A stretch of DNA of 33,206 nucleotides from Dehalococcoidia bacterium (GTDB lineage: Bacteria > Chloroflexota > Dehalococcoidia > JAUSIH01). The position numbers and the translations under genes are program-made. Shown here in pieces: positions 1 to 33,206 of this stretch. The DNA is taken from positions 1 through 33,206 of the forward strand of contig JAUSIH010000116.1 of assembly GCA_030648205.1 (NCBI GenBank). Direction: 5' to 3'. Under the pieces are notes generated by a model, which did no database searches, was not told where the DNA came from, and worked only from the letters and a program-made list of their open reading frames with translations. Within the stretch, counting starts at the first letter, position 1, and the number at the start of each line of letters is the position of its first letter.

Positions 1-1107
1 CATATAGCGGGTGAAGTCATGTCCCTTCCCAAGGGCATCCCCGTTCCCTGCCGCTACGATGACCGGCACATCCGGGCCGCTCTCGGCCGCGCGGAACACG
101 GCTGCCAGGAACGCCGCCTGCTGGTGGCGATATTCCGCGTCTATGAACTTGTAGGACAACCCCGCGATTTCGACGTCACTCTTTGCTTGCAGGCTGACGT
201 TGACCACAGAGCCAGTCTCCATGGCCTCAGCGATCTTGTTGGCCGTGGGGAGGTTCCAGGGAACGCCGAGGACCGTTTCCGGCAGCTTTCCACCCAGCAG
301 TTTAGCCGCGGCCCATGTCTTTTCCAGCCATGTGGGCCGGACGTCCATGACCTCGGACCGTCGTCCCGCCGTGGTGGCTTGAAGGGCCGTCAGGTTCCCA
401 TGGAAGTCGCCGCACGGGCCACCCTTGGACGGCGGCTCCTTTGGGTCGTAGGGCAGGTCAACGAATTTCGCGGGCTTCTCCGGCCCCTGGGCCGGCCCCA
501 CCAGGAACACGGGGCTGACCTCCACCACCCATGTTTCCTGGCGTAGCCGGGCAATAAGTGCGCCTTCCTTCCCTGAGAGGACGGACACCGTGTAGAGTCC
601 CAGCCGGACGTTGGCCTCGACGATGGTTCCTTCTGCGGATCCCGCCGTTCGGGCCACCTGATCAGGCGTTACTCCCTCAATCACCACCAGACTCACCCAG
701 CCTTGAAAGGCTGGGACAGTGACAGTCCCGCCCTCCGGGATGGTGTATGTGACGGGCCCAATGGAGGGCAGTTGGCCAGTAAACTCCAGCAGGGTCGGGA
801 TCGCCTTTGGTGTGGGCGTCGGCACGGGCGCAGGCGCGGCGGTCGGCGCGGGGACCGGCGGTGCCGTCGGGACCGGCGCGGGTGTGTTCGTCGCCGTGGG
901 CGTCGGCGTCGGTGGACGCGGCGTGGGCGTGGTGGTGGGGACTGCCGTGGTCGGCGCGGTCGGCGCGGGTGGGACAGGCGCGGCTATCGCCGTGGGCGCG
1001 GGCGTCGGGGACGCGGGCGTCACGGGCGTCACGGCGGGCGGCGTGCAGGCGGCGAGGGCCAGGGCGGCGGCCGCCAGGGCGATGAAAAAGACCCTGCTTG
1101 TGTTCAT
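1..1107 (-). CDS. Putative lipoprotein with Pro/Thr-rich stalk, 3' end missing (runs off window)
   Basis: This minus-strand frame is open from an ATG at 1107-1105 to the left edge, 369 codons with no stop, so the C-terminus is outside the window. A GGAGGG Shine-Dalgarno lies 6 nt upstream of the ATG. The protein starts with a lipoprotein signal peptide (MNTSRVFFIALAAAALALAAC, split as a short basic start, an Ala/Leu core and the lipobox LAAC with Cys21). About 70 residues of Pro/Thr/Ala repeats of the type PTPTPT follow, typical of a stalk that holds a domain away from the membrane. The following ~270 residues look like a folded extracellular region but I recognise no family. They include phrases such as VVIEGVTPDQVARTAGSA and PVIVAAGNGDALGKGHDF. 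Function is unknown; a surface-exposed lipoprotein is the safe call. GC-rich open frames on the opposite strand over the stalk are shadows. Confidence 0.8.
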   Translation of the reverse strand, partial: MNTSRVFFIALAAAALALAACTPPAVTPVTPASPTPAPTAIAAPVPPAPTAPTTAVPTTTPTPRPPTPTPTATNTPAPVPTAPPVPAPTAAPAPVPTPTPKAIPTLLEFTGQLPSIGPVTYTIPEGGTVTVPAFQGWVSLVVIEGVTPDQVARTAGSAEGTIVEANVRLGLYTVSVLSGKEGALIARLRQETWVVEVSPVFLVGPAQGPEKPAKFVDLPYDPKEPPSKGGPCGDFHGNLTALQATTAGRRSEVMDVRPTWLEKTWAAAKLLGGKLPETVLGVPWNLPTANKIAEAMETGSVVNVSLQAKSDVEIAGLSYKFIDAEYRHQQAAFLAAVFRAAESGPDVPVIVAAGNGDALGKGHDFTRYM

Positions 1108-1180
1108 ACCGCACCCTCCCCAGGACACGATATTAGAACGACGACTGCATCAAAATGTGGCTTGAGCGCCGGATACCACT

Positions 1181-1209
1181 ACTATACGGCGCGTCTTATA
1201 GTCCGTCAA
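1181..1209 (-). promoter_or_regulatory. Sigma-70-type promoter for the left-edge lipoprotein
   Basis: On the minus strand a -35 TTGACG (1209-1204) is separated by exactly 17 bp from a -10 TATAGT (1186-1181). Transcription would start near 1174 and leave a leader of about 67 nt before the ATG at 1107. The match to consensus is strong (5/6 and 5/6). Confidence 0.65.
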
Positions 1210-1248
1210 GCCCGCGGATAGCGTTTCGCGGCGCGGCCCCGCGCCAAC

Positions 1249-1277
1249 TTGACGCCCCCTCAGCGCGGGACGATACT
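1249..1277 (+). promoter_or_regulatory. Sigma-70-type promoter for nadB
   Basis: A -35 TTGACG (1249-1254), a 17-bp spacer and a -10 GATACT (1272-1277) lie just upstream of nadB. The start point would be near 1284, giving a very short leader of about 15 nt that still contains the GGGGGA Shine-Dalgarno. It is back to back with the promoter of the left-edge lipoprotein gene. Confidence 0.5.
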
Positions 1278-1298
1278 CATGGAGGGTAAGGGGGACAG

Positions 1299-2846
1299 AT
1301 GCTTCGCTACGACTACGTGGTCATCGGCTCCGGCATCGCGGGCCTGTACGCCGCCATGAAGGCCCAGCAGCACGGCAGCGTCCTGGTCATCACCAAGGGC
1401 CCGCTGGAGGAGTGCAACACCCGCTACGCCCAAGGGGGCATCGCCGCGCCCATCGCGTCGGACGACTCTCCCGCCATCCACATGGAGGACACGCTGAAGG
1501 CGGGCGCGGGCCTGTGCGACTCGGAGGCGGTCCGCATCCTTACCCAGGAGGCGGCGGACTGCATCGAGGACCTCATCCGCTTCGGCGTGCCCTTCGACAC
1601 CGCCGACGGCGAGATTCATCTGACCCTTGAGGGCGGCCACTCCAGGCCGCGGGTGCTGCACGCGGGCGGCGACGCCACGGGCAAGCACATCGAGCTGACG
1701 TTGGGCAGCGTCGTCCGCTCGTCGCGGGTGGCCGTGCTGGAGAACTGCCTGGCGACGGCGCTGACGGTGGAGGACGGGGTCGCGCGCGGGGTGAGCATCA
1801 TGGACGTGCGGACAGGCTCCACCGAGGAGGTCCGCAGCAAGTACGTGGTGCTGGCGACCGGCGGCGCGGGACGCCTGTTCAGCTACACGACGAACCCCGA
1901 AGGGGCGACCGGCGACGGCGTGGCCCTGGCCTTCCAGGCGGGCGTCGAGCTGGTGGACATGGAGTTCTACCAGTTCCATCCCACGGCGCTGCACCTGCCC
2001 GGCGCGCCGCCGTTCCTGATCAGCGAGGCGCTGCGCGGCGAGGGGGGCATCCTCCGCAACGTGCGCGGCGAGCGTTTCATGCCGCGGTACACGCCCCAGG
2101 CGGAGCTGGCCCCCCGCGACGTGGTGGCGCGGGCCATTGTCCAGGAGATGCAGCGGACGGACAGCGATCGGGTGCTGCTGGACATGACCCACCTCTCGCC
2201 GAAGCACGTGCGGACGCGCTTCCCCACCATATCCCTCTACTGCGCGCACTACGGCCTGGATATCGCCAGGGACCCCATTCCCGTGGCGCCCGCCGCGCAC
2301 TATATGATCGGCGGCGTGGGCACCTCTGTCTGGGGTGAGGCCTCCACCCCCGGACTGTACGCCTGTGGAGAGGTGGCCTGCACGGGCGTCCACGGGGCGA
2401 ACCGGCTGGCCAGCAATTCACTCCTGGAGGGCATCGTCTTCGCGCGGCGGGTTGTCGAGCGGACCGCCGGCGGCCCGACGGCCAAGTCGGCCCCGGCGCC
2501 TATTCCGGTCACGCGCATGACGCTGCCGACACGCAAGAAGAAGGCGCGCGCGGGGGCGGCCCCCTCTTTGCAGGATGTACAGCGCCTCATGTGGCGGTAT
2601 GGCGGCATGACCCGGGATGGAGAGGGCCTGACCAGGGCCTGCGAGCAGATGGCTCAGTGGGAACCAGGCAGTCTTCAAGCCAGCGACCGGTCTTCCTACG
2701 AGCTGCGCAACCTGGTCGTCGTGGGGCGGCTGCTCAGCGAGGCCGCGCTGGCCCGGCAGGAGAGCCGCGGGGCGCACTATCGCACGGACTATCCGCAGAC
2801 CTCGCCGGAGTGGGAGCGGCGCATCATCTTCCGCAAAGAGCCGTAG
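1299..2846 (+). CDS. nadB: L-aspartate oxidase NadB
   Basis: NadB oxidises L-aspartate to iminosuccinate with FAD, using O2 or fumarate as acceptor, the first step of de novo NAD synthesis in the cytoplasm. The 515-residue length is normal. Residues 10-15 (GSGIAG) are the FAD-binding glycine motif. The succinate dehydrogenase/fumarate reductase flavoprotein fold is evident from NTRYAQGGIAA, HSRPRVLHAGGDATGKH, the QFHPTALH block (His near residue 227), RGEGG, APRDVVARA, PAAHYMIGG (His near 334) and ANRLASNSLLEG (near 368). A helical fumarate-reductase-type C-terminal domain follows. The ATG is preceded by AAGGGGGACAG. No nadA or nadC lies nearby, so the pathway partners must be elsewhere. The clearer similarity to NadB than to SdhA/FrdA rests on the short N-terminus and overall length. 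Confidence 0.93.
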   Translation: MLRYDYVVIGSGIAGLYAAMKAQQHGSVLVITKGPLEECNTRYAQGGIAAPIASDDSPAIHMEDTLKAGAGLCDSEAVRILTQEAADCIEDLIRFGVPFDTADGEIHLTLEGGHSRPRVLHAGGDATGKHIELTLGSVVRSSRVAVLENCLATALTVEDGVARGVSIMDVRTGSTEEVRSKYVVLATGGAGRLFSYTTNPEGATGDGVALAFQAGVELVDMEFYQFHPTALHLPGAPPFLISEALRGEGGILRNVRGERFMPRYTPQAELAPRDVVARAIVQEMQRTDSDRVLLDMTHLSPKHVRTRFPTISLYCAHYGLDIARDPIPVAPAAHYMIGGVGTSVWGEASTPGLYACGEVACTGVHGANRLASNSLLEGIVFARRVVERTAGGPTAKSAPAPIPVTRMTLPTRKKKARAGAAPSLQDVQRLMWRYGGMTRDGEGLTRACEQMAQWEPGSLQASDRSSYELRNLVVVGRLLSEAALARQESRGAHYRTDYPQTSPEWERRIIFRKEP

Positions 2847-2869
2847 AACTCATTTCAAAAGTTTGCCTC

Positions 2870-2942
2870 CTCACCCTGAGCATGTCGAAGGGTGAGCGTG
2901 GTAACTTCTCCCGCTCGTGCTGAGCATGTCGAATCATGAGCG
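2870..2942. repeat. Two tandem copies of a 25-bp palindromic repeat
   Basis: Two hairpin-forming copies share the core CTGAGCATGTCGAA. Copy 1 pairs CTCACCCT (2870-2877) with AGGGTGAG (2889-2896). Copy 2 pairs CGCTCGTG (2912-2919) with CATGAGCG (2935-2942), including one G-T wobble. The arms differ between copies but remain paired, so the structure seems to be kept. The core resembles the CCTTCGACA-GCTCAGG type of dispersed intergenic repeat seen in many environmental bacterial genomes (from memory). It sits in the 245-nt gap between nadB and comEA. Confidence 0.7.
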
Positions 2943-3045
2943 GATTCCAGTCGTCCTTTGGACTCCGAGGAGTTTTGGCATAGCTTCCAGTGTCGTGCCC
3001 TGGAAATGTGTGGCATAAGTCCAATTCGCTCACATCCCACGGGCG

Positions 3046-3075
3046 TTGACACCACCCCCACGCCGCCGCTATAGT
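3046..3075 (+). promoter_or_regulatory. Strong sigma-70-type promoter for comEA
   Basis: A perfect -35 TTGACA (3046-3051), an 18-bp spacer and a -10 TATAGT (3070-3075) lie directly in front of comEA. The start point would fall near 3082, only about 4-10 nt before the GTG (3086) or ATG (3092) start codon, so the transcript may be almost leaderless. Confidence 0.65.
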
Positions 3076-3091
3076 TGCGCGCGGGGTGGCC

Positions 3092-3679
3092 ATGTCTGAT
3101 GGGCTATGGCTCCGAGTCCGGCTTGCGCTTTTCGCCGTCCTTGCCCTTGCCACGGTGGCCGGGCTGGCGGTCTTCTACGTCCGGTTGCCCAGACCGGAGC
3201 CTGTCGTCGTCACGCTGACCCCCGTCGCGGCGGCCACGCCGGGAGCGCGTCCCGTGGTGGTGTACGTGAGCGGCGCGGTGCACAGCACGGGCGTCTATAC
3301 GCTGCGCGACGGCGACCGGGTGGCGCGGGCGGTGGAGGCGGCGGGAGGCTTCGTGCCGGAGGCCGACCAGGCGCGCATAAATCTGGCGGCGTTGCTCAAG
3401 GACGGACAGCAGGTCCACGTGCCCGCCCTTGCCGAACGGACGGCGTCCGCCGCGGCGACCGCGACGGGCGCGGCGACGCTCGCGGGTCTCGTCAACATCA
3501 ACACCGCGACGGCGGACGAGCTGAAGGCGCTGCCCGGGATCGGCGACAGCTACGCGCGGGCGATCGTGGACTACCGGACGCGGAACGGCCCGTTCCAGCG
3601 CCCGGAGGACATCGTCAAGGTGCGGGGCATCGGCCCCCAGACCTACCAGCGGCTCAAGGACCTGATTACGGTCGAGTAG
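3092..3679 (+). CDS. comEA: ComEA-like DNA-binding competence protein
   Basis: ComEA is a membrane-anchored DNA receptor for natural transformation that hands DNA to ComEC. The protein has a short basic N-terminus, one transmembrane segment (about residues 8-28), then an SLBB-type domain (VVVYVSGAVHSTGVYTLRDG, about 55-75, and on to about 110), an Ala/Thr linker, and a C-terminal helix-hairpin-helix pair beginning NINTATADELKALPGIG and ending RGIGPQTYQRLKDL. About 195 residues is the usual size. I chose the ATG at 3092; a GTG two codons upstream (3086) is equally in frame and cannot be excluded. The gene is separated from comEC by a CoA-transferase gene 35 nt downstream, but all read in the same direction from one promoter. 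Confidence 0.88.
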   Translation: MSDGLWLRVRLALFAVLALATVAGLAVFYVRLPRPEPVVVTLTPVAAATPGARPVVVYVSGAVHSTGVYTLRDGDRVARAVEAAGGFVPEADQARINLAALLKDGQQVHVPALAERTASAAATATGAATLAGLVNINTATADELKALPGIGDSYARAIVDYRTRNGPFQRPEDIVKVRGIGPQTYQRLKDLITVE

Positions 3680-3714
3680 CAGGCAAGCAGGAATCATTAC
3701 ATAGGAGGACAGCT

Positions 3715-4929
3715 ATGGCATCGGGACCTCTCGACGGCATCCGGGTCATTGACTTCTCGCGGTTCATGATCGGCCCGCTGTGCACCACCATTCTGGGCGA
3801 CATGGGTGCGGACGTGATTATGATCGAGGACCCTCTGTCGCGGTCGGCGGCGGCCGGCTGGTACAACCAACGGGCGAACGACGAGCGCCGCCTCTACGGC
3901 GCCCTGCAGCGCAACAAGCGCAGCATCTTCCTTGACCTGAAACAGCCGCAGGGTCGCGAAATCCTGCACAAGCTGGTGAAGAGCGCCGACGTGGTGGTGG
4001 ACGAGTTCCGGCCCGGCGCGATGAAGCGGCTGGGCGCGGACTACCCCACGCTCAAGAAGCTCAACCCGCGCATCGTCGCCTGCTCCATGAGCGGCTACGG
4101 ACAGACCGGCCCCTACCGCGACATCCCCGGCTTCGACCCGAACTGGCTGGCCGTCTCCGGCTTCCTTGACCTGTACGGCGCCTCCAACGGGGAGTACGTG
4201 CTGCCCGGCGCGCCCGTCGGCGACTACACCTGCACCATGTTCGGCGTGGTGGGCATCATGATGGCGCTGTACATGCGGGAGAAGACGGGCAAGGGCCAGT
4301 TCGTTGACGTCGGCGCCGCGGACGCTCTCACCTACTGGGTCGGCGCGCGTCACTGGCCGCTCTGGCTGGCGGAGGGCAAGAAGCCGCTGCGGGGCAAGCG
4401 CTGCACGAACATCTGGCGCACCAGGGACGGCGGGCACATGGTCTTCTCCTTCGGCATGAAGGTCTTTTGGGACCGCTTCGTCGAGGCGACCGGCATCGAC
4501 AAGAAGTACCTGGACTACTGGGAGGACCGCGGCTCCGGCGAGGTGGTGGACTACCTCCCGAACGCCGCGCGCATCAAGGAGCGCATCGCCGAGTCGAACG
4601 CCGCCGTCCAGAAGGCCATGCTCACCCACACGCGGGACGAGTGGGCGCGCATCTTCAAGAAGGCGGACGTCTGCTTCAGCCCGGTGTACGACCTGGCCGA
4701 GAGCATCAATGACCCCCACCTCAAGGCGCGCGGGATGGCGGTGGAGTTCAAGCACCCCAGCGGCAAGAAGGTCATTCAGGTGGGGAACCCCATCAAGCTG
4801 TCCGGCGCGTCCAGCTCCATCCGGCTGCCCGCGCCCAGGGCCGGTGAGCACACCGCCGCTGTGCTGAAGGAGTTGGGCTTTTCGGGGAAGGATGTCCAGG
4901 CGCTTAACAAAGCGGGCGTCATCGGCTAG
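3715..4929 (+). CDS. Family III (CaiB/BaiF) CoA-transferase
   Basis: This 404-residue protein belongs to the CaiB/BaiF/formyl-CoA transferase family, which moves CoA between carboxylic acids through an aspartyl-CoA intermediate. Family signatures are PLDGIRVIDFSRFMIGP at the N-terminus, ILGDMGADVIMIEDP, NKRSIFLDLKQPQGRE, DEFRPGAMKRLG, MSGYGQTGPYRDIPGFD and TGKGQFVDV. The expected catalytic Asp is D170 in PGAPVGDYT. The start is the ATG at 3715 behind a GGAGG box. The same frame stays open upstream through comEA, but that extension is a shadow of comEA. The substrate cannot be read from the sequence. Such genes are very numerous in SAR202/Dehalococcoidia-type Chloroflexota. Its place between comEA and comEC is probably an operon insertion without a competence role. 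Confidence 0.88.
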   Translation: MASGPLDGIRVIDFSRFMIGPLCTTILGDMGADVIMIEDPLSRSAAAGWYNQRANDERRLYGALQRNKRSIFLDLKQPQGREILHKLVKSADVVVDEFRPGAMKRLGADYPTLKKLNPRIVACSMSGYGQTGPYRDIPGFDPNWLAVSGFLDLYGASNGEYVLPGAPVGDYTCTMFGVVGIMMALYMREKTGKGQFVDVGAADALTYWVGARHWPLWLAEGKKPLRGKRCTNIWRTRDGGHMVFSFGMKVFWDRFVEATGIDKKYLDYWEDRGSGEVVDYLPNAARIKERIAESNAAVQKAMLTHTRDEWARIFKKADVCFSPVYDLAESINDPHLKARGMAVEFKHPSGKKVIQVGNPIKLSGASSSIRLPAPRAGEHTAAVLKELGFSGKDVQALNKAGVIG

Positions 4930-4942
4930 CACGGACGCTTGG

Positions 4943-4958
4943 TCCTTCCGTGGAAGGA
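4943..4958. repeat. Palindrome copy 1 (TCCTTCCGTGGAAGGA)
   Basis: First of five copies in the window of a near-palindrome around CTTCCGCGGAAG. This copy lies between the CoA-transferase and comEC and its right arm supplies the AAGGA Shine-Dalgarno of comEC. The centre (GT) breaks perfect symmetry. Confidence 0.55.
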
Positions 4959-4962
4959 GACG

Positions 4963-7302
4963 ATGACGCTGGCGTACCTCGGCGGTGCGCTCGCGGTCGG
5001 CGTGCTGGTAGCGAGCTGGCTGCCGGGGACGCCATCGCTTTTGCTTCTTGCCCCGCTGCCGATGCTTGTCCTTGTTGGCGTCCTGCTCCGGCGGCGGCCC
5101 GCCGCGCTGCTGGCCCCGGCGATGGTGGCCGCGGCGCTGCTGGGCGCGGCGCGATTGCAGGCTGTCCCGGACCTGACAGGCCCGACTAGCCTTGCGGCGC
5201 TCTCCGGGCAAACCGTCTCTCTGCGCGGCGTCGTCGCGGCGGACCCTGAGGCGCGCGACCGCGACGTGCGCCTGCGCCTCACGTCGGTGGAGGTCCGGGA
5301 GGGAGGCCGGTGGCGTCCCGTGGACGGCGACCTGCTGGCCTACGTCCAGCCCACCGCGCGACTCGTCTCCGAGCGCGAGGAACCCTACCTGCGCTACGGC
5401 GACGCGCTCGGCCTGCGCGGCGAGGTGCAGCCGCCGCCGCGCTTCGACGAGTTCGACTATCGGGAGTTCCTCGCGCGGCGGGGCATCGTCGCGGTGGCGT
5501 ACCGCCCGCAAACGGAGCTGCTGGCGGAAGGCCGGGGGTTCCCGCCGCTCGCATGGCTCTCCGCGGTGCGCTGGCGGATGGCCCGCTCCCTGGCCCAGTC
5601 TCTGCCGGAGCCGCAGGCGGCCCTGGCCCAGGGCATGGTGCTGGGCCTGCGCGCCGCCATTCCTCAAGACCTTCTCACCGACTTCGCGCGCACGGGCACG
5701 ACGCATATTCTGGCGGTGTCTGGTCTGAACATAGGCATCGTGCTGGGGCTGGTGCTTCCGCTCAGCATATGGGCGCTGGGCCGTCGCCGCGGCCTGTACC
5801 TGCTGTCGCCGCTGGGCGCCATCTGGATATATGCATTGCTCACGGGGATGCAGCCTCCCGTGGCGCGTTCCGTCGTCATGGGCAGCCTGTATCTTGCCGC
5901 GCTGGCGCTGGGTCGCCCCGGGGCGTCTGCGGCGGCGCTCGGCCTGGCTGTGGCGCTTCTCCTCCTGATTGACCCGCGCGGCCTCTGGGACACATCTTTC
6001 CAGCTCAGCTTCCTGGCGATGGCGGGCCTTGTCTTCATCAGCCCGTGGTTCTCCTCGCTGGGCCACCGGCTGCTCGGCAAAGGCGACGGCTCTTCCGCGG
6101 AAGGGGGCGCGGCGCGCTTTCTCGTGGAAGGCGTGGCCGCCGGACTGGGGGCAATCCTGGCGACCGCTCCACTGATTGCCCTGACCTTTCACCTGTTCTC
6201 CCCGGCGGGCCTGCCTGCAACCATCCTGACCGCGCCCGCGCTGCCGCCGCTCCTGGCCTCGTCAATCCTGGCGGCGCTGGCGGGCCTGGTGTCCCCGGAC
6301 GCCGGCGCGGTGGCGGGCTGGCTGGCGTGGCCGTGGTTGACCTATCTGGCCCTGGTTGTTCGCGGCTTCGCGGCGCTGCCCTTCGCGGCGGTGGACGTGG
6401 GACGTCTCAGCGTTGAGCTGGTGTGGCTGGCCTACGGAGCGCTGGCGCTCGCCGTCGTCCTCGTGGGCCTGGGCCGCGAGGCGAGCAGCCTCGGCGGCTT
6501 GCGGAGGGCATGGCCCGCGTTCCAGCGGCTCGCGCTCAGCCCGGTGGGGTTGCTGCTCATGGCGGGGCTGTGTGCCACTGTCTGGACAGCGGCTGTCTCC
6601 ACGACCGAAGGCCGCGTCCGCATCCGCATCGCCGACGTGGGCGGCGCGCCGACCATCGTCGTGCGCTCGCCGCAGGGGTACGTCGTGCTGCTCGAAGCCG
6701 GGGCGTCGCCGTCGCGCCTGACGCAGGAGATGGGCGCAGCCATGTCCTTCTGGGAACGTGACGTGCATCTGGCGGTCTTCACATCGGGGCGGGCGGACGC
6801 GCTGCGCGGGCTGACGGAGGCCGGGACGCGCTACCGATTGCAGGCAGCGCTGGGGCCATTCGCGGAGGGCCGGACCGCCGTGTACGTCGAGTGGCGCAGG
6901 CTGCTGGACGAAAGGGGAGTGCGGCGGCTGGATGCGCGCGCGGGGCAGACGCTGCCGCTGGGGCCAGATATGGCGCTGGACGTGGTCGGCCCTTCCGCGG
7001 AAGGGGACAGCCTCGCCGTCCGGCTCCGCACGCCGCGGGCGGAGCTTCTGACGGTGGGCGACGGCCCGCCGGGGGCTATCGCCGTCCTGACGCACAAGGC
7101 GGGCGCGCTCGCGCCGGACCCGGCCACGCTGGCGCCGGGCGTGCGGCTGGTCATCGTGCTGGGCCAGAGCGAGGCCGGGCCTGTTGAGGCGTTGAAGGCG
7201 CGCCTGCCTGACGCTAGAATAGTCGAGACCGGTGGCGCGGGCGCCGTTGATATTCTGGTTGACGGACTGATGCTGTCGGTAAATGTGCAACGGGGGACAT
7301 AG
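4963..7302 (+). CDS. comEC: ComEC/Rec2 DNA-uptake channel with degenerate metallo-beta-lactamase domain
   Basis: ComEC forms the inner-membrane channel for single-stranded DNA in transformation. The 779-residue protein has N-terminal membrane helices, a DUF4131-like soluble part (about residues 70-190), the polytopic Competence domain with [16 protein letters not shown] (His about 248) and [12 protein letters not shown], and a C-terminal domain (about 545-779) placed like the usual metallo-beta-lactamase fold. There the expected THxHxDH metal motif reads TSGRADA, so both first His and the last His are gone and only the Asp remains. The start is the ATG at 4963 behind AAGGAG; a TTG at 4939 in the same frame has no good site. 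The stop overlaps the rph GTG by one base (TAGTG), so translation is likely coupled. Confidence 0.9.
6092..6103. repeat. Palindrome copy 2 (CTTCCGCGGAAG) inside comEC
   Basis: Perfect 12-bp palindrome within comEC, read there as Ser-Ala-Glu-Gly. Second of five copies. Confidence 0.5.
6990..7005. repeat. Palindrome copy 3 (CCCTTCCGCGGAAGGG) inside comEC
   Basis: Perfect 16-bp palindrome within the degenerate C-terminal domain of comEC, again read as Pro-Ser-Ala-Glu-Gly. Third of five copies. Confidence 0.5.
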
Positions 7303-8027
7303 TGACGAGAATAGATGGCCGCGCCAACGACGAGCTTCGCAAAGTGCGGATAACACCCAGCTATCTGGCCTTTGCGGAAGGCTCCGTTCTCATTGAAGTG
7401 GGCATGACAAAGGTGCTGTGCGCGGTGACGGTGGAGGAGCGCGTGCCCAACTGGATGCGCGGCGAGAAACGGGGCTGGATCACCGCGGAATACAGCATGC
7501 TTCCCCGCTCGACGCTCACGCGGACGCCCCGGGAGGGCGCGAGCGGCCGTCCCAGCGGGCGTACGCTGGAGATTCAGCGTCTGATAGGCCGGTCGCTGCG
7601 TGCCACCGTGGACATGGAGGCGCTGGGCGAGCGGACGCTGACCGTGGACTGCGACGTGCTCCAGGCCGACGGCGGCACGCGGACGGCGGCGGTGACGGGC
7701 GCGTACGTTGCCCTGCACCAGGCGCTGCAGGGGCTGGTCAGGAAGGGCCTGCTCCACCGGGCGCCGATGAAAACGGCTGTGGCGGCTACCAGCGTGGGCG
7801 TCGTGGATGGGGAGGAGCTTCTTGACCTCTGTTACGAAGAGGACTTTCACGCGGACGTGGACTTCAACCTGGTCATGACCGCCGAAGGGGAATTCGTCGA
7901 GGTGCAGGGCACCGCCGAAAAGGCCCCGTTCTCCCGTCAGCGCATGGACTCCCTCCTCGCGCTGGGCAGCAAGGGAATCAAAGAGCTGATGGCGCTCCAG
8001 CGCCAGGTCATCCAGTCGCGGCTGTAG
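7302..8027 (+). CDS. rph: Ribonuclease PH
   Basis: RNase PH is a phosphate-dependent 3'-5' exoribonuclease that trims tRNA 3' ends; it works as a hexamer in the cytoplasm. The 241 residues are the full usual length. Signatures are the start [16 protein letters not shown], the conserved [46 protein letters not shown] and the C-terminal [17 protein letters not shown]. The phosphate-site Arg residues in the RSLRA and GGTRTA blocks are present. The GTG start at 7302 overlaps the last base of the comEC stop codon, so expression depends on the upstream comEA-comEC transcript. In many bacteria rph is followed by the rdgB pyrophosphatase gene; here it is not. Confidence 0.96.
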
Positions 8028-8193
8028 GCTCTCTCCCCGCGTCCTCATCGTCCCCCTTTAGTGGCGTCGCCTGCTCTCCGCGAGGTTACGTTTATCTCGT
8101 CGCATGGTGTACAGTTAAGGACAGGGCCTTCGCGGGCGCCGGGCCTCTATCTGAAGGCGCGCGAGTGCTGGTCTTGTAACAGGAGGGGTGACC

Positions 8194-9375
8194 GTGTTCG
8201 CCACAGTCCGCGGTAGCCTTGGAGCAACAGTCAGACGCCCCTGGCGCGCGGGGCGCGCCGCTGGGATCCTTGCCATGGTGCTGGCCCTGGTGGTGGCCGT
8301 CTCCGGGTGCGTGCCCGGCATGGGCCTGCTGAACCCGCTCAGCCCGCTCGGCCCTGGCGTTCCACTGGAGCCGCCTCCCGCTCCCGTGGAAGCGCAGCGC
8401 GTGACCGAGTCCCCGGTGACGCAGGTTCCTCTCGCCGCTCAAAGCCTGCCGGACGTGATCTCCATCGTCGAAAAGGTGAAGCCAGCGGTCGTCTCCATTG
8501 TCACGGAGTCGGTGGGCGTGAACGCGTTCATGCAGCGGGTGCGCGAAGAGGGCGCGGGCTCGGGCATCATCTTCGACCAGGCCGGCTTCATCATCACCAA
8601 CAACCACGTCATTGAAGGGGCGCGGCAGATCAGCGTGCTGCTGCCTGACGACCGCACCTTCGACGCGCAGGTGGTGGGCCGCGACCCGATGACGGACCTG
8701 GCGGTGCTGAAAATCAAGGGCGATAACCTGCCCGTGGCCCGACTGGGCAACTCCGAGGCCCTGCGCGCCGGGGAGTGGGTCATCGCCATCGGCAACGCGC
8801 TGGCGCTGCCGGGCGGCCCCACAGTGACGGTGGGGGTGGTCAGCGCGGTCGGGCGCTCGGTGCCGGAGCCATCGGGCACGGTCCTCAACAATCTCATCCA
8901 GACGGACGCCGCCATCAACCCGGGCAACAGCGGCGGGCCGTTGATCAACCTGCGCGGCGAAGTGGTGGGCATCAATACAGTCATAGCCTCGGAGGCGCAG
9001 GGAATTGGTTTCGCCATCGCCATCAACGAGGCGAAGCCCATTGTGGCCCAGCTCCAGTCGAGCGGCCGGGTCATCTGGCCGTGGATTGGAGTGAGTGTAC
9101 AGGACGTTACCCGGCGGATGGCGATACAGCTCCGGCTGCCGGTCACGGAAGGGGTGCTGGTCCAGGACGTCCAGCGCGGCGGCCCGGCGGACAGGGCGAC
9201 CATGCGCGCCGGCGACGTCATCATCAAGATCGAGAACGCGCCAGTGGCGTCCGTGGCCCAATTGCAATCGGAAATCCGGAAACGGCCAATCGGGCAGAAC
9301 GTCCGGGTCACGGTCGTTCGAGGCAGCCAGCAGCAGGTGCTCACGGTGCGGCTGGAGGAGATGCCCCGCGGATAA
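8194..9375 (+). CDS. HtrA/DegP-family serine protease, predicted lipoprotein
   Basis: A trypsin-like S1C protease with one PDZ domain, expected to degrade or refold damaged extracytoplasmic proteins. The N-terminal ~35 residues form a basic start and a hydrophobic stretch ending in a lipobox-like VAVSGC, so the enzyme is probably lipid-anchored rather than held by a transmembrane helix as in most HtrA homologues. A Pro-rich linker follows. The catalytic triad is His138 (NNHVI), Asp168 (MTDLAVLKI) and Ser246 (NPGNSGGPLIN). The PDZ domain covers about residues 290-385 and includes WIGVSVQ and the GDVIIKIEN block. I prefer the GTG at 8194, seven bases after AGGAGG; the GTG at 8188 overlaps that site. 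Total about 393 residues. The gene stands alone between rph and the cupredoxin gene. Confidence 0.92.
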   Translation: MFATVRGSLGATVRRPWRAGRAAGILAMVLALVVAVSGCVPGMGLLNPLSPLGPGVPLEPPPAPVEAQRVTESPVTQVPLAAQSLPDVISIVEKVKPAVVSIVTESVGVNAFMQRVREEGAGSGIIFDQAGFIITNNHVIEGARQISVLLPDDRTFDAQVVGRDPMTDLAVLKIKGDNLPVARLGNSEALRAGEWVIAIGNALALPGGPTVTVGVVSAVGRSVPEPSGTVLNNLIQTDAAINPGNSGGPLINLRGEVVGINTVIASEAQGIGFAIAINEAKPIVAQLQSSGRVIWPWIGVSVQDVTRRMAIQLRLPVTEGVLVQDVQRGGPADRATMRAGDVIIKIENAPVASVAQLQSEIRKRPIGQNVRVTVVRGSQQQVLTVRLEEMPRG

Positions 9376-9503
9376 GAGCGCTTTCCCCGAGTGACGGCCC
9401 CGTGGGCGGAGGGCTCGGCCCAGGACAGGCGAAGATTGACATAAACCGCCTACCATACGTCATGCACGGCCGGGCTCAGTCTCATAGTGCAGCTATCGCA
9501 CCT

Positions 9504-9532
9504 TGACGAAGGGGAGAAAAGGGTGTAACATT
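9504..9532 (+). promoter_or_regulatory. Sigma-70-type promoter for cupredoxin lipoprotein
   Basis: A -35 TTGACG (9504-9509), a 17-bp spacer and a -10 TAACAT (9527-9532) precede the cupredoxin gene by about 60 nt. Another TTGACA lies at 9436-9441 but has no convincing -10 at a suitable distance. Confidence 0.5.
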
Positions 9533-9595
9533 CCGGTTACGTGGCAAATGATGTAGATAGCACGTCACGTGTGGTCGGCTCAAGGAGGGAGTACA

Positions 9596-9961
9596 TTGAA
9601 GCGAGCGGTCCTTTTTTCGGCAGTTGCCCTGGTGCTCATGCTGGTGGTGGCGGGATGTGGTGGGGGAGGATCTGCCGCAGGCGGTAACGAAATCAAGCTC
9701 ACAGGCACTGATTATAAGTTCGCACCCGCGGAGATAACGGTCAAGCGCGGAGAGGCAATCACCATTGCTTTGGAGAACAAGGGCAGCGTGGAGCACGACT
9801 GGGTTGCCGAGGCTATAAACGCCAAGTTCGCTGCCGTGGTCAAGCCCGGCCAGACCGGCAAATTGACCTTCACGGCCAACCAGGCGGGGACGTTCGACTT
9901 CCATTGCACCGTGCCCGGGCACAAGGAGCTCGGCATGGTGGGCAAGATCACCGTTCAATAG
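9596..9961 (+). CDS. Blue-copper (plastocyanin/azurin-like) lipoprotein
   Basis: A small type-1 copper protein expected to carry electrons at the outer face of the membrane. The 121 residues begin with a lipoprotein signal (lipobox LVVAGC, Cys21), a Gly/Ser linker and then one cupredoxin domain (about 31-121). The four expected copper ligands are all visible: His67 in SVEHDW, then Cys104, His109 and Met114 in FHCTVPGHKELGM. The start is a TTG at 9596 with AAGGAGGGA six bases upstream; the longer frame from 9569 would bury this site and spoil the signal peptide. The gene is a single transcription unit, with its own promoter and a strong terminator. The electron partner is not in the window, though an oxidase or nitrite reductase would be typical. 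Confidence 0.88.
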   Translation: MKRAVLFSAVALVLMLVVAGCGGGGSAAGGNEIKLTGTDYKFAPAEITVKRGEAITIALENKGSVEHDWVAEAINAKFAAVVKPGQTGKLTFTANQAGTFDFHCTVPGHKELGMVGKITVQ

Positions 9962-9985
9962 TCATCTCCCGGAGCCCCCTCTGTA

Positions 9986-10020
9986 GTGAGAGCGCCCCGC
10001 GGGGGGCGCTCTCACTTTTT
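9986..10020 (+). terminator. Rho-independent terminator after cupredoxin gene
   Basis: A perfect 13-bp GC-rich stem (9986-9998 with 10003-10015, loop GCGG) is followed by five T residues. It closes the cupredoxin transcript and insulates the cmk promoter. Confidence 0.9.
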
Positions 10021-10079
10021 GCCGACCCCCACCCTGCTTATGTCCACACTGCCGGACATACGCGCCGCTACGGGCGGAT

Positions 10080-10108
10080 TTGTCCTGCTCATGGCGCTCC
10101 GGTATAAT
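10080..10108 (+). promoter_or_regulatory. Sigma-70-type promoter for cmk
   Basis: A -35 TTGTCC (10080-10085), a 17-bp spacer and a perfect -10 TATAAT (10103-10108). The start point near 10115 leaves a leader of about 39 nt before the cmk ATG. Confidence 0.65.
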
Positions 10109-10153
10109 AGGCCAAGCGTCAAGCGACTTGCGTCTGGAGCATCCCCCGCCACC

Positions 10154-10867
10154 ATGACACGACCACACGTTATCGCTATTGATGGGCCTGTGGCTGCGGG
10201 CAAGACCACCGTGGGCCGACTGCTCGCCCGCAAGCTCCGCTACCGCTTTGTAGACACCGGCGTCATGTACCGGGCCGTCACTTGGCTGGCCTTGCAGCGG
10301 AAAGTTGACCTGGACGACGCCTCCGCCCTCTCGAACCTGGCGCGCCACGCACGCATCGAGCTGAAGCCCGCTCCCCGCCGGGCGAGCGGCAGCGCCATGG
10401 TGGTGGATGGACAGGATGTAACCGCCAAGCTTCGCCTGCCCCGTGTGGAGCGGGCCGTGTCCATCGTGTCGCGCGTCCGGGGTGTCCGGACGGCGCTCGT
10501 CCGGTTGCAGCGCCGCCTGGCGGACGACGGAGGAGTTGTCATGGTGGGACGGGATATCGGCACGGTGGTCCTGCCGCACGCCGACATCAAGGTCTATTTG
10601 CAGGCCTCGCCGGAGGAGCGGGCGCGTCGGCGCAGCCTGGAGGTGCGCGAGGCCGGACACGCCGCCAGCTACGAGACTATCTTGCGGGACATCCAGCGCC
10701 GGGACAGGCTGGACAGCGAGCGCGTCGTATCGCCCCTCAGGCAGGCCCCTGACGCGTGCGTCGTCAACACGGACGGTCTCACGCTGGAGCAGGTGGTGGC
10801 CGAGATTCTCGCTATGGTGGATGCCCCGGAATGCGCCCCTTCTACGCGCCGTCGCTGCTCCTCGTAA
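10154..10867 (+). CDS. cmk: Cytidylate kinase
   Basis: Cmk phosphorylates CMP and dCMP with ATP in pyrimidine nucleotide recycling. The 237-residue protein begins TRPHVIAIDGPVAAGKTT, with the P-loop GPVAAGKT at residues 11-18. Further family blocks are FVDTGVMYRAVTW (substrate binding), VVMVGRDIGTVVLPHADIK and ASPEERARRR (lid region), then RDIQRRDRLDSER near the C-terminus. The ATG at 10154 matches the normal start; the longer upstream frame would run through the terminator stem and promoter. A GGAG lies a rather long 13 nt upstream. The 3' end overlaps the next gene by 37 nt, a cmk-plsC arrangement common in Firmicutes and Chloroflexota. Confidence 0.95.
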   Translation: MTRPHVIAIDGPVAAGKTTVGRLLARKLRYRFVDTGVMYRAVTWLALQRKVDLDDASALSNLARHARIELKPAPRRASGSAMVVDGQDVTAKLRLPRVERAVSIVSRVRGVRTALVRLQRRLADDGGVVMVGRDIGTVVLPHADIKVYLQASPEERARRRSLEVREAGHAASYETILRDIQRRDRLDSERVVSPLRQAPDACVVNTDGLTLEQVVAEILAMVDAPECAPSTRRRCSS

Positions 10868-11436
10868 GGGTGGTGTTCCCCCTGCTGGCGGACGCTCAAC
10901 TTAAGGGTGTGGAGGCGGTGATTCCTCGTGGCCCGCTGGTGGTCGTGGCGGAGCGACGGAGCCGGTGGGACGCGGTGGCCCTGGCGGCGGCGCTTCCGCG
11001 CCCCCTGGTGTTCTGGGGCAGGGAATGGGCGGCAACCGGAGGTCGTCTGGTCCTTCCGCGGAGGGACAGGCTGGACGAGGGTGTGGACATGCTGCGTCAC
11101 GACGCAGCGGTGGGCATTCTGTTAAGAGACGTCAGCCGCCCTCGGAGCGGGTGCGTTCCGTCCGCGGCCCGCATCCCGGCCGGGATGGTCGGCGCGGTGC
11201 TTCTGGCCCTGCGCGCTATGGCGCCCGTGCTGCCCGTGCGCGTGAGCGGGACTGAGGGCATTGGGCTGCTGCGCAGGCCGCGGGTGGAGGTGGTCTTTGG
11301 TCAACCCTTCAGCCTGCCCCTGCTGGAGGGGCTGCTCTCCCGCGCCATGCTCTGCACGCTGGCGGAGATGGTCGCCGGGAGGCTCGCGACCGTGCGGGCG
11401 GACGACTATCAGAGGCCCGGCGCGCCCGGCAGTTGA
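10831..11436 (+). CDS. PlsC-like acyltransferase homologue lacking catalytic His
   Basis: Position after cmk and overall pattern point to the 1-acyl-glycerol-3-phosphate acyltransferase (LPLAT) family, but this 201-residue copy is strongly altered. The NHxSxxD catalytic box is replaced by ERRSRWD at residues 41-47: Ser and Asp stay, while Asn and the catalytic His have become Glu and Arg. The FPEGTRS substrate box is not recognisable either; the region reads GILLRDVSRPRSG. The C-terminal PVRVSGTEG and VEVVFGQPFSLP blocks match the end of the PlsC domain. It may be a non-catalytic relative or may use another chemistry. The start is uncertain: ATG 10831 gives a hydrophobic N-terminus typical of the family; an upstream frame from 10756 lies wholly inside cmk. 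Confidence 0.65.
   Translation: MRPFYAPSLLLVRVVFPLLADAQLKGVEAVIPRGPLVVVAERRSRWDAVALAAALPRPLVFWGREWAATGGRLVLPRRDRLDEGVDMLRHDAAVGILLRDVSRPRSGCVPSAARIPAGMVGAVLLALRAMAPVLPVRVSGTEGIGLLRRPRVEVVFGQPFSLPLLEGLLSRAMLCTLAEMVAGRLATVRADDYQRPGAPGS
11051..11066. repeat. Palindrome copy 4 (TCCTTCCGCGGAGGGA)
   Basis: Fourth of five copies, with one mismatch, inside the PlsC-like gene. Confidence 0.45.
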
Positions 11437-11509
11437 CGCGCGGGCTGGCGGCGGATACGCTCCCCTGGAGCTTACTTGGGTTGGACGGCCATTGGCCTGA
11501 GGACGGACT

Positions 11510-13357
<1,848 letters not shown>

Positions 13358-13392
13358 ACTCCACCCGCCTGATTAATTTTGGGAGGTATGAC

Positions 13393-13677
13393 GTGACCCT
13401 GCATCAGAAGTTCGGGATCTACCTCAACGCGAAGAAAAACCAGGTAGTGCGGATCAACTCGCCTTACTGGATTCCCGAGGCGCCCGAGTGGGCATTCCTG
13501 ACCCCAGAGGTCAACATGACCCTCCTCAAGATCCGCGAGATGGCCAAGGAGAAGAAGCTGGTCGCGGACGCGGAGAAGGTGCAGTGGACATCCATTCCTC
13601 CCAAGCCGGAGGACCTGGCCCGGTGGGACGCCGAGGACAAGGAAAAGAAGGCGAAGGAGACCCAGGCCAAGAAGTAA
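13393..13677 (+). CDS. Small charged protein of unknown function
   Basis: A 94-residue soluble protein with a GTG start at 13393, seven bases after GGGAGG. An ATG five bases upstream is out of frame and hits TGA at once, so the GTG start is the only sensible one. The N-terminal 70 residues look folded and include aromatic and Pro-rich stretches such as SPYWIPEAPEWAFL; the last 25 residues are almost only Lys, Glu, Asp and Ala and probably disordered or helical. I recognise no family. It follows glmS by 35 nt and may be co-transcribed with it. A possible weak terminator follows at 13714. Confidence 0.7.
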   Translation: MTLHQKFGIYLNAKKNQVVRINSPYWIPEAPEWAFLTPEVNMTLLKIREMAKEKKLVADAEKVQWTSIPPKPEDLARWDAEDKEKKAKETQAKK

Positions 13678-13713
13678 CCGGATTTCTCCCGGCCCCCTAG
13701 CCAGTTTCCCAGG

Positions 13714-13743
13714 CTCTGTGATACCATAGATGGCAGAGTTTTT
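13714..13743 (+). terminator. Possible weak terminator after glmS unit
   Basis: CTCTG (13714-13718) can pair with CAGAG (13734-13738), with an inner CCAT/ATGG pairing, and is followed directly by TTTTT. The stem is short, so this is only a candidate. Confidence 0.3.
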
Positions 13744-13765
13744 GATTTCATTTACCCAGCCTGGA

Positions 13766-13783
13766 CGTCCCGAGTCCGGGACG
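13766..13783 (+). promoter_or_regulatory. Perfect 7-bp hairpin in ppsA upstream region
   Basis: CGTCCCG and CGGGACG flank an AGTC loop. It lies 40 nt before a possible leader ORF and may belong to a 5' regulatory region of ppsA. Confidence 0.4.
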
Positions 13784-13825
13784 AGTGTTTGTCTCCATCG
13801 GCTTGGATATCCAAGGAGGTCTCCT

Positions 13826-13894
13826 ATGATGCCTGCTGCGGGGAATCCTCTGCATCTCTGGTGCGCGGTGCCGTCCTACTACTCCCCCAGTTAG
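13826..13894 (+). CDS. Possible 22-residue leader peptide upstream of ppsA
   Basis: A short ORF starts with two ATG codons at 13826 behind a near-perfect Shine-Dalgarno (AAGGAGGT) and ends at TAG 13892-13894. Its product is MMPAAGNPLHLWCAVPSYYS-PS. The stop codon abuts a stem (AGGGCCG/CGGCCCT, 13893-13911). A strong ribosome site, a tiny ORF with consecutive Tyr codons and adjoining hairpins are what a translational attenuator would look like, but no T-run follows the hairpin and no amino acid logic for ppsA is obvious. It may be chance. Confidence 0.35.
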   Translation: MMPAAGNPLHLWCAVPSYYSPS

Positions 13895-13911
13895 GGCCGC
13901 GTGTCGGCCCT
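13893..13911 (+). promoter_or_regulatory. Hairpin overlapping leader ORF stop
   Basis: AGGGCCG and CGGCCCT pair around a CGTGT loop; the first arm begins in the stop codon of the short ORF. No T-tract follows, so it is not a standard terminator. It could control read-through or access to the ppsA ribosome site 40 nt downstream. Confidence 0.35.
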
Positions 13912-13957
13912 ATGCTTCGGGGCGCCGTCCAGTAAATAAGTAGTAGGAGCACACGTC

Positions 13958-16249
13958 ATGAAACACAAGCAGGCCACTCAGACGCCCGTCGTCCTGTGGT
14001 TCAACGAGATCAGCAAGCACGACATCGCTCTGGCGGGCGGCAAGGGCGCCAGCCTGGGCGAGATGACGCAGGCCGGAATCCCAGTCCCTCCGGGCTTTGT
14101 CGTTACCGCGGACTGCTATTTCACCTTCCTGGAGCATGCGGGACTCAAGGAATGGACCCGCAACCTTCTGGCCGGGCTTAATCCCAACGACAGCAAGCAG
14201 CTCGCCGACGTGGCGTCCCAGATCAAGACGGCCATCACGCGCGCCGAGATGCCCCTGGAGATCGCCGACCGCGTCCGCCAGGCATACCGGGAGATGGGCG
14301 GCGGGGTGGTGGCCGTGCGCTCCTCCGCGACCGCGGAAGACCTGCCGGAGGCGTCCTTCGCCGGGCAGCAGACCTCATACCTGAATGTGGAGGGAGAGGA
14401 CGCGGTCATCACCGCGGTGCAGAGCTGCTGGGCCTCTCTTTTTGAATCGCGGGCTATCTTCTATCGGGCGCATCAGGGCTACGACCACATGGCGGTTGGC
14501 CTGGCCGCGGTGGTGCAGAAGATGGTCCAGTCGGAGGTGTCAGGCGTCCTGTTCACCGTCGAGCCGGTGTCCAGCGACAAAAGCAAGATCGTTATTGAGG
14601 CTGTGTGGGGTCTGGGCGAGGCTATCGTCTCCGGCTCCGTCACGCCCGACTACATTGTGGTGGACAAGGAGAACATGCGCATTCTGGAGCGCAAGGTCTC
14701 CGTCCAGGACTGGAAGCTGGTCCGGAACCCGAACTTCAACTGGGACAAGGAGTACACCAACGTCAAGTACCCGGTGCCGGAAGAGGACCGGGCCCGGCAG
14801 AAGATGGAGCCGGACGGCATCATGGAGCTGGCCAAGCTGGCCCGCGTCATTGAGGACCACTACGACGTTCCTCAGGACATTGAGTGGGCCTGGGAGAAGG
14901 GCAAGTTCTACATCCTGCAGTCGCGTCCCGTGACCACCCTTCGCGACGAAGAGGTGGAGGAGATCCAGAAGATAACGGCCACGGTCATTCTCTCCGGCGC
15001 GGGCGCCAGCCCGGGAGTTGACTCCGGCCCCGTGCGCATCATCCACAGCCCGTCGGAGATTCACCGGGTCATGAAGGGCGATATCCTGGTCACGGAGATG
15101 ACCACGCCGGACTTCGTCCCCGCCATGAAGCGGGCCCACGCCATCGTGACCGACAAGGGCGGACGGACATGCCACGCCGCCATCGTCAGCCGCGAGTTGG
15201 GCATCCCGTGCATCGTGGGAGCGGGCCGTGCGACGACGGTCCTCAAAGAGGACCAGGTCATCACCGTTGATGGTGGCGCGGGCAAGGTCTATGCGGGGCG
15301 CATCGCCACTGCCAAGAAAGAGAAGACCGAGGCCGCGCGCCGCATCCGCACCGCGACTCGCGTGTACGTGAACCTGGCCGACCCCGAGCTGGCGGACGTC
15401 ATCGCCACGCGGCACGTGGACGGCGTCGGGCTGCTGCGCGCCGAGTTCATCATCGCCCACTACATCCGCGAGCACCCGCGCCACATGCTGGAGGAGAAGC
15501 GCGGCGATGAGTTCACGGACAAGCTGGCCGCCGGCCTCCTCAATTTCGCCTCCGCCTTTGACCCGCGGCCCGTGGTCTACCGCTGCACCGACTTCAAGAC
15601 CAACGAGTATCGGGGCCTTCTGGGCGGCGAAAAGTACGAGGAGACGGAAGAGAACCCCATGATCGGCTACCGGGGCGTCTCCCGGTACGTCCGCGAGCGG
15701 GATATCTTCAAGCTGGAGATAGAGGCCATCAAGCGGGTCCGCCAGAAGCACAAGAACCTGTGGGTGATGCTGCCCTTCGTGCGGACGCCGCTGGAGCTGT
15801 CCCTGGTGAAACAGGTGATGGAAGAGGAGGGCCTGCGCCGCACCAACGGTCTCAAGCTGTGGATCATGGTGGAGGTGCCCTCAACCGTCATCCTGCTGGA
15901 CAAGTTCATTGACGTGGGCATAGATGGCGTGTCCATCGGCTCCAACGACCTGACCCAGCTCATCCTGGGCATTGACCGCGACAACTCGAAGTTTGCCGAC
16001 GTCTTCGACGAGCGCAACGACGCGGTCATGTGGGCCATGGAGCGCACCATCACCACCTGCGTGAAGCGGGGCATCACCTGCTCCATTTGCGGCCAGGCGC
16101 CGTCCTTCTTCCCGGACCTGACCAAGAAGCTCGTGGAGTGGGGCGTCACCTCCGTGTCGGTCAGCCCGGACATGATTGACCGCACGCGGGAGATCGTGGC
16201 CACCGTGGAGCAGGAGCTGGGCAAGCTGCCTCCGCAAACAGAGGGCTAG
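13958..16249 (+). CDS. ppsA: Phosphoenolpyruvate synthase
   Basis: PpsA turns pyruvate, ATP and water into PEP, AMP and phosphate, for gluconeogenesis. The 763-residue protein has the three expected parts. The N-terminal ATP-grasp/PPDK nucleotide domain (about 1-330) shows LAGGKGASLGEM, VAVRSSATAEDLPEASFAGQ, FTVEPVSSDKSKI and the YILQSRPVTT end. The swivelling phospho-His domain follows, with His406 in TDKGGRTCHAAI. The C-terminal PEP-utilising barrel (about 440-755) has FSIGSNDLTQ-type residues (SIGSNDLTQLILGIDRD) and the catalytic Cys711 in CSICGQAPS. Length and the short ATP domain fit PEP synthase rather than the longer pyruvate, phosphate dikinase. The ATG is preceded by TAGGAG. The 35-nt gap to dgt suggests co-transcription. 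Confidence 0.93.
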   Translation: MKHKQATQTPVVLWFNEISKHDIALAGGKGASLGEMTQAGIPVPPGFVVTADCYFTFLEHAGLKEWTRNLLAGLNPNDSKQLADVASQIKTAITRAEMPLEIADRVRQAYREMGGGVVAVRSSATAEDLPEASFAGQQTSYLNVEGEDAVITAVQSCWASLFESRAIFYRAHQGYDHMAVGLAAVVQKMVQSEVSGVLFTVEPVSSDKSKIVIEAVWGLGEAIVSGSVTPDYIVVDKENMRILERKVSVQDWKLVRNPNFNWDKEYTNVKYPVPEEDRARQKMEPDGIMELAKLARVIEDHYDVPQDIEWAWEKGKFYILQSRPVTTLRDEEVEEIQKITATVILSGAGASPGVDSGPVRIIHSPSEIHRVMKGDILVTEMTTPDFVPAMKRAHAIVTDKGGRTCHAAIVSRELGIPCIVGAGRATTVLKEDQVITVDGGAGKVYAGRIATAKKEKTEAARRIRTATRVYVNLADPELADVIATRHVDGVGLLRAEFIIAHYIREHPRHMLEEKRGDEFTDKLAAGLLNFASAFDPRPVVYRCTDFKTNEYRGLLGGEKYEETEENPMIGYRGVSRYVRERDIFKLEIEAIKRVRQKHKNLWVMLPFVRTPLELSLVKQVMEEEGLRRTNGLKLWIMVEVPSTVILLDKFIDVGIDGVSIGSNDLTQLILGIDRDNSKFADVFDERNDAVMWAMERTITTCVKRGITCSICGQAPSFFPDLTKKLVEWGVTSVSVSPDMIDRTREIVATVEQELGKLPPQTEG

Positions 16250-16263
16250 GCCCCGCAGGGGCC
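16249..16263 (+). other. Short GC hairpin between ppsA and dgt
   Basis: GGCCCC and GGGGCC pair around a GCA loop right at the ppsA stop. There is no T-run, so it may stabilise the upstream message or pause transcription rather than end it. Confidence 0.35.
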
Positions 16264-16284
16264 GACCGGTGTGATGAGGGGGCG

Positions 16285-17379
16285 ATGACAGCCCCTTTGG
16301 GCGACCTGGGCATCCGTGAGCGTCTGGAGGCGCGGGAGGAGAGCCTCTCCCCGTACGCCCAGCGCAGTCCTTCCACGGAAGGACGCGGACGCGAGCGTCC
16401 AGAGCCGCCTGACCCTCTGGGCACGGCGTTCCAGGTGGACCGGGACCGCATCCTCCACACCAAGGCCTTTCGCCGCCTGATGCACAAGACTCAGGTCTTC
16501 ATCGCGCCCCTGGGCGACCACTACGTCACGCGCATGACGCACACCCTGGAGGTCGTCTCGCTCTCCCGCGCCGTCGCCCGTGCGCTGGAGCTGAACGAGG
16601 ACCTGGTGGAGGCCATCGGCCTGGGTCACGACCTGGGCCATACGCCCTTCGGCCACCTGGGAGAGGGCGTCCTGGCGGAGCTCTACCCGGGCGGGTTCCG
16701 CCACAACCGTCAGAGCCTGCGCATCGTGGACGTGCTTGAGGGCGAGGGCCGGGGCCTGAACCTGACATGGGAAGTCCGCCAGGGCATCCTGACCCACTCG
16801 AAGGCGCGGAAGGATATCGTCGGCAACATGGAGGCCGTCTCCACGCTGGAGGCGCAGGCCGTGCGCCTGTGCGACGCAATCGCCTATATCAATCACGACC
16901 TGGACGACGCCTTCCGCGCGGGCATGCTGACCGAGGCCGACCTTCCACCCCTGGTCAGGGAGACGCTGGGCGCCAGCCCGACCGAGCGGCGGAACACCCT
17001 CATCGCGGACGTCATCCTCGCCTCGTGGGCGGCGACGGGCCGTGTCCCGCAACCCGAAGAAGGGAAGCGGCCCGAGATACGCATGAGTCCGCGGGTGCAG
17101 GAGGCCGCCAACGCCCTGCGGGAGTTCCTGTTCCAGCGGTGCTACCTGGTGGCCGCCTCGGAGGAGCAGGCCGAGCGCGCGCGGGAGGTCCTGCGGCTGC
17201 TGTATCGGCAGTACACGCGGAACCCGGAGAAGGTGACGTCGGAGTTCCGGCTGCGCGCGGAGACGCCGCAGCAGGCGGCGGTGGACTACATCGCGGGGAT
17301 GACGGACAGGTACGCGCTGCGCGTGGCGGAGGAGATCAAGCCGGGCATCAGCAAGGGGATATTCGAGCACAGGATATAG
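16285..17379 (+). CDS. dgt: Deoxyguanosinetriphosphate triphosphohydrolase-like HD protein
   Basis: An HD-superfamily dNTP triphosphohydrolase that releases tripolyphosphate from dNTPs and so trims nucleotide pools. The 364-residue length fits the type 2 Dgt-like subgroup. Typical blocks are TAFQVDRDRILHTKAFRRL, HKTQVF, GDHYVTRMTHTLEV (first metal His), LGHDLGHTPFGHLGE (HD pair and following His) and RLCDAIAYINHDLDDA (last Asp). The N-terminus carries a palindrome copy that encodes Pro-Ser-Thr-Glu-Gly just before the family's GR-rich stretch. The ATG at 16285 sits behind GAGGGGGCG. The gene lies directly upstream of dnaG, a neighbourhood (dgt-dnaG) seen in many bacteria. Confidence 0.93.
   Translation: MTAPLGDLGIRERLEAREESLSPYAQRSPSTEGRGRERPEPPDPLGTAFQVDRDRILHTKAFRRLMHKTQVFIAPLGDHYVTRMTHTLEVVSLSRAVARALELNEDLVEAIGLGHDLGHTPFGHLGEGVLAELYPGGFRHNRQSLRIVDVLEGEGRGLNLTWEVRQGILTHSKARKDIVGNMEAVSTLEAQAVRLCDAIAYINHDLDDAFRAGMLTEADLPPLVRETLGASPTERRNTLIADVILASWAATGRVPQPEEGKRPEIRMSPRVQEAANALREFLFQRCYLVAASEEQAERAREVLRLLYRQYTRNPEKVTSEFRLRAETPQQAAVDYIAGMTDRYALRVAEEIKPGISKGIFEHRI
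16367..16384. repeat. Palindrome copy 5 (GTCCTTCCACGGAAGGAC)
   Basis: Eighteen bases, symmetric except for the central AC, inside the 5' part of dgt. Fifth copy in the window. Its centre is the complement of the centre of copy 1. Confidence 0.5.
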
Positions 17380-17419
17380 GGGGAGCGCTCCGATGCGTGC
17401 CCTGTTGGCATAACGCCTT

Positions 17420-19243
17420 ATGTCCGTCATTGATGAGGTCCGCGGCAAGCTCGACATTGTGGACGTAGTCCAGTCCTACGTCCCCCTGACGCGGGCTGGG
17501 CGCAGCTTCAAGGCCAACTGCCCCTTCCACGCGGAGAAGACACCCTCCTTCTTCGTCTTCCCCGAACGGCAGACGTGGCACTGCTTCGGCGCGTGCGCCA
17601 CCGGCGGCGACGTCTTCAGCTTTGCCATGAAGCGCGAGAACATCGGCTTCGGCGAGGCGCTGCGCCTCCTGGCCAACCGCGCCAACATCGCGCTGCCGGA
17701 CCGCGCCGTCGAGGCTGGGCGCGAGGACCACCTGCGCCACGCCTGCGAGACCGCCGCGCGCTTCTTCAACCGCATGCTGCTCCATTCTCCGGACGCGGAG
17801 ACCGCGCGCCAGCACCTGGCGAAGCGTGGGGTGTCCGATGAGACGGTCGCCGCCTTCCAGCTCGGCTACAGCCCGGATAGCTGGAGCGCCCTGCAGGAGC
17901 ATCTCACCAAAGAGGGGTTCAGCCCCACGGACATGCTGTTCGCCGGACTGGTGGTCCAGAAGGACGACGGCGCATTGTACGACCGCTTCCGTGGGCGGCT
18001 GGTCATCCCCATCTGGGACGAGCGCGGACGGATGTCCGGCTTTGGAGCGCGGACGCTGGACGACGCGCAGGAGCCCAAGTACCTGAACTCGCCGCAGACA
18101 CCCATCTTCGACAAGAGCGCCATCCTCTACGGCATCCACAAGGCGCGAGAGGCTATTCGCCGCGAGGGGCGGGCGGTCATCGTGGAGGGCTACATGGATG
18201 CGCTGATGGCCCATCAGCATGGCTTCGCCAACGTGGTGGCGTCCATGGGCACGGCCCTCACAGAGCGCCAGGTGGACATCCTGAAGAAGCTGGCGCACCG
18301 CTTTGTGCTGGCGCTGGACCCGGACGCGGCGGGCGACGAGGCCACGCTGCGCAGCCTGGAGTCGTCGTGGCGCATCTTCGACAGGCGGGTGCGCGCCCAG
18401 GGGACGGGCAAGGCCGGGGCCGCGTTCCAGCAGGAGCCAGACCCGGAACTGGCCATCGCCTCTCTGCCGCGCGGGCGCGACCCCGACGAGATTATTCGAG
18501 AGGACCCGAAGGCGTGGACCAGGATAGTGGAGGAGGCCACGCCTCTGATTGACTATCTGTTCCAAGTGGCGGCGCAGAAGCTGGACCTGTCGTCCCCTTC
18601 GGGCAAGCAGCGGGCGCTGGAAGACCTCTATCCCCTCATTGCGCGCATAGAGAATATCTTTCAGCGTAACGAGTACCTGGACAGGCTGGCCCGCCTGCTG
18701 CAGACGGACAAGGGCATCATGCAGGCGAGCATCAGCCAGCTCCGACGCAAACAGCCCGCTGGAAAAGGCGCGAGCGCCCTCGCGCCCGCGAAGGCGACGG
18801 TCAACCGGGACCCGCTGGAGGAGTACGTCCTCGCGCTTCTGCTCCAGCACCCCGAACTGCGCGCCCTCGCGAGCGGAGCCTTGCCGGAGCACTTCGAAAG
18901 GCCGGAGAACCGGGAGCTTTTCCAGTGTATCCAGAAAAATGGTACAATAGATATTCGTCAGTCGTTGGACGAGCACCTTCAAGGCCATTGGGACTCCCTT
19001 TTGACCACACCTCTCCCCCCTTCAGATGCGTCCGAGATGGAACGTGCGATGACTGAGACTCTCCGGCGGCTTGAGGAGCGCCGTTTGCGCCACCTCAAGG
19101 AGATGGAAGAACAGGCGCTTGCCCAGGAAGGGCTGTCCGGAGATGAGTTGACGGAGATGGATAGACAGGGGCTCCAGCGCAATGAAGAGTTGCGGGTCGT
19201 GTTCACGGAAAGGGAGCAAAGCGCATGGCCAAAGAGACCGTGA
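17420..19243 (+). CDS. dnaG: DNA primase DnaG
   Basis: DnaG makes RNA primers at the replication fork together with the DnaB helicase. The 607-residue protein has the CHC2 zinc-binding domain (Cys34, His37, Cys55, Cys59; the second pair is CxxxC rather than the common CxxC), the catalytic core with a Toprim domain (VIVEGYMDAL near residue 255 and DPDAAGDEA near 300) and a C-terminal helical helicase-binding region to about 605. The start follows a weak ribosome site; a six-codon ORF, MRALLA, with a better GGGGGAG site lies directly upstream (17393-17413) and might couple translation. The 3' end overlaps the next gene by 19 nt. In many bacteria rpoD follows dnaG; here it does not. Confidence 0.96.
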   Translation: MSVIDEVRGKLDIVDVVQSYVPLTRAGRSFKANCPFHAEKTPSFFVFPERQTWHCFGACATGGDVFSFAMKRENIGFGEALRLLANRANIALPDRAVEAGREDHLRHACETAARFFNRMLLHSPDAETARQHLAKRGVSDETVAAFQLGYSPDSWSALQEHLTKEGFSPTDMLFAGLVVQKDDGALYDRFRGRLVIPIWDERGRMSGFGARTLDDAQEPKYLNSPQTPIFDKSAILYGIHKAREAIRREGRAVIVEGYMDALMAHQHGFANVVASMGTALTERQVDILKKLAHRFVLALDPDAAGDEATLRSLESSWRIFDRRVRAQGTGKAGAAFQQEPDPELAIASLPRGRDPDEIIREDPKAWTRIVEEATPLIDYLFQVAAQKLDLSSPSGKQRALEDLYPLIARIENIFQRNEYLDRLARLLQTDKGIMQASISQLRRKQPAGKGASALAPAKATVNRDPLEEYVLALLLQHPELRALASGALPEHFERPENRELFQCIQKNGTIDIRQSLDEHLQGHWDSLLTTPLPPSDASEMERAMTETLRRLEERRLRHLKEMEEQALAQEGLSGDELTEMDRQGLQRNEELRVVFTEREQSAWPKRP

Positions 19244-19848
19244 AGAAGCCAGACACCACCACTGAGAAACGGCCCGCCGCGGGCAAGAGCGCCCCCGTGG
19301 CTGCAAAGCCCGCCGCGGGCAAAAGCGCCGCCGTGGTCACAAAGCCTGTCGCGACCAAAAGCGACCCCGTGGCTGCAAAGCTCGCCGCGGGCAAGAGCGC
19401 CGCAGTGGCTACAAAGCCTGCCGCCAAGCAGAAGGCATCGCCCGCCACCGCAGTGCCGCCGCAGCGCGCGCGCACGGCGGTGCACGGCACGTCTGCTCCT
19501 CCGCCACCGGCTAAGCCAGCCCCCAAGAGCCAGCGTCACGGCCCCATGAAGAAGCCTGATGTGATGGACATTCTGACTCTGGGGGAGCGCGAAGAGAAAG
19601 ATGTCGAGTTGCCCGTGGGAGAGCTGGCCGCGCGGCTAGCCTCCGTGGACCAGTCCACGATGGACGAATCCGTCCATGCCCCCACGCTGTTAGGGAAACG
19701 GGGCGAGACCTGGCCGGAGAACGGCGCGGAAAACGCGGAGGAGGAGGACGAGGCCAAGCCGGAGGTTGAAGCGGAGATGGAGGCGGAGGCGCTGCGCAAG
19801 CTCCGTCACCCCAGCCGCTCCAAGAAGCTCAAGGACTTCCTGGTGTAA
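19225..19848 (+). CDS. Lys/Ala/Pro-rich repeat protein, histone-tail-like, unknown function
   Basis: A 207-residue hydrophilic protein overlapping the dnaG end by 19 nt behind a GGGAG site. After 16 residues come four tandem 12-residue repeats (residues 17-64) of the form PAAGKSAxVAxK, a Lys/Ala/Pro pattern like eukaryotic H1 tails and the basic tails of some bacterial nucleoid proteins. A Pro-rich basic linker follows to about 110. The C-terminal half changes character: a mixed segment MDILTLGEREEKDVELPVGE, then a very acidic stretch of Glu and Asp, and a basic end RHPSRSKKLKDFLV. The place after dnaG is normally held by rpoD, and long Lys/Ala-rich N-termini occur in some RpoD proteins, so this could be a detached or truncated sigma N-terminus. 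No sigma core follows. A DNA- or RNA-binding role is inference. Confidence 0.7.
   Translation: MAKETVKKPDTTTEKRPAAGKSAPVAAKPAAGKSAAVVTKPVATKSDPVAAKLAAGKSAAVATKPAAKQKASPATAVPPQRARTAVHGTSAPPPPAKPAPKSQRHGPMKKPDVMDILTLGEREEKDVELPVGELAARLASVDQSTMDESVHAPTLLGKRGETWPENGAENAEEEDEAKPEVEAEMEAEALRKLRHPSRSKKLKDFLV
19273..19416 (+). repeat. Four tandem 36-bp coding repeats
   Basis: Four in-frame units of 36 bp encode PAAGKSAPVAAK, PAAGKSAAVVTK, PVATKSDPVAAK and LAAGKSAAVATK. Units are close but not identical, so the array is not a recent slippage product. Confidence 0.8.
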
Positions 19849-20005
19849 GCCGCTCCCCGTCGGCGGGCGGCCGTTGTGGGCGGTAGTACGCACCCACCCG
19901 CGGACGCGTCATGTACCACACCACCAGCGCCGCCCACACCACGCTGACCATCGCCAGCAGGCTGAACGGCTGGAGCAGCAGTTCTCTTGCGTTCTGGTTG
20001 AACAG
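19829..20005 (-). pseudogene. Orphan C-terminal membrane-protein fragment
   Basis: The minus-strand frame from 20005 to the TGA at 19831-19829 encodes 58 residues with a convincing transmembrane helix (LLLQPFSLLAMVSVVWAALV) and a basic, Pro-rich tail (RPRVGAYYRPQRPPADGE). GC-rich third positions look like real coding. The frame opens directly after a TGA stop (20008-20006) and has no ATG/GTG/TTG at its start, so it looks like the end of a larger gene whose front was lost. A small intact protein starting at CTG is less likely. It converges with and overlaps the end of the Lys/Ala-rich gene by 20 bp. Confidence 0.35.
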
Positions 20006-20090
20006 TCATCGGCGTGTGGTGCACGATCACCCGAGTGCAAGAGAATCGGGTGCGGAGAAGGGCTAATGGAGAGGAGACGTACCCCCGGAA

Positions 20091-20118
20091 GTGTCAATGG
20101 CGGTTGAAAATGTCCCAC
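20091..20118. mobile_element. Probable IS21-type element end (remnant)
   Basis: The stretch begins TGTCAATGGCGGTTGAAAAT and continues with GTCCCACC. From memory this TGTCAA...GTCCCACC layout is typical of the terminal inverted repeats of IS21-family elements. The interior would lie to the right. No matching second end and no istA or istB gene is visible in the next kilobase, so this would be a solo end or decayed copy. The family call rests on pattern memory only. Confidence 0.35.
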
Positions 20119-20149
20119 CGTGGAGGTGGCCGCCATTCCCGCCTTGCTG

Positions 20150-20287
20150 TCAGCTGGTTCCACCAGCCTTCTTCTCGGCCTCCGCAGGCGCCTTTTCTCC
20201 GGCAGCCTTGGTCACCTGCTCAGGCCGTTTGGCTTCACCCTTTGCCTTGTGTCGGCAAAAGAACGACTTAATCCTACTTAGACACAT
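20150..20287 (-). CDS. Possible 45-residue basic small protein beside the IS-like end
   Basis: A minus-strand ORF starts with ATG at 20287 behind GGGGTGAG and ends with TGA at 20152-20150. The product begins MCLSRIKSFFCRHKAKGEAK and continues with a Lys/Glu/Ala-rich helix-like tail ending EAEKKAGGTS. Codon use is consistent with the window (mostly G/C third positions in the tail). It reads toward the IS-like end 30 nt downstream, so it may be a passenger of that element or the tail of a lost gene. I recognise no family. Confidence 0.35.
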   Translation of the reverse strand: MCLSRIKSFFCRHKAKGEAKRPEQVTKAAGEKAPAEAEKKAGGTS

Positions 20288-20425
20288 CGCTCACCCCATA
20301 ACCATATTTCGTATCTGCCTAAGGGCCGCCCGACTGTTTCCCGGGCCTACTCAGCTTCCCGGGTTGCGGCGGTCGCGGGACTCAACCCAATTCTAGCACA
20401 CCACGTTGCTTTATCGGATGTCAGG

Positions 20426-20577
20426 ATGTACGTTCTGGAGCGCTACAAGCGAGAGCGGCTCGTCGAGTGCCACCACTGCTCCATGCCCAAGCAAGCACGG
20501 AGGAAGCTCTTTGCTTGCCCTAGGGTCGCAGCGAGAATACAATCAAGCCAGCGTCCAAGAAGTCGAGGGCGGTATAG
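20426..20577 (+). pseudogene. Likely frameshifted zinc-ribbon gene remnant
   Basis: From ATG 20426 the frame reads MYVLERYKRERLVECHHCSM and continues PKQARRKLFACPR, a start typical of a small zinc-ribbon protein (CHHC then AC). At about 20520 coding quality shifts to the +1-related frame, which reads GRSENTIKPASKKSRAV and stops at TAG 20575-20577. Joining the two with four inserted bases would restore an ACPRCGRSE-type second Cys pair, so I suspect a small deletion. The unshifted frame runs to TGA 20581 and overlaps the next TTG as TTGA. Confidence 0.35.
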
Positions 20578-20727
20578 TTGAAGATTATTGTCTGGTTGCG
20601 TATTGGCACGGGGCTTGTCGCCGTAGCCGGGGCCATCGCGCTTCTCACAGGCAGGCATGGTGCTGCTGCAGGTCTAGGTGCTGCCAGTGGCTTTGCGGTC
20701 TGGCTCAGTATTATGCTGGCGGCCTAA
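20578..20727 (+). CDS. Possible small two-helix membrane protein
   Basis: A 49-residue frame from TTG 20578 to TAA 20727 reads KIIVWLRIGTGLVAVAGAIA, a short GRHG turn, and a second hydrophobic segment ending FAVWLSIMLAA. Two short transmembrane helices are likely. The TTG follows a TAG in the same frame, so the start is fixed or coupled to the upstream ORF (TTGA overlap). Composition fits a real membrane protein, but the neighbourhood is decayed and no family is recognised. Confidence 0.4.
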   Translation: MKIIVWLRIGTGLVAVAGAIALLTGRHGAAAGLGAASGFAVWLSIMLAA

Positions 20728-21080
20728 CCGCGTGGTCATCTGCCGGTGCGGGACGCCATGACTTCGTAGCGCCGTTGCCCAACGGTCCGTCAGCCGCAAA
20801 CTACATCCCCAATCATTGCCCGTAGATACCCTCAGGTTCGACATAAGCCCTTGCAACGGGCGTTGCAAGGCGCGTTAGTCTCAGGGATGGCCGCGCGGCG
20901 TATATTCTTAGGCGTGAAAAGGTTGGCCTAGTGCGACCTGCTTCTGAGCGAGGTTACATCAGCGCCGTGCTTGCTCCAGAAAGGGGGCACCGCTGTCAGC
21001 TTCGCAAGTCTCGCTGGCGTTTGAGGGGCGCAAAAGGGCCTTCTTTTCGTTTGGAGAGCGTGATTTGACAGGGTGACTGG
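20728..21080. other. Gene-free stretch with one perfect inverted repeat
   Basis: No convincing coding frame is seen on either strand. The only clear structure is the 9-bp inverted repeat at 20849-20870. Open frames that cross into the sortase region are antisense shadows. Confidence 0.5.
20849..20870. repeat. Perfect 9-bp inverted repeat, GGGC loop
   Basis: CCTTGCAAC and GTTGCAAGG flank a 4-base loop. No T-run follows on either strand, so it is not an ordinary terminator; it may be a remnant of a mobile element or a protein site. Confidence 0.5.
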
Positions 21081-21971
21081 CTATAGTGGCGCCATCGCCA
21101 CGAGCCGGCCGGTAATGATGAGCCTGTCCCAATAGGCGTAGTCGGGATAACAGGTGATGAGAGTGACGACAGGCTCCTCTGTCCGAGCAAACACATCCAG
21201 TTGTTCCGGTTTGACCAGCTCCCATCTCACCACACGGTACAAGAATCTGGTGTCGTCGGTGAAGACGATGATGTCCACTATCTGCCCCGAGTCCAGGAGC
21301 TTGGGGATTTCCGGCAAGCGCTTGAAGACCTCGCCTTCCCGGAGCAGCGGGCTGCTGATGTGGCCCGACAGCACCATATTGTTCCGCTCTCCAGGGTTGG
21401 CCGTTCCGTTGTGATGGCCCACCGCCCATTTGGGCGTCTCCCACTCCAGGATGCCGTTATTCCATACGGTGTTGAGTTCCACGACCTTGGAGTCCACTCC
21501 GATAGACGGGATCTGGATGCGCCGGGCCGGTGGAGTCTCGCCAACGGTTCGCGGCAGGTCGTCCAGCTTCACCGGGCGCAGTCCGCCGGCCTGCCGCGCC
21601 GGGGCGTTGGCTCGCGCAGCCTCTGCGGAGGGCACAAGGCTTGCGGTGGCGGCAGCGACACCGGCAGGGTAGAGGTCAACGGCGGGGCCGTCGAGTGCGC
21701 TCTTACCGTCCTTTGCCAGAGCGCCCGCCTTCGGCGTTTCCGAAGCACTGTCTCCAGGAAGACGGCTGACTTCGACCGTCTGCCAGCCTTCCGGGAGGCC
21801 GCGCTCCACGGCATCCGGCGCCGACGTGGCGCTCAGCCCCGTGAGTTGCGTGTAGGCGTAGGCGGCGAGTCCATAGTAGCCGCCCACAACGAGCATGAGC
21901 AGCCCGCCAGTGATTACCAGGCCCATGCCGACGCGGGCCGGCAGCGCCCTCTTTTTGCTCACGTTCGCCAT
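21081..21971 (-). CDS. Sortase family transpeptidase
   Basis: Sortases cut surface proteins at a sorting motif and link them to the cell envelope. The 296-residue protein has a basic start and one transmembrane helix (about 14-36), a long Ala-rich, Pro-containing linker (about 45-145) and a C-terminal sortase barrel (about 150-296). The catalytic residues are His204 in VLSGHISS, Cys274 in VTLITCYPD and probably Arg283 in WDRLIITGR. The ATG is at 21971. No protein with an LPxTG-like sorting signal is seen in the window, so the substrate is unknown. The gene lies 100 nt downstream of the sensor kinase with its own operator, which suggests control by the adjacent two-component system. Confidence 0.9.
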   Translation of the reverse strand: MANVSKKRALPARVGMGLVITGGLLMLVVGGYYGLAAYAYTQLTGLSATSAPDAVERGLPEGWQTVEVSRLPGDSASETPKAGALAKDGKSALDGPAVDLYPAGVAAATASLVPSAEAARANAPARQAGGLRPVKLDDLPRTVGETPPARRIQIPSIGVDSKVVELNTVWNNGILEWETPKWAVGHHNGTANPGERNNMVLSGHISSPLLREGEVFKRLPEIPKLLDSGQIVDIIVFTDDTRFLYRVVRWELVKPEQLDVFARTEEPVVTLITCYPDYAYWDRLIITGRLVAMAPL

Positions 21972-22006
21972 AGCAAGGCGAGCTTAGCAGACCTGCCGGG
22001 GCACAA

Positions 22007-22046
22007 GGTTACGCGCGATTTAGCGCAGGGTTAACAAAAGGTAAAC
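22007..22046 (-). promoter_or_regulatory. 40-bp tripartite operator upstream of sortase
   Basis: Read on the minus strand: GTTTACC (22046-22040), TTTT, GTTAACC (22035-22029), six bases, TAAA, six bases, GTAACC (22012-22007). The first two half-sites are 11 bp apart, as expected for an OmpR/PhoB-type dimer bound to one face of DNA. The site lies 36 bp upstream of the sortase ATG and matches a second site before the copper operon in spacing and orientation. Confidence 0.65.
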
Positions 22047-22071
22047 AAAGATGGGGTGAGGCTGCGGAATG

Positions 22072-23487
22072 CTACACCGGGGGCAAACGGATGGTGAACA
22101 CGCTGCCTCGCCCGATGTGACTCTCCGCTGCGATGATCCCTCCGTGGGTCTCCACGATAGCCCGTGCGATAGCCAGTCCCAGTCCCATGCCCCCTCTGCT
22201 CGCCGTGGAGGAATGGCGGCCTCGGTATGAGCGGTCGAAGACGTGCGGCAGCTCCTCCGGTGGAATGCCCACTCCGGCGTCCGTGACTCTGAGCCACGTG
22301 GCTTCCGGCCCCGTGCCCGCCGCGATGTGGACGCTCCCTCCCGAGGGGGTGTACTTGAGGGCGTTGTCCACGAGGTTGGAGACGGCCTGGGCCAGACGGT
22401 CCGGGTCTCCCCGCACCATCAACGGGTTGGCCTCGCAGATCACGTCCAGGTGGATGCCTCGGCGCTGGGACTCGGGCAGGAACCGCTGGTGCACCTGGCG
22501 GGCGACCATCGCCACATCCGTCTCCACGGGCCTGAAGTCCATGGTCCCCGTCTCGAAGCGGACAAGCTGCGTCAGGTCTTCCACCAGCCGATTGAGGCGG
22601 TCCGCCTCCCGTATAATACCTTGAACCAGCTTGGGACGGACGTCCGGGTCTTCGCTTCCACCCGCAGCCAGGGCCTCTGCCGCAGCCTTGATGCCCCCCG
22701 CGGGCGCCCGCAGCTCGTGGGTCACGTCAGCAAGAAAATGACGCCGCGCCTGCTCGGCCTCCTCCAGGCGGGCGCTCATGTGGTTGAAGTCGTCAGCAAG
22801 CTGCCCCACCTCATCTGACGATTGTACCGTCGCGCGCACCCCAAAGTGCCCCTGGGCGACCTGCCGGGCGGCCTGCCCGACTGTCCGTAGCGGCCGGACC
22901 AGAGTGTAGGCTATCCACAGGCTTAGCCCTATCAGAAGGACTCCCGCAAGGGCCGTCCCCGCGCCGATGGTGAGGCGTAGCTGCCGTTTTACGTCGTCCA
23001 CATGTCCCAGATCGTAGGAGAGGCGCAGGACGCCTATCACGCGCCCCCCGTCCTTGACAGACACGGCGGCGTAGAGTGCTTCGCCGCTCGCCTGCGTGGC
23101 GTGCGCGGCGCCGCTGGTGGCCTGACCGGCCAGCGCGTCCCGGACGCCGAGCTCCTCCATACGCTTGCCCACAAGCTGCGTGTCTCGCGCCCAGGAGGAG
23201 CCGAGCAGCACACCATCGGCGTCAATGACCAGAATACGCGTCACATCGCTGTTGGGGGTCCGCTGGCTATTAATGTGCGTCTGGATCTCCTGTGGTCTCT
23301 TTTGCGCGAGGATATCGGGAACGAAATCCTGTCCTATCCAGATAGCCTGCGATACCAGGTCAATTCGCATGCGTTCGAGATGAAAGCTCTCCAGGACTGA
23401 TGTCAGGTACAGCCCCAGCAAGAAGAGGAAGACCACCGTGGGCAGTCCAAAGGCCAGGGCCAGCTTCCAGCGGATGCTTCTAAGCAT
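22072..23487 (-). CDS. Sensor histidine kinase (HAMP/HisKA/HATPase)
   Basis: A membrane-bound kinase that senses an extracytoplasmic signal and phosphorylates the adjacent response regulator. Order of parts: first transmembrane helix (about 10-30), extracytoplasmic sensor region (about 31-172, CACHE-like in layout with VTRILVIDADGVLLGSS), second helix (about 173-196), HAMP (about 196-248), HisKA with phospho-acceptor His257 in DVTHELRAP, and HATPase with NLVDNALKYTPSGG, DAGVGIPPEELPHVF and GMGLGLAIA. I prefer ATG 23487, which overlaps the regulator stop as ATGCTTAG; an upstream TTG at 23505 lacks a good site. Total 471 residues. No obvious metal-binding cluster is seen in the sensor region, so the signal is open despite the copper context. 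Confidence 0.92.
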   Translation of the reverse strand: MLRSIRWKLALAFGLPTVVFLFLLGLYLTSVLESFHLERMRIDLVSQAIWIGQDFVPDILAQKRPQEIQTHINSQRTPNSDVTRILVIDADGVLLGSSWARDTQLVGKRMEELGVRDALAGQATSGAAHATQASGEALYAAVSVKDGGRVIGVLRLSYDLGHVDDVKRQLRLTIGAGTALAGVLLIGLSLWIAYTLVRPLRTVGQAARQVAQGHFGVRATVQSSDEVGQLADDFNHMSARLEEAEQARRHFLADVTHELRAPAGGIKAAAEALAAGGSEDPDVRPKLVQGIIREADRLNRLVEDLTQLVRFETGTMDFRPVETDVAMVARQVHQRFLPESQRRGIHLDVICEANPLMVRGDPDRLAQAVSNLVDNALKYTPSGGSVHIAAGTGPEATWLRVTDAGVGIPPEELPHVFDRSYRGRHSSTASRGGMGLGLAIARAIVETHGGIIAAESHIGRGSVFTIRLPPV

Positions 23488-24184
23488 GCGAGGGTTCTGC
23501 CGCAACGAACATGTATCCGACCCCGCGGACAGTGACGATGCGCTGAGGGCGCTCCGGGTGGGTCTCGACTTTTTCGCGGAGGCGTCGGATATGCACGTCC
23601 AGCGTCTTGGTATCGCCGAAGAAGTCCTGGCCCCAGACGGCGTCCAACAGAAACTCGCGCTTCAGCGCCCGGCCGGGGTGCGCGGCCAGGATGCGTAGCA
23701 GGTCGAACTCTTTGGGGGCCATCTCCACGTCACGTCCGCGAACAAGCGCCCGCCGCGCGTCCACGTTCAGGGTGATGTCCCCCGCCTCGATGCGGGAGGG
23801 CGTGTCGGCAGGAGCGCGCCCGCGAGACCTGCGCAGGACGGTGTCTATCCGGGCGATGAGCTCCGCCATGCTGAAGGGCTTGACCATGTAGTCGTCGGCG
23901 CCCAGACGCAGGCCGCTGACCCGATCAATCTCGTCGCCGCGCGCCGTCAGGAAGATGACGGGCAGGGCTGTGCCCTGCTGGAGGATGCGGCACACCTCCC
24001 TGCCGTCCATGTCAGGCAGCCCGATATCCAGGAGGACGAGATCAGGAAGAGCCAGACGCGCCTTCTCCAGCCCCTCGGCGCCTGTTTGCGCCGCCATGAC
24101 GTGATAGCCCTCGCGCTCAAGCTGATAACGCAGCGACGCGCGGAGAAGCTCATCGTCGTCCACCAACAGGATTTTTGCTCTCAT
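23480..24184 (-). CDS. OmpR/PhoB-family response regulator
   Basis: A 234-residue two-domain regulator. The receiver domain has the acidic pair at residues 9-11 (VDDDE), phospho-acceptor Asp53 in LLDIGLPDMDG, Thr80 (FLTARGD) and Lys102 in DDYMVKPF. The C-terminal winged-helix DNA-binding domain (about 135-230) shows LTPKEF-type residues (MAPKEFDLLRILAAHPG) and the end VRGVGYMF. It is the first gene of a minus-strand unit with the kinase (8-nt overlap) and the sortase. The intergenic region upstream, shared with the divergent copper operon, carries 11-bp-spaced GTTTACC repeats, the type of site this family binds, so the regulator probably controls both sides. Confidence 0.94.
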   Translation of the reverse strand: MRAKILLVDDDELLRASLRYQLEREGYHVMAAQTGAEGLEKARLALPDLVLLDIGLPDMDGREVCRILQQGTALPVIFLTARGDEIDRVSGLRLGADDYMVKPFSMAELIARIDTVLRRSRGRAPADTPSRIEAGDITLNVDARRALVRGRDVEMAPKEFDLLRILAAHPGRALKREFLLDAVWGQDFFGDTKTLDVHIRRLREKVETHPERPQRIVTVRGVGYMFVAAEPSHA

Positions 24185-24243
24185 ACGTCGCCTTCAGTAT
24201 AGCAAACGAGGGCGCGTCCACTGCTGAGCGCGCAACGCGCCAC

Positions 24244-24283
24244 GTTTACCAAATGTTTACCGGCGGATAAACCCCCAGTAACC
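24244..24283 (+). promoter_or_regulatory. 40-bp tripartite operator upstream of copper operon
   Basis: Read on the plus strand: GTTTACC (24244-24250), AAAT, GTTTACC (24255-24261), six bases, TAAA, six bases, GTAACC (24278-24283). Length, spacing and the central TAAA are the same as in the site upstream of the sortase. It lies between the divergent response regulator (60 bp away) and cupredoxin (55 bp away) genes, so it could serve both. Confidence 0.65.
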
Positions 24284-24338
24284 CGCCCGGATAGGCTGAA
24301 GGGTAACGTGAGATTAGAGAAGGCTAGCGAGGCGGTAC

Positions 24339-24710
24339 GTGGAGCTGTTGCTGGTCCTGGCGGGAGTGGCGCTCGGGTTGACCGTGGCGGTCGTCGTGTG
24401 GGCGGCGTGCAGGTCTTCTCGGCAGTCCAGGCCGGGCACGGACGGGGCACAGGAGGTCCAGATTCTGGTGCGACGGGGCTACGTGCCCAATCGGGTGCGG
24501 GTGCGGCGTGAGAGGCCGGTCCGCATCACCTTTGACCGCCAGGAGAACGGCGAGTGCACGGAGTGGGTGGTCTTTCCAGGGCTGGGCGTCGCCTCCATGC
24601 TCCCGGCTTTCCGCAGAACGGTCCTGGAGTTTACGCCGCATACGCCGGGAGAGTTCGAGTTCCGGTGCAAGCTGGGGGCCTGCCGTGGTCACCTTATCGT
24701 GACAGCGTAG
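24339..24710 (+). CDS. Membrane-anchored cupredoxin with altered ligand loop
   Basis: A 123-residue protein with one N-terminal transmembrane helix (about 2-22) and a cupredoxin domain (about 38-123) of the kind often found beside or fused to copper ATPases. The family's typical pattern has a Cys before VVFP and a CGMxM loop near the end. Here Cys73 lies in [10 protein letters not shown] and the loop is [11 protein letters not shown], so Cys110 is kept while the two Met positions read Leu and Cys (Cys115). Copper binding may thus be thiol-rich. The GTG start at 24339 follows GAGGCGG. It is the first gene of the plus-strand island and is 49 nt before copA. Confidence 0.75.
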
Positions 24711-24759
24711 GGGGACACATCCCCTATTGGTGAGTCACATCTGGTTGCTGGAGGTCGCT

Positions 24760-27345
24760 ATGAACGTCTCAGTGCGGACAAAGAAAGAGCGCGTCACCAT
24801 CCCCGTGACGGGGATGACGTGCGCATCATGCGTGGAGCATATCGAGACGGCACTGAAGGACGTGCCAGGCGTGGCCTCGGCGCGGGTCAACCTGGCGCTG
24901 GAGCGCGCGCTGGTGGAGTATGACCCGGCGGTGGCCGGTGTCTCGGCCATGGTCAAGAGCATTCAGGAGACGGGCTACGGCGTCGCCGCCACCCAGGCGA
25001 AGTTCCTCGTGCTGGGCATGATGGGGTCCCATTGCCAGACGCGCATCCAGCAGGCCGTGGGCGAGACTCCCGGCGTCCTCAAGGTCACCGTTAACCTGAG
25101 CGCGGACACGGCCATTGTGGACTACCTTCCTACCGTCGTCTCCTCCGGCCTGGTCGCCAAGGTTATCCGCGAGCTGGGCTATGAGGTCACGGAGAAGACC
25201 GAGGGCCAAGACGCGCTGGACCGCGAGCGCCAGGCGCGGGAGCAAGAGCTTGCGCGGCAGCGGCGCAACCTGTTTATCGCTTGGCCTCTGGGCCTTCTGG
25301 TCATGCTGGGGACGTTTCGCGAGTACTGGATTCTGCCAGCATTCGTTCCCGCGTTCCTGGGCGACAAGTGGGTCCTCTGGGCCCTGACGACGCCGGTCAT
25401 CTTTGGGCCGGCGCGTCAGTTCTTCGTCAACAGCTTCAACGGCCTCAAGCGCGGCCTGACGGACATGAACCTCCTGTACGCCACGGGCATCGGCGCAGCC
25501 TATCTCATTGCCGTCATCAACACCGTCTTCCCGGACGCTGGCTTCGGTGGAGAGAAGGCCACCTTCTACGAGTCAGCCGTGCTTCTGACCGGCTTCGTTA
25601 TCCTGGGACGCTACCTGGAGGCCGTCACACGGGGCCGCGCCTCGGAGGCCATCCGTCGGCTGATGAAGCTCCAGCCGAAGAGGGCGCGGGTCCTGCGGGA
25701 TGGACAGGAGTTCGACATCAAGGCGGAGGAGGTCGAGGTCAGCGACCTTCTGCTCGTCCGCCCTGGCGAAAGCATCCCCGTGGACGGCGTGGTCGCGGAA
25801 GGGTACTCCGCGGTGGACGAGTCCATGATCACCGGCGAGAGCCTGCCGGTGGAGAAGAAGGCCGGGGACAAGGTTATTGGCGGGACGATGAACAAGACGG
25901 GAGCGTTCAAGTTCCGGGCGACCCAGGTGGGCAAAGAGACCGCTCTCGCCCAGATTATCCAGCTCGTGGAGAACGCCCAGGCCACAAAGGCGCCCATCCA
26001 GAAGCTGGCCGACATGGTGGCGGGCCACTTCATCCTCGGGGTCCATATCCTGGCCCTGGGCGTCTTCCTGTTCTGGTTCTTCGCGGGCTATAACCTCTGG
26101 TTCAGCCCGGAGAGCCGGTTCATCCTGTCGCCCTACACGCTGACGGGCCTGGGAGTCTTCGGGTTCTCGCTGCTCCTCAGCGTGACGGTGCTGGTCATCT
26201 CCTGCCCCTGCGCCGTGGGGCTGGCGACTCCCAGCGCCATGATGGCCGGCTCCGGCAAGGCGGCTGAGCACGGCATATTGTTCAAAGGCGCGGACGCTAT
26301 CGAAAGCCTCAGCAAGGTCCAGGTGGCCATCTTTGATAAGACAGGGACGCTGACCGTGGGCAGGCCGTCGGTGACGGACGTCGTGGCCGCAGGGCCTTCC
26401 CAGAATGACGTGCTGCGCTGGGCGGCGATCGCCGAGGTGAACTCGGAGCATCCGCTAGGCGAGGCCATCATCCGGGGCGCGCGCGACCGCACCCTGCCCG
26501 TGCCAAGTCCTGAAACGTTCGATTCCATCCCCGGCCACGGCGTGGAGGCGCGGCACGAGGGCAGGGTCATTCTTCTCGGCAACCGCAAGCTCATGCGGGA
26601 CCGGGGCGTGGACATAGAGCCTCTGCTGGTGGAGGCGGAGCGCCTGGAGAACGAGGGCAAGACCGCCATGTTCGTGGCCCATGACGGCCATGCCGCCGGC
26701 GTGGTGGCGGTGGCGGACACGCTCAAGCCCACGTCCGCCGCGGCGGTGGCCCAACTCCACCGCATGGGCATTGAGGTGGCGATGATCACCGGCGACAACC
26801 TGCGCACGGCGCGGGCCATCGCCCGGACGGTGGGCATTGACCGCGTGCTGGCGGAAGTCCTGCCACAGGACAAGGCGAACGAGGTCCGCAAGCTGCAGGC
26901 GCAGGGCAAGAAGGTCGCGATGGTGGGCGACGGCGTCAACGACGCCCCAGCCCTGGCCCAGTCCGACGCGGGCATCGCCATCGGCAGCGGGACCGATGTG
27001 GCGAAGGAGACGGGCCACGTCATCCTCATCAAGGACGACATCCTGGATGTTGTCGCCGCCATCGAGGTGGCCCGAGCGACCATGCGCAAGGTGAAGGAGA
27101 ACCTCTTCTGGGCCTTCGCTTACAACACGGCCAGCATCCCTCTCGGGGCGGGCTTGCTCTATCCGGCCTTCAAGCTCGTGGTGAGCCCGGAGCTGGCGGC
27201 TTTTCTGATGGCCATCAGCTCCCTCACCGTGACACTGAACACTCTGCTCATGAGAGGCTTCGTTCCCAGCATCAAGCGACAACGGGAGTCTGAGCGGTTC
27301 GCGGCCCCAGCCGAGGCAGCGGCTGTCGGAGGAGGGAACAGGTAG
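24760..27345 (+). CDS. copA: Copper-translocating P1B-type ATPase (CopA-like)
   Basis: A Cu+ export pump of 861 residues that uses ATP to move copper out of the cytoplasm. It has a normal N-terminal metal-binding domain (GMTCASC, Cys21 and Cys24), then a second HMA-like domain whose motif is reduced to GMMGSHC (only Cys92). Eight membrane helices are expected. The ion-path motif is CPC at 482-484; actuator TGES ([12 protein letters not shown]), phosphorylated Asp526 in [16 protein letters not shown] and [11 protein letters not shown] complete the ATPase core. The late helices carry YN ([12 protein letters not shown]) and MxxSS (MAISS), the signature of the Cu+ subgroup. The ATG at 24760 follows GGAGG; a TTG at 24727 is less likely. 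Confidence 0.95.
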
Positions 27346-27354
27346 GAGGTGACC

Positions 27355-27558
27355 ATGAATGAAAACGCGCGACTCGTGGGGACGCTCGTATCGTTCGGCA
27401 TCGCTCTGGCGGCGGCGGTGGCTTTCTTCGCCGTCACCGGCGTGGGGGGTTACACGGCGGTGGCGCGCTACGGCGGGGCAGCGTGGGTGTTCCTGCTTGC
27501 CCTGATTGTGGCGATGCCGACCGTGCTACCTCTCTTCAAGAGGCGTTCTGGGGGTTAG
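27355..27558 (+). CDS. Small two-helix membrane protein, copper island
   Basis: A 67-residue protein with two transmembrane helices (about 7-28 and 41-61) and a basic C-terminus (FKRRSGG). ATG 27355 lies six bases after AGGAGG, which itself overlaps the copA stop, so the two are tightly coupled. No Cys and only hydrophobic content is seen; no family is recognised. A role as an accessory subunit of CopA or of the next membrane protein is inference from position. Confidence 0.7.
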   Translation: MNENARLVGTLVSFGIALAAAVAFFAVTGVGGYTAVARYGGAAWVFLLALIVAMPTVLPLFKRRSGG

Positions 27559-27577
27559 AGGAAAGGAGAGTGTCGTC

Positions 27578-27880
27578 ATGCTACGCCCTGTCGTCTTCGC
27601 CAACGCGGTGGCTGCTGTGTCCGCGATTGGGTCTGTGGCCTGTGCGCTCCTATCGCTGGCTGCGCCGGGTCTTCTGCTGAGCATAGCCCAGGGGTGGGCC
27701 CACACCCTTGATCTGACAAAGATTCAAAGGCCCGGCTTCACGCTAGGGGAAGCCCTTCTGGGCCTGGTGACCTTCACCATATTCATGTGGATCGGCGGCT
27801 GGCTCCTGGCCACGATTTACAACCGGTGGAGTGGCGCAACGTCCACAGCGTCCACGCCCCCCGGCGGCCTCCGGCTCTGA
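27578..27880 (+). CDS. DUF5676-like small membrane protein
   Basis: A 100-residue protein with two transmembrane helices (about 6-30 and 55-80). The pattern VVFANAVAAVSAIGSVACAL, then QGWAHTLDL and a second helix ending WLLATIYNRW fits the DUF5676 family as I remember it; His42 in the WxHxxDL motif and the closing YNR are its most typical features. Function of the family is unknown, but members recur in metal-resistance clusters. The ATG at 27578 follows AAAGGAGAG. Longer upstream frames overlap the previous gene and are not supported. Confidence 0.72.
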   Translation: MLRPVVFANAVAAVSAIGSVACALLSLAAPGLLLSIAQGWAHTLDLTKIQRPGFTLGEALLGLVTFTIFMWIGGWLLATIYNRWSGATSTASTPPGGLRL

Positions 27881-27947
27881 AGCCCACCACGCGGGCGCGC
27901 ACTAGCACGCTATGTATCCATTTGCGAGTTGCTGAAGGAGGCAAGCC

Positions 27948-28610
27948 GTGGCAACCGGACAACAGACACGGATTATAGGGGCAGGCGTCCTGCTGGCGAC
28001 AGCTCTGATAGTGATGGCAGTCACCGCGTGCTCTATCTCCACACCTGCGGCACCGGGTGGCGACGGCGCCGTCGCACCCGCACAGCCAGCGCCTGCGTCT
28101 TCTGCCAGGCCGCCGCAGAACTCGCAACCCGCCGTCACAAACGGCGCGCCTGTGCAAGGAGAGGCGAACGTCGAGCATGGCGGCGCTCGGCAGGTTGGAA
28201 GCGCCTCTCGGAGCGCGACTCTCACGACGCTACAGACCAGCAAGCAGGGCCCCGTGACCGTGGAGGCGCGCCTGAGCGACGCTCACGCCGCGGGGGACAC
28301 GGGCCCGCTGGTCTTTTCCATTGTGCTGGACACGCATAGCGTGGACCTGGACGCCATTGACCTGGCGGGGTCGGCGAGCTTGCGGGACGACCGCGGCCGC
28401 TCGGTGGCTCCTGTGCGCTGGGAAGCGCCCCGCGGCGGCCACCACGTCCAGGGTGTCCTCACGTTTCCGGGCGTTCTCGCCGACGGCTCGGCGCTGCACA
28501 GCCGTTCCACGCGGTCGCTGGCGCTCGTCGTGACGAACGTCGGCGATATCCCGGAGCGTCGCCTGACGTGGGACCTGGCGGCGGAATCTCCCGCGAACGG
28601 AGGCTCGTGA
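27948..28610 (+). CDS. Lipoprotein with DTH and GGHH motifs, putative extracytoplasmic metal binder
   Basis: A 220-residue protein with a lipoprotein signal (lipobox VMAVTAC, Cys28), a Pro/Ala/Gly-rich linker to about 95 and a compact domain (about 95-215). That domain carries FSIVLDTHSVDLD (Asp128, Thr129, His130), a Trp-containing strand and RGGHHVQGVLTFPG (His165, His166), an arrangement I have seen in unnamed proteins beside copper genes; the His residues suggest metal binding. The GTG start follows AAGGAGG by seven bases. Its stop overlaps the next ATG (TGATG). With the lgt gene in the same cluster, it is a likely client of that enzyme. Confidence 0.72.
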   Translation: MATGQQTRIIGAGVLLATALIVMAVTACSISTPAAPGGDGAVAPAQPAPASSARPPQNSQPAVTNGAPVQGEANVEHGGARQVGSASRSATLTTLQTSKQGPVTVEARLSDAHAAGDTGPLVFSIVLDTHSVDLDAIDLAGSASLRDDRGRSVAPVRWEAPRGGHHVQGVLTFPGVLADGSALHSRSTRSLALVVTNVGDIPERRLTWDLAAESPANGGS

Positions 28611-29302
28611 TGGCTGAAGCCGCCCTCCAGAGACGCGCGCTCTCCATTCAGGGGATGACCTGCGTCTCTTGTATCGTGCATGTGGACGAAGCGCTGCGTT
28701 CCGTTGAGGGGGTGGAAGCGGCAGATGTGTCCATTGGCCGGGCGGTTGTCCACTATGACCCGGCCCGGACCGCACCGGAGGCGCTGGAGCAGGCGGTCCA
28801 GGCTGCGGGCTACAAAGTAGCCCCGGAGGGCGCGGCGGCGGACAGGCAATCCCGCGGTATGCCCGTCCTGGTGGGCCTGTCCGCCGCGCTGGTCCTCGCG
28901 GGGTTCTACGTCGTCGTCATCGGCCTTCTGTCCGGAGACATGGCGCATGGTGTCAATCAGGTGCGAGACGACCTCCTGCTCGTAGCGCCGCTGGTAGCGG
29001 GCTTCGGTGTCCAGGCGGGGCTGTTCATCCATACGCGCCGCGTCATGGCCGCGCGCATGAGCCGCGCGGCGCCGGCGGCGGCGAGCGGCGCGGGAGTCGG
29101 TGTCTCCACGGCCACCATGGTGGCGTGCTGCGCGCACCACGCCTCGGACGTGCTGCCGCTGCTGGGCATCGCGGGTCTCGCCACGTTCGCGCTGGACTAC
29201 AAGACGCCCCTCATGCTGATAGGCATAGCGGCCAACATCGCGGGCGTAGGCATCATGGCATGGCGGCTCCGGCGCGCCGCAGCCGCCTGTCTCAAGAACT
29301 GA
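28610..29302 (+). CDS. HMA-domain membrane protein with CCAHH motif
   Basis: A 230-residue fusion. The N-terminal HMA domain (about 8-72) has the copper-chaperone motif GMTCVSC (Cys18, Cys21). Then come about four transmembrane helices. The loop or helix start at 170-177 reads MVACCAHHASDVLPLLG, with a compact Cys-Cys-Ala-His-His cluster (Cys173, Cys174, His176, His177) likely to bind metal at the membrane. Layout resembles small metal carriers that pass ions from a soluble domain to a membrane site, as MerT does with MerP, but it is not clearly MerT. The start ATG overlaps the previous stop by one base. A role in copper delivery is inferred from the HMA motif and neighbours. Confidence 0.82.
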   Translation: MAEAALQRRALSIQGMTCVSCIVHVDEALRSVEGVEAADVSIGRAVVHYDPARTAPEALEQAVQAAGYKVAPEGAAADRQSRGMPVLVGLSAALVLAGFYVVVIGLLSGDMAHGVNQVRDDLLLVAPLVAGFGVQAGLFIHTRRVMAARMSRAAPAAASGAGVGVSTATMVACCAHHASDVLPLLGIAGLATFALDYKTPLMLIGIAANIAGVGIMAWRLRRAAAACLKN

Positions 29303-29320
29303 CACAGTGGGAGAGATACG

Positions 29321-29644
29321 ATGATTGAAGTGACCTCCCAGGCGGCTGCTCGTCTCAAGGGTGAGCTTGAAGCGCGTGGTCTGACGCCATATCCCCTGCG
29401 CATCGTGGCCGTGCGCGGGCCCCACGGATGCATTCATGGCTACACTCTGGCCCCCGAAAGAGAACTCGGAGAGGGCGACCGCGTCGTGGAAGAAAGCGGC
29501 GTTCGTTTCGTTGTCCACCAGGACATGGCCCCATTCCTGGACGGAGCGCGGATAGACTGGGATGGCGCGCACCTGACAATTGACGCTCCGGCGTCGCCGC
29601 CGCCGCGGCACGAAGGGCACTGCGAGGACCACCATGCCGCGTGA
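29321..29644 (+). CDS. A-type Fe-S carrier-like protein (IscA/HesB fold) with His/Cys tail
   Basis: A 107-residue protein that matches the IscA/ErpA/HesB domain from start (VTSQAAARLKGELEARG) through LRIVAV, EGDRVVEESGVRFVVH and the LDGARIDW strand. Normal A-type carriers have three Cys that hold an Fe-S cluster: one in the GCSG loop and two in a C-terminal CGCG. Here only the first remains (Cys37 in PHGCIHGY), and the C-terminal CGCG is replaced by a Pro-rich stretch and a HEGHCEDHH tail (97-105). This suggests a switch from cluster to metal binding. The ATG follows GGGAGAG. The stop overlaps the next GTG as GTGA. Confidence 0.72.
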   Translation: MIEVTSQAAARLKGELEARGLTPYPLRIVAVRGPHGCIHGYTLAPERELGEGDRVVEESGVRFVVHQDMAPFLDGARIDWDGAHLTIDAPASPPPRHEGHCEDHHAA

Positions 29645-29937
29645 ACGGGTTTCCCCGGCCGTCCCGCCGTCCTCGCTGGGGACTGCCCCTGGTGCTGGCG
29701 CTGGGCCTGTGGCTCTGCACCCTGCCCCTCGTGGGGCTTGCCCTGGCCCTGGGCCTGCTGCCGTGGCAGGACGCATGGCCCGCCGTGGGCCTGCTGCTGG
29801 CGGGCGATCTGCTGGCGTGCTTCGTGCTGTGCCACACCGTTCTGAGAGGCTGGACCGAGGCTCTGACCTGCGCGCCGCGCCTCGACTTTGCGCGCGTCAT
29901 GCCAGCGGAAGGTAAAGCCTGTGCCTCAACGCAATAG
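29641..29937 (+). CDS. Small membrane protein, unknown
   Basis: A 98-residue protein, GTG start overlapping the previous stop (GTGA), so translation is coupled. Basic N-terminus (RPSRRPRWG), two transmembrane helices (about 15-36 and 46-68) and a short cytoplasmic or outer tail with Cys residues (LLACFVLCHTVLRG, ALTCAPRL, GKACASTQ). No family is recognised. The end overlaps the next gene by 17 nt. Confidence 0.65.
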   Translation: MNGFPRPSRRPRWGLPLVLALGLWLCTLPLVGLALALGLLPWQDAWPAVGLLLAGDLLACFVLCHTVLRGWTEALTCAPRLDFARVMPAEGKACASTQ

Positions 29938-30559
29938 CGGCAACAGGGCGCGTGTGCGCCGTCCCCGGCCCTTCTGGAAGCGCGCCCTGCTCCCCGGGGG
30001 TCTGGCCTTCCTGGGGATTGCGGTGGTGGCGGCCTTGGTCTGGCTGGGCAGGCCGGAGGAGAACGGCGCCGACGCTCGTGGGGCAGACCTGACAGAAGGA
30101 GCTGTCCACATCTTCTATGGCAGCACCTGCCACGACTGTCCACCCTACGTGGCGGAGCAGGCGATGCCTGCCCTCCAGACGCGCCCGTGGCCGGGGGGAG
30201 TCAAGGTGCACGATTTCCAGAAACCAGAAGAGCTAAAGTTGCTCACCCGAACGCTCGATGAAGTAGGCTTCAGTGCGTCTCCAGCCGATGTCGCTCGTGT
30301 CCTCACTCCGGCGACATTTCACGTTACGGTGCTCCGCTTGGACCAGAGCAGGATCATCATGCTGGGGCACCCGCCGGGGAGCCTGGTCCGGGAGGTGCTG
30401 TCCCTGAGCAACCCGCCGCCTCGGCTGGTGGTCAGCCAGGAAGAGATGCATGGGGCGGCTACCAAGTACGAGGTCTGGGACTTTCAGGGGGCCGTGGCGA
30501 GCTTCCCCATCGGGACGCCCCTGAAGGACGCCCTTGCCCGGATGAGCGCCTCAATGTAG
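29921..30559 (+). CDS. Membrane-anchored thioredoxin-like protein
   Basis: A 212-residue protein with a basic start, one transmembrane helix (about 22-43) and an extracytoplasmic thioredoxin-like domain. The strand AVHIFYGSTCHDCPPYV carries a CxxC pair (Cys70, Cys73) in the right place for a redox-active thioredoxin fold; a second strand VTVLRLDQSRIIMLGHPPG and cis-Pro-like region follow. The next gene encodes a CcdA-type channel, the usual electron donor for such proteins. The GTG at 29921 follows GGAAGG; the longer frame from 29888 is inside the previous gene. Likely role: keeping metal-site Cys residues reduced outside the cytoplasm, e.g. in the copper proteins of this cluster (inference). 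Confidence 0.75.
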   Translation: MPQRNSGNRARVRRPRPFWKRALLPGGLAFLGIAVVAALVWLGRPEENGADARGADLTEGAVHIFYGSTCHDCPPYVAEQAMPALQTRPWPGGVKVHDFQKPEELKLLTRTLDEVGFSASPADVARVLTPATFHVTVLRLDQSRIIMLGHPPGSLVREVLSLSNPPPRLVVSQEEMHGAATKYEVWDFQGAVASFPIGTPLKDALARMSASM

Positions 30560-30575
30560 GCGCGGGAGACGCGGC

Positions 30576-31259
30576 GTGCTGCCAAACGACATCCTGTTGC
30601 CAATGGTCCTGGCGTCTGGGCTTCTGGACGGGGTCAACCCCTGCGCGTTCGCCGTGATGGGGTTCCTCCTGGCCTTCCTGTTCGCGGTGGGCCAGGCGCG
30701 GTTGCAGGTCCTTCGGGTGGGCGCGGCCTATATCGTGGGGATGTACCTGACCTACTTTGCCATCGGACTGGGCATCCTCGCCGCGCTGGCGTCGCTGGGA
30801 GCGCCGCATATCGTCGCCACAGTGGGCGCGTGGCTGGTGATAGCCCTGGGGCTTGTCCAGCTCAAGGACGTGCTGTTCCCGAGGCTGCCATTTCACCTGC
30901 GGATGCCCGCGGTGGCGTGGGAGAAGACAAAGGGTCTGATGGCAAGTGTGACCCTTCCCTCCGCGCTGGCGCTGGGAGGGCTGGTCGGCCTCTGCACTCT
31001 GCCGTGCTCCGGCGGCATCTATGTGGCTATCCTCTCCCTGCTGGGGTCTCGCACAACCTATCTCGAAGGCGTTGGCTATCTGGCGCTCTACAATTTCATG
31101 TTTGTCCTCCCACTCATAGGCATCCTTCTGGCTGTGGGAAACCGGCCCGTGGCGCGGAGCCTTGCCGCATGGGAACGACGGAACACCCGGGCGGTGCACC
31201 TGGTCGCGGGCTTTGCGATGGTCGCGTTGGGCGTTGGCATCCTGGTGTGGACTTCTTAG
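30576..31259 (+). CDS. CcdA/DsbD-family thiol electron-transfer membrane protein
   Basis: A 227-residue polytopic protein of about six helices that passes electrons from cytoplasmic thioredoxin to extracytoplasmic thiol proteins. The two conserved membrane Cys are present: Cys23 in DGVNPCAFAV and Cys144 in LCTLPCSGGIY (with Cys140 nearby). The Pro residues beside each Cys and the two-repeat layout are typical of CcdA. Length fits CcdA rather than full DsbD. The GTG start at 30576 follows GGGAGA. Immediately downstream of the thioredoxin-like gene, it completes a reductant pathway. Confidence 0.88.
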   Translation: MLPNDILLPMVLASGLLDGVNPCAFAVMGFLLAFLFAVGQARLQVLRVGAAYIVGMYLTYFAIGLGILAALASLGAPHIVATVGAWLVIALGLVQLKDVLFPRLPFHLRMPAVAWEKTKGLMASVTLPSALALGGLVGLCTLPCSGGIYVAILSLLGSRTTYLEGVGYLALYNFMFVLPLIGILLAVGNRPVARSLAAWERRNTRAVHLVAGFAMVALGVGILVWTS

Positions 31260-31270
31260 ATGTGACGTGC

Positions 31271-31287
31271 GCCTCCGGGTTGGAGGC
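31271..31287 (+). other. Short hairpin before DUF2933-like gene
   Basis: GCCTCC and GGAGGC pair around GGGTT in the 45-nt gap after ccdA. No T-run follows. It may modulate the upstream message or the ribosome site of the next gene. Confidence 0.35.
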
Positions 31288-31304
31288 ACGATGAGGAGCG
31301 CAAC

Positions 31305-31625
31305 ATGTGCATGATGCATGGACACGGAGATCAGCCTGGCGGCAAGCCGCCCTCCCACTGGCGACGGTGGGGGCTGCTTCTGGCTCTGGTTGCGGCAGCG
31401 GTTGCGATTCTTGTCCTGAAGGTGGACGCGCTGACCGTGCTCCTCGTGGGGGGAATGCTGGCGATGCACCTGTTCATGCCCCACGGAGCGGGACATGGCG
31501 CTGGTCAGGGGCAGCAGTCGGAGGAGCACCATACGGAGCCAACGTCTGAACAAGGCTCCTGCGACGCCGGCGCCGATGCTCGGAAGCCGACGGCCGAGCC
31601 TGCTGAAACAGGCGTAAAGAAATAG
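31305..31625 (+). CDS. DUF2933-like His-rich small membrane protein
   Basis: A 106-residue protein. It begins MCMMHGHGD, a Cys/Met/His cluster suited to soft metals. Two hydrophobic segments follow (about 21-38 and 41-57), closing in MHLFMPHGAGHGAGQGQ, which fits the DUF2933 end pattern (membrane helix, then MHxFM and Gly/His repeats). The remaining ~45 residues are polar with EEHH. The ATG follows GAGGAG. Function is unknown; proteins of this type recur with copper and mercury genes. Confidence 0.72.
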   Translation: MCMMHGHGDQPGGKPPSHWRRWGLLLALVAAAVAILVLKVDALTVLLVGGMLAMHLFMPHGAGHGAGQGQQSEEHHTEPTSEQGSCDAGADARKPTAEPAETGVKK

Positions 31626-31640
31626 ACGGGAGGGATATTC

Positions 31641-32459
31641 ATGGGACCCATAGTCATCAACATAGACCCTGTTCTCCTGAGCCTGGGGCACATCCACATA
31701 GGCTGGTATGGAATCATCGTCACACTGGCGATCGCCGTTGGCGTCTGGGTCGCAACGCGCGAGGCTAAAAGGCGCGGCATCTCCGTGGACGACACCCTCG
31801 GCCTCGTCTCCTGGGCGGTCATCGGAGGCCTGATAGGAGCGCGGCTGTTCCACGTGATCGACAAGCTGGACTATTACATGGCGAACCCCCTTGTCGCTCT
31901 CGCCATCTGGCAAGGGGGACTGGCTATCTGGGGAGCCATTGCTGGAGGGGCGGTTGCCGCCGCTCTTTATGCGCGGCGAAATGGGCTTCCGCTCGCACGG
32001 CTTGCGGACGCGGCGACTCCCGCATTACTCGTCGGCCAGATGATCGGGCGATTTGCCTGCATAATCAACGGCGACTCGACTGGCACTCCCACCGATTTGC
32101 CCTGGGCGTTCGTCTATGTGAACCCCGGGGCTATGGTGCCTCCCGATCTCCTCGGTGTGCCGACGCATCCTTATCCTGTCTACGAGATTCTCTGGAACAG
32201 CGCCGTTCTCGGCGTCATATGGATTCTGCGGTCGCGAGTGAAGAAGGAGGGCGTACTGTTCCTGATGTACGTGAGCTTGTATGCGGTCGGGCGGTTCGCG
32301 CTGAGCTTTGTGCGCCGAGAGGTTATCTGGTTCGGGGGCCTTCAGGAGGCCCAAGTCATGTCCGTGATTGTCCTCATAGCTGCGGGCGTGGCCCTGGTCG
32401 AGCTGCTGCGGCGCGCCCGCCCGACGGTCCGCGCCGCAACGGTGAAAGCTCGGAGATAA
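31641..32459 (+). CDS. lgt: Prolipoprotein diacylglyceryl transferase
   Basis: Lgt attaches diacylglycerol to the lipobox Cys of prolipoproteins, the first step of lipoprotein maturation. The 272-residue membrane protein has about seven helices. The Lgt signature reads GQMIGRFACIINGDSTGTPT, with Arg and Asn at the active-site positions; the Gly-rich helix is QGGLAIWGAIAGG, where the His found in E. coli Lgt is replaced by Trp, as in many Gram-positive-type Lgts; the late Arg lies in YAVGRFALSFVRRE. The ATG follows GGGAGG. It is unusual to find lgt inside a copper cluster; a second copy dedicated to the cluster lipoproteins is possible, but whether the genome has another lgt cannot be seen here. 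Confidence 0.92.
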   Translation: MGPIVINIDPVLLSLGHIHIGWYGIIVTLAIAVGVWVATREAKRRGISVDDTLGLVSWAVIGGLIGARLFHVIDKLDYYMANPLVALAIWQGGLAIWGAIAGGAVAAALYARRNGLPLARLADAATPALLVGQMIGRFACIINGDSTGTPTDLPWAFVYVNPGAMVPPDLLGVPTHPYPVYEILWNSAVLGVIWILRSRVKKEGVLFLMYVSLYAVGRFALSFVRREVIWFGGLQEAQVMSVIVLIAAGVALVELLRRARPTVRAATVKARR

Positions 32460-32472
32460 GAAAGGCTGAGCG

Positions 32473-32817
32473 GTGTTCGACGTATCGTTCTATCAGACCG
32501 TCCTGCCTGAGCGGGTGACGAGTGAGTGCCGGATCCGGCCCGAAGACGTGCCCGTCGTACTCCTGCACCTCGCCAACGGGATGACGATGGACCTGTGCCA
32601 TATTGTGCACCTGGCGGACACGTGGCTGGCCGTCCGTTACTTTCGGGACACCAAGACCTGCGAGGAGATGGATGTGGCCTATGTGCCCTACGAACTGGTG
32701 ACGCTTGTCACCCTCTCGCTGCACCGTCCCGAAGACCGACCGGTGGGCTTCCGGCTCGAAGGACAAAACGACGGGATAGGAGGGACGACGACGAGTAAGC
32801 CATCAGCACATAGATAA
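32473..32817 (+). CDS. Small protein with SH3/Sm-like beta pattern, unknown
   Basis: A 114-residue soluble protein. The GTG start at 32473 follows AAAGGCTGAG, 13 nt after lgt. The middle reads HLANGMTMDLCHIVHLADTW and then VAYVPYELVTLVTLSL, alternating strands as in small beta-barrels of the Sm or SH3 type. Cys and His residues (CHIVH, TKTCEE) could bind metal. The C-terminal 25 residues are polar and probably disordered. No family is recognised. Confidence 0.65.
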   Translation: MFDVSFYQTVLPERVTSECRIRPEDVPVVLLHLANGMTMDLCHIVHLADTWLAVRYFRDTKTCEEMDVAYVPYELVTLVTLSLHRPEDRPVGFRLEGQNDGIGGTTTSKPSAHR

Positions 32818-32870
32818 GACCTGAATGCCATCCGTGGACAAGGTACAGACTAGCATCAGGAGGTGTTCCC

Positions 32871-33020
32871 GTGGTCAAAGATCCCGTGTGCGGTATGGAG
32901 TTCGACGAAAAGAAGGCCAGGGTCCAGTTTCAACATCGGGGCAAGACGTACTACTTTTGCTCCGTGCCGTGCAAGGTCAGCTTCAGCAAGGAGCCGGAGA
33001 AATATGAGAAGGGGGCATAG
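32871..33020 (+). CDS. Stand-alone YHS-domain protein
   Basis: A 49-residue protein from GTG 32871 to TAG 33018-33020. It is almost only a YHS domain: DPVCGMEFDEKKA at the start and YYFCSVPCKVSFSKEPEKY at the end, with Cys7, Cys30 and Cys34 as the metal ligands. YHS domains occur alone or fused to copper ATPases and bind copper or other soft metals. AGGAGG lies seven bases upstream. It is too short for most gene callers' default limits. It likely buffers or delivers copper in this cluster. Confidence 0.85.
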   Translation: MVKDPVCGMEFDEKKARVQFQHRGKTYYFCSVPCKVSFSKEPEKYEKGA

Positions 33021-33105
33021 ACGAGGCCATCCACCGACAATCCGCACGGGTTATCCACCAGGCATCTCACAAAGATCTGCCTAAGTTTCCAAAAGGGGAG
33101 GGACG

Positions 33106-33206
33106 ATGTTCACTCTGGCATCCGCGGCCACGAGAACTCAAAACGCCATTCTAGCGCAGCGCGACGATTTGGCTTCGGCGCTGGGCCTGTTCGGATGGCG
33201 AGGCTG
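33106..33206 (+). CDS. Start of an unidentified gene (cut by window edge)
   Basis: ATG 33106 follows a good GGGGAGGGA site and opens a frame that runs to the window end. The visible part begins MFTLASAATRTQNAILAQRD, then DLASALGLFGWRG. It is probably the next member of the island. Too short to assign. Confidence 0.55.
   Translation, partial: MFTLASAATRTQNAILAQRDDLASALGLFGWRG

Follow-up and report, generated by a model that had tools for sequence, protein, structure and literature searches.

The plsC gene next to cmk in a Dehalococcoidia bacterium was found to encode a protein from which both catalytic boxes of the PlsC family have been lost. PlsC is a phospholipid-making enzyme that adds the second fatty acid by acylating lysophosphatidic acid. 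The gene was located at positions 10831..11436 on the plus strand of the analyzed stretch of 33,206 nucleotides (the window). Its open reading frame gave a coding region of 10831-11433 for 201 amino acids, with the stop codon included to 11436. Judging from sequence comparison, we assign a probability of about 0.5 to the reading that this PlsC orthologue has become a pseudoenzyme that is still translated, and that the second acylation falls to a different enzyme.

Results

The gene was preceded on the same strand by an intact cmk, which codes for (d)CMP kinase (10154..10867; PF02224, 7.9e-71; TIGR00017, 1.2e-69). Open reading frames and alignment showed that the cmk 3' end and the plsC-like gene shared 37 nt (10831..10867), in agreement with the overlap in the original prediction. 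Downstream, glmS (11510..13357, plus strand, Pfam scan) followed after a gap of 73 nt, and it was also near plsC in several of the related cmk-plsC loci. Against PF01553 the plsC-like protein scored 14.4 bits, below the cut-off of 23, with a weak match over residues 25-64. The NCBIfam scan returned TIGR00530 alone, at 0.061. Elsewhere in the window, positions 28286-29776 on the minus strand held an open frame of 497 amino acids without a Pfam match at 1e-5; GC-rich DNA may have produced this frame by chance.

The descent of the gene was examined using loci that had both cmk and PlsC matches, with identical proteins counted once and PlsC loci left out if their flanks gave no cmk match. The two genes were adjacent in 33 sequences, which came from the window, 31 genomes of the class and one Chloroflexi MAG (L061). 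They overlapped in 20 of the 33 by 1 to 37 nt, with the start codons of relatives chosen by script. A profile of the 32 relatives matched the window gene in frame 0 with 80.1 bits, and the best score in any of the five remaining frames was an insignificant 0.1 bits. From the cmk-plsC neighbourhood in 32 other loci and this match confined to one frame, we conclude that the window gene is plsC by descent, vertically inherited in the cmk-plsC unit. It showed 32-36% identity to cmk-adjacent PlsC of the class (e.g. L002, L006 and L007), in the same locus and gene order. With PlsC, of which 5kym is a solved example, it shared the position after cmk, the length class, an N-terminal hydrophobic stretch and the C-terminal blocks. 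However, it lacked the Asn-His of box I, the PEGTR box and the E-L-F block. A family alignment of 19 sequences including the window protein found 5kym at 6.4e-29, and the window protein alone as the query found no PDB chain at E 10. The AlphaFold model was built from 2 sequences and was too poor to use, with a mean pLDDT of 41. Foldseek with this model returned nothing at or below E 0.001; chains of the acyltransferase PatA appeared at E 0.77-1.8 among unrelated ones. In L061 (3440-4856), two PlsC-type genes lay in tandem after cmk, each above the PF01553 cut-off and each with HX4D.

The alignment was then read for the residues lost and kept. Residues 41-47 (10951..10971, plus strand) were ERRSRWD at the position of NHx4D, so that Asn was replaced by Glu and His by Arg (R42) and Asp47 was kept. 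These three residues were present in 32/32 cmk-adjacent relatives. At box II (11119..11139, plus strand; F-PEGTR in relatives), P was changed to R and E to D, both invariant in the 32 relatives, and G to V (G in 31/32); Arg103 was still alignable. P-E-x-x-R, like NHx4D, was found in 32/32 relatives, unlike in the window gene. These losses were as originally predicted. The only histidine of the protein was H90, outside the boxes, and its two cysteines were C108 and C175. The length had been described as kept, and this did not hold fully, since 15 alignment columns after box I were missing, the conserved E-L-F among them, and 6 residues were inserted after box II. Twelve columns were invariant across the 32 relatives. 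Seven were kept (G34, D47, R103, G121, P135, G140 and G157) and five were lost (window positions 31, 41, 42, 99 and 100), four of the five in boxes I and II.

The losses were uneven along the protein. Of the 66 columns that were conserved in 70% or more of the relatives, the window protein kept 28, the lowest number of the 33 sequences. The share kept differed between the halves, with 10/36 in the N-terminal catalytic half and 18/30 in the C-terminal one (Fisher p 0.012). The N/C retention ratio was 0.46, whereas the 32 relatives ranged from 0.80 to 1.25. The better-kept C-terminal blocks (11173..11316, plus strand) contained G121, P135, G140 and G157 as in 32/32 relatives, and the claim that these blocks were kept was thus upheld. 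Since both boxes were lost and there was no histidine other than H90, the sequence gave good support to a non-acyltransferase, as had been proposed. By eye, a loose E..RS..G pattern was seen in another frame near box II, as a frameshift might leave. The class profile found nothing there, and this candidate was rejected.

We asked whether relatives shared the loss. In the loci compared, 64 reading frames matched the PlsC profile and 61 had HX4D; the remaining three were the window gene itself, counted three times. Counted as distinct box-I contexts (n=44), 43 had NHx4D and only the window gene did not. All 43 motifs started with NH and lay at the place of box I, at a distance of 38-42 residues from the point where the profile match began. 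Box II varied slightly among relatives, with PENR in L028 and PEAR in L003, and PEG was not found at this box in L027. The loci had been chosen by similarity, which biased them toward intact genes. As an offset, a positional check for a His-less relative was made in the 45 other PlsC-less genomes described below and 5 others, and it gave no second case. In three of the 45 that had a cmk match (G107, G108 and G323), the contig appeared to end at cmk, judging by how long the loci were. None of the cmk-adjacent homologues compared, all from outside the order of the window genome, shared the loss of His. The conserved role in the original prediction was therefore not supported, with NH at box I in 43/43 other distinct PlsC frames. 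For the relatives compared, this is the outcome that the prediction itself had named as refuting.

The divergence of the gene was compared with that of cmk on a topology fixed from both genes. The terminal branch of the window was 1.80 for PlsC and 0.46 for cmk. The ratio of 3.87 was the third of 33, with a median of 1.20; the two higher ratios had very short cmk branches, and that of L061 was 3.55. The excess divergence of the window gene was approximately threefold. Split by halves, its terminal branch measured 2.14 (N half) and 1.54 (C half). Accelerated divergence was the one pseudogene sign present. There was no stop and no frameshift, and the coding composition was not lost. GC at the first, second and third codon positions was 0.79, 0.54 and 0.83, and the codon-bias index was 0.605, compared to 0.612 for cmk and 0.608 for plsY. 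The coding signal was weakest mid-gene, in 150-nt windows starting at 10921-11101. Neutral change was simulated under three mutation biases in 300 runs each, without indels, which would lower the probability of a stop-free frame. This probability was 0, 0.003 and 0.037 at 1.3 replacements per codon, and 0.04 to 0.24 at 0.5 replacements per codon. A long, fully neutral past is unlikely because of the values of 0 to 0.037. A short neutral phase or a recent relaxation is possible.

The phosphatidic acid pathway was searched in the same genome. A PF01553 search even at E 10 found the window gene only (E 0.287). Because the genome is 95% complete, a second plsC in the unsequenced part is possible. 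PlsX (1.6e-96), two PlsY-family genes (8.1e-46 and 3.8e-39) and CdsA (2.1e-57) were present, and der, plsY and gpsA were clustered (gpsA: PF07479, 7.3e-57; PF01210, 2.9e-43). With these genes, the cell presumably makes lysophosphatidate and uses phosphatidate, and the step between has no recognizable enzyme. Since the search of the genome yielded no working PlsC at any other place, the second fatty acid is probably added by another enzyme. PlsY acyltransferases (PF02660) act in the same pathway and belong to a different protein family, which the window gene did not resemble in the Pfam scan. The second PlsY (contig C77) kept GHxxP and GGRG, and its motif 1 was GDTNVGAGN vs GSGSTGATN in the first. 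This divergent copy might catalyse the missing step.

PlsC absence was surveyed in 393 genomes of the class with completeness of at least 85%. No PF01553 match at 1e-3 was found in 46, the window genome included, and all 46 had PlsY. The absence filled whole groups in the sample (g14, 3/3; f60, 6/6; f75, 3/3; f76, 4/4). The g14 genomes G013, G048 and G093 were single contigs, 99-100% complete; G013 and G048 kept PlsX and CdsA, and PF02224 was absent from both. No match to the cmk protein of the window at 1e-6 was found in 42 of the 45 other PlsC-less genomes, which indicated that the cmk-plsC pair was usually missing together. One missing contig could remove the pair in drafts, but hardly in the three single-contig g14 genomes. 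The window genome differed from the others in that cmk was intact beside an emptied plsC.

PlsY copies averaged 4.13 in the PlsC-less genomes (n=46) vs 3.05 in the others (n=347). The 6 families wholly without PlsC, the window's included, leaned to more PlsY than the 80 wholly with PlsC (p 0.035), and within families PlsY copy number did not follow PlsC loss (permutation p 0.78). Our hypothesis that PlsY gain explains PlsC loss is to be read with both results. PlsY paralogues with altered motif 1 occurred in genomes both with and without PlsC. Up to 9 PlsY-family paralogues were counted per genome, with a strongly varied motif 1 (L101-L116 and others). One genome of 98% completeness (G012) had six PlsY-type genes and no match to PF02504 (PlsX), PF01553 or PF02224.

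Discussion

The catalytic boxes of the window protein have been lost and its reading frame has stayed open. In the PlsC family, the His of HX4D deprotonates the acceptor hydroxyl, according to a published study (PMC5700162). We infer that the window protein no longer acylates lysophosphatidic acid, and that the gene would still be translated, coupled to cmk. The product would be a small remnant of the PlsC fold, associated with the membrane, and its C-terminal part may still matter. Perhaps it serves as a non-catalytic partner or a lysophosphatidate-binding subunit of the acylation machinery. Such a partner role is conceivable because the same study suggests that channelling between PlsY and PlsC might exist, without proof (PMC5700162). 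The second acylation could then be carried out by an unrelated or PlsY-type enzyme, for which the second PlsY with its divergent motif 1 may be considered. Evidence against a pseudoenzyme is that the loss was seen in one genome only and that the high divergence in both halves also fits relaxed selection. A replacement by PlsY is opposed by the copy numbers, which did not track PlsC loss within families, and the window genome itself has two.

A decaying gene would look similar in several respects. PlsC might be dispensable and the frame on its way out, still open because relaxation was recent or because stops would be polar on glmS; stops upstream of glmS could be selected against, which would keep the frame open. 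The raised branch ratio to cmk, the fewest conserved columns of the 33, the mid-gene dip in coding signal and the complete absence of the gene from some other genomes of the class all favour this explanation, and we regard it as a serious possibility that falls short of an even chance. However, excess changes of approximately 1.2-1.3 per codon, if neutral, rarely left a stop-free frame in the simulations, no frameshift was present, and under functionless decay the C-terminal half would not be expected to be the better kept one. The original claim that the gene is something other than a decaying one is accordingly suggestive only. The open frame, the cmk-like codons and the better C half speak for it, and a recent relaxation still fits.

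A surviving acyltransferase whose active site has been rebuilt is improbable. In its favour, the protein keeps Asp47 and Arg103 as well as the C-terminal blocks, and a genome that keeps PlsX, PlsY and CdsA seems to need a lysophosphatidic acid acyltransferase. However, the His of HX4D is Arg in the window protein, its sole His lies outside the boxes, and neither box II nor the E-L-F block is left. An assembly error, a chimera or a hidden frameshift is very improbable, even though the draft genome comprises 120 contigs. The hidden frameshift that could have undermined the original prediction was looked for and not found, since only frame 0 matched the PlsC profile, and this confinement to the gene's own frame indicates that the loss is real. 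The changes in box I were in-frame substitutions with matching residues on either side, and the flanking cmk and glmS were normal.

The translated pseudoenzyme therefore remains our preferred reading, and its context is the rest of the class. According to a recent paper (PMC13400652), PlsC occurs universally in bacteria. Whole groups of the class without a PF01553 match run against that statement. Among the papers listed by our literature searches, nothing dealt with bacteria without PlsC or with a His-less PlsC. Tentatively, and with more doubt than confidence, we suggest that the class might have a PlsC-free route to phosphatidic acid, that the window might hold a PlsC past catalysis whose protein is kept for a non-catalytic use, and that a PlsY-type paralogue may replace it. 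The catalytically empty PlsC in this genome and the 46 PlsC-less genomes among 393 point to a further lysophosphatidate acyltransferase, which is a directly testable question.

Follow-up and report, generated by a model that had tools for sequence, protein, structure and literature searches.

Genes and sites at the locus

In this work we describe a locus within a 33,206-nucleotide stretch of DNA (the window) from a Dehalococcoidia bacterium, in which a two-component system lies between a sortase gene and an operon for copper export, and is flanked by two 40-bp sites that we refer to as operator A (copper side) and operator B (sortase side; Table 1). The copper operon begins with a gene for a membrane-anchored cupredoxin-like protein, followed by a CopA-like ATPase for which an alternative ATG at 24760 is possible, and the translation of the sortase shows the His, Cys (TLITC) and Arg motif residues. 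Operator A sits in a divergent intergenic region that it has in common with the regulator gene, while just 35 bp separate operator B from the sortase ATG. The sensor part of the kinase is an extracytoplasmic Cache-type domain. Elsewhere in the genome, a second sortase (contig C57), a 62% identical paralogue directly behind an acyl-CoA dehydrogenase gene (L269:5736-6569), is without the operator box, and no LPXTG anchor protein scored above the Pfam cut-off anywhere in the genome.

Table 1. Features of the locus in window coordinates; the -10-like hexamers are candidates read from the sequence.
Feature	Position	Strand	Details
Sortase	21081..21971	-	PF04203 6e-22; all class models below cut-off
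-10-like hexamer TAAGCT	21981..21986	-	20 bp past last half-site of operator B
Operator B, sortase side	22007..22046 (read 22046-22007)	-	GTTTACCTTTTGTTAACCCTGCGCTAAATCGCGCGTAACC; four half-sites in 11-bp phase: GTTTACC (22046-22040), GTTAACC (22035-22029), GCTAAAT (22024-22018), CGTAACC (22013-22007)
Sensor histidine kinase	22072..23505	-	PF23846 Cache_WalK 2.7e-8, PF00672 HAMP, PF00512 HisKA, PF02518 HATPase_c
OmpR/PhoB-type response regulator	23480..24184	-	Receiver PF00072, winged helix PF00486; recognition helix KTLDVHIRRLREKV
Operator A, copper side	24244..24283	+	GTTTACCAAATGTTTACCGGCGGATAAACCCCCAGTAACC; four half-sites in 11-bp phase: GTTTACC (24244-24250), GTTTACC (24255-24261), GATAAAC (24266-24272), AGTAACC (24277-24283)
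Second copper-side -10 candidate TAGGCT			Starts 8 bp past last half-site of operator A
-10-like hexamer TAACGT	24304..24309	+	20 bp past last half-site of operator A
Membrane-anchored cupredoxin-like protein	24339..24710	+	First copper-operon gene; PF13473 8.2e-14
Cu+-type P1B ATPase, CopA-like	24727..27345	+	Two N-terminal HMA domains; TIGR01511 568 bits, cut-off 397
DUF5676 protein	27506-27880		Two membrane spans; after CopA
Secreted CxxC protein	29888-30559		No family match; ahead of Lgt

Sequence, rarity and promoter geometry of the two operators

As an earlier, sequence-only reading of this DNA had stated, both sites read GTTTACC-N4-GTTWACC-N6-TAAA-N6-GTAACC over exactly 40 bp, and both have the same orientation toward the gene downstream, which is the cupredoxin/CopA operon for operator A and the sortase for operator B. 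That reading recognised two half-sites 11 bp apart, which stands, and treated TAAA and GTAACC as additional blocks; these are better described as the third and fourth half-sites of the same 11-bp phase. Parsed jointly, the two operators thus give GTTTACC / GTTWACC / GMTAAAY / MGTAACC, strictly phased at 11 bp, and positions 3-5 of all eight half-sites form a TWA core (T, then A or T, then A). Direct repeats of ~7 bp in strict 11-bp phase define the tandem operators of OmpR/PhoB-type regulators, and judged by these features both elements are almost certainly operators of a regulator of this type. The two sites are identical at 23 of 24 half-site positions, compared with 4 of 16 spacer and 9 of 40 flanking positions, in agreement with the earlier remark that the blocks are conserved while the spacer bases differ. 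Retention of the half-sites but not of the spacers and flanks argues against a copied repeat or recent duplication, and is as expected for selected protein contacts.

The resemblance between the two sites is also rare by several measures. Of 3000 dinucleotide shuffles (mean 20.8), just one reached the 27/40 identity of the best-matching 40-mers from the two intergenic regions, and tandems of four TWA repeats in 11-bp phase arose in such shuffles with P ~5e-5 on the sortase side and 1e-4 on the copper side; operators A and B are the only tandems of this kind in the whole window. A genome scan gave no sign of a motif occurring at chance frequency: the exact two-repeat pattern GTTTACC-N4-GTTWACC was located twice in 2.69 Mb, in both cases at the operators. 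Since the 40-bp pattern was derived from these same two sites, the genome count is on its own post hoc, a problem to which the shuffles, the reversed-pattern controls and the common -10 spacing described below are less exposed. Candidate matches elsewhere in the genome at two mismatches were rejected, as they lie inside open reading frames or do not have repeats 3 and 4.

To place the operators in a wider context, the 40-bp pattern was searched at up to three mismatches in 393 genomes of the class, yielding matches in seven genomes including this one, and none with the reversed pattern. Among the six outside matches, three are directly upstream of pstS (G177, G305, G238), one precedes large surface-protein genes (G130) and one is close to the gene for an ABC binding protein (G142). 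A broader four-repeat TTWACC pattern was found in 57 of the 393 genomes, compared with only a handful for its reversed control. Many of the matches examined lie upstream of pstS, with or without an mgsA-like gene in between, while in G130 and G142 the genes downstream often encode secreted or surface proteins, and in one case a pilin. This distribution indicates that tandem boxes of the OmpR/PhoB type are widespread and that operators A and B are, by their sequence, members of this class. The shorter two-half-site pattern was near background in 100 relatives. Four-repeat TTTACC boxes are unusually numerous in G142 (25 matches) and G130 (12), with examples at L145, L191-L193, L199 and L201; besides the surface and secreted proteins they often precede receiver-only proteins, which suggests a large surface regulon in these genomes.

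The genome's own pst, nas and nrt promoters (gene names at these loci reflect our reading of the translations) have tandem arrays with 11-bp repeats that are built like operators A and B. The array of the pst operon (contig C11) comprises six repeats, GTTAACA, GTTAAGA, CTTCACA, GTTAATA, ATTAAGC and GTTAAGA, and six-repeat arrays that are nearly identical to each other lie upstream of two further operons, for nitrate reductase (C24) and for a nitrate-type ABC transporter (C62). These nas and nrt arrays, near-identical over 60 bp on different contigs (L291:2257-2318, G000:C24; L292, G000:C62:3854-3913), include the half-sites CTTTACA, CGTAACC and AGTAACC, the last two of which are identical to the fourth half-sites of operators B and A, respectively. 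A further four-repeat box, GTTAGCA/GTCAGCA/GTTAAGC/GTTAAAC, which resembles the pst box, lies on the plus strand ~115 bp upstream of a CoA-transferase gene (G000:C16:9465-9502; L290 ~3966).

A TANNNT hexamer occurs exactly 9 bp past the last half-site at the pst, nas and nrt arrays, and at the same distance in 23 of 53 tandem arrays of relatives (11-bp TTWACC-type arrays of 4 to 8 half-sites, found class-wide), compared with at most 9 for any offset in shuffled sequence. Unlike these other arrays, which usually end 9 bp from the hexamer, operators A and B have TANNNT at 20 bp, equal to 9 + 11 and hence one helical turn beyond the pst/nas/nrt spacing, and the in-phase position that this leaves before the hexamer holds no recognisable fifth half-site. 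Both sites therefore display the fixed, helically phased spacing to a -10 hexamer that characterises OmpR/PhoB-type tandem operators. On account of this common in-phase spacing, operators A and B look like promoter-proximal operators in activator-type orientation. No sigma-70 promoter passed a consensus scan, and a sortase transcript starting from TAAGCT would begin a few bases from the sortase ATG.

These data bear on two alternatives. That the sites resemble each other by chance, or are a small dispersed repeat of no regulatory role, is very improbable: although there are just two copies and the pattern was defined after the fact, such an origin is disfavoured by the shuffle tests, the dissimilar spacers and flanks, the recurrence of the architecture at pst, nas and nrt, and the -10 spacing that the two sites have in common. 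It is also unlikely that the local regulator binds but represses, or that one operator alone is functional. OmpR-family proteins can repress, the position of the operators relative to the transcript start is itself a prediction, and operator B lies close to the sortase ATG; yet orientation and in-phase -10 spacing are the same at both sites, the pst, nas and nrt promoters are likewise in phase, and the geometry is that of activated promoters.

Candidate regulators of the operators

The two-component system between the sites is of the OmpR/PhoB family, as the earlier reading had proposed. In its combination of Response_reg and Trans_reg_C domains with a PhoB-type recognition helix, the local regulator conforms to the RegX3/PhoP/WalR/MtrA clade, and its best solved match is RegX3 (2oqr), with a helix of KTLDVHVKRLRSK compared with KTLDVHIRRLREK in the local regulator. 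All scores against named-family NCBIfam models fell below cut-off, such that no single named member could be assigned, and in a tree of 112 regulators the protein forms a long, unplaced branch. A helix of the form RTVDVHxRWLR is found in the closest regulators of the class, as well as in the genome's PhoP. With six Trans_reg_C proteins in total, the genome encodes five OmpR-type DNA-binding proteins besides the local regulator. Of these candidates the local regulator is, from sequence considerations, quite probably the protein that binds both operators.

Comparison with characterized systems provides further insight into recognition. The PhoP protein of Streptomyces coelicolor has a RegX3-like helix. 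It binds 11-nt repeats of GTTCACC (PMC4415409; PMC6754071), one base from GTTTACC, a preference that fits the reading of GTTTACC by a RegX3-like helix. Operators A and B also resemble the PHO boxes of PhoB, PhoP and RegX3 in their 7-bp half-sites and 4-bp spacers, arranged as direct repeats along the direction of transcription beside the -35/-10 region (PMC4415409, PMC6754071), but differ in what they precede, since the targets of those systems are phosphate genes rather than a sortase and a copper operon. A reading in which the sites are PHO boxes for the genome's own PhoP, making sortase and copper export phosphate-regulated, would draw on the tandem architecture common to pstS promoters, on the matches directly upstream of pstS in three relatives and on the closeness of the S. 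coelicolor repeat (PMC4415409). We consider this reading improbable, and disfavour PhoP as the binder, because the pstS array of this genome has half-sites of the form GTTAANA, which are separable from the GTTWACC of operators A and B (permutation p 0.0014) and to which the operators do not conform, and because the recognition helix of this PhoP, RTVDVHIRWLREK, is unlike that of the local regulator.

The nitrate genes present a different case. Here the half-sites are not statistically separable from those of the copper and sortase operators (permutation p 0.12), which retains as a rival an orphan protein on contig C29 that we take, from domain similarity, to be GlnR-like. Binding by this or another OmpR-type regulator would place the sortase and copper genes in a nitrogen (nitrate) response. 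GlnR boxes are of the form GTnAC-n6-GTnAC (PMC3087709) and share with operators A and B both the 11-bp tandem repeats and an OmpR-type reader; a similar form precedes the nitrate genes of this genome, where the six-repeat arrays are likely to be GlnR-type boxes outside actinomycetes and have AGTAACC and CGTAACC in common with the operators. In operators A and B, however, GTnAC appears only in the fourth of the four half-sites and not in the first two, which are of the GTTTACC type, so that the paired GlnR form is not present, and the leading GTTTACC pair is absent from the nas and nrt arrays. With the neighbouring regulator gene offering a simpler candidate, we regard control by the GlnR-like or another OmpR-type protein as unlikely.

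The explanation that we prefer, and judge on balance probable from the sequence features, is that operators A and B lie close to their promoters and serve a regulator of the OmpR/PhoB family, for which the protein encoded between the two sites is the likeliest candidate; its binding and its role as an activator are what we infer. In the crystal structure of M. tuberculosis PhoP a tandem dimer occupies 7-bp repeats whose spacer is strictly 4 bp, and three or four repeats are bound more strongly (PMC4832192). By analogy, four subunits of the local regulator, as two head-to-tail dimers, would occupy the four 7-bp half-sites with their 4-bp spacers. The last half-site would adjoin the -35 region, 20 bp from the -10-like hexamer, where the regulator could contact RNA polymerase and help it to initiate at the cupredoxin-CopA operon and at the sortase gene. 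Given its location in the divergent region, operator A may also set expression of the regulator and kinase genes.

A putative sortase and copper regulon

The signal for this predicted regulation may be envelope or copper stress. The kinase matches WalK/PhoR-type models, and the local two-component system did not pass the copper/silver models of the CusRS/CopRS/CzcRS type (TIGR01386, 204 bits against a cut-off of 293; TIGR01387, 176 bits against 279), with no copper-sensing signature found in it by family models. Because the kinase fails the copper-kinase models, we consider copper itself a rather doubtful signal. In Corynebacterium glutamicum, CopRS is an OmpR-type two-component system similarly divergent from copper-export genes, and one direct-repeat site in the divergent intergenic region drives both directions (PMC3140484). 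That system differs in its repeat (TGAAGATTT, with a 2-bp linker, two repeats and one site in the genome), in a kinase that senses copper, compared with a local kinase without a copper-sensor family match, and in having no sortase. In the proteobacterial dedicated sortase system (TIGR03784/TIGR03787) the sortase is likewise encoded next to a two-component system of its own, an adjacency in which the present locus resembles it; the local proteins fall far from its models, with 20 bits for the sortase (cut-off 158) and 150 bits for the regulator (cut-off 336).

The proposal of the sequence-only reading, a single regulon joining two-component system, sortase and copper genes, is supported in part: the operators and the regulator family are borne out, while the box is absent at 29 sortase loci of the class, none of them from a close relative with the same gene cluster. 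Relatives of the kinase occur among Chloroflexota records, in keeping with an origin of the DNA in that phylum. Homologues of the kinase in the class and in named genomes are without a sortase/copper neighbourhood, and no close relative keeping the gene cluster was found, hence no cross-species footprint. A small regulon that joins the two-component system, the sortase and copper export is nonetheless plausible from the sequence. A more specific scenario is conceivable but somewhat doubtful: with the four-repeat operator present in duplicate, sortase and copper export would come under the joint control of a two-component system dedicated to them, and defence against metal or envelope stress would include a remodelling of how surface proteins are attached. 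The type of operator is already known; the pairing of sortase and copper targets appears to be undescribed in the literature searched, in which no counterpart of a sortase-copper two-component regulon was found.

If the local regulator binds both operators, the locus would provide a small and concrete example of a regulon from an uncultured lineage, tying surface protein attachment to copper export. Furthermore, the promoter rule that emerges here places the -10 hexamer 9 bp, or a further helical turn, past the final half-site of 11-bp tandem boxes. In the genomes of this class it would allow phosphate, nitrogen and other OmpR-type regulons to be predicted from sequence alone.
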